Part shown: piece by piece, positions 1 through 55,960 of the stretch
How the letters are laid out: each line of letters begins with the position of its first letter
Numbering within the stretch: position 1 is the first letter of the stretch
Origin: Oscillospiraceae bacterium
GTDB taxonomy: Bacteria > Bacillota > Clostridia > Oscillospirales > CAG-272
NCBI GenBank assembly: GCA_015064205.1
Contig: SVSR01000007.1
Span: 1-55,960, forward strand
Reading direction: 5' to 3'
Length of the DNA: 55,960 bases
Translations under genes and position numbers: made by a program
Notes under the pieces: generated by a model
The model's input: the letters and a program-made list of their open reading frames with translations, nothing else
Told to the model about the DNA's origin: nothing
Databases searched by the model: none

Positions 1-336
<336 letters not shown>

Positions 337-438
337 ACAAATGAGTAAACTCATATGCAAGGTTCGTTCGTGTTCCTTCTTCCTTTATTCGATTTTCAAT
401 GAATGTTTCAGACATTCACGCACCGAAGGGTGAAAGAT

Positions 439-514
439 GCACCTTTAGCTCAGTTGGTAGAGCAACTGACTCTTAATCAGTGGGTCCCGGGTTCGAATCC
501 CTGAAGGTGCACCA
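439..514 (+). tRNA. tRNA-Lys (anticodon CUU)
   Basis: A full cloverleaf can be drawn. The acceptor stem GCACCTT (439-445) pairs with AAGGTGC (504-510), and the anticodon arm CTGACT-CTT-AATCAG gives anticodon CUU. The T arm contains GGTTCGAATCC and CCA is encoded (512-514). It sits in the rRNA operon between 23S and 5S, about 10 bases before the first 5S gene. Confidence 0.97.
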
Positions 515-523
515 AATAAGTCA

Positions 524-637
<114 letters not shown>

Positions 638-663
638 AAGCGCAGGAAAAGAAGAAGAAGTTG

Positions 664-777
<114 letters not shown>

Positions 778-800
778 TCTTCCATATTTTCTTGCGTTTT

Positions 801-825
801 ATATTATCCTGATGTGGGATAATAT
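801..825 (+). other. Hairpin after the second 5S gene
   Basis: ATATTATCC (801-809) pairs with GGATAATAT (817-825) around a 7-base loop. It lies between the 5S gene and tRNA-Asn with no T-run after it, so it is more likely an RNA-processing stem than a terminator. Confidence 0.5.
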
Positions 826-852
826 ATATACAATTCACAACAATGCATATAT

Positions 853-929
853 TCCTCCTTAGCTCAGTTGGTTAGAGCACCTGACTGTTAATCAGGGGGT
901 CGTTGGTTCAAGTCCAACAGGGGGAGCCA
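853..929 (+). tRNA. tRNA-Asn (anticodon GUU)
   Basis: Cloverleaf with acceptor stem TCCTCCT (853-859) pairing with AGGGGGA (919-925, one T-G pair), anticodon arm CTGACT-GTT-AATCAG, T arm GTTGGTTCAAGTCCAAC, discriminator G and encoded CCA (927-929). It is the last gene of the rRNA operon and is followed at once by a terminator. Confidence 0.96.
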
Positions 930-934
930 AAAAC

Positions 935-966
935 AAAGCACCGCAACTGCGGTGCTTTTATTTTTG
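935..966 (+). terminator. rRNA/tRNA operon terminator
   Basis: AAAGCACCGCA pairs with TGCGGTGCTTT around a tiny loop, followed by a T-rich run (TTTTATTTTTG). It has the form of a strong Rho-independent terminator and ends the rRNA operon. Confidence 0.9.
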
Positions 967-1178
967 CCTCTTCTTTATCGGAATTGAACTCGAGGTCGGT
1001 CCAATACAAATGTTTTCCACCAACTTACCTCGACCTCGCAGACTTGCCGTTAGGCATTGTCGTGGGATCTGAGTAGCAGAGATAGGTTATAAAACTCAAT
1101 TTAAGTTAATAAATGTTGCAAGTATAAGCTTATAATTTTTTTACGCTTACCAAAAAAATAAAAATTTTCTAAAAACTC
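967..1178. other. Non-coding spacer between the rRNA operon and the BlaI-like operon
   Basis: No gene seen. It holds one 8-base inverted repeat (CGAGGTCG at 991-998, CGACCTCG at 1031-1038). It also holds a short stretch (about 971-988) that recurs with one mismatch near 3204-3221, reading CTTTATC-G/A-GAATTGAACT. The right part is AT-rich and leads into the promoter at 1179. Confidence 0.5.
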
Positions 1179-1230
1179 TTGACAAATTTAAACTACAAGT
1201 GTAGAATGTAATTACAAACTACAATTGTAG
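1179..1230 (+). promoter_or_regulatory. Promoter with two palindromic BlaI-type operators
   Basis: TTGACA (1179-1184), a 17-base spacer and TAGAAT (1202-1207) form a near-consensus sigma-A promoter. Two perfect 12-base palindromes of form CTACA-N2-TGTAG lie at 1193-1204 and 1219-1230. The first overlaps the -10 box and the second covers the start of transcription. The TACA/TGTA half-site is the known recognition element of BlaI/MecI repressors, so autorepression by the next gene is the natural reading. A perfect AGGAGG-type site lies just before the 1252 start. Confidence 0.88.
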
Positions 1231-1251
1231 AATTACAAAGGAGGTATTTTT

Positions 1252-1629
1252 ATGTTGCAAAGAAACACTAACATCTCTGAGGCGGAGCTTGAGGTTATGA
1301 AAGTAATATGGAATGAACAGAAACCTATTACATCTCTTGATATAGTAGAAGCTTTTGAGGGAAAGGGGTGGAAGAAAACAACTATTGCAACGTTTTTGAC
1401 AAGGCTTGTTGAAAAAGGTGCTTTGTTTGCTGAAAAACAGGGTAAGCTTTATTACTATACGCCGCTTATATCTCAAAAAGATTACCGTATGTCACGAACC
1501 AAAAACTTAATATCAAGTTTATACGGAGGTTCCATAAAGGATTTTGCTGTTTCTCTTTTTGAGGAACAGTCAATCTCAGAAGAAGAACTGAAGGAGCTAA
1601 AGGCTTTCTTTGTTGATAAGGTGGTTTAA
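1252..1629 (+). CDS. BlaI/MecI family transcriptional repressor
   Basis: This 125-residue protein matches the BlaI/MecI (penicillinase repressor) family in length and layout. The N-terminal winged helix begins with the typical ISEAELEVMKVIW, and the recognition-helix region KKTTIATFLTRLVEKG follows, then the wing with YYYTPLIS. The C-terminal helices dimerise the protein in known members. Those repressors bind TACA/TGTA operators as dimers and are inactivated by cleavage when the partner M56 sensor is activated. Here two operators precede the gene, and the M56 partner starts 3 bases after the stop codon, so the two form one autoregulated operon. The start at 1252 is fixed by a strong AGGAGG. 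The inducing signal is unknown and need not be a beta-lactam. Confidence 0.93.
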   Translation: MLQRNTNISEAELEVMKVIWNEQKPITSLDIVEAFEGKGWKKTTIATFLTRLVEKGALFAEKQGKLYYYTPLISQKDYRMSRTKNLISSLYGGSIKDFAVSLFEEQSISEEELKELKAFFVDKVV

Positions 1630-1632
1630 AAT

Positions 1633-3162
1633 ATGCTTGAGTACATATTTAAAGCAATACTTATTACTTCTCTGATCGGTACAGTATTAGCCATTTTTAT
1701 CACGATTATAAAACCGATAACGAGAAAATATTTTTCGAGCAGATGGCATTATTATGTATGGATCGTTGTGCTGATTGCAATGATATTTCCAATTAGATTT
1801 CCTGAACCGATCTGCACTCAACCCAATGATGATATTGCTTTTTATTCTCCTATTCAGGAACATTCTCAAAATGGAATGCTTGATACGAGCACAGATGTAC
1901 CAGAGCCATCATCAAAAATATTAAATAATCTGAAGCTTTTTGCGAAAGATCACATAAAGACATTTGCCTTGATATGGATATTAGGATTTGCACTTCTTTT
2001 TCTTTCAAAAGTGTTGTCTTATGGCTTTTTTGTGCTAAGACTCAGAACATGCTCTGATATAATTTCTTGCTCTGAGTTAAAACGCTTTACAGACGGTAAG
2101 ATAATAACGAGAGTAAGCGACAAATTTTCTTCTCCTCTTATGGTAGGAATATTCAGGCCTACGCTTTTGCTTCCGAATACAACAATGTCAGAGGAACAGT
2201 TTAATAATGTTCTGTCTCATGAACTGACGCATTACAGAAGAAAAGACATTATTTATAAATGGTTCGTGTGTTTGGTTAAATGTATTCACTGGTTTAACCC
2301 GATAGTCTATTATATAAGTAAGCAGGTTAATATTGAATGTGAAATCTCATGTGACGCAGAAGTTGTAAGGGATATGACAGAAGAACAGCAGACAAGGTAT
2401 ATTGATACAATCATTACATTGATTGCAGCCGGCAATAGAAAAAGAACAATAATTACAACAGGAATGGTCAGCGACAAGAAGACACTTAAAAGGAGGTTTA
2501 TGATGATTAAGAACAAAAAGCGAATCAGTAAAATAGCAGTGGTAATTTCAGTAGTCTTTGTAATTGCTGTTATATGTGCTACAATATTTGCAAGCGGAGC
2601 ATTAAATGGCAAGTTCATAGATGAAGTCGTACAGTCTGATGTTAAGGATTCTAAATTGGAAGAAATTAAAACGGAAACAGGTAAAATTATATATGACAAT
2701 AATACAGGAGATGTAGTATCTGTTGTTAGTGATCCGAATCTTGTTACAGGCGAGGAGTCGGAAAAAATAGTAAATGCTGATGAAGATATCGAAAATCCTA
2801 TTGACGGGGAAATTTCAATGACGTTCGGCAAATTTGAAAATCCGATTACAAAGGAAATTTATCAACACAACGGTATTGATATTAAAGCTCCCGAAGGAAC
2901 TGACGTAATGTCCTCCATAACCGGAACTGTAACAGAGGTTGGCTATGATAATGAAAAAGGTAATTATATTGTTGTTGAATGCGGTAATGTAAAAACCTTG
3001 TACGCACAGCTTGCAACAACAAACGTTAAAAAGGGTGATGAGGTAACAGTCAAACAGTCCATTGGTACAGTCGGTATGACCGGAACGGCTACCGGAGCGC
3101 ATCTTCACTTTGAAATAATAATTGACGGCGAGTATCGGGATCCGCAATTCTTGATGCGTTAA
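1633..3162 (+). CDS. BlaR1-like M56 membrane protease fused to an M23 (LytM) domain
   Basis: A 509-residue protein. Hydrophobic segments lie at about 5-26, 40-54, 109-130 and 300-320. The cytosolic M56 zinc protease has HELTH at 196-200 and the third-ligand region ECEISCD around 235-241. In BlaR1/MecR1 the extracellular part is a penicillin-binding sensor. Here, after the last membrane segment and a linker (about 327-390), there is instead an M23-type domain with HNGID (412-416), GAHLHFE (488-494) and the typical lysostaphin-like beta core, so all zinc ligands appear present. I infer a sensor that touches peptidoglycan rather than beta-lactam, signalling through cleavage of the BlaI-like repressor. 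It could also act as a regulated cell-wall hydrolase or amidase. Family assignment is firm; the signal is inference. Confidence 0.9.
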   Translation: MLEYIFKAILITSLIGTVLAIFITIIKPITRKYFSSRWHYYVWIVVLIAMIFPIRFPEPICTQPNDDIAFYSPIQEHSQNGMLDTSTDVPEPSSKILNNLKLFAKDHIKTFALIWILGFALLFLSKVLSYGFFVLRLRTCSDIISCSELKRFTDGKIITRVSDKFSSPLMVGIFRPTLLLPNTTMSEEQFNNVLSHELTHYRRKDIIYKWFVCLVKCIHWFNPIVYYISKQVNIECEISCDAEVVRDMTEEQQTRYIDTIITLIAAGNRKRTIITTGMVSDKKTLKRRFMMIKNKKRISKIAVVISVVFVIAVICATIFASGALNGKFIDEVVQSDVKDSKLEEIKTETGKIIYDNNTGDVVSVVSDPNLVTGEESEKIVNADEDIENPIDGEISMTFGKFENPITKEIYQHNGIDIKAPEGTDVMSSITGTVTEVGYDNEKGNYIVVECGNVKTLYAQLATTNVKKGDEVTVKQSIGTVGMTGTATGAHLHFEIIIDGEYRDPQFLMR

Positions 3163-3314
3163 TCATTGTTTTGCTAATTAAGAAATACAAATTAGATGCA
3201 TTTGCTTTATCAGAATTGAACTTAGAATTACTAAATACATACAAAGCAGAGCGAATTAAACCGCACTCACATATCTGCCTCTATAATGGCTATACTAATC
3301 GTGAGGTGATTTAT

Positions 3315-3590
3315 ATGGCTAAACAGGGTATGAAACGAATAGACCGTACTCATACAAAACTGAAAAATGAAGTGGCACCTGTTCCTGAAATTCAGGGTAA
3401 AGCTAAGCATACCAAAGCAAAAGCTAACCCTATTATTGCCGGTACAGCAGCGCCTGATCAAAAGGTGTATCACAGCAAGCCGCATTCTGTAGAAAAGCCC
3501 ATATCACGAGTATATCCGGTTATTGATACAGACGTAGCAAGAGATAATATTGAAAACGATCTTTCGGCGGCGGATTTGCAGGATTTATAA
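3315..3590 (+). CDS. Small uncharacterised basic protein
   Basis: About 91 residues, rich in Lys, Pro and Ala, with no membrane segment or known motif that I recognise. The reading frame stays open upstream to 3171, but the ATG at 3315 has a good GAGGTG ribosome-binding site and begins with MAKQGMKRIDRTH, a typical start for a small cytosolic protein. The N-terminal half is basic (KAKHTKAKANP) and the C-terminus is acidic (NDLSAADLQDL). The ORF is closed by a strong hairpin at 3601. Function unknown. It may be disordered or RNA- or DNA-binding, but nothing here proves that. Confidence 0.6.
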   Translation: MAKQGMKRIDRTHTKLKNEVAPVPEIQGKAKHTKAKANPIIAGTAAPDQKVYHSKPHSVEKPISRVYPVIDTDVARDNIENDLSAADLQDL

Positions 3591-3600
3591 TATTGATATC

Positions 3601-3663
3601 AGAAGAAGTGAGTCAAACGCTGACTCACTTCTTCTTGCTTATTATAAAAAGATGTGATATTAT
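3601..3663 (+). promoter_or_regulatory. Terminator hairpin abutting the next promoter
   Basis: A perfect 15-bp stem (3601-3615 with 3621-3635) is followed directly by TTGCTT (3635-3640), a 17-base spacer and TATTAT (3658-3663; an overlapping TATAAT starts at 3661). The -35 box begins on the last base of the stem, so termination of the upstream gene and initiation for the glycosylase gene share the same DNA. Confidence 0.65.
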
Positions 3664-3694
3664 AATTACAAATATTAAATGGGGAGAGTGCAAC

Positions 3695-4174
3695 TTGATT
3701 ATCCATCCAATAAAACCTGTTTATGACACAACTTCTACAATACTTATACTCGGAAGTTTTCCGTCTGTGAAATCCCGTGAAGATATGTTTTTCTATGCTC
3801 ATCCGCAGAACAGATTCTGGAAAGTGATTGCAAAAGTACTCGGCCGTGATGCGCCCGAAACACTAGAAGAAAAAAGAAAGTTGCTTTTATCCGAGCATAT
3901 AGCTCTCTGGGATGTAATCGGATCTTGCGATATCCAGGGAAGTGCAGACAGCACAATAAAAAATGTAATACCTAATGATATTTCTGTTATACTTAAAAGC
4001 GCTGATATTAATAAAATATATGTTAACGGGAAAACTGCAGAAAAATACTATAATAAATATCTTAGAGATTTAACAGGCCGCGATGCCATATGCCTGCCGT
4101 CTACATCTGCCGCAAATGCTACTTATTCTATGGAAAAGCTGATAGATAAGTGGAGCGTTATCAGACAAAATTAA
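3695..4174 (+). CDS. DNA-deoxyinosine glycosylase (UDG superfamily)
   Basis: From the TTG at 3695 the product is 159 residues, matching the compact hypoxanthine-DNA glycosylase branch of the uracil-DNA glycosylase fold. It has the early motif ILGSFPSVKSR, then FFYAHPQNRFWKVI, then ALWDVIGSC, and the late active-site loop CLPSTSAANA. These enzymes remove deaminated adenine (hypoxanthine) from DNA to start base-excision repair. The frame stays open upstream to 3593, but that start would place the terminator hairpin inside the coding region. GGGGAG at 3681-3686 lies 8 bases before the TTG, so 3695 is preferred. It is one of three DNA-glycosylase-like genes in the window. Confidence 0.85.
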   Translation: MIIHPIKPVYDTTSTILILGSFPSVKSREDMFFYAHPQNRFWKVIAKVLGRDAPETLEEKRKLLLSEHIALWDVIGSCDIQGSADSTIKNVIPNDISVILKSADINKIYVNGKTAEKYYNKYLRDLTGRDAICLPSTSAANATYSMEKLIDKWSVIRQN

Positions 4175-4214
4175 AAGCTCCTCAAAGCATTTAAACTTTG
4201 AGGAGCTGATTTTT
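4173..4214. terminator. Bidirectional terminator between convergent genes
   Basis: AGCTCCTCAAAG (4176-4187) pairs perfectly with CTTTGAGGAGCT (4196-4207). An A-run precedes it and a T-run follows (GATTTTT), so it can stop transcription from the glycosylase gene and from the AEC gene on the other strand. Confidence 0.88.
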
Positions 4215-5163
4215 AACCTTTAACAAGCATATCAAGTAACATAAACATCAGGGGAATAGTTATAACGCACAGAGTGTGGCTTATCATTGCCATACTTGCG
4301 CCAAGCTTTGTGTCACTTCCGTATGTTGCGGGGAAAACTACTGTATTAAGTCCGAGCGGAGTTGCAGTTGCGATAAGTAAAAGAGATAAGATATATTTGC
4401 TTGCACCTGCAACATAAAGTGCGGTTGCCAGTACTGCAGGAATGAGGATGAGTCTGAAAAGAGATACGATATAGATCTTTTTGTTTGAAAGCAGACTTTT
4501 GAACGAGTACCCGCCGATTACAAATCCTGTAAGTAACATCGCCACAGGCCCCATACAATTCTGGAAATAAGAAACAGCTGTTGTGATAAATGACGGCATA
4601 TGCTGTCCTAATCCCGATATACCCACTACTGCTCCGAGAAGAAGTCCGACAATCGGAGCATTGAATATATTCTTAATAAGATTTTTTGAACGGTATTTCG
4701 GCGGAGTGAGTAAGTTTACTCCCCAAACGTATACTGTAACTGTTATTGGCAGTGCAAATAAAAGGTACTTATACAAATGCTCAGATCCGCCAAGGATAGC
4801 CGGTGCTATAGCATTACCCATAAAGCCGCTGTTAGCATAAATGAGAGAGTATTTATAAATATTTCTCTTGTAATCGTCATTTCTTTCAAAGGCTTTTGAG
4901 AGCGGTGTGGCAATTATTATTGCTAAAAATACTGATAATAAACAGTATGGTATAAATGAAAAATTTGCTTTGAGCGAGGATACTGTGCAGTATGTTGAAA
5001 ATGAAGCAAAGTTCATTGCAGGCAAGAACAGATACTTTTCAAGTCTTGACAATACAACTTCAGTATCCGCAGGTAAAATGTTTGATTTCTTTAGTACAAA
5101 TCCTGCTACAATGCACATAAACATAACAAGCAGGGGACTCAGGGTTGCTAAAAATACTGCCAT
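4213..5163 (-). CDS. AEC (auxin efflux carrier) family transporter
   Basis: A 316-residue, very hydrophobic protein with about ten membrane segments in two similar halves, the usual size and layout for AEC permeases. Recognisable family features are the N-terminal FVLKKSNILPADTEVVLSRLEKYLFLPAMNF and the central conserved NSGFMGNAIAPAILG. Bacterial AEC proteins move small organic acids such as malate or malonate, but the substrate cannot be told here. AGGAGAA precedes the start on the minus strand. It has its own promoter (5197-5225) and lies downstream of the lipoate ligase gene on the same strand. Confidence 0.88.
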   Translation of the reverse strand: MAVFLATLSPLLVMFMCIVAGFVLKKSNILPADTEVVLSRLEKYLFLPAMNFASFSTYCTVSSLKANFSFIPYCLLSVFLAIIIATPLSKAFERNDDYKRNIYKYSLIYANSGFMGNAIAPAILGGSEHLYKYLLFALPITVTVYVWGVNLLTPPKYRSKNLIKNIFNAPIVGLLLGAVVGISGLGQHMPSFITTAVSYFQNCMGPVAMLLTGFVIGGYSFKSLLSNKKIYIVSLFRLILIPAVLATALYVAGASKYILSLLLIATATPLGLNTVVFPATYGSDTKLGASMAMISHTLCVITIPLMFMLLDMLVKG

Positions 5164-5196
5164 ATGTATATTCTCCTATATTTATTATCGAAGAAG

Positions 5197-5225
5197 ATTA
5201 TAGCACACAAGTAAATGAAATACAA
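5197..5225 (-). promoter_or_regulatory. Promoter of the AEC transporter gene
   Basis: On the minus strand: TTGTAT (5225-5220), 17-base spacer, TATAAT (5202-5197) with an upstream TGC giving an extended -10. It lies about 35 bases before the start codon. Confidence 0.7.
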
Positions 5226-5270
5226 TATTAAATGTTAACAAAAAAGTGTATTTAGTTTTGCTTTTTTTGT

Positions 5271-6245
5271 TTACAAAACTTGTTTTTGTAGAAGAGCCTT
5301 TATGTCAGCTGCAATTAAGGCTCCAACAGAAGAGAAAAGTGATTTTTCTATTGATTTTATATCAAACCGTGTATTTGTAAGAGCTTCTTCCACACGCTTT
5401 GAAATTTCGTGATCCATTGAGTCGGTATAAAATTTTGCCGAGTCAATAACTGCGCCCGTTACGTTTAAATTTAATTCTGCGTGACCCCATGTAAAATACC
5501 CTTCGCAAGATACGGTGAAAGGAGCAGATTTTCCATATATAAAATCCCAGTTTTCAAATTCTTCATTGTATGCTTCAACAGCTTTGTAGTCTATGCTTTT
5601 TATGAGTGTTGGCGTCATAGAGTAAATTTCGCTGAAAGAAGAAATCATATATTCTTGCATCATTTTCACCGTGAGCGTAGGTACAAGTTCACTCAGGTTT
5701 ACAATACGTGAGCTTACCGATTTAACTCCTTTTGCCTCAAGCTTTGCTTTTGAAGGAGTCAGATAGCGGGATGCTTTATCAAGGTCTGCGGATATGAGAA
5801 GTGTTCCGTGGTGATATGATTTGCCCTTTGAATTATAAAAGGCATTTCCCGAAAACTTTCTGCCGTCTGCAAGAATATCGTTTCTGCCCGAAAGCACAGT
5901 ATTTACTCCTGCCATTTCGCAGGCTTTTTTTATTACTTCAAGCTGACGGCTGAGATTGTAATCCTCGCTTTGGCACAAAAAAGTAAAATTGAGGTTACCC
6001 TTATCGTGAAACACAGCTCCGCCGCCCGAAAGACGGCGTGCAAGCTTTACGTTTTCTTTTTCGAAGAGAGAAGTGTTACATTCTGACCAGGGGTTTTGAT
6101 TTCTTCCTATTACAACCGTGTTTTCGTTTTGCCACAGATACAGTATGAGACAGTTGTCTGCGCTTTCCAAAAGACACTTTTCTATTGCTAAATTCTTATA
6201 CGGATCAAGCGAATCGCTTATGCAAATTTTCAAATCTTTTATCAT
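5271..6245 (-). CDS. lplA: Lipoate-protein ligase A
   Basis: A 324-residue protein with the full LplA signature: the adenylate-binding RRLSGGGAVFHDKGNLNFT, the preceding VVIGRNQNPW, and the later GRKFSGNAFY with YHHGTLLI. The extra C-terminal accessory domain typical of bacterial LplA is present. It attaches free lipoate, via lipoyl-AMP, to lysine residues of lipoyl domains. The gene is divergent from the 2-oxoacid dehydrogenase operon, whose E2 carries one lipoyl domain; the pairing suggests lipoate scavenging to charge that complex. AGGTG precedes the start on the minus strand. I saw no lipoate synthase (LipA/LipB) in the window. Confidence 0.95.
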   Translation of the reverse strand: MIKDLKICISDSLDPYKNLAIEKCLLESADNCLILYLWQNENTVVIGRNQNPWSECNTSLFEKENVKLARRLSGGGAVFHDKGNLNFTFLCQSEDYNLSRQLEVIKKACEMAGVNTVLSGRNDILADGRKFSGNAFYNSKGKSYHHGTLLISADLDKASRYLTPSKAKLEAKGVKSVSSRIVNLSELVPTLTVKMMQEYMISSFSEIYSMTPTLIKSIDYKAVEAYNEEFENWDFIYGKSAPFTVSCEGYFTWGHAELNLNVTGAVIDSAKFYTDSMDHEISKRVEEALTNTRFDIKSIEKSLFSSVGALIAADIKALLQKQVL

Positions 6246-6274
6246 ACTTACACCTATTATAATTCGTTAACTAT

Positions 6275-6303
6275 ATTGTAAAATAAAATCTTGTAATAGT
6301 CAA
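6275..6303 (-). promoter_or_regulatory. Promoter of lplA
   Basis: On the minus strand: TTGACT (6303-6298), 17-base spacer, TACAAT (6280-6275). It sits back to back with the dehydrogenase promoter, their -35 boxes only about 20 bases apart, which would allow shared control. Confidence 0.75.
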
Positions 6304-6322
6304 TAATTTTTCCAAAAAGTGA

Positions 6323-6351
6323 TTGACTGTCAAATATTATCGTGATATAAT
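6323..6351 (+). promoter_or_regulatory. Promoter of the 2-oxoacid dehydrogenase operon
   Basis: TTGACT (6323-6328), 17-base spacer, TATAAT (6346-6351) with TGA directly before it (extended -10). The start codon lies about 30 bases downstream of the -10, so the leader is short and holds little beyond the AGGAGG site. Confidence 0.85.
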
Positions 6352-6383
6352 TATACTGTATGAAAATTTTAGGAGGCGATATC

Positions 6384-7643
6384 TTGGCAAAAGCTGTTAT
6401 TATGCCCAAAGCCGGTATTACTGTAGAAAGCTGTATTATCGGTAATTGGGAAAAGAAGGTCGGCGATTCGGTAAAGGTTGGAGATATACTTTTTACATAT
6501 GAAACCGATAAAGCGAGCTTCGAATGTGAATCTACTGAAGAGGGTACATTACTTGAAATCTTCTACTCTGACGGAGAGGAAGTACCTTGTCTTGTAAACG
6601 TGTGTGCAGTAGGTAATCCCGGTGAGGATTGCTCGGCACTTCGTCCTGAAGGCGCACCGGAAGAAAGTGCTCCTGCGGTTGTAGTTGAAGAAAAGCCGGC
6701 AGAGGCAAGCGCTCCTGCGGCTACTCTTGTACCTGCTATCGAAACAACTGCGGTAAGCGGCGAAAAATCTGCAATTTCTCCCAGAGCGAAGAAGCTTGCA
6801 GAGCGTGCCGGTGTTGATGCATCTCTTGCAACGCCCACAGGACCTAACGGCAGAATAATCGAGCGTGACGTAAGAACACTTATGGACAACCCTGTAGTTG
6901 CAAGCGCACCTGCACAAACAAGTGCTCCTGCGGCTGTAGCGGCAGACGAAGAATACAAAGACGTAAAATTCAGCGGCATCCGCCGTGCTATAAGCAAGTC
7001 TATGCACACGTCCCTCTCTACTATGGCTCAGCTTACACACAATACTTCTTTCGATGCAACGAATATCCTTGCATACAGAAAGCAGCTTAAAGCAGCAGAA
7101 GGCGATCTTGCCGGTATCACTCTTGGCGATATAGTTCTTTATGCAGTATCAAGAACACTCTTAAATCACCCCGATCTCAATGCTCATATGCTTGACGACA
7201 ACAGCATCAGACTCTTTAAGCACGTAAATCTCGGTGTTGCTGTTGATACTCCCCGCGGACTTATGGTTCCCACCATATTCCATGCAGATGAAATGAGCCT
7301 TCTTGAAATATCAAAGGCTGTCAAGGAGCTTGCCGCACAGTGCAGAGAGGGCAATATCAGTCCCGATAAGCTTACAGGCGGCTCGTTTACGGTATCTAAC
7401 CTCGGTAACCTTGGAGTTGAATCCTTCACTCCCGTTATCAATCCGCCGCAGACAGGTATTCTCGGCGTATGCACAACTACAGACCGTGTACGCAAAGCGG
7501 CAGACGGTGCGCTTACCGTTTACCCTGCAATGGGACTTTCACTTACATATGACCACCGTGCAGTTGACGGCTCTCCTGCAGCCCGCTTCCAGAAGGAGCT
7601 TTGCAAGAACCTTGAAAACTTCACAACGCTTCTTGCAAAATAA
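6384..7643 (+). CDS. 2-oxoacid dehydrogenase E2 (dihydrolipoamide acyltransferase)
   Basis: About 419 residues from a TTG start at 6384, which is 7 bases after a perfect AGGAGG (6371-6376); an in-frame ATG at 6360 would contain that site and is rejected. Domains in order: one lipoyl domain (residues 1-80, lipoyl Lys about 43 in YETDKAS), an Ala/Pro linker, an E1/E3-binding domain (about 133-168, ISPRAKKLAERAGVD...GRIIERDV), a second Ala/Pro linker and the catalytic domain ending in DHRAVDGSPAARF with the active His and Asp. It forms the core of the complex, passing the acyl group from E1 to CoA. First gene of the E2-E3-E1 operon. Acetyl versus branched-chain substrate cannot be decided from sequence alone. 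Confidence 0.93.
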   Translation: MAKAVIMPKAGITVESCIIGNWEKKVGDSVKVGDILFTYETDKASFECESTEEGTLLEIFYSDGEEVPCLVNVCAVGNPGEDCSALRPEGAPEESAPAVVVEEKPAEASAPAATLVPAIETTAVSGEKSAISPRAKKLAERAGVDASLATPTGPNGRIIERDVRTLMDNPVVASAPAQTSAPAAVAADEEYKDVKFSGIRRAISKSMHTSLSTMAQLTHNTSFDATNILAYRKQLKAAEGDLAGITLGDIVLYAVSRTLLNHPDLNAHMLDDNSIRLFKHVNLGVAVDTPRGLMVPTIFHADEMSLLEISKAVKELAAQCREGNISPDKLTGGSFTVSNLGNLGVESFTPVINPPQTGILGVCTTTDRVRKAADGALTVYPAMGLSLTYDHRAVDGSPAARFQKELCKNLENFTTLLAK

Positions 7644-7655
7644 GGGGGCATAAAA

Positions 7656-9023
7656 ATGGAATTGTTTGACGTACTCGTGCTCGGCGGAGGCCCCGGTGGA
7701 TATCTCTGCGCAGAGCGTGCCGCACAGAGCGGACTCAAAGCGGCAGTTTTTGAAAAGAAAGCACTCGGCGGAACATGCCTCAACGAAGGCTGTATCCCCA
7801 CCAAAACACTCCTCAATTCATCAAAGATGTACCGTCACGCGAAGGAAAGCGAAGCTTTCGGCGTAACAAGCGAGGGTGTAAAGTATGACCACGCAAAGGT
7901 CATTGAAAGAAAAGACAAGGTAGTAAAAACACTCGTTTCCGGTGTTGGCGCTACAATGAAAGCAAATAAAGTAACGGTAATTTCTGCAAACGGCGTTATC
8001 AAGGGCCGCGGCGACAACGGATTTATTATCGAAGCTGACGGTCAGTCTTACGAAGGTAAGAGACTTGTTATCGCTTCGGGCTCTGAAACAGTAGTTCCGC
8101 CCGTACCCGGACTTAAGGAAGGCCTTGAATCGGGCTTTGTTGTAACGAACAGAGAAGTCCTTGATGAAAAGACTCTCCCGAAGGATCTCGTAGTAATCGG
8201 CGGCGGCGTTATCGGACTTGAAATGGCTTACTATTTCGCAAGCGTTGGCACAAACGTAACGGTTATCGAAATGATGCCTAAGATCGCAGGCGCAACCGAT
8301 GCTGAAATATGCAAGGTGCTCACAGACGCGTTTGAAAAGCGCGGTATGGTATTCAAGCTTTCCTGCAAGGTGCTTGAAGTTAAGAAAGACAGCGTAATTT
8401 ACGAAGAAAACGGCGAAAAGAAAGAAATTAAGTGCGATAAGGTACTCTTATCCGCAGGAAGAAAGCCTTCAACTGCAAATATCGGTATCGAAACTCTCGG
8501 GCTTGATATGGACAGAGCGGCGATAAAAACAGACCGCCACCTTTGCACAAACGTTTCGGGCGTATACGCTATCGGCGACTGCAACGGCAAGCTTATGCTT
8601 GCTCACACGGCATACAGAGAAGCTGAAGTTGCTGTAAACCATATGACAGGTAAGACAGACGAAATGCGCTATGACGTAATTCCGTCAGTTATATACACAG
8701 ACCCTGAAGTTGCAAGCGTTGGACTTTCCAAGGAAGCGGCTGAGGAAAGAGGCATGACTGTTAAGGAAGTCAAGCTTCCTATGTCCTATGCCGGCAGATA
8801 CCTCGCTGAAACAGAGGGCGGTAAGGGCTTTATCAAGCTTATTGTAGATACTGATAAGAAGAGACTGGTAGGATGCCATATGGTTGGCTCTTATGCATCT
8901 GAAATCATTATGACAGCAACTATGATGATAGATACAGAGCTTACACCGAGCCGTCTCCAGAAGCTTGTATTCCCGCATCCCACAGTAGTGGAAATAATAA
9001 GAGAAGCTATTTTCCATATATAA
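7656..9023 (+). CDS. lpdA: Dihydrolipoamide dehydrogenase (E3)
   Basis: A 455-residue flavoprotein. It shows the FAD-binding GGGPGG (10-15), the redox disulfide in GGTCLNEGCIPTK (Cys 41 and 46), an NAD-binding GGGVIGLEMA segment, the second FAD motif GVYAIGDC, and the C-terminal HPTVVEIIREA with the catalytic His-Glu pair. It reoxidises the dihydrolipoyl arm of E2 with NAD+. It lies 12 bases after E2 and 14 before E1, so it belongs to the same transcript. No lipoyl domain is fused to its N-terminus, unlike some clostridial acetoin or PDH E3 proteins. Confidence 0.96.
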   Translation: MELFDVLVLGGGPGGYLCAERAAQSGLKAAVFEKKALGGTCLNEGCIPTKTLLNSSKMYRHAKESEAFGVTSEGVKYDHAKVIERKDKVVKTLVSGVGATMKANKVTVISANGVIKGRGDNGFIIEADGQSYEGKRLVIASGSETVVPPVPGLKEGLESGFVVTNREVLDEKTLPKDLVVIGGGVIGLEMAYYFASVGTNVTVIEMMPKIAGATDAEICKVLTDAFEKRGMVFKLSCKVLEVKKDSVIYEENGEKKEIKCDKVLLSAGRKPSTANIGIETLGLDMDRAAIKTDRHLCTNVSGVYAIGDCNGKLMLAHTAYREAEVAVNHMTGKTDEMRYDVIPSVIYTDPEVASVGLSKEAAEERGMTVKEVKLPMSYAGRYLAETEGGKGFIKLIVDTDKKRLVGCHMVGSYASEIIMTATMMIDTELTPSRLQKLVFPHPTVVEIIREAIFHI

Positions 9024-9037
9024 GGAGGAAATGAAAT

Positions 9038-11503
9038 ATGCCAAAGAGTTTATTCGTAGATCCTGCCGAAACTCTTGCTCCCGGTAAGATCTCATTTAAA
9101 AGTATTCCGGTAAACGCTTATAACAAGACCATCAAGGATGAGCGCAAGCGCTACAGTGATGTTGACCTTGTTCGTATCTACCGCGACATCACGGTTCTCC
9201 GTGAATTTGAATCAATGCTTAATCAGATAAAGACTCAGGGCCTTTACAACGGCATTGAAACTACATATCCCGGTCCTGCTCACCTTTCCATCGGTCAGGA
9301 AGCTGCGGCTGTCGGACAGGCGTATCTGCTTGACCAGAACGACTTCTCGTTCGGCTCACACAGAAGCCACTCTGAAATTCTTGCTAAGGCGCTCTCCTGC
9401 ATCCATAAGCTCAGCGAACAGGAGCTTATGACAATAATGGAAGGCTTCCTCGGCGGTTCTGCACTCAGAGCAACAGAAAAGCTCGGTCCGGTTAAGGACG
9501 TTAAGGAACTTGCTATCCGCTTTATCCTTTACGGAACACTTTCCGAAATATTCGCACGTGATACAGGCTTCCACAAGGGTATGGGCGGTTCAATGCACGC
9601 ATTCTTCTTACCCTTCGGTATCTATCCCAACAACGCTATCGTTGGCGGTTCTGCAGCTATCGCAACCGGTGCTGCGCTCTTTAAGAAGATCAACGGCAAG
9701 CAGGGTATCGTAGTATGTAACTCAGGTGACGGTTCAATGGCCCGCGGACCTGTCTGGGAAGCAATGAACTTTGCCGCTATGGACCAGTTCAACACACTTT
9801 GGGAAAACCACAAGGGCGGTATGCCGATTCTTTATAACGTATTCAATAACTCTTACGGTATGGGCGACCAGACACGCGGAGAAACAATGGGTTACGATAT
9901 GCTTGCCCGTATCGGCTCAGGTATCAGCCCCACACAGTTCCACGCAGAACGTATCAACGGCTTCAATCCTCTTGCAGTAATTGACGCTATGGAACGCAAG
10001 CTCAAGATACTTCGTGCAGGTGAAGGCCCCGTACTTCTCGATACACTTACATACCGTTATTCAGGTCACTCAACATCCGACCAGAACGCTTACCGTACAA
10101 AGGAGGAAATCGATGCTTGGCGTGAGATCGACCCGATCATCACATACCGTAAGGGACTTGTTGAAGCAGGCGTTGTTGCAGACTCCAAGCTCGAAGAGAT
10201 CCTTGCTGAAACATCAGAACGTATGACAATGATCTGCAAGGCAGCTTCCGACCCGACAGTCAGCCCTTACGTTGACTTCAAAAAGGATCCTGCAGTTGTT
10301 GAACGTCTCATGTTCTCAAATGAAAAAGTAGAAAAGTTCGACGACCGTGAGCCTGAGGTAAATATGCCTCTTGCCGAGGTTCCCGCATATAAGAAAATCA
10401 AGGAAAAGGAAAGATGCCCGATCGTTGACGGCAAGCCTGTTTCCAAGATGAAGCTCTATAATCTCCGTGACGCTCTCTCTGAGGTTATCTATGACCGCTT
10501 CTATGAAGATCCTACACTTATTGCATACGGCGAAGACTGCCGTGACTGGGGCGGAGCATTTGCAGTATACAGAGGTATGATGGATGCCTTCCCGCACAGC
10601 CGTCTTTTTAACTCACCTATCGCCGAAGCGGCTATCGTTGGTACAGCAGTTGGTTACGCTCTTTCCGGCGGACGCGCACTTGTTGAGCTTATGTACGCTG
10701 ACTTTATCGGATGCGCAGGAGACGAAATATTCAACCAGATGTCAAAGTGGCAGGCAATGTCCGCAGGAATCCTCAAGATGCCGGTAGTTCTCCGTGTATC
10801 CGTTGGTTCCAAGTACGGCGCTCAGCACAGCCAGGACTGGACAGCACTTTGTGCTCATATTCCCGGACTTAAGGTTTGCTTCCCCGCAACACCCTGGGAA
10901 GCTAAGGGTCTTATGGAAGCAGCTCTTAAGGGAACAGACCCCGTTGTGTTCTTTGAAAGCCAGAGAATCTATGACGTTGGTGAACAGTTCCACGAGGGCG
11001 GTGTACCTGCTGAACGTTATGAAATTGAATTTGGTGACGTTAACAAGGTTCGTGACGGTAAGGACGTAACAATACTTACACTCGGTGCGGCTCTTTACCG
11101 TGCAGTTGATGCTGCAAAGCAACTTAGTGAAAAGTACGGTATGGAAGCAGACATACTCAACATTCACTCTCTTGTTCCGCTTGACTATACAAAGATAGTT
11201 GAGTCTGTTCGTAAGACAGGCAGAGTAGTGCTCGTATCCGATGCTTGCGCACGCGGTTCATTTATGAATGACGTTGCTAAGAACATCACAGAACTTTGCT
11301 TCGATGATCTTGATGCACCGCCCGTAGTAGTCGGCGCTCGCAACTGGATCACACCTCCTTTCGAATTTGACGAATTCTTCTTCCCGCAGGCAGGCTGGAT
11401 AATCGATGCTATCCACGAAAAGCTCGTACCCCTTCCCGGTCACGTTGCTGAAAACGGATGCACAGAAGCTGAAGCTATGCGCAGAGCAAAAGAAGGCGTA
11501 TAA
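9038..11503 (+). CDS. 2-oxoacid dehydrogenase E1, alpha and beta subunits fused
   Basis: An 821-residue protein joining both E1 subunits. The alpha part (about 40-450) has GHRSHSEIL-like motifs and the thiamine-diphosphate motif starting GDGSMARGP and ending about 40 residues later at NVFNN. The beta part (about 475-800) has DALSEVIYDRFYEDP, AYGEDC, SPIAEAAIVG and YADFIGCAGDEIFNQ. Together these do the ThDP-dependent decarboxylation and reductive acylation of E2. The segment between GDG and NN is longer than in standard PDH E1 alpha. Codon use is more GC-rich and biased than in neighbouring genes, suggesting high expression. A pyruvate, acetoin or branched-chain substrate is possible. Confidence 0.92.
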   Translation: MPKSLFVDPAETLAPGKISFKSIPVNAYNKTIKDERKRYSDVDLVRIYRDITVLREFESMLNQIKTQGLYNGIETTYPGPAHLSIGQEAAAVGQAYLLDQNDFSFGSHRSHSEILAKALSCIHKLSEQELMTIMEGFLGGSALRATEKLGPVKDVKELAIRFILYGTLSEIFARDTGFHKGMGGSMHAFFLPFGIYPNNAIVGGSAAIATGAALFKKINGKQGIVVCNSGDGSMARGPVWEAMNFAAMDQFNTLWENHKGGMPILYNVFNNSYGMGDQTRGETMGYDMLARIGSGISPTQFHAERINGFNPLAVIDAMERKLKILRAGEGPVLLDTLTYRYSGHSTSDQNAYRTKEEIDAWREIDPIITYRKGLVEAGVVADSKLEEILAETSERMTMICKAASDPTVSPYVDFKKDPAVVERLMFSNEKVEKFDDREPEVNMPLAEVPAYKKIKEKERCPIVDGKPVSKMKLYNLRDALSEVIYDRFYEDPTLIAYGEDCRDWGGAFAVYRGMMDAFPHSRLFNSPIAEAAIVGTAVGYALSGGRALVELMYADFIGCAGDEIFNQMSKWQAMSAGILKMPVVLRVSVGSKYGAQHSQDWTALCAHIPGLKVCFPATPWEAKGLMEAALKGTDPVVFFESQRIYDVGEQFHEGGVPAERYEIEFGDVNKVRDGKDVTILTLGAALYRAVDAAKQLSEKYGMEADILNIHSLVPLDYTKIVESVRKTGRVVLVSDACARGSFMNDVAKNITELCFDDLDAPPVVVGARNWITPPFEFDEFFFPQAGWIIDAIHEKLVPLPGHVAENGCTEAEAMRRAKEGV

Positions 11504-12127
11504 GTGAAAATAAAAAGAACGGCAAATGCCGGAGTGCTTATCGAGCTTGATGGAACTACCGTCTTGCTTGACGGCGTGTGCGATGAGCTCTCACCCTACC
11601 TCGGTACTCCCGGGGATATAAGAGCAGAGCTTAGCACAGATTTTCCTGACATTGTGGCGTTTACGCATATGCATACCGATCATTATGATAAGCTGTATGC
11701 AGACAATTACACAAAAGATACACTCAGGTCCATTCTCGGACCTGAGTGTCCTGCTTTAATCCACGCAGGCAATACAAGCTTCAATGCAGTCGCTACCCGA
11801 CATATCGGGAGGACTGACGTTATGCACGTAAGCTTTGTGATTACGGGAAGTAAATGTATCTGGTTTATGGGGGATGCATCGCCGCTTGAGCTTCAAAAAC
11901 TGGAAAATCAGCCAAAACCCGATGTGCTTATTGTACCATACGCATATGCGCTGACACCATCAGCGTGGCGCAAGACAAGGGCAACGGGGGCAGAGAAGAT
12001 AATACTTGTTCATCTGCCCTGCTGTAAAAATGACACGTACGGGTTGTGGAATTCTGTTGAAACAACGATACAGGGTGAAGACTGCGTATGTATTCCCGAA
12101 ATCGGGCAGACTGTGATTTTTAATTGA
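11504..12127 (+). CDS. Metallo-beta-lactamase-fold hydrolase
   Basis: A 207-residue protein starting with GTG on the very base after the E1 stop codon, so it is likely translationally coupled. THMHTDHYD (His 55, His 57, Asp 59, His 60) is the metal-binding HxHxDH motif. FMGDASPLEL and the late HLP/CCKND region fit the small UlaG-like branch of the fold, though I cannot place further metal ligands with certainty. Its substrate is unknown. Its place at the end of the E2-E3-E1 operon suggests a linked role, for example hydrolysis of a thioester side product, but this is only inference from position. Confidence 0.82.
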   Translation: MKIKRTANAGVLIELDGTTVLLDGVCDELSPYLGTPGDIRAELSTDFPDIVAFTHMHTDHYDKLYADNYTKDTLRSILGPECPALIHAGNTSFNAVATRHIGRTDVMHVSFVITGSKCIWFMGDASPLELQKLENQPKPDVLIVPYAYALTPSAWRKTRATGAEKIILVHLPCCKNDTYGLWNSVETTIQGEDCVCIPEIGQTVIFN

Positions 12128-12182
12128 GAATAAATTCAATTATAGACGAAGCGGCAAACCCCTTTAACTAATACATAAAATG

Positions 12183-12234
12183 AAAAGGCAATCTCACAAA
12201 TGGGATTGCCTTTTTTGTGTTTTTGTGGTATAAT
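12183..12234 (+). promoter_or_regulatory. Terminator-promoter module A
   Basis: Terminator stem AAAAGGCAATCTCA (12183-12196) pairs with TGGGATTGCCTTTT (12201-12214), then a T-rich run. TTGCCT (12206-12211) inside the 3' arm is the -35 box. The T-run is the 17-base spacer, and TATAAT (12229-12234) with TGG before it is the -10. Confidence 0.85.
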
Positions 12235-12307
12235 TGGTTTTGTTCAATGGGTGGTTACCAAATATTACGTTCCAATCTTAATTCATATAACAGTCAAGGA
12301 GAATAAA

Positions 12308-13435
12308 ATGTTAAATAGGTATTTAAAGGATCTTGAGTATATTGTCAATATAGACAGTGGTTCGACAGACTGCTTTGAAGGATCAAAACAAATTGCAGAT
12401 TTTTTTGGTGAGCGTTTTAAATCTATGGGATGGAATGTAAAAGAACATAATTTAGAACCAAATGCGGGAACCTGCCTTGTGTGTACCAACAGAGAAGCAG
12501 AAAAGTATGACCTTATGCTTATCGGGCACACCGATACTGTATTTTTAAAGGGTACTGTACAACAGCGACCTTTTCGTATTGAAAACAATATAGCTTACGG
12601 CCCGGGTATAACCGATATGAAAAGCGGATGCTTGCTGATGTATTACATTTTAAAAGAACTTCCTGCCGAAATAAACGATAAGTTAAACATTGTTGCAGTC
12701 TTTAATCCTGACGAAGAAATCGGAAGCTTTGCATCAAGAGAAGTTTACAAGAAATACGCTGAAATATCGGATTACGTTTATCTTTATGAAGCCGGATCAA
12801 AAACCGGTGCACGTTGCACAAGCAGAAAGGGCGGATACTTTATCCGAGGGGAATTTTTCGGAGTTCCCGGACACAGCGGAAGTGTTCTTACAAGCGGTGC
12901 CCGTTCGGCGGTAAGTGAGGCAGCAAAATGGGTGGTCGCACTTGATAAATTACAAAGCCTGGAAAGAAATACTTCTGTAAATATCATTATTGATAATGGT
13001 GGAATTAAGAGTAATATTGTTCCTGAATATGCTTCGATCAAGGTTGACATTCGCTTTTTTTGTTCGGACGAGATAGAGAGAATAGATAATCTTTTATCTG
13101 AACTTTTGGAGGGTGCAAAAGAGAGAAAAATTGAAGTAAAGCTTGAAAGAAGAATAAAGCCTGAACTTCAGCCAACAGAAAAAGGGAAAGCATACATAAA
13201 GCATATTGAGGAGCTTGCACAAAAGAATAATATGGAGTTCAAGCACGCTCCAAGAGGCGGACATTCTGATGCAAATATTATAGCACCGTATGGCCCGATA
13301 TGTATTGACGGTATGGGACCTGCGGGCGGACGTGTACATGCGCCTGAGGAATATCTTAATATTGATACTGTTATGCCAAGCTTTGAGCTTTCAAATCTTC
13401 TTATAAAGGATCTGGCAGATAGAAAGGGGAGATAA
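12308..13435 (+). CDS. M20 family metallopeptidase (carboxypeptidase G2-like)
   Basis: About 375 residues from the ATG at 12308, which has AAGGAGAA in front; the frame is open upstream into the promoter, so the longer form is rejected. Zinc-binding motifs of M20 are present: LIGHTDTV, then GPGITDMKSG, the catalytic pair DEEIGS, YEAGS, and a late GGHSDAN histidine. The lid (dimerisation) domain lies in the middle (about 175-285). Such enzymes cut amide bonds of acyl-amino acids or C-terminal glutamate. It shares a transcript with the aldose epimerase gene, which starts 2 bases after its stop. Confidence 0.9.
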   Translation: MLNRYLKDLEYIVNIDSGSTDCFEGSKQIADFFGERFKSMGWNVKEHNLEPNAGTCLVCTNREAEKYDLMLIGHTDTVFLKGTVQQRPFRIENNIAYGPGITDMKSGCLLMYYILKELPAEINDKLNIVAVFNPDEEIGSFASREVYKKYAEISDYVYLYEAGSKTGARCTSRKGGYFIRGEFFGVPGHSGSVLTSGARSAVSEAAKWVVALDKLQSLERNTSVNIIIDNGGIKSNIVPEYASIKVDIRFFCSDEIERIDNLLSELLEGAKERKIEVKLERRIKPELQPTEKGKAYIKHIEELAQKNNMEFKHAPRGGHSDANIIAPYGPICIDGMGPAGGRVHAPEEYLNIDTVMPSFELSNLLIKDLADRKGR

Positions 13436-13436
13436 T

Positions 13437-14282
13437 ATGAAACTTGATAATAAGATAATATCAATTGATGTTGCTGATCACGGAGCAGAACTAAAGTCTG
13501 CAGTCAAAGACGGCCGTGAATATATGTGGTGTGCTGACGAAAAATACTGGGGAAGAACTTCACCGGTGCTTTTTCCCATAGTTGGCAGACTTATAGATAA
13601 CACCTGCAGAATTGACGGAAAGACTTACACACTGACCTCACACGGCTTTGCAAGGGATTGTGACTTCAAAATAGTTGAATGCGCAGACGATTTTGTTACA
13701 TATTTATTAGAATCGGATGAAAATACGCTTGTAAAATATCCGTTTAATTTTAGACTTTACATTAAGTATACGCTTATTAACAATGTAATCAAAATTGAGT
13801 GGACGGTAGAAAACACAAACGATAAAGTTATGAGCTTTTCAATCGGTGCTCATCCGGCATTCAATTTAAAACCCGGAGACAATTATTTTGGCTTTGACAC
13901 GGATAAGGATATCATATACAGCCTTGTTAACGAAACCGGATTCTATGACAAAAATAATGTTTATACGCTTAAAAATGACGGACACGTAAAAATAGTAAAT
14001 TCTATGTTCGATAACGATGCTCTCATAATTGAAAACAAACAAGCTAAAGAGGTTTCACTCTGTGACGCCGATAAAAAAGCATATATTAAAGTCAGATTTG
14101 ACACAAAGATTTTCGGCCTGTGGTCGCCGATTAAGAAGAATGCACCGTTTGTATGTATTGAGCCTTGGTACGGTGTAGGGGACAGCTATGACTTCAAGGG
14201 AGAATTCAGCGAGAAGGCATACATTATAAGTCTGGAACCCAAAGAAGTTTTCAATACGAAATACGAAATAGAGCTTATATAA
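13437..14282 (+). CDS. Aldose 1-epimerase family protein
   Basis: A 281-residue galactose-mutarotase-fold protein. It contains KYWGRTSPVLFPIVGRL near the N-terminus, LTSHGFAR and SFSIGAHPAFN (catalytic His region), and the late CIEPWYGVGD segment with the glutamate expected for the family. It belongs to the LacX / YeaD-like branch. The role would be interconversion of sugar anomers, possibly of sugar phosphates. AGGGGAGA precedes the start inside the end of the M20 gene. Confidence 0.88.
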   Translation: MKLDNKIISIDVADHGAELKSAVKDGREYMWCADEKYWGRTSPVLFPIVGRLIDNTCRIDGKTYTLTSHGFARDCDFKIVECADDFVTYLLESDENTLVKYPFNFRLYIKYTLINNVIKIEWTVENTNDKVMSFSIGAHPAFNLKPGDNYFGFDTDKDIIYSLVNETGFYDKNNVYTLKNDGHVKIVNSMFDNDALIIENKQAKEVSLCDADKKAYIKVRFDTKIFGLWSPIKKNAPFVCIEPWYGVGDSYDFKGEFSEKAYIISLEPKEVFNTKYEIELI

Positions 14283-14286
14283 AAGC

Positions 14287-14340
14287 AAAATGGCAATCTT
14301 ATATAATAGGATTGCCATTTTTTCTGTTTTGTGTTAAAAT
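14287..14340 (+). promoter_or_regulatory. Terminator-promoter module B
   Basis: AAAATGGCAATC (14287-14298) pairs with GATTGCCATTTT (14310-14321). TTGCCA (14312-14317) is the -35 box inside the 3' arm, followed by 17 T-rich bases and TAAAAT (14335-14340) preceded by TGT. It ends the epimerase operon and starts the LysR gene. Confidence 0.85.
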
Positions 14341-14385
14341 AAATATGTAGCATTATAATCTAAATAAAGAAAGGGTGAGTCTTCT

Positions 14386-15273
14386 TTGCGAAAACTCAGG
14401 CAATATGAATTTGTAATAGAGATAGCAAGATGCGGTTCTGTGTCAAAAGCGGCAAAGTACTTAAATCTTTCGCAACCTACTTTATCAAAATATTTGGCAA
14501 CCCTTGAAGAAGAAATCGGACACGAACTGTTTGATAGAACAACAATGCCCCTGAAGCTCACAGAAGCAGGAAGAAAGTACCTTGCTGCAGCGAACAGAAT
14601 TCTAAAAATATATAACAGACTCAAGGACGAGCTTGAGATGATAAACGATGGCAAGAACGATTCCCTGATAGTTGGAATGAGCCCTACCCGCGCTCATTTT
14701 ATGCTTTTGAAGCTTATGAAAAACTTCAAATCGATGAATTCGTCGGCGAGAATTGTTATTAAAGAGGACACAGTAGCAGCTTTGAATGAAAAATTATATA
14801 GGGGGGAGCTCGATTTAATAATTTCACTGAAGAGTGATGAATCGAAGGAGTTTGAGGAAGTTTTTCTTTTTAATGAACAAACGCTGCTTGCTCTGCCTAA
14901 GAAGTATAATGATTATCCCGTTGAAAAAATACTAAGGCAGTGCCCGTTTGTAAGTCCGGGCCCGGGAGATTTTTTGTCGGATGTAATGGTTAGTGTGTTG
15001 TATGAATACGATAGGGAGGCCCCTGCGATCGAGGCTCAGTCAATAGAGTCAGTTCTTATTCTTGTTAACGAGGGTATGGGAGTAGGTTTTGTTCCGTCCT
15101 ATATCAGAGAGTTATGTACGTATGATAATGTTGTATTTAAAGAGATACCGTATGAGCTCAAAGAGAAAAATAAGGTGGAAGACAACCGTCAGGTTTGTGT
15201 GTTTTATAAGCGCGACAAAACACTAACACAGGCAGAAAAGGACCTGATCTGTGCCGCTAAAGCTTTGATATGA
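14386..15273 (+). CDS. LysR family transcriptional regulator
   Basis: A 295-residue protein from a TTG start, preceded by AAAGGGTGAG. The N-terminal helix-turn-helix is clear (EIARCGSVSKAAKYLNLSQP, then TLSKYLATLEEEIGHELFDR). The C-terminal effector domain follows from about 90 (VGMSPTRAHFML, LISLKSDE, EGMGVGFVPSYI). It probably controls the adjacent downstream TRAP-type permease in response to that permease's substrate, as LysR regulators often do for a neighbouring uptake gene. The inducer is unknown. Confidence 0.92.
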   Translation: MRKLRQYEFVIEIARCGSVSKAAKYLNLSQPTLSKYLATLEEEIGHELFDRTTMPLKLTEAGRKYLAAANRILKIYNRLKDELEMINDGKNDSLIVGMSPTRAHFMLLKLMKNFKSMNSSARIVIKEDTVAALNEKLYRGELDLIISLKSDESKEFEEVFLFNEQTLLALPKKYNDYPVEKILRQCPFVSPGPGDFLSDVMVSVLYEYDREAPAIEAQSIESVLILVNEGMGVGFVPSYIRELCTYDNVVFKEIPYELKEKNKVEDNRQVCVFYKRDKTLTQAEKDLICAAKALI

Positions 15274-15279
15274 TTTTCG

Positions 15280-15352
15280 GACGTATATTGGCTATAGCAA
15301 TTTTGCTATAACTAGTATACGTCTTGTTTTTTTGAAAACATGCTATTATAAT
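15280..15352 (+). promoter_or_regulatory. Long terminator hairpin overlapping the permease promoter
   Basis: GACGTATA (15280-15287) pairs with TATACGTC (15316-15323), and an inner TATAGCAA (15293-15300) pairs with TTGCTATA (15303-15310), followed by a T-run. TTGTTT (15324-15329), starting just after the stem, and TATAAT (15347-15352), 17 bases on, form a promoter built on the T-run. Confidence 0.75.
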
Positions 15353-15388
15353 AATGGTATTACAAGTAATATGAGGTGTTAAATAACC

Positions 15389-16780
15389 ATGTCATTGTTA
15401 TGCCTAACAGTAATGCTTATTGTTATTTGCCTGTGGTTTGGTATTTTGAAAAGACCGATATGGGAATCCATGGGCTTATCTTTCATAGTATTGGTTTTCA
15501 TTACAGGAACATGGAAGAATTTGCAGGATTATTTTAATGCGGGGCTAACTACGTCGCTGTTGTATTCAATGGTAGTATTTACCGCGATGTCGGCCATATT
15601 GTCGAAGACTAAAATAATAGACGGTGCAGTTAATCTTATTCTTGGTATGCTTGGCAGAATTCCGGGCGGAGCAGGATATGCAGCGGTAATTGCATCCGCT
15701 TTTATGGGTGCTTTGTCAGGTTCGGGACCTGCGAACGTTATGTCAACAGGTGTAGTCACCATTAAGTGTATGAAGGATTCAGGCTTTCCTGCGGAGCTCG
15801 CTGCAAACGTTGAAAGTAACGCCAGCTACTTAGGAAATATGATTCCGCCGTCTGCAAATATTGTTGCTGCATTTGGTGCCCTTGCTGCATTCTGGGCGGC
15901 AAGCGGTGTTGATAACACTATGTCGATCGGCTCTTTCTGGATCGTATGCTGGGGATGCTCTGTATGGTTTATAATTTCCCGAATACTTACGGTCTTTGTT
16001 TTCTGTAAGGTTTATAAAATCAAAGCTATGGAGCCTGAAAAAATTCCAAGCATAAGTGAAACTTTCAAGTCAAATTGGCAGGGGCTTTTGCTCCCGGTTA
16101 TCATATTAGTGCCTTTTATTGTAGACTTCTTGTTCAACAATGCAACAGCCCTGCCCGAAACTGCATATTTCGTTGAAAGGCTCGGTAAAGACGGAGCAAA
16201 GTTTTATTCGAATTCTCTCTTATTCTTTGTTGCAGGAATTGCGGCGATATATGCTGTTATTGTTATGTACTTTAAGAACAAAGAGAGCGTTTCATTTAAA
16301 AATATAACAAAAATGCTAAGCAAAACTTACAAAGGTATTGCCGGCACCGTTGGCACATGCTTGTTTGGTTATATGATAGGAGCTCTGTTTAACGATATTA
16401 ATGCCGCTGAAGAACTTACAGTTATTCTTGACGGATTGAATATGGGTAAGTATGGACTTGCAGTTGTTATTCCGATTATAACCTGCTTTATGGGAATGGT
16501 TATCCCCGGTTCATCATTGGTGTCTATATTCGGAACATTATTTATCGGTCTTTTTTATGCAGAGGGCGTTGATCCTGTTCTGGTAGCGGCAATGCTGCCG
16601 TGTATCTGCGGAGTAATGTGCGGAATAACACCTCCGCTTGCTCTTGGTATGTATGCAGGTATGTCTATAGCAGAATCAGATCCGGGAAAGACCATTAAGA
16701 ACGGTTTGTGGTGGGTTGCAGTACAATACATACTTGAAGTTATAGTTTTACTTGGTTGGCTTCCGATTTTAGGTTTATAG
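15389..16780 (+). CDS. TRAP-type large permease subunit (DctM-like)
   Basis: A 463-residue protein with about 12 membrane segments. The most diagnostic part is the motif region RIPGGAGYAAVIASAFMGAL followed by SGSGPANVMSTG and GNMIPPSANI. It corresponds to the conserved GH-PGG...A...MSGSA...IPPS pattern of DctM / UctM permeases, and a second half repeats it (GMVIPGSSLVSIFG, CGITPPLALGMY). TRAP transporters take up carboxylates using an ion gradient and normally need a periplasmic or lipid-anchored DctP receptor. None is encoded here, so the receptor may be elsewhere or the protein may act alone. Confidence 0.82.
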   Translation: MSLLCLTVMLIVICLWFGILKRPIWESMGLSFIVLVFITGTWKNLQDYFNAGLTTSLLYSMVVFTAMSAILSKTKIIDGAVNLILGMLGRIPGGAGYAAVIASAFMGALSGSGPANVMSTGVVTIKCMKDSGFPAELAANVESNASYLGNMIPPSANIVAAFGALAAFWAASGVDNTMSIGSFWIVCWGCSVWFIISRILTVFVFCKVYKIKAMEPEKIPSISETFKSNWQGLLLPVIILVPFIVDFLFNNATALPETAYFVERLGKDGAKFYSNSLLFFVAGIAAIYAVIVMYFKNKESVSFKNITKMLSKTYKGIAGTVGTCLFGYMIGALFNDINAAEELTVILDGLNMGKYGLAVVIPIITCFMGMVIPGSSLVSIFGTLFIGLFYAEGVDPVLVAAMLPCICGVMCGITPPLALGMYAGMSIAESDPGKTIKNGLWWVAVQYILEVIVLLGWLPILGL

Positions 16781-16793
16781 GAGGTTGTGAGAG

Positions 16794-17093
16794 ATGTTAA
16801 ATGTTATAAAGTTATGTAAAAAAACAGCAGAAGTATTAGAATTTGTTATAGGCGTTGCTATTATGGTATGCTTGTTTATAGGCGGTCTTGGTTTTGTTGG
16901 ATATGTTATTGCTTTCTGTATAGGAGGAGAGCTTGCAACGACTATATGCACGTGGTTATACACCGTATTTTACGGATATCTGATAAAGCTTTCAACGATA
17001 ACTACACTATTCACTTTTCTGCTTATTTACTTAAAGGGCGAAGCAAAATGGGTAAACCCTGTAAGATGCCGGAAGAATAAGTATAAATCATAG
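16794..17093 (+). CDS. Small membrane protein, possible TRAP small-subunit partner
   Basis: A 99-residue hydrophobic protein with three probable membrane helices (about 15-42, 47-62 and 66-82) and a basic C-terminal tail. It begins 13 bases after the large permease with GGAGG ahead of the start, so the two are made together. Its position suggests a partner like the DctQ small subunit, but it is shorter than DctQ, which usually has four helices, and I see no clear DctQ motif. Function is therefore only inferred from context. Confidence 0.65.
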   Translation: MLNVIKLCKKTAEVLEFVIGVAIMVCLFIGGLGFVGYVIAFCIGGELATTICTWLYTVFYGYLIKLSTITTLFTFLLIYLKGEAKWVNPVRCRKNKYKS

Positions 17094-17140
17094 TGTTTGT
17101 AAAGTTATATCATTAGTTTGTAGTATCTTAGTAAATTAAT

Positions 17141-17196
17141 AAATGGCAGCCTTCTTATAAAAGAGGGTTGCCATTTTTCTTGTTTTATGATAGAAT
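17141..17196 (+). promoter_or_regulatory. Terminator-promoter module C, at the edge of the retron island
   Basis: The stem AAATGGCAGCCTTCTT (17141-17156) pairs with AAGAGGGTTGCCATTT (17161-17176). The -35 TTGCCA is 17168-17173, followed by a 17-base T-rich spacer and TAGAAT (17191-17196), preceded by TGA. The leader to the 17335 start is about 130 bases, longer than usual here, and contains an inverted repeat (GTCACG 17241-17246, CGTGAC 17288-17293). Confidence 0.83.
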
Positions 17197-17334
17197 TGCT
17201 ATTAGAATATGGATAAATTATTTATTTTACGGTGCAAATTGTCACGTATGATAAAAAATACAATATTTTGAAGGTAATCAAAGCTTCCGTGACGAATTAG
17301 TTGAAGAGAAAACAACTTCGAAAGGAAAAGTGAA

Positions 17335-18045
17335 ATGAATAACTATTGTGAAAACAAACTAAAAAATTCAAATTTGAAAAAGATATATCGTGAAAACACA
17401 GATAAGTATTTGAAGGTATGGAGAGAGTATTACAGCTTTAAATCTCCGGAACGAATTAACGAATTCGGAATAATTGATGTTTATAGTTATGATGATGAAA
17501 AAGGCGTTTTATTCATAGCAAAGGAAACAAATGGCTGGGATTATTCAGACGGAAAAACTTTTCGTTCTTGGGTAGAGGAAATGGCAAAAGACAATAAAGT
17601 TACCGGAGAAATTGCATCGAGACATCCTCAAATTTGGTATAATCTTGGAAGATGGGCGAAATTTATTTTTGATCCAAAACTTGATAAGGCAAAACTTGCG
17701 CAAGAAAAGAATGTATCAGGATTAAAAAATATTGCAATTACAAATTTGAATAAAGCTGAGGGGGAGAGTACAAGCGGAAAAGCATTTTGGAAACTAATAA
17801 AAGAAGATGTTGTTATAAATTTATTAAGAGAAGAAATAAAAGAAATTAACCCCAAATTAATTGTACTGTGCGGAATCCCCTCTATGTATATTCAACAGGC
17901 TATACTGAACTTGGATGGTGAGATTAAAATTATAGAAATGCCGCATCCATCGGCAAGAACCATAAGTAAATTGGATATGCTTGCGCAGCTCAAAAGAAAT
18001 CTGAAAATGGTAGGATGGAATGCAAATGACACAAAAACTTTTTAA
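17335..18045 (+). CDS. UDG-superfamily (uracil-DNA glycosylase-like) protein
   Basis: A 236-residue protein with the alpha/beta pattern of the UDG fold. A first strand and loop GVLFIAKETNGWDY (57-70) stands where UDGs have the water-activating GxxPG loop. A conserved middle NIAITNLNKAEG (132-143) follows, then NPKLIVLCG (172-180), and the late loop EMPHPSAR (201-208) matches the UDG 'HPS' motif. The usual Asp/Asn of the first loop is not obvious, so catalysis is uncertain; it may bind or cut modified bases. GAAAGGAAAAG precedes the start. The next gene overlaps its 3' end, and both lie directly upstream of the retron. The gene is visibly AT-richer than the metabolic genes around it, fitting an acquired defence island. 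Confidence 0.7.
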   Translation: MNNYCENKLKNSNLKKIYRENTDKYLKVWREYYSFKSPERINEFGIIDVYSYDDEKGVLFIAKETNGWDYSDGKTFRSWVEEMAKDNKVTGEIASRHPQIWYNLGRWAKFIFDPKLDKAKLAQEKNVSGLKNIAITNLNKAEGESTSGKAFWKLIKEDVVINLLREEIKEINPKLIVLCGIPSMYIQQAILNLDGEIKIIEMPHPSARTISKLDMLAQLKRNLKMVGWNANDTKTF

Positions 18046-18541
18046 GGCATTATTAGTTTTCCTTATTTCTTGGATAGCTGTTTTCTTTCTTCTCGGTTAT
18101 ACAGCATCAAAGGATATGGAAGTTAAAGAAAGAATTATATATTCAGGAATATGCGCTGTAATTATCATTATAGGTGTTTATTTTAAACTCGGAGAAACAA
18201 AAACTAACGGCAAAACATTTAAAAAGAAAAGTTATGAAATAGCAACCAATGTACGGAGTGACGAAATGTACATATTCGAGGGTGAATTTGGAAGAAAACT
18301 GATATATCGTATCCAGAACAATAAAATATATGAAGGATTGAGTAATAAATACAACTATGAAATAATAGAAGATAAGATATATAAGGCTTTAAGTCCGCAG
18401 TGGATTTTCCGAATAGAAGGGAATCGTATTTATAAAGGCTTGGATAAAAAGGCTGCGTATAGAATAGAGAAAAACAAAGTATATGAGGGCGACTTTGGTC
18501 GCATACCGGTATATAGAATCAGTTCATCTATTAATGGATAA
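18026..18541 (+). CDS. Two-TM protein with C-terminal beta-repeats (candidate retron effector)
   Basis: About 171 residues. Two membrane helices (6-26 and 37-54) are followed by a basic linker and five copies of a short repeat of the form Y-R-I-x-x-N-K-I-Y-E-G between about 80 and 165: DEMYIFEG, YRIQNNKIYEG, YEIIEDKIYKA, FRIEGNRIYKG and YRIEKNKVYEG. The first and last repeats also share EG-E/D-FGR, as if the array closes on itself into a small beta-propeller-like or flower-like unit. The ATG at 18026 has AGGATGG at a good distance; an ATG at 18020 is possible. It overlaps the UDG-like gene by about 20 bases. Two-TM proteins are known retron effectors (for example Ec48), so this is the best effector candidate, but that is inference. 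Confidence 0.75.
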   Translation: MTQKLFKALLVFLISWIAVFFLLGYTASKDMEVKERIIYSGICAVIIIIGVYFKLGETKTNGKTFKKKSYEIATNVRSDEMYIFEGEFGRKLIYRIQNNKIYEGLSNKYNYEIIEDKIYKALSPQWIFRIEGNRIYKGLDKKAAYRIEKNKVYEGDFGRIPVYRISSSING

Positions 18542-18570
18542 TACATTTTATAGATAATATATTGCTTCGA

Positions 18571-18604
18571 TGTCCTTTTTATAGGACAACGTTGGCATTA
18601 TAAT
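18571..18604 (+). promoter_or_regulatory. Probable retron ncRNA promoter region
   Basis: A small hairpin (TGTCCT 18571-18576 with AGGACA 18583-18588) has no T-run after it, so it is a poor terminator. TATAAT (18599-18604) follows, and the -35 match is weak (TTTTTA 18576-18581 at 17 bases). A start about 7 bases after the -10 would fall right at the a1 repeat of the retron RNA. Read-through from the upstream glycosylase/two-TM genes is also possible. Confidence 0.5.
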
Positions 18605-18610
18605 ATAAAC

Positions 18611-18790
18611 AAGTGGAACATAAGAGCAAGTCAATAAACATTGGCACCGACAGCGAGTCGCTTTCGGGAAGCAGCATTTACAAGTATTCACTACGTTCAG
18701 ACGAAGTTGACTCCGCTGTATCTAAAAGGCCCACTGCGTGGGCTATAATACAGCTACACAACATCGTAATTCACATTGTTTTGTTCCACG
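18611..18790 (+). ncRNA. Retron msr-msd non-coding RNA
   Basis: The region between the two-TM gene and the reverse transcriptase has the layout of a retron RNA. The a1 repeat GTGGAACA (18613-18620) pairs with a2 TGTTCCAC (18782-18789). After a1 comes TAAGAGC, a plausible site for the branching G. Two short msr hairpins follow: CGAC/GTCG (18648-18660) and GCTT/AAGC (18660-18672). The msd is a long hairpin: ACGA-A-GTTG (18701-18709) pairs with CAAC-A-TCGT (18759-18767), then GCTGTAT (18715-18721) with ATACAGC (18748-18754), then GCCCAC (18729-18734) with GTGGGC (18738-18743) around a TGC loop. The ends of the msd DNA cannot be set from sequence alone. Confidence 0.88.
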
Positions 18791-18816
18791 TCACAAGGAA
18801 AGGAGGAAAGTTAATA

Positions 18817-19749
18817 ATGATTGTTTATAAGGAGCTTTCCTCCTTGACTAATGATCTTGGCTTTTCGGTAAAAGCGTTATATTCAGCGAGTAATCATATA
18901 TCATCGCACTATCATAAAGCGAAGATATTGAAAAAGACCGGAGAATACAGGGAGCTTTCCGTTCCGGATGATTTCTTAAAATCTATACAGAAAAGAATTG
19001 TTGAAAAGCTGTTGGTATACGAAGAAGTTTCTCCATATGCGACTGCATACAGATACTCAACCTCGATAATAAAAAATGCACGTGTGCACCTTCACAATAA
19101 TACTATACTGAAACTTGACATCAGGCATTTCTTCGATCATATAATTTATCCTGTTGTAAAAGAAAAAGCTTTTCCGAAGGAAAAGTATTCCGAAGAAAAT
19201 CGTATTTTGTTATCGTTATTATGTTTATATCACGATGCTTTGCCTCAGGGAGCGCCAACATCACCGATTATTTCTAATATTATTATGAAAGACTTTGATA
19301 ATACAGTCGGTGCTTGGTGTAAAAGTAAGAAAATTAGGTATACCAGATATTGTGATGACATGACTTTTTCGGGAGATTTTAATATCCGTGAAGTAATTTC
19401 TTTTATTAAAAGAGAACTTGGGAAAATGGGCTTTTATCTTAATGATGCCAAAACCGTTGTAGCTCGCAGCGGACAAAAACAGATTGTTACGGGCATTGTG
19501 GTAAATGATAAGTTAAATACCCCTTTGCTTTACAGAAAGAAGCTCAGACAAGAATTATATTACTGCAAGAAGTTTGGCATTGCTTCTCATTTGAGGCAAA
19601 AAAGCATTGACATGAGCGAGAGGGAATATATTCTGAAATTGCTCGGCAGGGTGAATTTTGTTTTATCGGTAGGCCAAACAAATAAAGAGATGCAAGAATA
19701 TAAAAGTTGGTTGCTTGATCAGAATAATTTATTTATTACAGAAAAATAA
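18817..19749 (+). CDS. Retron reverse transcriptase
   Basis: A 310-residue RT, the usual length for retron RTs. Motifs in order: the retron-specific NAxxH (NARVH, 87-91), the first catalytic Asp in ILKLDIRHFFDHI (about 97-109), LPQGAPTSPIISN (142-154), the polymerase box YCDD (178-181), and the retron-specific VTG (224-226, in VTGIVVN), which contacts the msr. It copies the msd part of the adjacent RNA into a branched RNA-DNA molecule. The start at 18817 has AGGAGG 10 bases upstream. The frame is open further upstream to 18613, but that stretch is the structured ncRNA and is not expected to be coding. No extra domain is fused to the RT, so any effector must be a separate protein. Confidence 0.95.
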   Translation: MIVYKELSSLTNDLGFSVKALYSASNHISSHYHKAKILKKTGEYRELSVPDDFLKSIQKRIVEKLLVYEEVSPYATAYRYSTSIIKNARVHLHNNTILKLDIRHFFDHIIYPVVKEKAFPKEKYSEENRILLSLLCLYHDALPQGAPTSPIISNIIMKDFDNTVGAWCKSKKIRYTRYCDDMTFSGDFNIREVISFIKRELGKMGFYLNDAKTVVARSGQKQIVTGIVVNDKLNTPLLYRKKLRQELYYCKKFGIASHLRQKSIDMSEREYILKLLGRVNFVLSVGQTNKEMQEYKSWLLDQNNLFITEK

Positions 19750-19849
19750 TTCGTTCAGAATCAGTTATCTAACATTATGAATACTTTCGTTCCCAACTTG
19801 ATACGATCATATAAAGATTGTCGAATTCTGTCGAAAGGAGATGTAATAT

Positions 19850-20221
19850 ATGAAAGTGATTTCATTTTTTAAGAAACTTGGTATTTTCCTAACAATTGCT
19901 ATATGGATTGTGACTTTGGTAATTTCGTTTTTTGTTGGAATGCTGTTTCAGTGGGCATCGACTACTGAAATCAAGACTGACAAAGATTACAGTCAAATAG
20001 TTGTAGAGAAAAATGATATTGCAGATTATAATATATTTATAGATATACCCGAAAAGTATAGTGCGTTAGAACAAATTGAAGAACCTATTAGAAAAACAAT
20101 TTCTTTGTATATGCAAGCGAATAATTTGAAATTATCAACAGGAACACACGAATTTACTCGAATTAACGGAAATCTTGGGGAATACATAAATGAAGAATTT
20201 CAGTTTGAGGAAATCGATTAG
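19850..20221 (+). CDS. Small one-TM protein downstream of the retron RT
   Basis: A 123-residue protein with a basic N-terminus, one long membrane helix (about 11-34) and an extracytoplasmic or soluble C-terminal part of about 85 residues ending acidic. There is a good GAAAGGAGATG ribosome-binding site. I recognise no family. It begins 100 bases after the RT, with no clear terminator between, and shares the AT-rich composition of the island. It may be part of the retron system, for instance a second membrane component, or an unrelated accessory gene. Confidence 0.65.
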   Translation: MKVISFFKKLGIFLTIAIWIVTLVISFFVGMLFQWASTTEIKTDKDYSQIVVEKNDIADYNIFIDIPEKYSALEQIEEPIRKTISLYMQANNLKLSTGTHEFTRINGNLGEYINEEFQFEEID

Positions 20222-20294
20222 TTTTTAATCCTAACTTTATATGAATCATTACTAAAAAGAATTGGCATATAGATTATATAATCTTCATAAAGAG

Positions 20295-20972
20295 GTGACT
20301 ATTATAAAATCAGAGATAAGAAATACTCTTCTTTCAATGGGTGAAGAAGGGTACAAAGATTTCAGTGCTTCTCTTATGCCTACGGTTGATAAGAATAAAG
20401 TAATAGGAATCCGTATCCCTGTTCTCAGAAAATATGCTAAAAGACTTGAAAACTATGAGGATTTTTTAGCTGAGCTTCCGCACGAATATTTTGAGGAAAA
20501 CAATCTGCACGCCTTTTTAATTGAGCGGGAGAAGGATTTTGACAAGTGTATAGAAAAGCTTGATGCATTTCTGCCATACGTAGACAACTGGTCAACCTGC
20601 GACAGTATGAAGCCGCCCATTTTGAAAAAAGAGCCTGAAAAGCTCTTGAGACATATTAAAAAATGGATCAGTTCAAAAGACGTTTATGCTGTAAGATATG
20701 GTATCAATTTGCTTATGAGCATTTATCTTGACGATAATTTTGATAAAGATTATCTAAGTATCGTGGCAAATATTAAGTCCCATGAATATTACGTCAATAT
20801 GATGAGGGCATGGTATTTTGCAACGGCACTTGCTAAACGGTATGAGGAAGCTTTACCGTATATAGAAAATAAAGTTCTTGATGAGTGGACCCATAACAAA
20901 ACGATACAAAAGGCTGTTGAGAGCTTCAGAATAACAAAAGAGCAAAAGCTTTATTTGAAATCAAAGAGGTAA
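20295..20972 (+). CDS. AlkD-like DNA alkylation repair protein
   Basis: About 225 residues built of HEAT-like helical repeats, matching the AlkD (DNA alkylation repair, PF08713-type) family. The N-terminal EIRNTLLSMGEEGYKDF is followed by GIRIPVLRKYAK, a middle DNWSTCD, YAVRYGINLLMS and MMRAWYFATALAKRY, and a late EWTHNKTIQKAVES. These enzymes remove positively charged alkylated bases without base flipping; WSTCD corresponds to the conserved W-x-x-x-D used for catalysis. The start is uncertain: the ORF is open back to a TTG at 20262, while family members start near the GTG at 20295, which I chose; AGAGGTG nearby could also serve an ATA or ATT start just after. The next gene follows within 3 bases. 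Confidence 0.85.
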   Translation: MTIIKSEIRNTLLSMGEEGYKDFSASLMPTVDKNKVIGIRIPVLRKYAKRLENYEDFLAELPHEYFEENNLHAFLIEREKDFDKCIEKLDAFLPYVDNWSTCDSMKPPILKKEPEKLLRHIKKWISSKDVYAVRYGINLLMSIYLDDNFDKDYLSIVANIKSHEYYVNMMRAWYFATALAKRYEEALPYIENKVLDEWTHNKTIQKAVESFRITKEQKLYLKSKR

Positions 20973-20975
20973 TTT

Positions 20976-21293
20976 ATGAAAAAATGCCGTATAACCGTGA
21001 TGAGAAGAACAGAGTATAAGGACTTGATGGAAAAATATGAAAATCCGATTGAGCATGCCTGCGAATTTAGAATAGGGGAAGTGTTTATAGCTAACGGTTG
21101 GCAAAAACCTGACGGCTTTTGTAACAGCGCATGGGACAGTATATCGCCGTTTGTTATGGTTTTGTCGCACGGCGGTGAAAATTTCTATGACGGATGGATG
21201 AAAAACAAAAAGTCCGCTATGATTTCTTGTAATGACGGTTTCAGACCGGTCAGCTTCTACATAGAAGCACTTGACGAAGGGGCAGATATTTGA
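20976..21293 (+). CDS. TIGR04076 family protein
   Basis: A 105-residue protein with the layout of the TIGR04076 family: an N-terminal CRITVMRRTEYKDLMEKY strand-helix, a Cys in HACEFRIGEVF, KPDGFCNSAWDSISPFV with the conserved Cys and Trp, and SHGGENFYDGW. Members are small, conserved in anaerobes and of unknown function. It is close-coupled to the AlkD-like gene (stop and start 3 bases apart), so the two are likely co-transcribed. Confidence 0.82.
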   Translation: MKKCRITVMRRTEYKDLMEKYENPIEHACEFRIGEVFIANGWQKPDGFCNSAWDSISPFVMVLSHGGENFYDGWMKNKKSAMISCNDGFRPVSFYIEALDEGADI

Positions 21294-21328
21294 AGACAAG
21301 AATAGCTTACGTCAGAAAGTATTGGAGT

Positions 21329-21520
21329 ATGAAAAAAATAGCTTTTACAGGAGATCTCGTTTTTTCTTCGAAATATTTCAGGGGAACGTGCCACAAAGAA
21401 AGTTTGCTCGATAAGAAAATAATTGACTATCTGAGCGATACGGATTATACGGTAGTAAACGTTGAAGGCTGTGTGTTTGAGGGAAAGTATCTACTTAATA
21501 GAATAAATTTTATTTTTTAG
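21329..21520 (+). pseudogene. Truncated CapA-like (metallophosphatase-fold) gene remnant
   Basis: About 63 residues that match only the N-terminus of CapA/PgsA-type proteins: KIAFTGDLVFSS followed by YLSDTDYTVVNVEGCVFEG, which corresponds to the family's GD...NLE metal-binding start. Full-length members are about 300 residues or more. The frame then runs into AT-rich sequence and stops at 21520, where a terminator-promoter module begins. I read it as a remnant left by a deletion. GGAG lies before the start. It marks the right border of the accessory island. Confidence 0.72.
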
Positions 21521-21538
21521 CCGGAAAAATATTTTCAG

Positions 21539-21589
21539 AATTGCAATTTTTTCAAAAAGGTTGCAATTTTTATATTGTTGTGATAGAAT
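21539..21589 (+). promoter_or_regulatory. Terminator-promoter module D
   Basis: AATTGCAA (21539-21546) pairs with TTGCAATT (21561-21568), and the loop itself holds a T-run facing an A-run that extends the stem. TTGCAA (21561-21566) in the 3' arm is the -35 box; TAGAAT (21584-21589) lies 17 bases on, preceded by TGA. It drives the isomerase-like gene at 21623. Confidence 0.78.
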
Positions 21590-21622
21590 GTATTCATTCA
21601 AGAATATTATTGAGGTAATGTT

Positions 21623-22468
21623 ATGAAATTATCAAGTAATTTTATAGGATTTCACAACGAATTCGGAATTGAAAGAACAATAGACTTATTCTCTGATGCA
21701 GGCTTTGAAGCAATTGATTTCAATGCTGATCTTGAAGAATATCACACTGATGCACATGATGAAAATTTTTATAAACGCATCAGACAGTATGCAAATGAAA
21801 AGGGCGTTGCTTTTGAGCAGACACATGCTCCGTTTGATCCAACCTTCCTTGACGAAGAAAAAACAAAGAGACGTTTTGAAGAGATAGTCAAAAGTATGAA
21901 ACATTCGTTTTTGCTTGGTGCAAAAATGGTTGTTGTTCATCCGTGCAGACATCTTGACTGTAATAAGGGCAAGCATGAGTATGAATTAATGTTTGAATAT
22001 AATTACAGTTTTTACAAAAAGCTCATTCCGTATGCAGAAGAGTATGGTGTGAAAGTTGCAATAGAGAATAACCCGCAGTCTGTTACCAAGTCCCCCGAGG
22101 GCTTGATCGAACTTATGAAAGCTCTTAACAACAAGGCTTTTACCGTGTGTTACGATGTTGGCCACGCTAATATCTGCGCGCAGGACCCTGCAGAAATGGC
22201 AAGAAAGCTTGGCAGCCTCATAGGATGCATACACGTTCATGATAACGATGGTATTCACGATAATCATACTCTCCCGTATCAGGGCATAATTGACTGGGAG
22301 AGTGTGATGTGTGCGTTGGCAGAGGGCGGATATGAAGGTAATATGAACTACGAGGCCGGTATTTTTGTAAACAGAGTGCCTCTTGATCTAAGACCTGAGA
22401 GCGCAAAGTATATGGCCAAGGTTGGAAAATACCTGATAGAGAGATTTAACTATTATAAAAACAGATGA
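21623..22468 (+). CDS. Sugar phosphate isomerase/epimerase (xylose isomerase-like TIM barrel)
   Basis: A 281-residue single-domain TIM barrel of the AP-endonuclease-2 / xylose-isomerase-like superfamily. Metal ligands are visible in order: VVVHPCRH, KVAIENNPQ (Glu), VCYDVGHANI (Asp, His), CIHVHDNDGIHDNH, and the late NYEAG (Glu). The family includes epimerases and isomerases of sugars and inositols; specificity cannot be read. It has its own promoter (module D) and its own terminator (module E), so it is a single-gene unit at the start of the catabolic region. Confidence 0.88.
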   Translation: MKLSSNFIGFHNEFGIERTIDLFSDAGFEAIDFNADLEEYHTDAHDENFYKRIRQYANEKGVAFEQTHAPFDPTFLDEEKTKRRFEEIVKSMKHSFLLGAKMVVVHPCRHLDCNKGKHEYELMFEYNYSFYKKLIPYAEEYGVKVAIENNPQSVTKSPEGLIELMKALNNKAFTVCYDVGHANICAQDPAEMARKLGSLIGCIHVHDNDGIHDNHTLPYQGIIDWESVMCALAEGGYEGNMNYEAGIFVNRVPLDLRPESAKYMAKVGKYLIERFNYYKNR

Positions 22469-22548
22469 TATTCATATGCGAAACCTCAAAGAATTTTTTT
22501 GTTAACCTGACTTTGAAGAGCGATTTTATCTAACAGAAAAATATTCTT

Positions 22549-22606
22549 AAAATGGTAATCTTTTTTCATAAAAAGGATTGCCATTTTTATTTTATTGTGA
22601 TATAAT
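22549..22606 (+). promoter_or_regulatory. Terminator-promoter module E
   Basis: AAAATGGTAATCTTTTT (22549-22565) pairs with AAAAAGGATTGCCATTTT (22571-22587, one T-G pair). TTGCCA (22578-22583) is the -35, TTTTTATTTTATTGTGA is the 17-base spacer and TATAAT (22601-22606) the perfect -10, extended by TGA. It is the clearest member of the set. Confidence 0.9.
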
Positions 22607-22669
22607 ACGTACAACTCAAACACGCATAAAAAACACAAAAATAATACTATATTGTGCAGAGGTATAATT

Positions 22670-24175
22670 ATGGGTAAGATTTATATTGGTTGGGCAGAAG
22701 AAAGTATCGTGCCCGACAAGAAAGTTTCGCTTGCAGGTCAGTTTTTTGAGAGAATTTCAGAATATGTTGAGTCTGAAATTTCTGTAACTGCAATAGCTAT
22801 TGAATCAGATGGAGAGCAGGCTATTCTTGCTTCTGCTGACCTTGGAAATATAACCATGGGACAGCTTAAAATGGTAAGAGAAAAGGTCGAAAAGCTAAAC
22901 CATGAGATTGACACCTCTAAAATCATCGTTGCTGCAACGCATACTCACACGTCTATGTGTGTTGCCAGACCAAACAGCGCAGAAGAGGGCTCGACAATCA
23001 AATCAACAATAGAGATTTTAAGCGAGTTTGTTCCGCCGGAAATGTTATACAATGCGCTCGTTTCTGAAGATGATGATATCATAACACCCGATGAAGCGCT
23101 CGTGTTTGTAACTGACAAAATTGCAAAAGCAGTTGTTGATTCGTGGAATAACCGTAAAGAAGCGCTTTATGCAAATGAGTTTGGCAGAGCACCTGTTGGC
23201 ATGTGCAGAAGAGTTTGTTACGATGATGGCTCTGCTCAGATGTGGGGTGACACAAATACAGCAAACTTTGTTTCACTTGAAGGCGGAAACGACTCCGGTA
23301 TTGAGCTTATTTATACCTTTGATACGAATAAAAATCTGACGGGCGTCATAGCAAATATTGCTTGCCCCGCTCAGATACTTGAGCAGAGAAGCTTTATTTC
23401 CGGTGACTACTGGGGAAGAACAAAGGCAAATCTAAGAAAGAAATTCGGAGAGGGAATTTACCTTCTCGGTGTATGCGGTGCGGCAGGTGACCAGTGCCCG
23501 AGAGACCTTGTTCGCTGGGTGGAGCCTGAAACACCTATTGACGACCCCAACGTTAAGCGCCCGAACGTAATCGAGCATAAGGCTGACCCGTCAATGTACG
23601 ATATAAGCGGGTGCAATCGCGTGGGTAAGCGCGTTGCAAATGAAATCATATCTGTTTTTGAAGAAATAAAAGATTATCACGATGAGGCGATATTTACTCA
23701 TAAGGTCTTGAATATGGATCTTCCGCTCAGAAAAGCGACAATGGAAGAGTATAATATGGCGGTGAGAGAAATAAAGCATTATTTTGAAAATCTTAAAGAC
23801 AAAAAGAGCTTTGATTTTGAAGATACTGCTTATCTGTACGTTCATGCAGGAACGATTTCAAGATTCAGAGCGCAACAGAATCAGGAGATACATACTATAG
23901 AATCTCACGTGATCCGTCTTGGTGACGTTGCATTCTCAACTAACCCGTTTGAGCTGTTTCTTGATTACGGCAACAGAATCAAGGCAAGAAGTAAAGCAAT
24001 GCAGACCTTTATAGTACAGCTTGCATGCGGTGCAAGTGATTATCTGCCGACAAAGAAAGCGGAAGAAGGCGGACATTACAGTGCCTATATTTCAAGCGGT
24101 AAGGTAGGCAGCGAGGGCGGAGATCTTTTCACACGCCGGACTATCAACGAAATCAACAAAATGTGGAATGACTAA
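22670..24175 (+). CDS. Neutral/alkaline ceramidase-like hydrolase
   Basis: About 501 residues from the ATG at 22670 (AGAGG upstream; an in-frame TTG at 22652 is rejected). It resembles the N-terminal domain of neutral/alkaline ceramidases: AATHTHTS (zinc HxH near residues 91-93), GNITMGQ, and later GVCGAAGDQCPR, where classical ceramidases have GDVSPN with the nucleophilic Ser. Here that position is Cys. There is no signal peptide, so it acts inside the cell. Context with sialidase-like, HAD and sugar-acid genes hints at a glycoconjugate or cyclic-compound substrate rather than true ceramide. First gene of a three-gene operon to 25899. Confidence 0.78.
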   Translation: MGKIYIGWAEESIVPDKKVSLAGQFFERISEYVESEISVTAIAIESDGEQAILASADLGNITMGQLKMVREKVEKLNHEIDTSKIIVAATHTHTSMCVARPNSAEEGSTIKSTIEILSEFVPPEMLYNALVSEDDDIITPDEALVFVTDKIAKAVVDSWNNRKEALYANEFGRAPVGMCRRVCYDDGSAQMWGDTNTANFVSLEGGNDSGIELIYTFDTNKNLTGVIANIACPAQILEQRSFISGDYWGRTKANLRKKFGEGIYLLGVCGAAGDQCPRDLVRWVEPETPIDDPNVKRPNVIEHKADPSMYDISGCNRVGKRVANEIISVFEEIKDYHDEAIFTHKVLNMDLPLRKATMEEYNMAVREIKHYFENLKDKKSFDFEDTAYLYVHAGTISRFRAQQNQEIHTIESHVIRLGDVAFSTNPFELFLDYGNRIKARSKAMQTFIVQLACGASDYLPTKKAEEGGHYSAYISSGKVGSEGGDLFTRRTINEINKMWND

Positions 24176-24199
24176 AACTTTAAATAAGGAGTAATACTT

Positions 24200-25291
24200 A
24201 TGAATTACGATATGGAAATGGTACAGATCAGCGACGGTCTTATGGAAACTGCGGCTTGCTCAAGCTGCGCTGTTTACGATAAGGCGAACGGCCTTGTGTT
24301 TGTTGCATATATGACAGGTCTTATGAAGCGTTACGGTGAATCAACCGGAAAGATATGTCTATCGGTGTTTTCTCCCTCTCAGCCTGAAAATGCGCGCCGC
24401 CGTATCATCGATACGGGTATTGGCGAGTCAAGAGGTGTTATCTGTAACGCACACTACCAGGTTGGTGACGGCAAAACACGTATAATGTTCACGACCTCGC
24501 GCGGTGAGCTTGCCACATATTACCGTGATTATGACTTTTTCACAGATACCGTATCCGAGAGAACGGAAGTATTTTTGCGCACAGAAGACGGTGACGTTCG
24601 TCTGAACAACACTTCATACAGAGAGTATCTTGAAAAGCGCGGACTTCACGTTGAAAGTGATATGGAGCCTATAGTTAACAAGGTAACAACCTACAAGGGA
24701 GAGCTATATACTGCAATTTCTGAAGATGATCTCGGATATCCGATACTTTGCAAGATAGAGGATAATGTTCTTGTACCATTTGCGATCTGCCCTGAGCCGA
24801 TGACGTATGAGTTCAGATACTTTATCAATGATGACGGTATATTTGCTATGTACCGTTTTCCGCCGGATGATCACAAGACAGGACACGCGGCATATACCGT
24901 TTCCAAGGACGGCGGTAAGACATGGAATACTACCATCTTTGAGGACGGCGTGCAGTCCAGACCTGACATCATGGAATATTACGGCAAGCCCCTTATTGTT
25001 TATAATTACAAGAGCGATAAGTCTATCGAGAATTTCCCCGATATGCATAACTTCCGTAATTCAATTAAAATGATCTATGACGGTAAAGTTATTTTCGACT
25101 GGTTTACAAAGTACGGTGTTGTTGAGCATGAGCTTGTAAATGTTCGCGGTGATCTCTATATGGTATTCTCAAACTGCCCGCAGGCGCTCTCGACCGAAAA
25201 CGGCGGTGCGTGGATCGAGGACGGCCGCCCGGTAGAGCAGGGTAAAGAAGCAATTCAGTGGGCAAAAATAGGATATCTGTTAGGAAAGTAA
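24200..25291 (+). CDS. Sialidase-like beta-propeller protein
   Basis: A 363-residue protein with repeated beta-rich segments and one clear Asp-box (VSKDGGKTWNT), which is typical of six-bladed sialidase-type propellers. It has no signal peptide, so it is probably intracellular and works on imported material. The catalytic Arg triad and Tyr-Glu of true sialidases cannot be assigned with confidence, so 'sialidase-like' is a fold call. AAGGAG lies before the start, 24 bases after the ceramidase-like gene; the HAD gene follows within 2 bases. Confidence 0.72.
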   Translation: MNYDMEMVQISDGLMETAACSSCAVYDKANGLVFVAYMTGLMKRYGESTGKICLSVFSPSQPENARRRIIDTGIGESRGVICNAHYQVGDGKTRIMFTTSRGELATYYRDYDFFTDTVSERTEVFLRTEDGDVRLNNTSYREYLEKRGLHVESDMEPIVNKVTTYKGELYTAISEDDLGYPILCKIEDNVLVPFAICPEPMTYEFRYFINDDGIFAMYRFPPDDHKTGHAAYTVSKDGGKTWNTTIFEDGVQSRPDIMEYYGKPLIVYNYKSDKSIENFPDMHNFRNSIKMIYDGKVIFDWFTKYGVVEHELVNVRGDLYMVFSNCPQALSTENGGAWIEDGRPVEQGKEAIQWAKIGYLLGK

Positions 25292-25293
25292 TT

Positions 25294-25899
25294 ATGATAA
25301 AAAATTACATATTTGATTTTGGCAACGTACTTGCCGAGTTTGAGCCCGAGAAGCTTACAGCGCCGTTCGTTTCTGACGAAAAGACGAGAGGGTATTTAAG
25401 CGAAATAATATTTGACCGCATTTACTGGGACAGGCTTGATGACGGTACTATTACTGACGGTGAAATCAAGGCGGGAATATCAAGCCGTGTGCCTGCAGAG
25501 CTTGTCGATACAGCCTGCAAGGTGTACGACAACTGGGTAAATTCTCTGACTCCCGTTAAAGGTATGGCTGAACTTGTTTCTGACTTGCGAAAGGGTAATA
25601 ACAAGCTCTTTTTGCTCTCAAATATAAGTGTCGGGTTTGCTGATACTTATAACAACGTCGACTGGATAAGAGAGCTTCTAAAGGGTTTTGACGGTCTGGT
25701 TTTATCCGGACCGATAGGCATAACGAAGCCGAGTGCAGATATCTTTAATCATCTTCTTGAAAAATACGGTTTAAATGCTGATGAGTGCCTGTTTATTGAC
25801 GACAGCTTAAAAAATATTGAAGGTGCAAAGGCTTGCGGCATACACGGATATTTGTTTGACGGTGATGCCTATAAGCTGAGAGCATTTGTTGGTGTTTAA
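25294..25899 (+). CDS. HAD superfamily phosphatase (subfamily IA, YihX-like)
   Basis: About 201 residues from the ATG at 25294. Motif I is FDFGNVL: the nucleophile Asp is present and the usual second Asp is replaced by Asn, a pattern also found in active YihX-type glucose-1-phosphatases. Motif II is LLSNIS, the motif III Lys is in ITKPS, and motif IV is CLFIDDSLKN. The helical cap lies between motifs I and II. It likely removes phosphate from a small sugar phosphate made in the pathway of the two genes before it. The frame is open upstream into the propeller gene, but AGGAAAG and family length favour 25294. Confidence 0.87.
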   Translation: MIKNYIFDFGNVLAEFEPEKLTAPFVSDEKTRGYLSEIIFDRIYWDRLDDGTITDGEIKAGISSRVPAELVDTACKVYDNWVNSLTPVKGMAELVSDLRKGNNKLFLLSNISVGFADTYNNVDWIRELLKGFDGLVLSGPIGITKPSADIFNHLLEKYGLNADECLFIDDSLKNIEGAKACGIHGYLFDGDAYKLRAFVGV

Positions 25900-25913
25900 T
25901 ATAAAATATTTAT

Positions 25914-25970
25914 AAAAATGACAATTTTCTTGTTTTGGGGGTTGTCATTTTTGTTGTTTTGTGATAAAAT
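25914..25970 (+). promoter_or_regulatory. Terminator-promoter module F
   Basis: AAAAATGACAA (25914-25924) pairs with TTGTCATTTTT (25942-25952), with further T-G pairs inward. TTGTCA (25942-25947) is the -35; after a 17-base spacer, TAAAAT (25965-25970) with TGA before it is the -10. It starts the GntP gene. Confidence 0.86.
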
Positions 25971-26011
25971 ATAAACAGCAAAATTAAATATAATTACACA
26001 GGAGGAAAAAC

Positions 26012-27370
26012 ATGACAGGCATCGCACTTATCATCGCTTTTATTGCCGCAATCGTGCTTATGGTTGTTGCAATAGCAAAATTCAAGGTTCACCCGTTTTT
26101 ATCAATTATGGGTGTATCATTGCTCCTCGCACTCGTTGCAGGAATCCCGCTTGCACAGATTCCCGACGTTATCGCAGCCGGATTCTCAGGCACGTTCAGC
26201 TCAATTGGTATCGTAATCATTCTTGGCGCACTTATAGGCTCAATTCTTGAGCAGACAGGTGCAGCACTTAAGCTAGCTGACCTCGTTGTAAAGATTGTCG
26301 GCAAAAAGAATCCCGAACTTGCAATCGGACTTATGGGTTGGGTTGTTTCAATTCCCGTATTCTGTGACAGCGGTTTCGTTATTCTTGATCCTATCCGCCG
26401 TGCTATGGTACGCCGTACCGGTACATCAAGCGTTGCTATGACAGTTGCGCTTTCAGCAGGCCTTTATATTTCACATGTACTTATTCCCCCGACTCCCGGT
26501 CCTATCGCAGCGGCGAATACTCTCGGTATCGGTGATAATCTTCTTCTTGTTATGGCATTGGGCGTTGTTTGCTCAATCTTCCCGATAATCGCAGGACTTC
26601 TTTATGCGAAGTTTATCGGCAAGAGAGTAAAGAGCGCTGACGAAACAGCTGATTCTGATGAGATCGTAAAGACGTACGAAGAACTTATTGCAGAGCACGG
26701 CAAGCTTCCGAGCGGTATAAACTCACTTGCTCCGCTTGTTGTTCCCGTAATCCTTATGGCTCTCGGAACAATAGCTTCCTTTGCAGGATTTACAGGCTTT
26801 GCGCTTGAAATATGCACGTTCCTCGGTAAGCCTATAATAGCTCTTACGGTTGGCACGATATTTGCGATAATCCAGCTTGCAACTTCAAAGAATATGAAGT
26901 CTTTCTATGAAATAACAGACAGCACACTCAAGACTGTCGGCCCTATCCTTTTTGTAACGGCTGCAGGCGGTGTTCTCGGCAAGGTTATTTCATCAACAAC
27001 ACTCGTACAGTACATAATCGACAATGCAGGCTTCCTCATGAGCCTTGGCATTTTCTTTCCCTTCCTCTTGGCGGCTCTTCTCAAAACCGCACAGGGCTCG
27101 TCCACAGTTGCTATTACAACAACAGCAGGTATTATGGTATCGCTCCTTACTCCTCTCGGACTCGACGGTACAGTAATGACCACGCTCACAGTAATGGCAA
27201 TAGGCGCCGGCGCTATGACGGTATCTCACGCTAACGACTCATATTTCTGGGTTGTAACGAACTTCGGTAAGATGACGCCCGAACAGGGATATAAGACTCA
27301 AACGCTCCTTACGCTCGTAATGGGTGTTGCAACAATGATAGAGATATTTATACTCTCACTGTTCTTCTAA
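26012..27370 (+). CDS. GntP family permease (gluconate / sugar-acid:H+ symporter)
   Basis: A 452-residue protein with 12-14 membrane segments and classic GntP features: HPFLSIMGVSLLLALVAGIP, GWVVSIPVFCDSGFVILDP, SHVLIPPTPGPIAAA, KTAQGSSTVAITTTAG and SHANDSYFW. The family imports gluconate, glycerate or related sugar acids by proton symport. With glycerate kinase, KDG kinase and KDPG aldolase genes in the same region, a sugar acid feeding that route is likely. It is a single-gene unit between two terminator-promoter modules; GGAGG lies 6-8 bases before the start. Confidence 0.94.
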   Translation: MTGIALIIAFIAAIVLMVVAIAKFKVHPFLSIMGVSLLLALVAGIPLAQIPDVIAAGFSGTFSSIGIVIILGALIGSILEQTGAALKLADLVVKIVGKKNPELAIGLMGWVVSIPVFCDSGFVILDPIRRAMVRRTGTSSVAMTVALSAGLYISHVLIPPTPGPIAAANTLGIGDNLLLVMALGVVCSIFPIIAGLLYAKFIGKRVKSADETADSDEIVKTYEELIAEHGKLPSGINSLAPLVVPVILMALGTIASFAGFTGFALEICTFLGKPIIALTVGTIFAIIQLATSKNMKSFYEITDSTLKTVGPILFVTAAGGVLGKVISSTTLVQYIIDNAGFLMSLGIFFPFLLAALLKTAQGSSTVAITTTAGIMVSLLTPLGLDGTVMTTLTVMAIGAGAMTVSHANDSYFWVVTNFGKMTPEQGYKTQTLLTLVMGVATMIEIFILSLFF

Positions 27371-27384
27371 TAAAATTTCTATAA

Positions 27385-27441
27385 AAAATGACAACTTTCT
27401 CCTAAAAGAGAGTTGTCATTTTATTTATTTAATGATATAAT
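27385..27441 (+). promoter_or_regulatory. Terminator-promoter module G
   Basis: AAAATGACAACTTTCT (27385-27400) pairs with AGAGAGTTGTCATTTT (27407-27422, one T-G). TTGTCA (27413-27418) is the -35, 17 T/A bases follow, and TATAAT (27436-27441), extended by TGA, is the -10. It drives the hydro-lyase operon. Confidence 0.88.
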
Positions 27442-27492
27442 TTATATATCGTTTATGATATTATGAGTTCAGAGTTGTAAGAGGAAAGTACT

Positions 27493-28332
27493 ATGCGTGA
27501 AATTGATGCTGTAATAATTACTCAAACGGTGAAAAAATTATGTATTGATGCAAACTGCCGTTTGAGCGATGATGTTAAAAAATGTATCAAAAAATCTTGT
27601 GACGGTGAAGTGTGGCCCCATGCAAAAGAAATACTTGAGCGCATTGTAGAAAACTATGAGATTGCCGAAAAGGAAAACATGCCAATTTGTCAGGATACCG
27701 GTATGGCGTGTGTGTTTCTTGAAATCGGGCAGGATGTACATATAAACGGTGATATTACCGATGCGGTAAACGAGGGCGTAAGACAAGGCTACGAAGAAGG
27801 CTATCTCAGAAAAAGCGTTGTCCGCGACCCTATTGACAGGGTAAATACAGGGGATAATACTCCGGCTATGATTTATTTTGAAATTGTACCGGGCGACAAA
27901 ATAGAACTTACCGTTGCGCCTAAAGGCTTTGGCAGTGAAAATATGAGTAAGATCGCAATGCTTCGCCCTTCTGACGGACTGCAGGGTGTAAAGGATTTTG
28001 TGATAAAAACTGTAGAAGAAGCCGGGCCAAATCCGTGTCCTCCTGTTGTCGTTGGTGTAGGTATCGGCGGTACGTTTGACAAGGCGGCTTACCTTGCTAA
28101 AAAAGCGCTTATACGTCCGGTAGACGTTCCGAACAGTGACAGTTTTTATGCCGAGCTTGAAAAAGAACTGCTTGACGAAATAAACAAGCTTGGAATAGGT
28201 CCCCAGGGCCTTGGCGGTAAGACTACGGCTCTTGCTGTAAACATCGAAAAATATCCTACTCATATTGCAGGACTGCCTGTGGCTGTAAATATAAATTGCC
28301 ACGTTACAAGGCACAAAACGGAGGTAATATAA
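27493..28332 (+). CDS. Fe-S hydro-lyase alpha subunit (fumarate hydratase / tartrate dehydratase type)
   Basis: A 279-residue protein matching the alpha part of class I, 4Fe-4S hydro-lyases. The three cluster cysteines are visible: NMPICQDTGM (Cys 66), PNPCPPVVVGVGIGG and NINCHVTRHK near the C-terminus. Other conserved parts are RDPIDRVNTGDNTPAMIYFEI and GSENMSKIAMLRPSDG. With the beta subunit it adds or removes water from fumarate/malate or tartrate; the split alpha/beta form is shared by clostridial fumarase and by TtdAB, so the substrate is not fixed. The beta gene starts on the base after its stop codon. Confidence 0.92.
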   Translation: MREIDAVIITQTVKKLCIDANCRLSDDVKKCIKKSCDGEVWPHAKEILERIVENYEIAEKENMPICQDTGMACVFLEIGQDVHINGDITDAVNEGVRQGYEEGYLRKSVVRDPIDRVNTGDNTPAMIYFEIVPGDKIELTVAPKGFGSENMSKIAMLRPSDGLQGVKDFVIKTVEEAGPNPCPPVVVGVGIGGTFDKAAYLAKKALIRPVDVPNSDSFYAELEKELLDEINKLGIGPQGLGGKTTALAVNIEKYPTHIAGLPVAVNINCHVTRHKTEVI

Positions 28333-28902
28333 ATGGCTGTTTCTATTACTACACCGTTTAAACGTGAAGATGCAAGGAAACTGAAGGCAGGGGACAGTTG
28401 TCTTATATCAGGTGTGATATATACTGCCAGAGATGCTGCCCATAAGCGTCTGTGTGAGCTTGTTGTACAGGGTAAAGAATTGCCGCTTGATATAAAAGAT
28501 GCTATCATATATTTTACCGGACCGGCTCCGGCAAAACCCGGACAGACTATAGGCTCAGCAGGACCTACGACCTCATACCGTATGGATGCATACAGTCCTG
28601 ACCTGATCGCATTAGGACAAACTGGTATGATTGGCAAAGGAAAAAGGGATGCGGCAGTTGTTGAGGCGATGAAGAAACACTCAGCTGTGTATTTTGGAGC
28701 TATCGGCGGTTGCGGAGCTCTTTTGAGCAGTTGTATAAAAAAATCCGAAGTTGTAGCATATGATGACCTTGGTGCAGAGGCTATACGCAGGCTTGAGGTG
28801 GAAAATTTTCCTGTTATTGTACTCATTGACAGCAATGGCAACAATCTGTATGAGTCAGGGAGGTCAGATTATCTTCTTAAAAGAGAAGGCGATATACAAT
28901 AA
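28333..28902 (+). CDS. Fe-S hydro-lyase beta subunit
   Basis: A 189-residue swivel domain that completes the alpha subunit. Conserved parts are ISGVIYTARDAAHKRL, IYFTGPAPAKPGQTIGSAGP, TTSYRMDAYSP and YFGAIGGCGALLSSCI. The gene begins right after the alpha stop with GGAGG at the end of the alpha gene, giving tight coupling for a heterodimer. With the malic enzyme downstream (30943) the pair could form a fumarate-malate-pyruvate route, which supports a fumarase reading. Confidence 0.92.
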   Translation: MAVSITTPFKREDARKLKAGDSCLISGVIYTARDAAHKRLCELVVQGKELPLDIKDAIIYFTGPAPAKPGQTIGSAGPTTSYRMDAYSPDLIALGQTGMIGKGKRDAAVVEAMKKHSAVYFGAIGGCGALLSSCIKKSEVVAYDDLGAEAIRRLEVENFPVIVLIDSNGNNLYESGRSDYLLKREGDIQ

Positions 28903-28917
28903 ATATCTAAATAATAC

Positions 28918-28975
28918 AAAAATGACAACTTTATTTAAAAAGAGGGTTGCCATTTTTGTATTTTGCTGATACAAT
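28918..28975 (+). promoter_or_regulatory. Terminator-promoter module H
   Basis: AAAAATGACAAC (28918-28929) pairs with GTTGCCATTTTT (28946-28957) with a single A-C mismatch, as though the 5' arm is of the TGACAA type and the 3' arm of the TTGCCA type. TTGCCA (28947-28952) is the -35; after 17 bases, TACAAT (28970-28975) with TGA before it is the -10. Confidence 0.85.
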
Positions 28976-29015
28976 GTTCTTGTATGATTTTTATATAAGT
29001 AAATGAGGACATTGT

Positions 29016-30032
29016 ATGAAACTGAGCTTTGATAAAATCAAGGAAATTGCAACGGGTGCAGTATGTGCCGCAGAAGAAAACGGATATGTATATCTTCACA
29101 GATTTACCGATGGGCAAAGAGCGTTGTATTTTGAAACAAACAAAGACTTTTATGCAAAAGCGCTAACTGCTGCCGGAATTAAATTATCATTTAAAACCGA
29201 TAGTACAAGCCTTACACTTAAAGGCATAGTCGAACTTGGGCTTTCCAGACGTTATTACTCGTTTGATGTGTTTGTAAACGGTGAAGTAATAGGTTACATT
29301 GATAATTTTTCAATGAGGGAACTGCCGAAGTTCTACGTTGACGAGTATTTTGAACTTCCTCAAATCTTTGAAAAGACTTTTGAACTCGGCGAAGGCGAAA
29401 AGACGGTATGTGTGCATTTGCCATGGTCCGTTATTGTGAAACTTGAGGAAATATCGCTTGATGACGGTACATATGTACTGCCTGTAAAGCCTGTAAAAAA
29501 GCTTCTTGCATACGGTGACTCCATAACTCACGGATACGATGCGCTCCGTCCGTCTAATCGTTATATTGCGCGTCTTGCAGATAAGCTTGGAGCGGAAGAG
29601 ATAAACAAGGCGATAGGCGGGGAAATGTTTTTTGACAAGCTTGCAGAGCTTAAAGACGGTTTTATTCCGGATTACATAACCGTTGCATACGGTACCAATG
29701 ACTGGTCGATGTCAGATATAGATTCTTTCCGTAATCACTGCCGTGCTTTTTACACAAAGCTTTCAGAAAATTATCCCACGTCCAAAATATTTGCAATCAC
29801 ACCTATATGGCGCAGGGAAATGAGCGAATACAGAGTGTTTGGAAAGTTTGATCAGGTTGAAGAAGAGATCAGAAATATAGTAAACGGTATTGATAATATC
29901 ACTCTTGTGCGCGGATTTGACTTTGTACCAAAGGATGAAAATTTCTTTGCTGATTCAAGACTCCATCCGAATGATGATGGATTTGGGAACTACTTTGAGA
30001 ATTTGTACAAGCATATAAAAAAGAATCTTTGA
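29016..30032 (+). CDS. SGNH/GDSL hydrolase (carbohydrate esterase-like)
   Basis: A 338-residue protein in two parts. The N-terminal beta-rich domain (about 1-160) resembles the jelly-roll found before carbohydrate-esterase SGNH domains. The C-terminal SGNH hydrolase has LLAYGDSITHG (nucleophile Ser), NKAIGG (block II Gly), VAYGTNDWS (block III Asn) and DSRLHPNDDG (block V Asp-x-x-His). No signal peptide is seen, so it likely deacetylates imported sugars or oligosaccharides. It heads an operon with the EamA transporter and malic enzyme genes. Confidence 0.88.
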   Translation: MKLSFDKIKEIATGAVCAAEENGYVYLHRFTDGQRALYFETNKDFYAKALTAAGIKLSFKTDSTSLTLKGIVELGLSRRYYSFDVFVNGEVIGYIDNFSMRELPKFYVDEYFELPQIFEKTFELGEGEKTVCVHLPWSVIVKLEEISLDDGTYVLPVKPVKKLLAYGDSITHGYDALRPSNRYIARLADKLGAEEINKAIGGEMFFDKLAELKDGFIPDYITVAYGTNDWSMSDIDSFRNHCRAFYTKLSENYPTSKIFAITPIWRREMSEYRVFGKFDQVEEEIRNIVNGIDNITLVRGFDFVPKDENFFADSRLHPNDDGFGNYFENLYKHIKKNL

Positions 30033-30048
30033 TTTATGAGGTGCCGTT

Positions 30049-30921
30049 ATGAAGAAAGCATATTTGTTTGCAGGAATATCTATATTTTTCTGTTCAACCG
30101 TTTCGGTCACAACAAAAGTACTCCTCGGCTCGCTTAACAATTTTCAGCTTTTGTGGGCAAATGCCTTTTTTGCTTTTGTTTCTTTGATCGTTATTAACAT
30201 AGTAACAGGTAATATAAAAAGACTTAAAGAATATAAATTCAAAGACTACATAATATCTGTACTTATAGGACTTCCGGGTACATGCCTGTATTACATATTT
30301 TTTTATGCCGGAACAGATATGATGCCGGCGTCTCAGGCGTTTATTATAAATTATCTGTGGCCGATAATGAGCGTGCTGTTTGCTTGTATTATTTTGAAAG
30401 AAAAATTGACAGTACGAAAAATGATAGCAATACTGATGTCATTTATAGGCGTTATTATCGTTACCTTCAAGGGTGGCTTGGAGTTTGATGTAACAACACT
30501 TATAGGCGCCTCTTTTTGCGCGCTCGGCGCTGTTTCCTACGGGGTGTTTACTGCGCTTAATCAGAAAATGCAATATGATAGTCGAATATCAATGATGATA
30601 AATTTCTTTGTTACATTTATAATTACAAGCGTAATAAATGCTGTAAACGGAGATTTGTTTATACCAAGTGTGCTTCAGACACTTGGCTTTGCATACAGCG
30701 GAATATGCGCTATGGCAGTTACAAGCACACTCTGGATTATGGCGCTGAATCTCGGCGACACTGCAAAGATATCAAACCTTGCATATATAACACCGTTCTT
30801 ATCTCTTATACTGTCTGTTGTTATACTTAAAGAACAGTTTGAAATATCCTATATTATAGGACTTGCTTTTATTGTTCTCGGTATCTTTGTACAGCTTAAA
30901 GATAAAAAGGAAAAGACCTGA
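30049..30921 (+). CDS. DMT superfamily transporter (EamA family)
   Basis: A 290-residue protein with ten membrane helices in two EamA repeats, which fits the drug/metabolite transporter family. Recognisable segments are the end of repeat one (YLWPIMSVLFACIILKEKLT) and the end of repeat two (YITPFLSLILSVVILKEQF). Members export amino acids or other metabolites; the substrate is unknown. It starts 16 bases after the esterase gene with GAGGTG ahead of the start. Confidence 0.9.
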   Translation: MKKAYLFAGISIFFCSTVSVTTKVLLGSLNNFQLLWANAFFAFVSLIVINIVTGNIKRLKEYKFKDYIISVLIGLPGTCLYYIFFYAGTDMMPASQAFIINYLWPIMSVLFACIILKEKLTVRKMIAILMSFIGVIIVTFKGGLEFDVTTLIGASFCALGAVSYGVFTALNQKMQYDSRISMMINFFVTFIITSVINAVNGDLFIPSVLQTLGFAYSGICAMAVTSTLWIMALNLGDTAKISNLAYITPFLSLILSVVILKEQFEISYIIGLAFIVLGIFVQLKDKKEKT

Positions 30922-30942
30922 TTCTATTATAAGGAGACCATT

Positions 30943-32115
30943 ATGAATATAAGAGAAGAATCACTTAAAAAACATTATGAATGGAACGGAAAGATAGAAG
31001 TAATAGCACGTGCGCCTATAAATACAAGAGAGGACTTGTCGCTTGCATATACTCCAGGTGTGGCAGAGCCTTGCCTTGAAATACAAAAGGATATAAACAA
31101 GTCATATGAGCTTACACGCCGTTCAAATATCGTGGCAGTTGTAACAGACGGTACCGCAGTTCTCGGCCTTGGTGACATAGGCCCTGAAGCGGGTATGCCC
31201 GTTATGGAAGGAAAGTGTGCGCTTTTCAAAACCTTTGCTGACGTTGATGCGTTTCCTCTCTGCATAAAGTCTAAGGACGTTGACGAGATAGTCCGCACTA
31301 TATATCTCCTTTCGGGAAGCTTCGGCGGTATCAATCTTGAGGACATCTCCGCTCCCCGTTGCTTTGAAATCGAAAAAAGACTTAAGGAGATCTGTGATAT
31401 ACCGGTATTTCATGATGACCAGCACGGCACTGCAATAGTTGTTGCAGCGGCGCTTATAAATGCTCTTAAGCTTGTGAAGAAGGATATTCACAAAGTAAAG
31501 GTTGTCATAAACGGTGCAGGCTCGGCAGGTATTGCGATCGGTAAGCACCTTATGAATATCGGTGTGAAGAATCTGACCTTCTGCGACAGATTCGGTATCA
31601 TATGTGAGGGGGATGAAAACAATAACCCTGCGCAAGAGGAAATAGCGAAGATAACAAATCTTGAACATAAGAAAGGAAGCCTTGCAGATGCACTGAGCGG
31701 CGCTGACGTATTCGTTGGCGTTTCTGCACCGAATCTTGTGACACCCGAGATGGTAAAGTCGATGGCAAGTGACGCAATTATGTTCCCGATGGCAAATCCT
31801 ACACCCGAAATCATGCCTGACGTTGCAAAAGCGGCAGGAGCAAGAGTCGTTGGTACGGGAAGATCCGATTTCCCGAATCAGATAAACAACGTTCTTGCAT
31901 TCCCCGGAATTTTCCGAGGTGCGCTCGATTGCAGGGCGACTTGTATCAATGAAGAAATGAAGGTTGCAACGTCTTATGCTCTTGCATCTCTTATTCCTGA
32001 TGATGAGATAAGCGAGGATAATATTATCGCTTTGGCACTCGATAAGAGAGTTGCAGAGGTTGTTGCAAAGGCAGTTGTTAAAACTGCAAAAGAAACAGGC
32101 GTTGCAAGAATATAA
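30943..32115 (+). CDS. NAD(P)-dependent malic enzyme
   Basis: A 390-residue protein of the short bacterial malic enzyme type. It shows LAYTPGVAEPC, TDGTAVLGLGDIGPEAGMPVM, INLEDISAPRCFEIE and VFHDDQHGTAIV, a Rossmann site VVINGAGSAGIAIG, then PMANPTPEI and GRSDFPNQINNVLAFPG. It oxidatively decarboxylates malate to pyruvate. AAGGAGA lies before the start. Together with the hydro-lyase upstream it would turn fumarate into pyruvate, which the 2-oxoacid dehydrogenase in this window could then use. Confidence 0.95.
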   Translation: MNIREESLKKHYEWNGKIEVIARAPINTREDLSLAYTPGVAEPCLEIQKDINKSYELTRRSNIVAVVTDGTAVLGLGDIGPEAGMPVMEGKCALFKTFADVDAFPLCIKSKDVDEIVRTIYLLSGSFGGINLEDISAPRCFEIEKRLKEICDIPVFHDDQHGTAIVVAAALINALKLVKKDIHKVKVVINGAGSAGIAIGKHLMNIGVKNLTFCDRFGIICEGDENNNPAQEEIAKITNLEHKKGSLADALSGADVFVGVSAPNLVTPEMVKSMASDAIMFPMANPTPEIMPDVAKAAGARVVGTGRSDFPNQINNVLAFPGIFRGALDCRATCINEEMKVATSYALASLIPDDEISEDNIIALALDKRVAEVVAKAVVKTAKETGVARI

Positions 32116-32130
32116 AATTATTTTTAATAC

Positions 32131-32225
32131 TTGAAATATTTTACTCCGGATGTTATAATAAAAGAAACCAATGCCGCACGTGTTGCGGCGAAGCTAAGGA
32201 AGCTTTTGTTTATATCATCCGGAGT
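32131..32225 (+). promoter_or_regulatory. Promoter lying inside a long-range terminator stem
   Basis: TTGAAA (32131-32136), 17 bases and TATAAT (32154-32159) form a promoter. A perfect 10-base inverted repeat (ACTCCGGATG 32143-32152, CATCCGGAGT 32216-32225) is followed by TTTTAAATTT. Its 5' arm lies in the promoter spacer, upstream of the expected start of transcription near 32166. Two small hairpins lie inside: GCCGCA/TGCGGC (32173-32189) and AAGCT/AGCTT (32191-32205). RNA read through from the malic enzyme gene can form the closing stem and may terminate, whereas RNA begun at this promoter lacks the 5' arm and should escape. Confidence 0.68.
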
Positions 32226-32248
32226 TTTAAATTTAAGGAGAAAGTATT

Positions 32249-33388
32249 ATGAAGGTAACGGTAGCAATAGACTCTTTTAAGGGAAGTCTTTCGACTTTTG
32301 AGGCAGGAAAAGCCATATCAGAGGGAGTTATGCTTGCATATAAAGATGCAGAAGTATGCATACGTCCTCTTGCTGACGGCGGAGAGGGAACCGTTGATGC
32401 TGTTACGTATGCAACAGGCGGAGAACTTATCAAAATATCCGTACACGGTCCTCTTGATAAGAACGTTGAAGCAGTTTACGGTATAACACCCGACAAAACT
32501 GCAGTTATGGAAATGTCGGCGGCAGCAGGCATCACACTTGTAACTGATAAAGAAAGAAATCCTCTCAATACAACAACTTACGGCGTTGGTGAAATGATAG
32601 CTGACGCTGTAAAAAGAGGTTGCCGTAATTTTATAATCGGTATCGGCGGCAGCGCAACTAATGACGGCGGTATAGGTATGCTTCAGGCGCTTGGCTTTGA
32701 GTTTCTTGATAAATCCGGCAAAAATGTATCAATTGCCGGATGCGGACTTCGTGACATAGCTGAAATTCGTACAGATAAGGCAATGGCTGAAATCGAAGAA
32801 TGTACTTTTAATATAGCGTGTGACGTTAAAAATCCTCTCTGCGGCGACATCGGATGCAGCGCAGTGTTCGGCCCGCAAAAGGGTGCTACACCCCAAATCG
32901 TTAAGGAAATGGACTCCTGGCTTGAAAATTATGCGAATCTTACAAAAAAGGTTCTGCCGGACTCTGATGCAACAATACCCGGAACCGGTGCTGCAGGCGG
33001 ACTTGGATTTGCATTTATGTCATATCTTGGCGGTAAGCTTCAGTCGGGAATTGAACTTGTTATGGCGGCAACAGAACTTGAAAAATATATAGTTGATGCA
33101 GACGTTGTCGTAACGGGTGAAGGAAGACTTGATGGTCAGTCATATATGGGTAAAGCACCAATAGGCGTAGCGAAACTTGCGAAAAAGTACAACAAGCCTG
33201 TAATAGCTTTCTCGGGATGTGTTACCGATGATGCTGTTGTTTGTAACGAACACGGAATTGATGCATTCTTCCCGATACTCAGAACGCCTTGCACGCTTTC
33301 AGAAGCTATGGATATAAAAAATGCACACAAGAATCTACGTGATACGGCAGAGCAGGCATTCAAGCTTGTAAAAACATTCAAAAAATAG
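32249..33388 (+). CDS. Glycerate kinase (type I, GlxK/GarK-like)
   Basis: A 379-residue protein of the bacterial glycerate 2-kinase family. Conserved parts are the N-terminal VAIDSFKGSLS, ADGGEGTVDA, the Ala-rich ALMEMSAAAG-like segment (VMEMSAAAGITLV), GIGGSATNDGGIGMLQALG, DVKNPLCG, PGTGAAGGLGFA and GEGRLDGQSYMGKAP. It phosphorylates glycerate to 2-phosphoglycerate and so links sugar-acid breakdown (glucarate, galactarate or glyoxylate routes) to glycolysis. AAGGAGAAA precedes the start. GntP (26012) is a plausible importer of its substrate. Confidence 0.95.
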   Translation: MKVTVAIDSFKGSLSTFEAGKAISEGVMLAYKDAEVCIRPLADGGEGTVDAVTYATGGELIKISVHGPLDKNVEAVYGITPDKTAVMEMSAAAGITLVTDKERNPLNTTTYGVGEMIADAVKRGCRNFIIGIGGSATNDGGIGMLQALGFEFLDKSGKNVSIAGCGLRDIAEIRTDKAMAEIEECTFNIACDVKNPLCGDIGCSAVFGPQKGATPQIVKEMDSWLENYANLTKKVLPDSDATIPGTGAAGGLGFAFMSYLGGKLQSGIELVMAATELEKYIVDADVVVTGEGRLDGQSYMGKAPIGVAKLAKKYNKPVIAFSGCVTDDAVVCNEHGIDAFFPILRTPCTLSEAMDIKNAHKNLRDTAEQAFKLVKTFKK

Positions 33389-33414
33389 AACATATTCAAA
33401 AAAACGAACAAAAA

Positions 33415-33466
33415 ATAGCAAGTATCTTTTAGGGTGATTGCTATTTTTTTATTTATATGATAGAAT
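33415..33466 (+). promoter_or_regulatory. Terminator-promoter module I
   Basis: ATAGCAA (33415-33421) pairs with TTGCTAT (33438-33444), with A- and T-runs outside. TTGCTA (33438-33443) is the -35; 17 T-rich bases lead to TAGAAT (33461-33466), extended by TGA. The stem is shorter than in the other modules. Confidence 0.76.
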
Positions 33467-33518
33467 TGCCTTGTATAGCTGTTTAGGAATTAATAATATT
33501 ATAGTTGGAGTGTTGAAA

Positions 33519-35063
33519 ATGTACGATCTCATAATAAAAAACGGTATAATTGTAGACGGAACCGGGAGTCCTTCATATACTGCGAATATAGCTGTGAAAA
33601 ACGGTAAGATTGTTAAAATCGGAAAGAATTTAGATGGCGCAAAATCTGTAATAGATGCAAGTGGACTTACCGTTACTCCCGGATTTATTGATTCTCACAG
33701 TCATAGCGACAGAGCTGTATTTTACTGTCCAGATATGATAGAAAAAATCGAACAGGGTATAACTACGTCCATATCAGGTCAGTGCGGAGGCTCTATTGCA
33801 CCATGTAATGTTTCTGAAGAAAGTGATACATATATAGATGGTATTGGCAACTTGTCTGACGTACTAAAGACATTTTCGAGCTTTGCTGATGCAACCAAAA
33901 AGTTTCCCCTTGGCTCAAATAATGTGTGCCTTGTGGGACACGGCTCTATAAGAAAATGCGTTATGGGGATGAGTCAGGAAAAGCCCTCAGAAGAAGAGCT
34001 TGAAAAAATGAAGGCTTTGCTTCGTGATGCTATGGAAAGGGGTGCGCTTGGTATATCATTTGGGCTTATTTATCCGCCTAGCAGATATGCAGAAACTGAT
34101 GAACTGGTTGAAATTGCAAAAGTAGTCAAAGAATATGAAGGTATTGTTGCTGCACATATCAGAAGCGAAGGAGATAAGCTTATAGAAGCGACTGAGGAGT
34201 TTATATACATTATAAAAGAATCTGGAGTAAGAGGAATCCTTTCGCATCATAAGGCTTGCGGAGGTTCTAAAAATTTCGGAAAGGTAATCGATACGTTAAA
34301 ACTGATTGATAAAGCAAACGCAGAGGGTACTGAAATATATTTTGACGTATATCCGTATGTTGCAACTGCTACATCGGCGGCAGTAACGTTTGTGCCCGAT
34401 TCGGGAAGAGAGCTGCTTGAAAGACTTGGAAACCCTCAGGAACGCGAAAAAATCAGAGAATGGAATAAAACGAAATGGTGGGCAGACAACTGGTCATGGG
34501 TTCTGATTAACAAATCCGAGGGCTATCCCGAATATGAAGGAATGATGCTTACAGAAGCTGCAAAAATACATGGTAAGGATGAATGCGACACCATACTTGA
34601 TATAATATATAAAGGTAATGGCAGATGTACTTGTTGCTACTTTACGATGTGCGAGGAGGACGTTGAGCGGGTTATATCGCACCCGAGAGCAATGATATGC
34701 ACCGACTCGGGTGTTGCAGGAAGCAGAACCTCGTTTCATCCCAGACTCAAAGCTTCATTCCCGAGAGCACTTGGAAGATATGTAAGAGAGAAAGGTATAG
34801 TTTCTTTGCCTGAGATGATACGTAAAATGACGTCAATGCCTGCACGAGTTTACGGCCTTGAAACCAAAGGACTCATATGGGAGGGCATGGATGCGGACAT
34901 GTGTATATTTGATGCCGAAAGAATAATTGACTGCTCGGAATTTATGGATTGTAACAAACGTGCCGAGGGACTAAACTATGTTATCTTAAACGGTGAGATA
35001 GTAGCCCGTGATGCAGTATATAGCCAAAATAAGCAAGGCAAAGTAATTTTAGTTAACAGATAA
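33519..35063 (+). CDS. N-acyl-D-amino-acid deacylase (D-aminoacylase family)
   Basis: About 514 residues from the ATG at 33519 (GGAGTG upstream; the frame is open further up through the promoter and is rejected). It is an amidohydrolase-fold enzyme with metal ligands in PGFIDSHSHSD, the Cys in SGQCGGSIAP, HIRSEG, GILSHHKACGG and ICTDSGV, in the order found in D-aminoacylases. The enzyme hydrolyses N-acyl-D-amino acids to D-amino acids. Related dihydroorotase-like or N-acyl-D-glutamate forms cannot be excluded. The MATE exporter gene follows after 16 bases. Confidence 0.9.
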   Translation: MYDLIIKNGIIVDGTGSPSYTANIAVKNGKIVKIGKNLDGAKSVIDASGLTVTPGFIDSHSHSDRAVFYCPDMIEKIEQGITTSISGQCGGSIAPCNVSEESDTYIDGIGNLSDVLKTFSSFADATKKFPLGSNNVCLVGHGSIRKCVMGMSQEKPSEEELEKMKALLRDAMERGALGISFGLIYPPSRYAETDELVEIAKVVKEYEGIVAAHIRSEGDKLIEATEEFIYIIKESGVRGILSHHKACGGSKNFGKVIDTLKLIDKANAEGTEIYFDVYPYVATATSAAVTFVPDSGRELLERLGNPQEREKIREWNKTKWWADNWSWVLINKSEGYPEYEGMMLTEAAKIHGKDECDTILDIIYKGNGRCTCCYFTMCEEDVERVISHPRAMICTDSGVAGSRTSFHPRLKASFPRALGRYVREKGIVSLPEMIRKMTSMPARVYGLETKGLIWEGMDADMCIFDAERIIDCSEFMDCNKRAEGLNYVILNGEIVARDAVYSQNKQGKVILVNR

Positions 35064-35079
35064 TCATCAAGGGTGAGAA

Positions 35080-36507
35080 ATGAGTATATTACAATCTAAA
35101 ATGCCTAAAAATATTTTCCCGGATATAAAGTTCTGGAAGATGGTGCTGGTTTTTGCTTTACCTATAGCTTTGCAGAATATGTCATCGGCTATACTTGGCA
35201 TAATTGACGTATCTGTTATCAGCGATATGGGTGAAACGGCAGTTGCCGCAGTATCACATGCCAATCAGCTATTTTACATAGTATCCTTAATAACTTTTGG
35301 TATTACAAGCGGAGCTTCTGTATATTTATCAAGATTTTTCGGAGAAAAAAATCCCGATAAAACGAGAGAAACGTTCAGTATCACGCTCTTTTTCTCTCTT
35401 CTGATAAACTTGATTATTATGCTGTTTTGTTTGTTCCTGCCTGAAATTGCTATTGGATTTTTCACGAATGATGCACAAACAATAGAATACGGCGCTATAT
35501 ATCTTCTCATAATCACACCCACGTTTTTGTTATATAGCCTCTCGAATTCTTACGTGGCATTTTTCCGTTCTGCAAAGCAGACAAAAATTCCCATGATAGG
35601 GACGATAATATCGCTTGGCGCAAAGGTGCTTTTGAATTACGTGTTTATTTATGGATTCGGCTTCATTCCGGCACTCGGCGTTGCAGGTGCGGCTATTTCT
35701 ACGCTTATATCTAAAATAATCGAAGCGCTGATCTATCTTGTAAGCATAGCTCGCTTTGAGCAAAGGGAATATGTCTTTAAACTTTCAGACATCATGTATT
35801 TCAAGCCCGTTGCAGTATTTGATTTTATCCAAAAAACATATGCGGTCATACTTAACGAAAGTCTTTGGGGCTTTGGTGTATCGGCATTCAATGCAATATT
35901 CGGAAGAATGGGTAACGTTGCAGTTAGTGCGGTAAGTATAGCACGACAGCTTGAAAATCTCGGAAATGCTTTCTTTTACGGTATAGCTATAGGCGCTTGT
36001 GTAACTATAAGCTGCAGTATAGGCGAAAAGAAAATCGGGGAAGCAAAAGAGTTTGCCAAGAAGTATGCTCTTGCAGGATTTTGGGTTGGTGTCTTTATAA
36101 TGGTACTTATGCTCGCGATTGATGCTCCCTATGTCAAATTCTTCTTCTCATCACTTGAGGCAGAAACACAGTCGCTTGCAATATGGCTTATAGCGATATA
36201 CGCTTTGTATATGCCCTTCAGAAGTCTGGCAAGTACTCTTATAATGGGTGTAATGCGAGCAGGTGGAGACAGCAGGAAAGCTATGCTTTACGATGTTGTT
36301 CCCGTTTATGCATGGTCGCTTGTTTTAGGCTTTATACTTGGAATAAAGCTTAAATATTCTATCATAACGGTATTGGCGGTTATGATGTTCAAGCGCTTTA
36401 TAAAATGCGCCTTTGCTCTCAAACGTGTTGCAAGCGGAAAATGGCTTGAATATGATGAGCTTGATGCAAATGAAGAACCAGAAAATAACACAACGGCAAT
36501 CGTTTAA
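35080..36507 (+). CDS. MATE family efflux transporter
   Basis: A 475-residue protein with 12 membrane helices in two MATE halves. Typical features are the N-terminal WKMVLVFALPIALQNMSSAI, the VAAVSHANQLF segment and AGVAGAAISTLISK-like repeats (VAGAAISTLISK). Such proteins export cationic drugs or metabolites by Na+ or H+ antiport. Co-transcription with the D-aminoacylase suggests export of a product or by-product. Its stop codon lies in the loop of the bidirectional terminator 36487-36522. Confidence 0.93.
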   Translation: MSILQSKMPKNIFPDIKFWKMVLVFALPIALQNMSSAILGIIDVSVISDMGETAVAAVSHANQLFYIVSLITFGITSGASVYLSRFFGEKNPDKTRETFSITLFFSLLINLIIMLFCLFLPEIAIGFFTNDAQTIEYGAIYLLIITPTFLLYSLSNSYVAFFRSAKQTKIPMIGTIISLGAKVLLNYVFIYGFGFIPALGVAGAAISTLISKIIEALIYLVSIARFEQREYVFKLSDIMYFKPVAVFDFIQKTYAVILNESLWGFGVSAFNAIFGRMGNVAVSAVSIARQLENLGNAFFYGIAIGACVTISCSIGEKKIGEAKEFAKKYALAGFWVGVFIMVLMLAIDAPYVKFFFSSLEAETQSLAIWLIAIYALYMPFRSLASTLIMGVMRAGGDSRKAMLYDVVPVYAWSLVLGFILGIKLKYSIITVLAVMMFKRFIKCAFALKRVASGKWLEYDELDANEEPENNTTAIV

Positions 36508-36522
36508 GATTGCCGTTGTGTT
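36487..36522. terminator. Bidirectional terminator with the stop codon in its loop
   Basis: A perfect 15-bp stem (36487-36501 with 36508-36522) closes a 6-base loop that contains the MATE stop codon. The convergent AraC gene ends at 36522, so both coding regions end inside or at the edge of the hairpin, a very compact junction. Confidence 0.9.
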
Positions 36523-37286
36523 TATGCATTTTTATTAATATCGCTTGGTGAAGTACCGTTGATCTTTTTGAAAGCTCTGCTGAAATACAAAGGATCGCTA
36601 TACCCAACAGCTAAAGCTACCTCACTTATAGTATTATAGTCACCGCTCTCAATCAAAGATGTGGCTTTGGAAATCCTTTTACTCATGACATATTTTTGAG
36701 GTGTAACTCCGTAATTTGCAATGAAAATTTTCCTGAAATAAGTATCGGATATATTGCATAACGCATGAAGTGAATTGATTTTCAGAGACGGGTCATACAA
36801 GTGCGATTTTAAGTAATCAAGAGCAGGTTTTATTACCGAACCTTTTCTTTTAAACGAATAGTCGGGGTGATCTATGCCCGAAAGATAAGAAAGAAGGGTA
36901 TAGAACAATGAAAGGCATTTATAATGATCGGTTTCATTTCCGTTATCCCATAAATCGACCATAGTTTTAAAAATATGTGTTGCTTCGGGAAAGCCTTCAA
37001 AAGAATATACGCTTGGTATTGAATAGGAGAAGTCAGCTTTGAAAGAAATACAGATACCTCTGTTTTCTCCTTCACTTAAACTCGTAGACTCATAAGCCGA
37101 ACCGCGCGGTAAAAAAATCATTTGACCTTTCGCGGCAATCATAGTCTTATCACCAAAATCAAAAAGCCTGCCTCCGCTTGTTCTGAGTAAAAAGGCATTG
37201 TTTGTCCGACATCTGACTATTGAGTGTGGCTTTGGATTTGTATGATATACAGTAATGTCACTCAGGTTTTTCATATTGTAAAACAT
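36522..37286 (-). CDS. AraC family transcriptional regulator
   Basis: A 254-residue protein. The N-terminal cupin-like ligand domain (about 1-130) has the beta-rich LRTSGGRLFDFGDKTMIAAKG followed by MIFLPRGSAYE. The C-terminal double helix-turn-helix (about 155-254) carries INSLHALCNISDTYFRKIF and EVALAVGYSDPLYFSRAFKK with the usual GTSPSDI ending. It is divergent from the second MATE gene (37449) and convergent with the first. It probably controls the divergent operon in response to a small molecule. AGGGTG precedes the start on the minus strand. Confidence 0.92.
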   Translation of the reverse strand: MFYNMKNLSDITVYHTNPKPHSIVRCRTNNAFLLRTSGGRLFDFGDKTMIAAKGQMIFLPRGSAYESTSLSEGENRGICISFKADFSYSIPSVYSFEGFPEATHIFKTMVDLWDNGNETDHYKCLSLFYTLLSYLSGIDHPDYSFKRKGSVIKPALDYLKSHLYDPSLKINSLHALCNISDTYFRKIFIANYGVTPQKYVMSKRISKATSLIESGDYNTISEVALAVGYSDPLYFSRAFKKINGTSPSDINKNA

Positions 37287-37399
37287 AATTTAACACCCTC
37301 TGTGTATTTTGTTTGATTATTTTATCATATTCCGGTAAAAAAAGCAATATATCAGCATTAAATAAGTTTTAAAAAATCCATATTGTTATGTTTGCTCTA

Positions 37400-37427
37400 T
37401 TTACTTTGCCTGAGTTTCTGATATAAT
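37400..37427 (+). promoter_or_regulatory. Promoter of the second MATE gene
   Basis: TTTACT (37400-37405), 16-base spacer, TATAAT (37422-37427) with TGA before it. The weak -35 with a spacer one base short of the local norm fits a promoter needing an activator, such as the divergent AraC protein. Confidence 0.6.
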
Positions 37428-37448
37428 TAACAACAGAGGTGAGAAAAA

Positions 37449-38840
37449 ATGGCTACTAAACACAGAAATATTGATATGACAAATTCATCGGTTTTTGCTG
37501 GTATAATCAAGTTTGTCGTGCCTGTTTTGCTTATCGGACTGATTCAACACTTGTATACTGCAGTTGACTCAATTATAGTAGGACAGTATGCGGGAAGTGA
37601 TGCGCTTGCCGGAGTCGGCACCACAGGTCCGCTTATAAACACTATAATCAATCTGTTTTTAGGATTGTCTGTCGGTGTTCAGGTTGTCCTTGGCAGAGCG
37701 CTCGGTGCGGGTGATGATGCGGCTGTACATAAAACGGTTCACACTGCTATGCTTATAAGTATTATCGCCGGTTTAATAATTTCATTCATTGGTATATTTT
37801 TTGCAGATTATCTACTTATAATGATGGACGTTCCGTTTGATGTTATGCCATATGCTAAAATATATCTGCAGATAAATTTTGCAGGTAAAATCCCCGCGAT
37901 GGTATATAATTTCGGAGTAGGAATACTGCGCGCCAAGGGAGATACAAAAAGACCGTTATACTTAGGTATGGTAACGGGCCTTATCAAGGTCGTTTTGAGT
38001 TTTGTATTTGTAGCATACTTCAATATGAATTCAGCCGGAGTTGCAATAGCAACACTTATTTCAACAATTATAAATTCAGTTGTTATGCTTTACTTCCTGA
38101 CTACTGAAGATGATTGCAGTAAATTGTATTTTAAAAAGCTTAAAATATATAAAAAGCAGTTTATTGATATTGCAACGGTTGGTATTCCGTCAGGTATACA
38201 GAGCACAGTTGGTTCTTTGTCAAACGTTATAACGCAGACGGCGGTAAACAGTTTTGAATCTGCGGCTATAATTGCGGGAAATACTGCTGCATCAAATATA
38301 CAAAGCTTCTACTTCACTATTAAAAATTCGTTTCATCAGGCGACAGTTTCATTTGTAAGCCATAATATGGGTGCCAAAAAGTATGAAAGAATAAACAAGA
38401 TAGTCAAATGTTGCTTTGCGTTTATGGCAGTCTTCTGGCTGCTTGAAATGCTTTTATCTGTGTTTGGAGGGGATTTTTTGATAAGTCTTTATGTTCCCGG
38501 TGACATAGAAGCTATTAAGGCGGGAGCATTAAGACTTGCGATAATAGGTGTTTCCTATGGTATATTTGGACTTTCCGAAATACTAAGTGGAGCACTCAGA
38601 GGAATGGGCTGTTCGTTCCATACAATGGTAGTATCGCTTGCTACAAATTGCGGTATCAGAATTTTGTGGATTCTTACAGTGTTCAAAAAGATAGGAACAC
38701 TTGAATCCTTATATATCTCATTCCCTATCTCGTGGGTGGTGGCGCTTATAGCAAATCTTGTGCTTTTCATTTACGCAAATAGGAAATTAAACCGTGAGCA
38801 AATGGAACAGTGCGATGGGCATGGGCAATTGATTATTTGA
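37449..38840 (+). CDS. MATE family efflux transporter
   Basis: A 463-residue protein with 12 membrane helices. Clear MATE features are VVPVLLIGLIQHLYTAVDSI-like (FVVPVLLIGLIQHLYTAVDS), GQYAGSDALAGVGTTGPLIN, GLSVGVQVVLGRALGAGDD and, in the second half, AAIIAGNTAASNIQSF. It is only distantly similar to the MATE at 35080, so the two are unlikely to be a recent duplication. It is the first gene of an operon with two amidohydrolase-type genes. Confidence 0.93.
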   Translation: MATKHRNIDMTNSSVFAGIIKFVVPVLLIGLIQHLYTAVDSIIVGQYAGSDALAGVGTTGPLINTIINLFLGLSVGVQVVLGRALGAGDDAAVHKTVHTAMLISIIAGLIISFIGIFFADYLLIMMDVPFDVMPYAKIYLQINFAGKIPAMVYNFGVGILRAKGDTKRPLYLGMVTGLIKVVLSFVFVAYFNMNSAGVAIATLISTIINSVVMLYFLTTEDDCSKLYFKKLKIYKKQFIDIATVGIPSGIQSTVGSLSNVITQTAVNSFESAAIIAGNTAASNIQSFYFTIKNSFHQATVSFVSHNMGAKKYERINKIVKCCFAFMAVFWLLEMLLSVFGGDFLISLYVPGDIEAIKAGALRLAIIGVSYGIFGLSEILSGALRGMGCSFHTMVVSLATNCGIRILWILTVFKKIGTLESLYISFPISWVVALIANLVLFIYANRKLNREQMEQCDGHGQLII

Positions 38841-38884
38841 TGAAAATTAAACTAAATAAAATATTTACTAAAAAGGAGACTGTT

Positions 38885-40030
38885 ATGGTTATCAAAAACG
38901 GACTTATCAACAATGCCGTAGACAGAGAAGCTTTTGTAGCTGATATCAAGATTGAAAACGGCAAAATCAAAGAAATAGGAAAAGAGCTCTCTGCTGCACT
39001 CGGCGAAGAAGTTATTGATGCAAGCGGAAAGTACATATACCCCGGATTTGTAGAGGCACATTGCCATATCGCTATTTCGGGTCGTGCAGGACAGGGCAAA
39101 AACGCATCAGACGTTAATGAGCACACTGATCCGCTTACTCCGCATATGAGAGCAATTGATGCAGTTGATCCGTATGACAGGAATCTTGAAAAAGCAAGGG
39201 CTGCCGGAGTTACCACGGTTTGCACAGGTCCCGGTAGCTCAAATGCAATCGGCGGTACGTTTATTGCAATGAAAACTGTTGGAAGATGTGTTGACGATAT
39301 GGCTATAAAAACAGACGTTGCCATGAAGTGTGCTTTTGGTGAAAACGTCAGAAACAGATATGCTTCCAAGAATGTGTCTACAAGAATGGCGATAGCGGCA
39401 CTTATCCGTGACATTTTAACTAAGGCAAAGAGATATAAAAATGCAATTGATGCGGCTGACGGTGATGAGTCTAAATTCCCGTCATTTGATGCAAAGCTTC
39501 ACGCGCTTCTTCCCGTTATGCGCGGTGAGATTCCTCTTAAGGCGCATGCGCATCAGGCAAACGATATTTTTACAGCTATACGCATAGCAAAAGAATTTGG
39601 CGTTAAAATGACAATCGAACACGTTACTGAGGGACACTTGATAGCTGATGAATTAAAAGAGGCAGGTCTACCGCTTGCTATTGGTCCGACACTTTGTAAT
39701 GGAGCTAAATATGAGCTTAAAAACAAGACTTGGGAAACTCCTGTGGCACTTTCGAAGGCGGGTTGCCATGTTTGTATTGTTACAGACAGCCCTGTAATCA
39801 GTCAGGACAATCTCCCCATTTGTGCCGCCTATGCAATTAAGGCGGGTATGGATCCGTTTGAAGCACTTAAGGCTATCACGATATATGCGGCAGAGCATAT
39901 CGGAGTCGAAGACAGGGTAGGTTCTATAGAGGTAGGCAAGGATGCTGATATCATCATTACCGACGGAAGTCCTTTTGAAATTTCCACCATTGTAGAAAAG
40001 GTTCTGATTGACGGCAAGGTGGTTTCGTAA
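38885..40030 (+). CDS. Amidohydrolase family protein
   Basis: About 381 residues from the ATG at 38885, preceded by AAAAAGGAGA; the frame is open upstream into the MATE gene but that extension is not conserved-looking. The fold's metal ligands can be placed: YPGFVEAHCHIA (HxH), KAHAHQA, IEHVTEG and VTDSPV (final Asp). The C-terminal beta-sandwich DRVGSIEVGKDADIIITDG is typical of the imidazolonepropionase / adenine-deaminase-like branch. It hydrolyses C-N bonds of a cyclic or acyl amide; the substrate is unknown. Confidence 0.9.
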   Translation: MVIKNGLINNAVDREAFVADIKIENGKIKEIGKELSAALGEEVIDASGKYIYPGFVEAHCHIAISGRAGQGKNASDVNEHTDPLTPHMRAIDAVDPYDRNLEKARAAGVTTVCTGPGSSNAIGGTFIAMKTVGRCVDDMAIKTDVAMKCAFGENVRNRYASKNVSTRMAIAALIRDILTKAKRYKNAIDAADGDESKFPSFDAKLHALLPVMRGEIPLKAHAHQANDIFTAIRIAKEFGVKMTIEHVTEGHLIADELKEAGLPLAIGPTLCNGAKYELKNKTWETPVALSKAGCHVCIVTDSPVISQDNLPICAAYAIKAGMDPFEALKAITIYAAEHIGVEDRVGSIEVGKDADIIITDGSPFEISTIVEKVLIDGKVVS

Positions 40031-40073
40031 AAAATAATTAAAATGTATAGCTATAAGCTTTGGAGAGATAAAA

Positions 40074-41438
40074 ATGTTATTTGAAAAATATCTTAATGTA
40101 ATTGAAGAGAGAAAAGATGAGTTTTATGAGGTGTCGGATGCACTGTATGATAATCCTGAAATCTGTTTTCGGGAATTTGAGGCGGTCCGTTTGCTTACTC
40201 ATAAGCTTGAGGGAAACGGCTTTACGGTTGAAAGAAACGTTGCCGGCATTGAAACTGCTTTTACAGCAACCTACGGTACAGGCTCGCCCAAGATCGGCGT
40301 TTTGGCTGAATATGACGGACTTGAAAGTATGAGCCAGGTCGGCGGTATTGCAGAAAAGAAGACTATTGAGGGTAAGGATACCCACCACGGATGTGGACAT
40401 AATCTTTTTGCAGGCGGTTCTCTTGCTGCGGTTTTGGCAATTAAATCTTACATAGAAGAAACCGGCAAAGGCTCGGTCGTTCTCTTCGGATGCCCTGCGG
40501 AAGAAGGCGGCGGAGGAAAGGTATTCTTAGCAAGAGACGGCGTTTTCAACTGCGCAGATGCAATTGTAAGCTGGCATCCTGAAAGGATGTATATGGTAAG
40601 AACCCGTCCGGCACTTGCAAACGTGATGATAGACTATGAATTTGAAGGAATAGCCGCACATGCAGGTGCTGCGCCTCACAAGGGAAGAAGTGCGCTTGAT
40701 GCTGTGGAGCTCATGAATATTGGTGCTAACTTTTTACGTGAACACATGGAGCTTACAAGCAGAATCCACTATGCGATATTGGATGCAGGCGGAAGAGCTC
40801 CTAATATGGTGCAGTCCCATGCAGTCGTGCGCTATATGATTCGATGTGTGGATGCAAAATCTGTACGTGACCTTAAAGAAAGAATTGACCGCATTGCCGA
40901 AGGTGCAACTCTTATGACGGATACAAAGGTATCTTCAACAGTTGTTTCGGCATACGCAAATCTGATAACGATCCCAACACTACAGGCAACGGCAAACGAG
41001 GCGATGCACGATATAGACCTGCCCGTACCGACAGAAGAGGAGCTTGAATACGGAAAAGCGCTTCAGGCAACGATGACTCTCACTGATGAAGAAAAGACAA
41101 TGCCGCTCTTTGCAACAGAAGTTCGCGATCCGGCGCCCCCTGTTGCTCACGGCGGATCAACGGATACTGCAGACGTAAGCTGGAATTGTCCGACCGTACA
41201 GATGCATATAGGCAACTGGGTTACAGGAACACCCGGTCACAGCTGGCAGTCTGCAAGCCAGAGCAGAGGCACGTACGCAAAGAGATCTATGCTGTATGCA
41301 GGAAAAGCCGTAGCAGGTACGGCACTCAGACTTATCGAAAACCCCGAGCTTGTAAAAAAGGCAAGGGAAGAACACAAAGCAAAAATTGGAGAAGGTTACG
41401 TTTGCGGTATTTCCAAAGACTTAAAGCCGTGTTATTGA
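40074..41438 (+). CDS. M20 family amidohydrolase, AbgB-like
   Basis: A 454-residue protein close to p-aminobenzoyl-glutamate hydrolase subunit B and related amidohydrolases. It shows NPEICFREFEA, VLAEYDGL, HHGCGHNLFAGG (metal-binding Cys/His), PAEEGGGGKV and WHPERM, a lid domain around 190-310, and VAHGGSTDTADVSWNCP late. These enzymes cleave amide bonds of acyl-glutamate-like compounds. With the amidohydrolase before it and the MATE gene, it forms a likely uptake-independent degradation operon. It ends in terminator-promoter module J. Confidence 0.9.
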   Translation: MLFEKYLNVIEERKDEFYEVSDALYDNPEICFREFEAVRLLTHKLEGNGFTVERNVAGIETAFTATYGTGSPKIGVLAEYDGLESMSQVGGIAEKKTIEGKDTHHGCGHNLFAGGSLAAVLAIKSYIEETGKGSVVLFGCPAEEGGGGKVFLARDGVFNCADAIVSWHPERMYMVRTRPALANVMIDYEFEGIAAHAGAAPHKGRSALDAVELMNIGANFLREHMELTSRIHYAILDAGGRAPNMVQSHAVVRYMIRCVDAKSVRDLKERIDRIAEGATLMTDTKVSSTVVSAYANLITIPTLQATANEAMHDIDLPVPTEEELEYGKALQATMTLTDEEKTMPLFATEVRDPAPPVAHGGSTDTADVSWNCPTVQMHIGNWVTGTPGHSWQSASQSRGTYAKRSMLYAGKAVAGTALRLIENPELVKKAREEHKAKIGEGYVCGISKDLKPCY

Positions 41439-41467
41439 TCCGTGATTATAAATAAAACAGTTTAAAA

Positions 41468-41526
41468 CAAAAATGGCAATTTTCTTTCAAAAGAGGGTTG
41501 CCATTTTTGTAATTATGTGTTAGTAT
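41468..41526 (+). promoter_or_regulatory. Terminator-promoter module J
   Basis: CAAAAATGGCAA (41468-41479) pairs with TTGCCATTTTTG (41498-41509), extended inward by T-G and A-T pairs around a TCAA loop. TTGCCA (41498-41503) is the -35, then 17 bases and TAGTAT (41521-41526), preceded by TGT. Confidence 0.84.
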
Positions 41527-41556
41527 AAGTACAGCATAAGTAAAATGGAGGACTTT

Positions 41557-42783
41557 ATGAAAACTTGTGTAATAATCGGAGCAGGCGGCAGAGGGAAAGA
41601 CTCTTATGCTCCGTATATTGAAAAAAATGAGCTTCTTACCATCACAGGTGTAGTAGAGCCTGATAAATATAAAAGAGAACAGTTCAAAGAGAAATATAAC
41701 ATATCAGACGATATGTGCTTTGAAGATTATCACGAGTTTTTTGCTAAGGGAAGACTTGCCGATGCAGTGCTTATATGCACGCAGGATAAAATGCACCTTG
41801 AACCCACACTTATGGCAAAAGAGTGCGGATATCATATTATGCTTGAAAAGCCTATCGCTACAACCCTTGATGAAATAAAATTGCTTGAAAAAGAGTTTCA
41901 AGGCTACGATAAAATATTTATAACGGGTTTTGTTTTAAGATACACACCTTTTGTTGAAAAGCTTAAAGAAATACTTGAGAGCGGCGCGATAGGCGACCTT
42001 GTAACAATGCAGCTTAACGGTAACGAGGGCTTCTGGCATCATGCTCACAGCTTTGTGCGCGGTCCGTGGAACCGCAGTGAAACGTCAGCGCCTCTTATTG
42101 TGGCAAAGGCGTGTCACGATATGGACCTTATGATTTATCTTGTAGGCTCGTCATGCAAGTACATATCATCATACGGCTCAAACGCATATTTTAAATATAA
42201 AAATGCGCCCGGCAGGGACGTACCTGAAAGATGCACGGACGGATGCCCTTATGCAGATAAGTGTATATATAACGCTGTAGAGCTCTATACACAGGGAAGA
42301 GGACAGTATTTTGTACACAAGTTTGAGTGCTCTAACGACAAAGAAGATATAACCGAGTTATTAAAGACAAACCCATACGGAAGATGTGTTTACAGATGCG
42401 ATAATGATGTCTGTGACCATCAGGTGGTTTGTATGGAGTTTGAAAACGGTGTTACGGCGATGTTTACAATAAGTGCATTCTCAATGGATAACAACCGAAC
42501 AATAAAGCTCATGGGAACAAAAGGCGAAGTCGGAGGATGTATCGAGACGGGAGAAATGTCGCTTAAAAAATTCGGAGATATGTCAGAGGAAAGATTTGTC
42601 GTTGAAACCGGCGGAAGTAAGCACGGCGGTGGTGACGAAGGGCTTATTGAACATTTTGCAAAGCTTCTTGACAATTATGAAAAAGAAGAAAACAGAGTCG
42701 ATAAATGGATGTTCGAGGCGCACAGAATAGCCTTTGAGGCAGAAAACGCAAGAGTTACTCACGACAGGATAAAAATGCAGTAA
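41557..42783 (+). CDS. Gfo/Idh/MocA family oxidoreductase with a Cys-rich insert
   Basis: About 408 residues from the ATG at 41557; an in-frame ATG at 41545 overlaps the GGAGG site and is rejected. An N-terminal Rossmann domain (VIIGAGGRGKDSYAP) is followed by the conserved EKP segment (LEKPIATTLDE) and the C-terminal alpha/beta domain with AKACHDMDLMIYL. An insert holds many cysteines: CTDGCPYADKC and CVYRCDNDVCDH. It may bind zinc or another metal. The family oxidises or reduces sugars and inositols with NAD(P). Its stop overlaps the next start (TAATG). Confidence 0.9.
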   Translation: MKTCVIIGAGGRGKDSYAPYIEKNELLTITGVVEPDKYKREQFKEKYNISDDMCFEDYHEFFAKGRLADAVLICTQDKMHLEPTLMAKECGYHIMLEKPIATTLDEIKLLEKEFQGYDKIFITGFVLRYTPFVEKLKEILESGAIGDLVTMQLNGNEGFWHHAHSFVRGPWNRSETSAPLIVAKACHDMDLMIYLVGSSCKYISSYGSNAYFKYKNAPGRDVPERCTDGCPYADKCIYNAVELYTQGRGQYFVHKFECSNDKEDITELLKTNPYGRCVYRCDNDVCDHQVVCMEFENGVTAMFTISAFSMDNNRTIKLMGTKGEVGGCIETGEMSLKKFGDMSEERFVVETGGSKHGGGDEGLIEHFAKLLDNYEKEENRVDKWMFEAHRIAFEAENARVTHDRIKMQ

Positions 42784-43601
42784 TGAAATTTGATAATATA
42801 CTAATTTGTTCCGACCTTGACGGCACACTACTTAGAAACGACAAGACAATATCGCAAAGAAACCTTGATGCGATAGAATATTTCAAAAGCGAAGGCGGTC
42901 TGTTTACATTTGTTACAGGCAGAATGCCCTATTACGTAAAGAATATATATGATATTGTAAAGCCTAACGCTCCTATTGGCTGTGTAAACGGCGGCGGAAT
43001 ATACGATTATGTAAGCGGCAGGTATTTATGGATAAAAGAGCTTGATAAGAGAGCATATGAGCTTGTAAAATGCGCAGACCAGGCAGTTGATGATATTGGT
43101 ATCCAGATATGCACATTTGATCACACGTATTTCTATAAAAACAATAGAGCTATGGAAATATTCCGGGTCCTCACAAGTTTGCCAAATCTTGAAAAACATT
43201 ATAATGATATTTCAGAGCCTGTAGGTAAGGTGTTATTTGGTGATGAAAGCGAAGAAAAACTTGACCATGTAAGAGAGCTTCTTTTAGCGCACCCGCTGGC
43301 ATCAGAGTTTGATTATATCCGTTCCGAGCGAATGCTTTTTGAGATACTTCCTAAAGGAATAAACAAGGGTAGTCTCATTATAAAGCTTGCAGATCTTCTC
43401 GGTATTGACCAAAAGAGAACGATAGGTATCGGCGATTACGATAACGATATTGAGCTCGTTCGTGCGGCAGGTCTCGGTGTTGCTGTTGCAAATGCGAAAG
43501 ATGAGGTAAAAGCTGTTGCGGATTATATTACGGTAAGTAATGAGGAAGATGCGATTGCTGCATTGATAGATGATATTGACAGCGGAAAAGTCATAATATA
43601 A
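42783..43601 (+). CDS. HAD superfamily phosphatase (Cof-type, subfamily IIB)
   Basis: A 272-residue protein with motif I CSDLDGTLL, motif II FVTGRMPY, the cap with its own alpha/beta fold (about 85-185), motif III around NKGSLIIKLADLLG and motif IV IGIGDYDNDIELVRAAGLGVAVANA. Cof-type enzymes dephosphorylate sugar phosphates or pyridoxal phosphate. It overlaps the oxidoreductase gene by one base, so the two likely act on one sugar compound. Confidence 0.93.
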   Translation: MKFDNILICSDLDGTLLRNDKTISQRNLDAIEYFKSEGGLFTFVTGRMPYYVKNIYDIVKPNAPIGCVNGGGIYDYVSGRYLWIKELDKRAYELVKCADQAVDDIGIQICTFDHTYFYKNNRAMEIFRVLTSLPNLEKHYNDISEPVGKVLFGDESEEKLDHVRELLLAHPLASEFDYIRSERMLFEILPKGINKGSLIIKLADLLGIDQKRTIGIGDYDNDIELVRAAGLGVAVANAKDEVKAVADYITVSNEEDAIAALIDDIDSGKVII

Positions 43602-43604
43602 CTG

Positions 43605-43628
43605 AAAGGAGATTGTAAGATCTCCTTT
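43605..43628 (+). terminator. Terminator after the Cof-type phosphatase gene
   Basis: AAAGGAGA (43605-43612) pairs with TCTCCTTT (43621-43628), followed by TTTATAATATTTTTT. Here terminator and next promoter are separate, unlike at most junctions in the window. Confidence 0.85.
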
Positions 43629-43661
43629 TTATAATATTTTTTGCATAATTATAAATTTTTC

Positions 43662-43690
43662 TTGCAAAACTTAACAGTTTGTGATATAAT
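43662..43690 (+). promoter_or_regulatory. Promoter of the putP-like gene
   Basis: TTGCAA (43662-43667), 17-base spacer, TATAAT (43685-43690) extended by TGA. It gives a leader of roughly 95 bases before the ATG at 43789, containing a short hairpin (TTTGCCG/CGGCAAA). Confidence 0.82.
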
Positions 43691-43788
43691 TATTGAAATA
43701 TTGTTTGATATAAACTGAAAGTTTGTGTCAAACGCTTGCATTTGCCGTTTGCGGCAAAGAGTTAAACCTAAACAAACAGGAGGTAATT

Positions 43789-45345
43789 ATGGACTCAAAA
43801 ACCCTGCAGATTCTTTTGGCAATGGCTATATATATGGTGGCAGTCATTTTTATAGGTATTGTTTTTGCCAAAAGAGCAAACAAAAATTCTGAAAACTATT
43901 ATCTCGGCGGACGTTCTCTCGGGCCGTGGGTAACGGCGATGAGCGCCGAAGCGTCTGATATGAGCGGATGGCTTCTTATGGGACTTCCCGGCGTTGCATA
44001 CTGGTGCGGTCTTGCCGATGCGGCATGGACTGCTATCGGTCTTGCACTGGGTACATACCTTAACTGGCTGCTCGTTTCCAAAAGACTTCGCCGCTACAGT
44101 ATTAGAGCCAATAACTCAATAACACTTCCCGAATTTTTCTCAAACAGATTCCGTGAAAAGAAAAAGGTAATACTCACACTTGCGGCACTCTTTATACTCA
44201 TATTCTTTACGGTATATGCGGCAAGCTGTTTTGTAACCTGCGGCAAACTTTTCTCAACCTTGTTTGGAACATCATATACATCAATGATGCTATTAGGAGC
44301 AGTATTTGTGCTTCTGTATACGCTTCTCGGAGGTTTCCTTGCAGAAAGCGCTTCTGATTTTATGCAGAGCATAGTTATGATAATTGCGCTTGCGACTATT
44401 GTTATAATCAGCACGATAAACGCAGGCGGTATCGGCGCAGTTATAGAAAATGCCAAATCTATACCCGGCTTCCTTGATTTCTTCGGCCTTGCAACACCTG
44501 TCCTTGGTGAAGACGGTGTTCAGCTTGTAGAAGCAGGAAAGCCTGTGTTCGGCGAAGCTTCAAATTACGGACTTCTCACAATATGCTCAATGCTTGCGTG
44601 GGGTCTTGGTTACTTTGGTATGCCTCAGGTACTCTTGCGTTTTATGGCTATCCGTGAAGAAAAGGAACTCAAGATGTCAAGAAGAATAGCAATGGTATGG
44701 GTAGTTATATCTCTTGGCGTTGCTGTGTTTATCGGTATTGTCGGAAGACAGATCGCAGGAACAGAACACCTTACGGCAACTTCTGCTGAAAACATCTTTA
44801 TCACACTTGCAACAAGCTCGCTTCCGGCTATTCTTGCAGGCTTTGTTATGGCCGGCATACTTGCGGCTACTATAAGTTCATCAGACTCCTATCTGCTTAT
44901 AGCGGCATCAGCATTTGCAAAAAACATTTATCAGGGTGTGCTCAATAAGAAAGCAAGCGATAAGACCGTTATGACAATATCCAGAATCACACTTCTTGTT
45001 ATTGCAATTATCGCTGCTGTAATCGCTCTTGATGAAAACAGTATAATTTTCAAGGTAGTATCGTTCGCGTGGGCAGGCTTTGGTGCAACCTTTGGACCGC
45101 TTATGCTTTTCTCACTCTTCTGGAAGAGAACAACAAGAGCAGGTGCTGTTGCAGGTATGGTAAGCGGTGCTGCTATGGTATTTATCTGGAAGCTTGGTAT
45201 AAGCAAGCTTGGCGGAGCATTCGCGATATACGAACTTCTTCCTGCGTTCATCATTTCTTCTGTATTTATAGTTATTGTTTCGCTTATTACTCCTAAGCCA
45301 ACAATTGAAATTCAAGAAGATTTTGATGTTGTAAGCGCAAAATAA
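43789..45345 (+). CDS. putP: Sodium:proline symporter, PutP-like (SSS family)
   Basis: About 518 residues from the ATG at 43789, which has CAGGAGG in front; the longer frame from 43723 is rejected. Thirteen membrane helices are expected. Family features are NYYLGGRSLGPWVTAMSAEA, DMSGWLLMGLPG, GGFLAESASDFMQS, GYFGMPQVLLRFMAI and the Na+-site region AATISSSDSYLL. It imports proline, or a related solute, with sodium. It stands alone between its own promoter and terminator. Confidence 0.93.
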   Translation: MDSKTLQILLAMAIYMVAVIFIGIVFAKRANKNSENYYLGGRSLGPWVTAMSAEASDMSGWLLMGLPGVAYWCGLADAAWTAIGLALGTYLNWLLVSKRLRRYSIRANNSITLPEFFSNRFREKKKVILTLAALFILIFFTVYAASCFVTCGKLFSTLFGTSYTSMMLLGAVFVLLYTLLGGFLAESASDFMQSIVMIIALATIVIISTINAGGIGAVIENAKSIPGFLDFFGLATPVLGEDGVQLVEAGKPVFGEASNYGLLTICSMLAWGLGYFGMPQVLLRFMAIREEKELKMSRRIAMVWVVISLGVAVFIGIVGRQIAGTEHLTATSAENIFITLATSSLPAILAGFVMAGILAATISSSDSYLLIAASAFAKNIYQGVLNKKASDKTVMTISRITLLVIAIIAAVIALDENSIIFKVVSFAWAGFGATFGPLMLFSLFWKRTTRAGAVAGMVSGAAMVFIWKLGISKLGGAFAIYELLPAFIISSVFIVIVSLITPKPTIEIQEDFDVVSAK

Positions 45346-45358
45346 TGAAGGCAAAAGG

Positions 45359-45384
45359 CTCTCCGTTTTTACGGAGAGTTTTTT
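45359..45384 (+). terminator. Terminator after the putP-like gene
   Basis: CTCTCCGT (45359-45366) pairs with ACGGAGAG (45371-45378) around a TTTT loop, followed by six T. A strong intrinsic terminator. Confidence 0.93.
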
Positions 45385-45394
45385 CTTCAAGTGG

Positions 45395-45423
45395 TTGACA
45401 TTTATATTTTACTGTTATATAAT
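45395..45423 (+). promoter_or_regulatory. Promoter of the FadR-type regulator gene
   Basis: A perfect consensus promoter: TTGACA (45395-45400), 17-base spacer, TATAAT (45418-45423). It lies 32 bases before the 45456 start. It may also serve the Entner-Doudoroff-type genes that follow. Confidence 0.88.
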
Positions 45424-45455
45424 TTAACTTAGAATAATGTGGAAAGGGAAAAACA

Positions 45456-46175
45456 ATGATACAAGGGAGAACGGGAGAGATCAAAAGAAGCACTTTAAGT
45501 GAACAAATACTCGATTCTGTTCTTGATATGATAAAAAACGACGGTTACGCTATAGGTGACAAGCTTTTTACCGAAAAGGAAATTGCGGAGAGGCTCGGTG
45601 TGGGACGCAACAGCGTGCGAGAGGCAATGAAAACTTTGAGTATGGCAGGGATAACAGAGTCAACTGCCGGCAAGGGAACATTTTTGCTCGTTAACCCCGA
45701 TAATATCAACCGGGATGCTTCTGGAATGCTCAACTGTGTTTCAAAGTTTTCGTTGACTGAATTGCTTGAAGCAAGGCAAATAATTGAAACTGAAGCGGCA
45801 GTGCTGGCTACAGAGAGAGCTGTTAAGGACTCTAAAGAATGGAAGAATTTCGTTCATTCTCACGAGCTTTTAGTAAATTCGCTTAAAAACAAACTTCCCG
45901 ATGCATCTTTAAGAGATTTTGAATTTCACGTTTGTCTTATGAAGCTCTCGGGAAACTACTTTCTATATAAAATGCACCAGTCGATAGTGAGCGACATTCA
46001 GAAATCGAAGAAGATAATTACAATAGATTATGAAAACTCAGACAGGGAAGTGGCTGTTCACTCAAATGTCTTTAATGCTATAAGCAGTGGGAACGCACAA
46101 AATACAAGAGAAGTCATGAGAGCTCATTTCAAAAACGTTATGGAATACTGCCGCAAGATCAAAGTGATTGAATAA
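45456..46175 (+). CDS. FadR-subfamily GntR transcriptional regulator (FCD domain)
   Basis: A 239-residue protein. The N-terminal winged helix has GYAIGDKLFTEKEIAERLGV, then GRNSVREAMKTLSMAGITES with the GntR recognition helix. The C-terminal helical FCD domain (about 90-230) has LLEARQIIETEAAVLATERA, a metal-binding Asp/His layout (DFEFHVCLMKLSGN) and a late HSNVFNAI. FadR-type proteins such as KdgR/UxuR-like members sense sugar acids. Lying directly before KDPG aldolase and KDG kinase genes, it is probably their local regulator. Confidence 0.92.
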   Translation: MIQGRTGEIKRSTLSEQILDSVLDMIKNDGYAIGDKLFTEKEIAERLGVGRNSVREAMKTLSMAGITESTAGKGTFLLVNPDNINRDASGMLNCVSKFSLTELLEARQIIETEAAVLATERAVKDSKEWKNFVHSHELLVNSLKNKLPDASLRDFEFHVCLMKLSGNYFLYKMHQSIVSDIQKSKKIITIDYENSDREVAVHSNVFNAISSGNAQNTREVMRAHFKNVMEYCRKIKVIE

Positions 46176-46179
46176 TTAG

Positions 46180-46210
46180 AATTAAACGCCGCTTACGGTG
46201 GCGTTTAATT
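46180..46210. terminator. Inverted repeat after the FadR-type gene
   Basis: AATTAAACGCC (46180-46190) pairs with GGCGTTTAATT (46200-46210). No T-run follows on the + strand, so it is at best a partial terminator and could instead attenuate read-through into the aldolase gene, or act as an operator-like palindrome. Confidence 0.5.
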
Positions 46211-46276
46211 AAAAATCATCAAATGTAGGATATTAGGATAAATTAAAATTGATAATATTTTTAAAGGAGAAAATAT

Positions 46277-46837
46277 ATGGAAAAATTTATACCCGTTGTT
46301 GTAATCAAAGAGCTTGCAGAGGTTGATAAGATACTTCCGGCACTCAAGGCAAACGGCATTAACTGTGCAGAAATAACCTTCCGCACGGCTTGTGCAAAGG
46401 ATGCTATAAAGCTCGCGTGCGAAAAGTATTCAGATATGAGCATCGGTGCAGGTACTGTTATCAACAAAGCACAGTGTGAAGATGCGCTTGAAGCAGGAGC
46501 AGAATTTATTGTCTCCCCCGGTCTTTCTGTTGACGTTGCCAAGCTGTGCAAGGAAAAGAATATACCGTATTATCCGGGCTGCGTAACACCGACAGAAATA
46601 ATGCAGGCGCTTGAGCTTGGTATCACAATTTTAAAGTTCTTCCCGGCAAATGTGTACGGCGGACTTTCCGCCCTCAAAGCTCTCTCGGCACCTTTCCCGC
46701 AGGTAAGATTTATCCCGACCGGCGGCGTTGACAGAAGTAATATTGATGAATTCCTTGCTTTTGATAAAATAGCGGCTATCGGCGGTAGCTTTTTTGTAAA
46801 AGAATCACTTGAAAGAATGGAGAATAACAATGGCTAA
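46277..46837 (+). CDS. eda: KDPG/KHG aldolase
   Basis: A 186-residue class I aldolase. The Schiff-base Lys is in LKFFPA (Lys 120) and the catalytic Glu in EITFRTACA (Glu 32). SIGAGTV, FIVSPG, PGCVTPTEI and PTGGVDRSNIDEFL follow the family order. It is shorter at the N-terminus than the E. coli enzyme but keeps the whole barrel. It splits 2-keto-3-deoxy-6-phosphogluconate to pyruvate and glyceraldehyde-3-phosphate. AAAGGAGAA precedes the start. It overlaps the kinase gene by 8 bases, giving the last two steps of uronate breakdown in one unit. Confidence 0.95.
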   Translation: MEKFIPVVVIKELAEVDKILPALKANGINCAEITFRTACAKDAIKLACEKYSDMSIGAGTVINKAQCEDALEAGAEFIVSPGLSVDVAKLCKEKNIPYYPGCVTPTEIMQALELGITILKFFPANVYGGLSALKALSAPFPQVRFIPTGGVDRSNIDEFLAFDKIAAIGGSFFVKESLERMENNNG

Positions 46838-47861
46838 AATAGTAACACTTGGCGAGATAATGCTCAGATTATCCACTCCCGGAAACGAAAGATTTATTCA
46901 GGCAGACGAGTTTGACGTCTGCTACGGCGGCGGTGAAGCAAACGTTGCGGTCTCACTCGCTAATTTCGGACACGATGCTGAATTTGTAACAAAGGTGCCC
47001 GAGAATCCTATCGGCGAATGTGCACTTGCCGCACTCAGAAAGCATAACGTAAAGGTTGATAACGTGGCTCACGGCGGTGAGCGCCTTGGCATATACTTCC
47101 TTGAAACAGGCGCATCAATGCGTGCCTCAAACGTGGTATACGACAGAGCACATTCTTCTATTGCTGCGGCAGATATCAGCGACTTTGATTTTGATAAGAT
47201 ATTCAAGGATGCAGACTGGTTCCACTTTACAGGGATTACTCCCGCAATATCCGATAAGGCGGCAGAACTTACAGAAGCTGCCCTTATAGCTGCAAAGAAG
47301 CACGGCGTTAAGGTTTCAGTTGACCTCAACTTCCGTAAGAAGCTCTGGACGAGCGAAAAGGCGCAAAAGGTTATGACTAACCTTATGAAATACGTTGACG
47401 TATGCATCGGCAACGAAGAAGATGCCGAAAAGGTACTCGGATTCAAGCCGGGTGAAACCGACGTAACAATCGGTGAACTTAACCTCAAGGGATACGAAAA
47501 CATATTCAAGCAGATGGTAGACAAGTTTAACTTTGAATACGTTATCTCATCACTCAGAGTTTCACGCTCGGCATCCGACAACGGCTGGTCAGCGTGTATC
47601 TATTCAAGAGATACAAAAGAATTCTATCACTCGAAAGAGTACAGAGCACATCCGATCGTCGACAGGGTCGGCGGCGGAGACAGCTTTGCAGGCGGCACAA
47701 TATGCGGATTTGTTGACGGTAAAAATTTCAAGGACGCTCTTGAATTCGGCGTTGCCGCATCAGCACTCAAGCATACTATACCCGGCGACTTCAACCTCGT
47801 AACACGTAAAGAGGTTGAAGCTTTAGCCGGCGGCGACGGCTCCGGTAGAGTTCAGAGGTAA
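46830..47861 (+). CDS. kdgK: 2-keto-3-deoxygluconate kinase (PfkB family sugar kinase)
   Basis: About 343 residues from the ATG at 46830 within the end of the aldolase gene. PfkB features: the N-terminal GGGEANVAVSLANFG, DLNFRKKLW, CIGNEEDAEKVLG, and the active-site DRVGGGDSFAGGTICGF with the catalytic Asp. The size and the neighbouring aldolase make KDG kinase the best call. It makes KDPG from KDG for the aldolase. An alternative sugar substrate cannot be ruled out by sequence alone. Confidence 0.92.
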   Translation: MAKIVTLGEIMLRLSTPGNERFIQADEFDVCYGGGEANVAVSLANFGHDAEFVTKVPENPIGECALAALRKHNVKVDNVAHGGERLGIYFLETGASMRASNVVYDRAHSSIAAADISDFDFDKIFKDADWFHFTGITPAISDKAAELTEAALIAAKKHGVKVSVDLNFRKKLWTSEKAQKVMTNLMKYVDVCIGNEEDAEKVLGFKPGETDVTIGELNLKGYENIFKQMVDKFNFEYVISSLRVSRSASDNGWSACIYSRDTKEFYHSKEYRAHPIVDRVGGGDSFAGGTICGFVDGKNFKDALEFGVAASALKHTIPGDFNLVTRKEVEALAGGDGSGRVQR

Positions 47862-48482
47862 TGCTTATTTTTTACGAGGGGAACACTTTTTATAAAAAGT
47901 GTTCCCCTCGTGCTCCCCTCACAAAAACTTTTAGGGATGGGAAATCGGAATCGTTTGTCTGAAATCTGGGGAAGAACTGACAATACGATTGTATAAGGCG
48001 AAAGTAGGTAAGCAGGCTAAAAGCGCGATTATTAAGAAGCGCGAAAAGATAAAAGTAGTATATGTAACGAGAAATTCTTACAGAGAAAGAAGTGTGGGAG
48101 GGGATACAAAAGGGGGAACCGCGTTTGGTTCCCCTTTTGCGCGTCTTTGGTCACTTTCTGCGCGTGCAGAAAGCGACTGCGCCGCAAGGCAAGATGAACG
48201 GTTTTATAAAACAAAATCAGTCTATATATCATGTCCAACGCCAACATTTTTCCACAAATTTTACTTCACCCCTTGCAAAACATCATCAAATATGATAAAA
48301 TATGCTCGCTACATACTTTAATTTAATAACTTGCATAAATAGGGGATACGCTATATAGGTAAAAGCGTATACTCTTGTTTCGTCATACCCTTATTTTGTG
48401 AGTTATGATGCAAAGTGTGTAGCAACATTGGAAACAGAGTCACTGCGTTTTTCGGTGCGTGGCTCAGGCTACGCACTTTTTT
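47862..48482. other. Long non-coding region with several hairpins
   Basis: No convincing gene. It holds a 17-bp perfect hairpin (47875-47910) without a T-run. A second stem, CAAAAGGGG...CCCCTTTTG (48107-48120 with 48127-48139), carries one bulge. A third, CTTTCTGC/GCAGAAAG (48154-48173), follows closely. A normal terminator, GTGCGTGGC with GCTACGCAC (48455-48476) followed by six T, ends the region. Short reading frames across 47989-48321 overlap these hairpins and lack ribosome-binding sites. The cluster looks like a repeat element or an undescribed structured RNA. Confidence 0.5.
48455..48482 (+). terminator. Intrinsic terminator before the GntR/ABC operon
   Basis: A 9-bp stem with one G-T pair (48455-48463 with 48468-48476) and a TCAG loop is followed by six T. 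It closes the hairpin-rich region and insulates the promoter at 48525. Confidence 0.85.
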
Positions 48483-48524
48483 ACTATATTTTTCAAAATT
48501 TTTGAAGTGTTTTTGAAAATTCTG

Positions 48525-48580
48525 TTGACAAATATATGTAGATATGTTATCATACAAGTGTACTATTACAGATAGTACAC
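48525..48580 (+). promoter_or_regulatory. Promoter and palindromic operator of the GntR/ABC operon
   Basis: TTGACA (48525-48530), 17-base spacer, TATCAT (48548-48553). Right after it lies a perfect palindrome GTGTACTAT-N5-ATAGTACAC (48558-48580) covering the transcription start. YtrA-type GntR repressors bind such GTACTA-like palindromes, so autorepression by the next gene is very likely. Confidence 0.85.
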
Positions 48581-48613
48581 ATAATGCCAAATGGCGGAAA
48601 GGGAAAATGCAGT

Positions 48614-48979
48614 ATGATAACAGTAGACCTGAAATCACGCATACCTATCTATGAGCAGATCGTGGACTCTGTAAAATCCGCAATACTGTCGGGTATTTTA
48701 AAACCCGATGAGCAACTGCCTGCTGTTCGAAAGCTTGCGGTAGAGCTTGCCATAAATCCCAATACCATTCAAAAGGCTTATACTATTCTTGAAACGCAGA
48801 ACATAGTTTACTCGCTACCGGGGCGTGGAAGCTTTGTTTCGCATGACACAGAAGCGCTTTTTGATGCGCACCACGCAAAAGTTATAAGTGACCTCAAAAG
48901 GTGTCTTGAAGAAGCCCGAAAAAGCGGTATTGCAAGAGATGAGATAGACTCTCTTGCAGATAAAGTCTGGGATAAGTAA
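48614..48979 (+). CDS. GntR family regulator, YtrA subfamily
   Basis: A 121-residue protein from the ATG at 48614. The winged helix has SRIPIYEQIVDSVKSAILSG, DEQLPAVRKLAVELAINPNT and IQKAYTILETQNIVYSLPGRG. The short C-terminal tail of two helices (about 78-121) is the mark of the YtrA subfamily, which usually represses adjacent ABC transporter genes and is relieved by cell-envelope stress or antibiotics. GGAAAGGGAAAA precedes the start. It sits directly ahead of the ABC ATPase gene and behind its own operator. Confidence 0.93.
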   Translation: MITVDLKSRIPIYEQIVDSVKSAILSGILKPDEQLPAVRKLAVELAINPNTIQKAYTILETQNIVYSLPGRGSFVSHDTEALFDAHHAKVISDLKRCLEEARKSGIARDEIDSLADKVWDK

Positions 48980-49020
48980 ATAAGAACAGGGAATAACTCC
49001 CGCTTCGGAAAGGAATAGGT

Positions 49021-49926
49021 ATGATTGAAGTAAACAGCGTGACAAAGAAGTATGATAACTTTGTGTCACTTGATAACGTTAGCTTTAAAGTTAAAGATGG
49101 CTCAATATTCGGACTTATCGGTTCAAACGGCTCGGGTAAGTCAACGCTTCTTCGTATAATGTGCGGAGTTTTCGCGCCCAATATCGGAGAAGTGCTCTAC
49201 GACGGCGTGCCCGTATATGAAAACGAGTCTGTAAAGCGCGGCATAGTATATCTTTCAGATGAAAGCTTTTTTAAGCCTCATTCCACGATAAACGATATAC
49301 GTTCACTTTATAAAAGCATATGGCCTGCTTTTTCCGACGATAAGTTTTATAAACTGCGCGACGCATTCGGACTTGACATAAACACTAAAATAGGTAAATT
49401 TTCAAAAGGTATGCAAAAGCAGGCGGCTGTGCTGTTATCGCTTTCTGCTTGCCCGAAGTATTTACTTTGCGATGAAACCTTTGACGGACTCGACCCCGTA
49501 ATGCGTAAGCTTGTAAAAACGATAATCGCAGACGAGGTTGCGGCAGGAAATATCACACCGATAATCGCGTCTCATAACCTCTCCGAGCTTGAGGATTTCT
49601 GCGACCACATCGCGCTTTTACACAAGAGCGATCTTGTAATTGAAGCAGATCTTGACGATATTAAGCTTGGCATACACAGGCTTCAGGCGGTGTTTGAAGA
49701 TGAGATAACACCCGAAGATTTCCCTGAACTTGAAATATCAGCCTTCGAGCGCCGCGGCAGACTTACGAGCTTTATAGTGCGCGGAAGCGACGACATGATA
49801 ATGCGTATAATCGGCGAAAAATCTCCTGTTTATTCGGAACTTTTGCCGCTCAGCCTTGATGAAATATTTATAAGTGAAATGGAGGGCAAGGGTTATGACT
49901 TTACAAAGCTCGACATCGGCAGATAA
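49021..49926 (+). CDS. ABC transporter ATP-binding protein
   Basis: A 301-residue ATPase. Walker A is GLIGSNGSGKST, the signature is FSKGMQKQ, Walker B is YLLCDETFDGLDP, and the switch His is in IIASHNLSELED. The C-terminal 80 residues form an extra domain common in YtrB/BcrA-like ATPases of ABC-2 exporters. It powers the large permease encoded next, which overlaps its 3' end by 32 bases. The YtrA-type regulator upstream suggests a role in envelope stress or peptide-antibiotic response. Confidence 0.94.
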   Translation: MIEVNSVTKKYDNFVSLDNVSFKVKDGSIFGLIGSNGSGKSTLLRIMCGVFAPNIGEVLYDGVPVYENESVKRGIVYLSDESFFKPHSTINDIRSLYKSIWPAFSDDKFYKLRDAFGLDINTKIGKFSKGMQKQAAVLLSLSACPKYLLCDETFDGLDPVMRKLVKTIIADEVAAGNITPIIASHNLSELEDFCDHIALLHKSDLVIEADLDDIKLGIHRLQAVFEDEITPEDFPELEISAFERRGRLTSFIVRGSDDMIMRIIGEKSPVYSELLPLSLDEIFISEMEGKGYDFTKLDIGR

Positions 49927-52120
49927 GAACAATAATCTGAAGTATTTGCTTGGTACTTTGAAAAGAAGCTGGACTCAGTGTGTAATAAACTTTGTTGTAA
50001 CCTTCTTTTTAGGGCCGGTACTTTTATTGCTTGTTACAAACTCTTATACTGAAACGATATACCGTAATAAAAATATACCGGGCCTCGTTAATACTATTGG
50101 CGCAACATATTCGTTTTACTGCGTTATTGCGGCGATCCTCGCTGTTATAAGCGCTATTGTAGCGTTTAATTATTTAAACTCACGCGTAAGCGTTAATTTT
50201 TACCACAGCCTTCCGTTCAAACGTACGAGAATGTTTTTGACAAATTATATATCAGGCATATTCTCGTTTGTTGTGGGCTTTGGATTAAACTATCTCATTT
50301 GCATTATTATTCCGGCGGCATGTGATATGGGATTTAGCGAATGCTTTCCTGTAATCACATCTGTGTTCTTAAACTCGCTATTATATTTTGTTTTCATTTA
50401 TTCATTAACCGTACTTATAGGCATGACCACAGGCCTTGCGGCAGTTGGCTGGCTGATGACTATTGCGGCGGTTGCAATACTTCCCGCAATAAAGCTTTGT
50501 TTAAACGCGCTTAAAGGCTTTTATTCGTCAAATTTCTGGATCGATTATTTCCTTGAATACGAAAAGTTTTTGCCAACCTCTCCGGTTGTTATACTTTTTG
50601 ACAACAAGGCTTTCAGCTTTAAGTCCTTATTCGTTATACTTATCCTCACAGCAGCCTTTACAGTGGGCGCGCTTGTGCTTTATCATTACAGACTCAGCGA
50701 AAAATCGGGTAACCCGTTTGTTTTCACACGCTTTGCTTCGTTTGTAAAGTATGCCATTATGTTTCCGGTATCAATGGGATTTGCCATTATATTTGGGTAT
50801 ATGGGAGACAGCAATTTCTTTTGGGTACTGTTTGGTTCTGTAAGCGGTTCAGTTCTTGCCTGGATGGTAATGAACTCAATAATTGCCAAAAGTGCAAGAT
50901 CGATGTTTACCGCAGTAAAAGGCATGATTATATTTACTGTGATCGTAACGTTGTTCAATTCCTGTCTAACGCTCGCAACAGGGCCTGTTGATAATTTTAT
51001 ACTTGAGCATAAAGCGCTCGTTTCTTCGGTATCCGTTGAAATTGACGGGTACGGAAAAATGGCACGCTACACTTTCAAAGACGATGAAAATATTGATGCT
51101 TTACTTGAAATTATCAATGACAGCAAGTCAGACGGACTTTTTGGCTCCGGATACGCTGATGCCGAAATTTACGATAAGATTTACGATAAAGAATACAACG
51201 TAACGATCAACGGCAAGGAATACTATATCGGACAGCCGGGCGAAGACAGAATTTGGATTCGTGCCGCTGTAAAAACGTATCTCGGCTATGAAATAGCGCG
51301 CAACTTCAGCATAACGGACTCATCGCTTAATACAAACGGTCAGCTATACAATTATTTTGAAGAGCTTGAAAAACTTGCAAACAGCGAAGAATACAAAAAT
51401 GAGCTTCTTGCAAAAATCGATGCAGTTGATGAAAGCTACCGTTTCTACGTTTCACTTGAGCCTAATATGATAAAGGACGGCAAGCTTATGCTTGCGAGAA
51501 ACTATGATTCTCCGAGCGTTATCAACAATTACTCAAATAACCGATACAGTAAAGAGTGCGCGGATCTGTTAGAAGCATACAGAAAAGATGCTTTGAATAT
51601 AGGCTTTGAGCATTACAATGCGCCGGTTATCGGTGAAATGCAACTCAGGGACAATAATTATTCTTCATACGTATATCTTCCTATCACGGTTAATTTTACA
51701 AACACTCTTGAATATCTTAAAGAGTGTGGTATAATTAACAGTGTAGACTATGCATATGACGTTGCACAGGCTATCGATACCGTTTATATTTACGATTATT
51801 ATACCGATAAGGTAATGACGGTTAAAAACGAAGCAGAGAAGCTTCAGATTTTCAAGAGTGTTGATACCTATGATATGTATACTCAGTATTCATCGTATTT
51901 CAATACCGTTGATCACAGATACAGAGTATTCTATCCCGTAGAAGTAATAGAAGAACATTACTATAACAAATCAGAGTCGTACGACTTTGAAGTAACGATC
52001 GCGGAAGCACATCCTGAGGTTCAGTATGCAACCGAAAGCAGTATAAATACAGGTACTGCATGCTGTGAATTTATATCAGGTAAAGTTCCTGCATTCGTTG
52101 AAGCATATTTCGCACGGTAA
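49895..52120 (+). CDS. Large ABC-2-type permease with extracytoplasmic C-terminal domain
   Basis: About 741 residues from the ATG at 49895 (GGAGGG upstream). The N-terminal half (about 25-370) has several membrane helices, among them FVVTFFLGPVLLLLV, YCVIAAILAVISAIVAF and LYFVFIYSLTVLIGMTTGLA. A segment like NFYHSLPFKRTRMFLTNYIS is typical of permeases linked with YtrA/YtrB genes. The C-terminal half (about 375-741) is soluble, rich in Tyr, Asp and Asn, and probably lies outside the membrane; it resembles the DUF6449-type domain of such permeases, though I could not verify that. Confidence 0.82.
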   Translation: MTLQSSTSADKNNNLKYLLGTLKRSWTQCVINFVVTFFLGPVLLLLVTNSYTETIYRNKNIPGLVNTIGATYSFYCVIAAILAVISAIVAFNYLNSRVSVNFYHSLPFKRTRMFLTNYISGIFSFVVGFGLNYLICIIIPAACDMGFSECFPVITSVFLNSLLYFVFIYSLTVLIGMTTGLAAVGWLMTIAAVAILPAIKLCLNALKGFYSSNFWIDYFLEYEKFLPTSPVVILFDNKAFSFKSLFVILILTAAFTVGALVLYHYRLSEKSGNPFVFTRFASFVKYAIMFPVSMGFAIIFGYMGDSNFFWVLFGSVSGSVLAWMVMNSIIAKSARSMFTAVKGMIIFTVIVTLFNSCLTLATGPVDNFILEHKALVSSVSVEIDGYGKMARYTFKDDENIDALLEIINDSKSDGLFGSGYADAEIYDKIYDKEYNVTINGKEYYIGQPGEDRIWIRAAVKTYLGYEIARNFSITDSSLNTNGQLYNYFEELEKLANSEEYKNELLAKIDAVDESYRFYVSLEPNMIKDGKLMLARNYDSPSVINNYSNNRYSKECADLLEAYRKDALNIGFEHYNAPVIGEMQLRDNNYSSYVYLPITVNFTNTLEYLKECGIINSVDYAYDVAQAIDTVYIYDYYTDKVMTVKNEAEKLQIFKSVDTYDMYTQYSSYFNTVDHRYRVFYPVEVIEEHYYNKSESYDFEVTIAEAHPEVQYATESSINTGTACCEFISGKVPAFVEAYFAR

Positions 52121-52131
52121 GTATTAGAAGC

Positions 52132-52156
52132 GTCGGGGGATAATAGATCCCCCGAC
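52132..52156 (+). other. Intercistronic hairpin between the ABC-2 and MalF-like genes
   Basis: GTCGGGGGA (52132-52140) pairs with TCCCCCGAC (52148-52156). A-rich sequence follows, so it is not a standard terminator on the + strand. It may stabilise or separate two parts of a polycistronic message. No new promoter is obvious before 52177. Confidence 0.55.
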
Positions 52157-52176
52157 AAAACAAAGAGAGAAAAGCT

Positions 52177-53070
52177 ATGCAAAAAGAAAAAAAGCAAGTA
52201 AACAAAAGAGAGAGAAGCGAGAGGCTTAAGACCTCTCTGTTTATACTGCCGGGATTTATTGGTGTGGCGGTTTTTTTTCTGCTGCCGTTTTTCATAGTTA
52301 TATATTACTCGATGATAGATAACCCGATAAGCGCAGAGTTTGTATGGTTTGATAACTTTATAGCTCTTTTAAATAACGGATCGTTTAAGCTTGCGGCAAA
52401 AAACACGGTGCTTTTCACAGCCCTGGCCCTGCCTCTTGCGATAATAATACCGCTTTTGCTTGCAAGTATTCTTATGAATAAGATTCCCGCCAAAAGTTTT
52501 TTCAGAACGGTGCTTATAAGCCCTCTCATGGTTCCTACGGCATCAATAATACTTATATTTGAAGTAATATTCAACTATAACGGTGCACTTAACGCCATGC
52601 TTGCTCCGTTTGGCATTGAAGCGATAGACTGGATGCGCGGCGAGTTTTCGCGTTACATAGTAATACTGTTGTATTTATGGAAGAATATAGGATATAATAT
52701 GATCCTTTTTATGGCGGCAATAGCTGCAATACCCAAGGATATGCTTGATGCGGCAAGTATAGACGGTGCAACGGGTATGAAAACGTTTTTTAAGATAAAG
52801 CTTCCGTATCTTTCGTCAACAATACTTTTTGTCGGTCTGCTTTCTCTTATAAATTCCTTTAAGGTGTTCAGAGAGGTTTACCTTTTAACGGGTAATTATC
52901 CGAATGAAAACCTCTATATGCTGCAGCATTTTATGAATAATACGTTTCAACGTCTTGATTATCAGAAAATGTCGTCTGCGGCAATTATAATGTGTATTGT
53001 AATGATAATAATAATCGGCCTTCTGATGTGGATAGATGCCAGATTCGGTAAAGACCTTGAGGCAGATTAA
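52177..53070 (+). CDS. Sugar-type ABC transporter permease (MalF-like)
   Basis: A 297-residue protein with six membrane helices and the cytoplasmic EAA loop DAASIDGATGMKTFFKIKLP, which docks on the ATPase. It belongs to the carbohydrate ABC importer permeases of the MalF/UgpA type. GAGAGAAAAG precedes the start. Neither a solute-binding protein nor a dedicated sugar ATPase is encoded nearby in the window. They could lie beyond the right edge, or share an ATPase such as MsmX. Confidence 0.9.
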   Translation: MQKEKKQVNKRERSERLKTSLFILPGFIGVAVFFLLPFFIVIYYSMIDNPISAEFVWFDNFIALLNNGSFKLAAKNTVLFTALALPLAIIIPLLLASILMNKIPAKSFFRTVLISPLMVPTASIILIFEVIFNYNGALNAMLAPFGIEAIDWMRGEFSRYIVILLYLWKNIGYNMILFMAAIAAIPKDMLDAASIDGATGMKTFFKIKLPYLSSTILFVGLLSLINSFKVFREVYLLTGNYPNENLYMLQHFMNNTFQRLDYQKMSSAAIIMCIVMIIIIGLLMWIDARFGKDLEAD

Positions 53071-53083
53071 GGGAGGGTATAAG

Positions 53084-54028
53084 ATGAAAAAAGAAATTAT
53101 ATCCGATCCCGTAATTCAAAAAGCCAAACGCACTAAACAGTTAGCTAAAATCAGGCGCATGGCATACATAACCGCCGCGCTCATCATGCTTTCTGCTCTT
53201 GCGGTAGTTATAATAACCCCGATACTTCTGACGATAACAAACTCGTTTATGTCCTCATCAGAGATATCGTCAAATTACGGAAAGGTGTTTTCCTCATTAA
53301 CGTCCAAAGAGGGAAGTACGTTTATATCGGAAAGCGTAAATTTAAAGCTTATTCCCGATAACGTGGTTTTGGATCAGTTTTCAACGATACTGATAAAGAG
53401 TCCCAAATACATACTCAAATTCTGGAACTCGCTTTTATACTGCGTGCCGATAGTTGTATTTCAGCTTGTCGTGGCGCTTGGCGCCGCATACGGCTTTTCA
53501 AGATTTCAGAAGGGCGCGCGTGCAATACTTTTCTTTGTATACATCATACTGATGCTCATGCCGTATCAGGTAACGCTTGTGCCGAACTTTATAGTGGCGG
53601 ATAAGCTTGGGCTTTTAAATACAAGGTGGGCGATAATACTGCCCGGCGTATTCTCACCGTTTGCGGTTTTCATACTGACGCGCTTTATGAAGCGAATACC
53701 CGTTTCGGTTATAGAAGCGGCTAAGCTTGACGGAGCAGGCGAATGGAGAATATTCAGGCATATATGCGTTCCTATGTCGTCAAGTATAATATATTCTGTT
53801 GCAATACTAATATTTATTGACTATTGGAACATGGTTGAACAGCCGCTTATCATGCTTTCGGATTCTGAAACACACCCACTCTCCGTATTCTTATCAAATC
53901 TGAATACGGCAGACACAGGTATAGCGTTTGCGGCGGCAACGGTCTATATGGTTTTGCCGATGCTCATATTTTTATACAGTGAAGATTATCTTGTCGAAGG
54001 AATATCATATTCCGGCGGTATCAAGTAA
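53084..54028 (+). CDS. Sugar-type ABC transporter permease (MalG-like)
   Basis: About 314 residues from the ATG at 53084 (GGGAGGG upstream; the frame is open upstream into the previous gene). Six membrane helices; the EAA loop is EAAKLDGAGEWRIFRHICVP. The MalG-type segment LMPYQVTLVPNF is also present. Between the first two helices is a longer external stretch (about 55-110) than in many MalG proteins. It pairs with the gene 14 bases upstream. The HlyD-like gene follows in the same operon. Confidence 0.9.
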   Translation: MKKEIISDPVIQKAKRTKQLAKIRRMAYITAALIMLSALAVVIITPILLTITNSFMSSSEISSNYGKVFSSLTSKEGSTFISESVNLKLIPDNVVLDQFSTILIKSPKYILKFWNSLLYCVPIVVFQLVVALGAAYGFSRFQKGARAILFFVYIILMLMPYQVTLVPNFIVADKLGLLNTRWAIILPGVFSPFAVFILTRFMKRIPVSVIEAAKLDGAGEWRIFRHICVPMSSSIIYSVAILIFIDYWNMVEQPLIMLSDSETHPLSVFLSNLNTADTGIAFAAATVYMVLPMLIFLYSEDYLVEGISYSGGIK

Positions 54029-54045
54029 ACAGAAAGGCGTTAAAA

Positions 54046-55960
54046 ATGGAAAACAGGAACAAAAAACGTGAAATAATCAAAAATATAATCATTATATTTC
54101 TGATAGCTATGCTTTTGCTTACTTTCTTTTCGAATACTATAATGAACAGATCTCTTCCCGAGGTTTCAACTCAGTATCCGGGATATAAGCAGATAAACGA
54201 TAAGATCCGTGCAAGCGCCACTATAACGGCTAATCAGGATTACAATGTTGTCTCAGACGAGGCGCGTGAGATATCTGAGGTACACGTTCGCCGCGGAGAC
54301 AGAGTAGAGCGCGGTCAGGTTCTTTTCACGCTCGTTGAAAATGAGAGCAGTGCGCTGTCCGATGCACAAAAAGCACTTAATCAGCTTCTTATTCAAAAAC
54401 AGCAGATGATGCTTGAGGATACTTCTTCAAATATTGTCGACTACGATTATGAGATCAGCAAAAAGCAAGAGGAAATAGATAAGGCGCGTGCAGATATTGC
54501 ATCTATTCCCGAATTTGAAAACAAGGTCGTTGTTTTTGAAGAAGAAATAGAGCGGATGGAAGAGAAGATAGAAGAGGATAATGAAACTCTGAACACCGTC
54601 AGCTCGAAAATGAGCAGATATGAGTCAAAGTATGAGGATATTGCAGAAAACTCAAAGAAGTCGGGTTCTGTGAGCACAAAAGTACAGGCTGAGTATGACT
54701 CTAAAAAGGCTGAAATAAAAAAGCTTGAAGAAGAAATCGAAGCCCTTGAAGAAAAGAACAAGGAGCTTGAAGAAGCGATCTCCGTATCTAACGATAAAAA
54801 AGGTCAGTATCAGGATGCGATAAGCAGTATCGGTTCAACAAATGCAAATATTGCAGCTCTTGAAAATGCGTTATCGCAGGCTAACGCCGAGCTACGCGCA
54901 ATAGAGCGTGAGTATCACTATTTTACCAAGATGAAAGATGCTGAAAGCTTTCTTGAATCGCTTATTAAAAACGGCGGAACTGCAGATGAGATAGCAAGCG
55001 CGCAGGCAGACTTTGATGAGGCAGAAGCAGAGTATCTCGGAATAGCCGGTGATACAACACGTACTGAAAGTATGTACGAAGCGCTTATTGACGCGTGCAA
55101 AACAGCGGTAAAGAACGCGGAAAACTCTTATTACGATGCAGCATATAAGAAACAGGATACAGACGGATATGAGGATAAAATAGAAAGCCTTGACCGTGAT
55201 ACTGCACGCCGTCAGCGTGAAATCAGCGACAACAATAAGAAAATAGAGGATAATAAAGAGCAGATTGAAAAAATAAACAAAGAGCTTGAAGAACTTGAAG
55301 AAGCAGTTGCAACTGCCGATTATGCAAAGCTTTCAAAAGAAGAGACTGAGCTCAAATCAAGTATAAAGGCTCAGAATAAGGCACTTGAAGAGAAAAAGGA
55401 AGAGCTTGAAAAATTTATAAAGAAGGGCCCCGGCGAAAAAGATGCTCTTGAAGAAGCGATAGAGCTTGCAGAAATTGAAATAAAAGAGCTTGAGCGTAAA
55501 CGTGCAGCGCAGGAAAAGAATGAGCCGTACACAGATGAAATAAAGAGACTTGAGCTGGCTAATATAAATGAATCGATCTCACGTCAGCAAAAAGAAATAG
55601 AAAGAATAAAGAACAAGCTTACAAATAAAGAAATTACCTCACCCGTTAGCGGAACGATAACAAGCCTTTCGTATACGGCCGGAGAGGAGTTTCAAGCAGG
55701 CTCAACGGTTGCTACTATTGCTATAAGCGAAAAGGGCTATACGATGGAGTTTTCTGCAACAAACGAGCAGTGCCGCCGTATAAATATAGGCGATACTGCT
55801 GAGCTTCAGTATTACTACTATGGTGAAGCTCCCGAAATCACGGTAACTGCATTTAAAAACGATCAGTCGAATCCGGGCAGAGGAAAGATAGTAGTTCTCA
55901 CTGTAACAGGAGAAGATATCACCGCTGGTCAGACACTTAATTTCACTCTCGGTGATAACG
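54046..55960 (+). CDS. HlyD-type membrane-fusion/adaptor protein with a very long coiled coil (partial)
   Basis: Runs off the right edge; about 638 residues are visible from the ATG at 54046 (AGAAAGG upstream). One N-terminal membrane anchor (about 9-27) is followed by a half lipoyl-like domain (VVSDEAREISEVHVRRGDRV then ERGQVLFTL). A long alpha-helical region rich in Glu, Lys, Gln and Ala (about 103-530) follows. The second half lipoyl (EITSPVSGTITSLSYTAGEE) and a beta-barrel (SEKGYTMEFSATNEQCRRI) complete the adaptor. The coiled coil is much longer than the usual 100-200 residues. Such proteins bridge an exporter to the cell surface; pairing it with importer-type MalFG permeases is odd. Confidence 0.88.
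   Translation, partial: MENRNKKREIIKNIIIIFLIAMLLLTFFSNTIMNRSLPEVSTQYPGYKQINDKIRASATITANQDYNVVSDEAREISEVHVRRGDRVERGQVLFTLVENESSALSDAQKALNQLLIQKQQMMLEDTSSNIVDYDYEISKKQEEIDKARADIASIPEFENKVVVFEEEIERMEEKIEEDNETLNTVSSKMSRYESKYEDIAENSKKSGSVSTKVQAEYDSKKAEIKKLEEEIEALEEKNKELEEAISVSNDKKGQYQDAISSIGSTNANIAALENALSQANAELRAIEREYHYFTKMKDAESFLESLIKNGGTADEIASAQADFDEAEAEYLGIAGDTTRTESMYEALIDACKTAVKNAENSYYDAAYKKQDTDGYEDKIESLDRDTARRQREISDNNKKIEDNKEQIEKINKELEELEEAVATADYAKLSKEETELKSSIKAQNKALEEKKEELEKFIKKGPGEKDALEEAIELAEIEIKELERKRAAQEKNEPYTDEIKRLELANINESISRQQKEIERIKNKLTNKEITSPVSGTITSLSYTAGEEFQAGSTVATIAISEKGYTMEFSATNEQCRRINIGDTAELQYYYYGEAPEITVTAFKNDQSNPGRGKIVVLTVTGEDITAGQTLNFTLGDN

Follow-up and report, generated by a model that had tools for sequence, protein, structure and literature searches.

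We found that the promoter of a glycerate kinase gene in an Oscillospiraceae bacterium overlaps the sequence encoding the 5' half of a predicted, long RNA hairpin, which only transcripts arriving from the malic enzyme gene upstream would be able to form. Both genes lie in a stretch of 55,960 nucleotides (contig SVSR01000007.1), all of which was analysed and is referred to here as the window. With the promoter nested in this way, local initiation would omit the 5' half, and the resulting transcripts would hold the 3' half only and elongate freely, while polymerase coming from malic enzyme would transcribe both halves. As the 3' arm exits the enzyme, a two-part stem of ~21 bp would snap shut just before a weak U-tract, and the stem would pause and partly terminate read-through, shielding glycerate kinase from the upstream operon; the same stop would close the malic enzyme message. 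We infer the position of +1, the termination and its efficiency, the last being probably partial and aided by NusA and NusG. More speculatively, the released polymerase could start again at the promoter ~70 bp behind. Overall, we judge it nearly an even matter that the nested promoter and its read-through hairpin make up a weak terminator or insulator that spares the local message. If this is true, the cell separates locally begun RNA from passing RNA solely by where the transcript starts.

The malic enzyme stop (32115) and the glycerate kinase ATG (32249) are separated by 133 bases (Table 1). The promoter in this gap, TTGAAA-17-TATAAT (32131-32159), is of the sigma-A type, with 11 of 12 consensus matches and a TG before the -10 box. 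It had the top score among the 11 candidates in a scan of 30000-34500 (the number of candidates is itself uninformative, because shuffles of the region give 10.8 expected), and the exact pattern TTGAAA-N17-TATAAT occurs once in the window, against 0.06 expected. The sequence-only reading had described a perfect 10-base inverted repeat with its 5' arm between the -35 and -10 boxes, and this is exact: ACTCCGGATG at 32143-32152 and CATCCGGAGT at 32216-32225. It had placed the 3' arm about 60 bases past the start, a distance that we correct to ~50 bases after the expected +1 (~32166). The arms have no other copy in the window (0.08 expected) and no further exact copies in the 1.65-Mb assembly. A dispersed repeat or mobile element was considered for this site and rejected, with one full copy only in the assembly.

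Table 1. Features of the malic enzyme/glycerate kinase boundary and of related elements nearby, in window coordinates
Feature	Position	Strand	Basis or remark
Malic enzyme gene, source of read-through RNA	30943..32115	+	ORF; Pfam malic + Malic_M
-35 box TTGAAA	32131..32136	+	promoter scan, exact-pattern search
Outer 5' arm ACTCCGGATG, within the -35/-10 spacer; final TG = extended -10	32143..32152	+	
-10 box TATAAT, shared with inner 5' arm (32154-32164)	32154..32159	+	
Expected transcription start, 7 nt past the -10 box	32166	+	inferred from promoter position
Small leader hairpin 1 (GCCGCA / TGCGGC)	32173..32189	+	leader fold
Small leader hairpin 2 (GAAGCT / AGCTTT), predicted to be displaced once the long hairpin forms	32190..32206	+	folding
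Inner 3' arm, partner of 32154-32164, one bulged base	32203..32214	+	folding
Outer 3' arm CATCCGGAGT	32216..32225	+	exact inverted repeat, folding
Weak T tract TTTAAATTT	32226..32234	+	T score 2.54
Shine-Dalgarno AAGGAG of glycerate kinase	32235..32240	+	
Glycerate kinase gene, ATG 32249	32249..33388	+	ORF; Pfam Gly_kinase 7e-145
Fused element of the upstream operon, -35 TTGCCA at 28947 in terminator 3' arm	28919..28975	+	one mismatch
Second predicted structure of read-through RNA only: 28969-28983 (-10 region) paired with 29003-29017 (ribosome site and start of the SGNH hydrolase gene)	28969..29017	+	
Fused element downstream of glycerate kinase, at the following boundary; -35 box TTGCTA (33438)	33412..33466	+	
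Ten fused elements (-35 starts)	12206, 14312, 17168, 21561, 22578, 25942, 27413, 28947, 33438, 41498		gap + pattern scans

RNA spanning 32116-32248, which holds both arms, folds at -40.8 kcal/mol (z -5.2, with 0 of 200 shuffles as good). The 10 base pairs of the arms noticed at first are present in this fold, but the stem is longer than they are: the outer pairs are followed by a 1x1 mismatch and an inner helix in which 32154-32164 forms 11 pairs with 32203-32214. Because this inner helix covers 32154-32164, the -10 box sits in the stem as well. Both 5' segments stop upstream of the expected start at ~32166, and a +1 near that position leaves the 5' half outside the local transcript, so only RNA entering from malic enzyme would fold the stem. 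RNA starting locally folds at -18.4 kcal/mol into two small hairpins (z -0.94, 31 of 200 shuffles as good). The proposal that malic enzyme read-through RNA carries both arms and local RNA the 3' arm alone is thus borne out for the predicted +1, with z-scores of -5.2 and -0.94, respectively. When RNA growing from 32116 was folded stepwise, local hairpins persisted until the 3' arm emerged, and the energy then changed from -19.4 kcal/mol at 32217 to -36.2 at 32226, where the arm pairs had a probability of 0.98. A switch to the long hairpin at 32217-32226 gives a timing that fits termination.

To what extent this pairing is unusual was assessed in several ways. The duplex between the promoter (-35 to +1) and the leader has an energy of -26.2 kcal/mol, and one as strong was found in 0 of 3000 dinucleotide-shuffled leaders and, in a larger run, in 2 of 40000; a perfect match of 10 bases is less telling by itself, since 25 of 5000 shuffles had one. 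Within a genome sample of 446,687 bases (the window plus 20 stretches, 27% of the assembly), the glycerate kinase promoter ranked 1st of 95 by z-score and, under a looser leader rule, 1st of 132 by energy. The promoter ranked second by z (L049) was examined as a further case and rejected, being a promoter look-alike inside an ordinary terminator. Cross-pairing of real promoters with the leaders of other genes gave 14 duplexes as strong in 17292, which corresponds to ~0.1 expected by chance in 132 promoters and ~0.4 genome-wide. Across the 132 promoters, the mean for own pairings (-10.9) barely exceeds that for cross-pairings (-10.6), and hence nesting of this kind is not a genome-wide habit. 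The pairing is unusual without being overwhelmingly so, and it is suggestive of selection without proving it.

Since 14 of the 17292 natural cross-pairings are as strong, chance has to be weighed as an explanation, namely that an internal promoter of a malic enzyme-glycerate kinase operon has a spacer that happens to match the leader, producing a hairpin without any selected role in an operon where read-through is tolerated. The small expected numbers just given leave room for one such case, the near equality of own and cross-pairings agrees with it, and so does the lack of conservation described below. However, the shuffles (2 of 40000), the highest rank in the genome sample and the layout of the pairing, which spans the arm and the -10 box and ends at the T-rich stretch right before the Shine-Dalgarno sequence, speak against chance, and we regard it as unlikely, if not markedly so.

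Conservation of the arms in relatives, suggested as a check in the sequence-only reading, was not found where it could be looked for; among glycerate kinases, the six closest show no comparable pairing. Glycerate kinase matches (E up to 1e-30) were obtained in 28 of 59 family genomes and at 2 named loci, and the six closest with a readable start comprise four from the 28-genome set and the two named loci (L011-L014, L039 and L040). Another, L015, is about as close and was left out, its match starting at residue 81; among the 27 glycerate kinase loci that were printed, many minus-strand ones without a start codon seem misoriented and were not used. Three of the six relatives have a promoter with at least 9 of 12 matches within 200 nt, with duplexes of -10.2, -3.4 and -4.3, and the other three are without one. 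The malic enzyme gene turned up in one of three further genomes of this genus, none of which is complete. In that genome (G002), the only sister genome with the gene, the gene directly after malic enzyme encodes Lyase_1 and argininosuccinate lyase domains, and the pairing is absent there. A DNA search of 395 family genomes at E up to 0.001 found no second copy of the whole element. Six genomes gave a match at this threshold, our own among them; in the other five, three matches cover the promoter only (L064, L067 and L068, where closely similar promoters with TTGAAAT and ATGTTA precede apparent gene starts), two are not promoter-like by eye (L065 and L066), and the arm cores are absent within ~300 nt of the match in all five. 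Judging from these comparisons, which used one genome per species, the malic enzyme/glycerate kinase junction may be species-specific.

As noticed at the outset, T's do follow the 3' arm, but TTTAAATTT is a weak tract. Its T score of 2.54 lies at the 12th percentile of 74 terminator-like hairpins (from 136 gene ends of the genome sample) and between the 95th (2.17) and 99th (2.94) percentiles of the window background; with so weak a tract, partial termination would be expected. The stem is as stable as an intrinsic terminator calls for (-36 kcal/mol after the 3' arm emerges, z -5.2), and the loop is not compact, with 63 nt between the perfect arms. The gap between the two genes holds no compact plus-strand hairpin with a T score of at least 2.2. 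A compact terminator is found somewhere in the gap in 42 of the 62 tandem gaps with a promoter and is lacking in the remaining 20, so its lack here is not itself odd. Counted against the proposed mechanism are the distance of 63 nt between the outer arms and the need to displace local hairpin 2.

We also computed the cost of opening the ribosome site; the 19-nt costs were used for this site and for the element at 28947 only. Opening the 19 nt from the Shine-Dalgarno sequence to AUG takes 5.8 kcal/mol when the RNA starts locally and 4.7-5.4 when it is read-through RNA. In a second run the same region cost 4.2-4.5 in local RNA against 4.2-4.7 for starts at 31900-32100, and 5.5-6.2 kcal/mol for a start at 32116. 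Taken by itself, the Shine-Dalgarno sequence opens at 2.3-2.5 kcal/mol when the RNA is local and at 0.4-1.5 when it is read-through; for the start codon by itself, the two ranges are 2.4-2.7 and 0.8-1.5. Hiding of the ribosome site is not supported here, with no consistent occlusion in the opening-cost runs. Termination seems the likelier effect of the two because the stem completes before the T-rich stretch, in a gap without a compact terminator.

The long stem could also act after transcription: as a target of RNase III or as a barrier at the 3' end, it would split the malic enzyme and glycerate kinase mRNAs with no termination involved. A long, mostly paired stem followed by a poor U-tract suits processing, or a block to exonucleases, no less than it suits termination; however, the T-rich stretch stands where a terminator would have one, and we consider processing distinctly improbable. 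Control at the level of DNA appears less probable still: the two TCCGGA palindromes that flank the start would be operators of a looping repressor, and their centres are 73 bp apart, a near-integral ~7 helical turns. Copies of the arm with up to one mismatch are somewhat more numerous in the assembly (55, two of them exact) than those of the reversed pattern (36), which counts in its favour, but the assembly holds no further exact copies, and the complementarity runs on through the -10 box, outside the palindromes, where looping does not need it. The least probable is a switch in the local leader, with the small hairpins sensing a ligand and choosing between a form that blocks the Shine-Dalgarno sequence and an open one, since, although both hairpins fold in the local leader and the 3' arm pairs weakly with the Shine-Dalgarno sequence there (the difference in opening cost given above), the leader folds no better than shuffles (31 of 200), has no counterpart at the six closest relatives and gives no Rfam match at E up to 1 in 32050-32320. 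The same results (leader fold z -0.94, no Rfam match) give no support to the ligand control once suggested for the two small hairpins, which we drop, and a riboswitch or other known leader RNA was rejected. Read on the minus strand (32189-32173), hairpin 1 has a T-rich tail behind it and counts as terminator-like by score; such sites number 3 against 3.3 in shuffles, i.e., no excess.

The closest precedent for a promoter nested in a read-through hairpin is gene e of phage T4. According to PMC3014915, late promoters lie there within the DNA that encodes the 5' strand of a hairpin with an inhibitory role in the RNA, and soc, 49 and I-TevI are given as sequestered as well. As in that description, the glycerate kinase promoter (32131-32159) lies in the DNA of the 5' strand (5' half 32143-32164, predicted +1 32166), and only upstream transcripts carry both strands. 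Unlike the gene e stem, which in the same text hides the ribosome site, ours does not do so consistently, and its predicted effect is on elongation. Nesting of a promoter in this way is thus known; the action proposed here, on elongation rather than on translation, is plausible but unproven. If true, the translation-level logic of T4 acts here on the elongation of an ordinary metabolic gene.

An intrinsic terminator resembles this site in having a strong GC-containing stem right before a T-rich stretch, after the stop of the upstream gene; it differs in that here 63 nt separate the outer arms, the U-tract is weak and interrupted, and a promoter lies in the stem. Read-through RNA is also folded off in Tn10/IS10 and in further insertion sequences. 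There too, incoming RNA alone forms the structure that protects the gene from outside transcription, but the block is translational and belongs to a transposon, whereas glycerate kinase is an ordinary metabolic gene without consistent occlusion of the ribosome site. In Bacillus subtilis, terminators whose U-tracts are interrupted receive support from NusA and NusG (PMC8060035). After termination, polymerase can start again at upstream or downstream promoters in vitro, as the available part of PMC6978380 reports. This recycling termination is similar to our case in that a terminator and a promoter are close together, so that released polymerase could start again nearby; the portions available of PMC6978380 and PMC11347151 deal with distances and kinetics and contain no promoter boxes in terminator stems. 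Our literature search, a narrow phrase search with few subscription journals, from which we claim no absence from print, found neither a cellular promoter nested in a terminator stem nor a -35 box in a terminator arm.

Other gaps between tandem genes of the window contain a recurrent element in which a compact terminator carries the -35 box of the next promoter in its 3' arm, the U-tract runs into the promoter spacer, and an extended -10 box comes after. The -35 boxes are TTGCCA, TTGTCA, TTGCAA, TTGCTA or TTGCCT. Nine of these fused elements came from the gap scan and the one at 12206 from a pattern scan; the -35 box is fully paired in nine of the ten and has one mismatch in the element at 28947. 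The hairpin lies upstream of +1 in these ten, and ten fused boundaries with this arrangement make the insulator reading of the glycerate kinase site more plausible. There is an eleventh copy in the same genome (contig 36:6279) and one more in sister genome G002. The position on contig 36 is also the only one outside the window where the exact promoter pattern occurs in the assembly, and all 7 exact hits in the assembly have the -35 box in a hairpin, a check that is independent of hairpin selection. Hits with one mismatch have it in 3 of 13 cases, all three in the window, and the ten on other contigs showed no stable hairpin. Of 28 loci with the same pattern that were retrieved from relatives (L089-L116), two (L090 and L102) have it clearly in a hairpin and one (L108) weakly.

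The arms of the fused elements covary. In an alignment of 11 sequences (A2), standard pairs make up 97.0% of the pair cells, against 87.9% in shuffles, and there are 16 two-sided changes against 4.0, with 0 of 500 shuffles reaching either measure. When the arms were dealt among 12 elements, with the 5' arm picked for best pairing, the true combinations gave 94 of 96 pairs against a mean of 85.5 (0 of 5000 as good). That 13 of the 94 pairs are G-U speaks for a constraint on RNA rather than for a DNA palindrome. These pairing statistics lean upward, since the elements in A2 and in the covariance model (R1) were partly picked for their hairpin and the 5' arm for its best pairing.

At E up to 0.01, R1 matches in 87 of 196 family genomes and 51 of 71 genera, our own included, a count to be taken as an upper view that includes plain hairpins, since the model also hits these hairpins when they are read on the opposite strand, as in 6 of 17 matches in the own genome. 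Of the best 30 R1 loci, 24 have a -35 box (at least 5 of 6 bases) in the 3' arm together with an extended -10 box; one of them is the element on contig 36 and the other 23 are in other genomes. The loci that bear these observations on fused elements are L075, L102, L123-L151 and L152-L154, the last three also containing clusters of such elements. Many R1 loci use a different arm sequence, ACCGCAA...TTGCGG. A first ORF of at least 60 codons lies within 250 nt at 21 of the 24 fused loci, and the downstream ORFs show no mutual blastp similarity at 1e-6, nor do the longest downstream and upstream ORFs. Nine loci of other genomes (L126, L127, L130-L134, L137 and L139) keep even the fused-element loop GATACAAA before unrelated genes; these look as if copied between genes, possibly as a mobile or reused promoter.

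At E up to 1, R1 gives 24 matches, and none of them is the glycerate kinase site, whose -35 box, TTGAAA, lies outside the main arms. This site does not belong to the fused elements; it follows their principle in a nested arrangement, with another geometry. The wider pattern of -35 boxes encoded in terminators is a more promising lead than the glycerate kinase site itself, and its covarying elements offer many natural cases in one family in which insulation, polymerase recycling or both can be probed. It is conceivable, although we lean against it, that operon boundaries of this family overlay a terminator and the next promoter, with a hairpin that forms only in read-through RNA and whose DNA supplies promoter boxes. 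The three forms seen here (-35 box in the 3' arm, the common one, with ten cases in the window and similar hits across the family; spacer and -10 box in the 5' strand, as at glycerate kinase; and the boundary at 28947-29017, with occlusion of the ribosome site in addition) would then add up to a code for insulation at the level of RNA, one that would also retain released polymerase at the promoter that follows.

The third form precedes the SGNH hydrolase gene. Its -10 region (28969-28983) can form a 15-base pairing with 29003-29017, which holds the ribosome site and start codon; the duplex of -22.0 is equalled by 61 of the 17292 cross-pairings. Opening of the ribosome site costs 5.2 kcal/mol in the local RNA and 7.4-10.4 when upstream RNA is present. 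Read-through RNA of this boundary would be poorly translated according to these folding predictions, a T4-like design, and the boundary (28947-29017) would resemble the gene e type as the accessible text of PMC3014915 presents it.

The region 12200-43601, rich in fused elements, contains many genes for organic acids and sugars among the 20 proteins scanned, including DctM and GntP permeases, both fumarase parts, malic enzyme, glycerate kinase and a LysR regulator. Positions 1-926 of the window carry the final part of a 23S rRNA gene, together with two genes each for 5S rRNA and tRNA.
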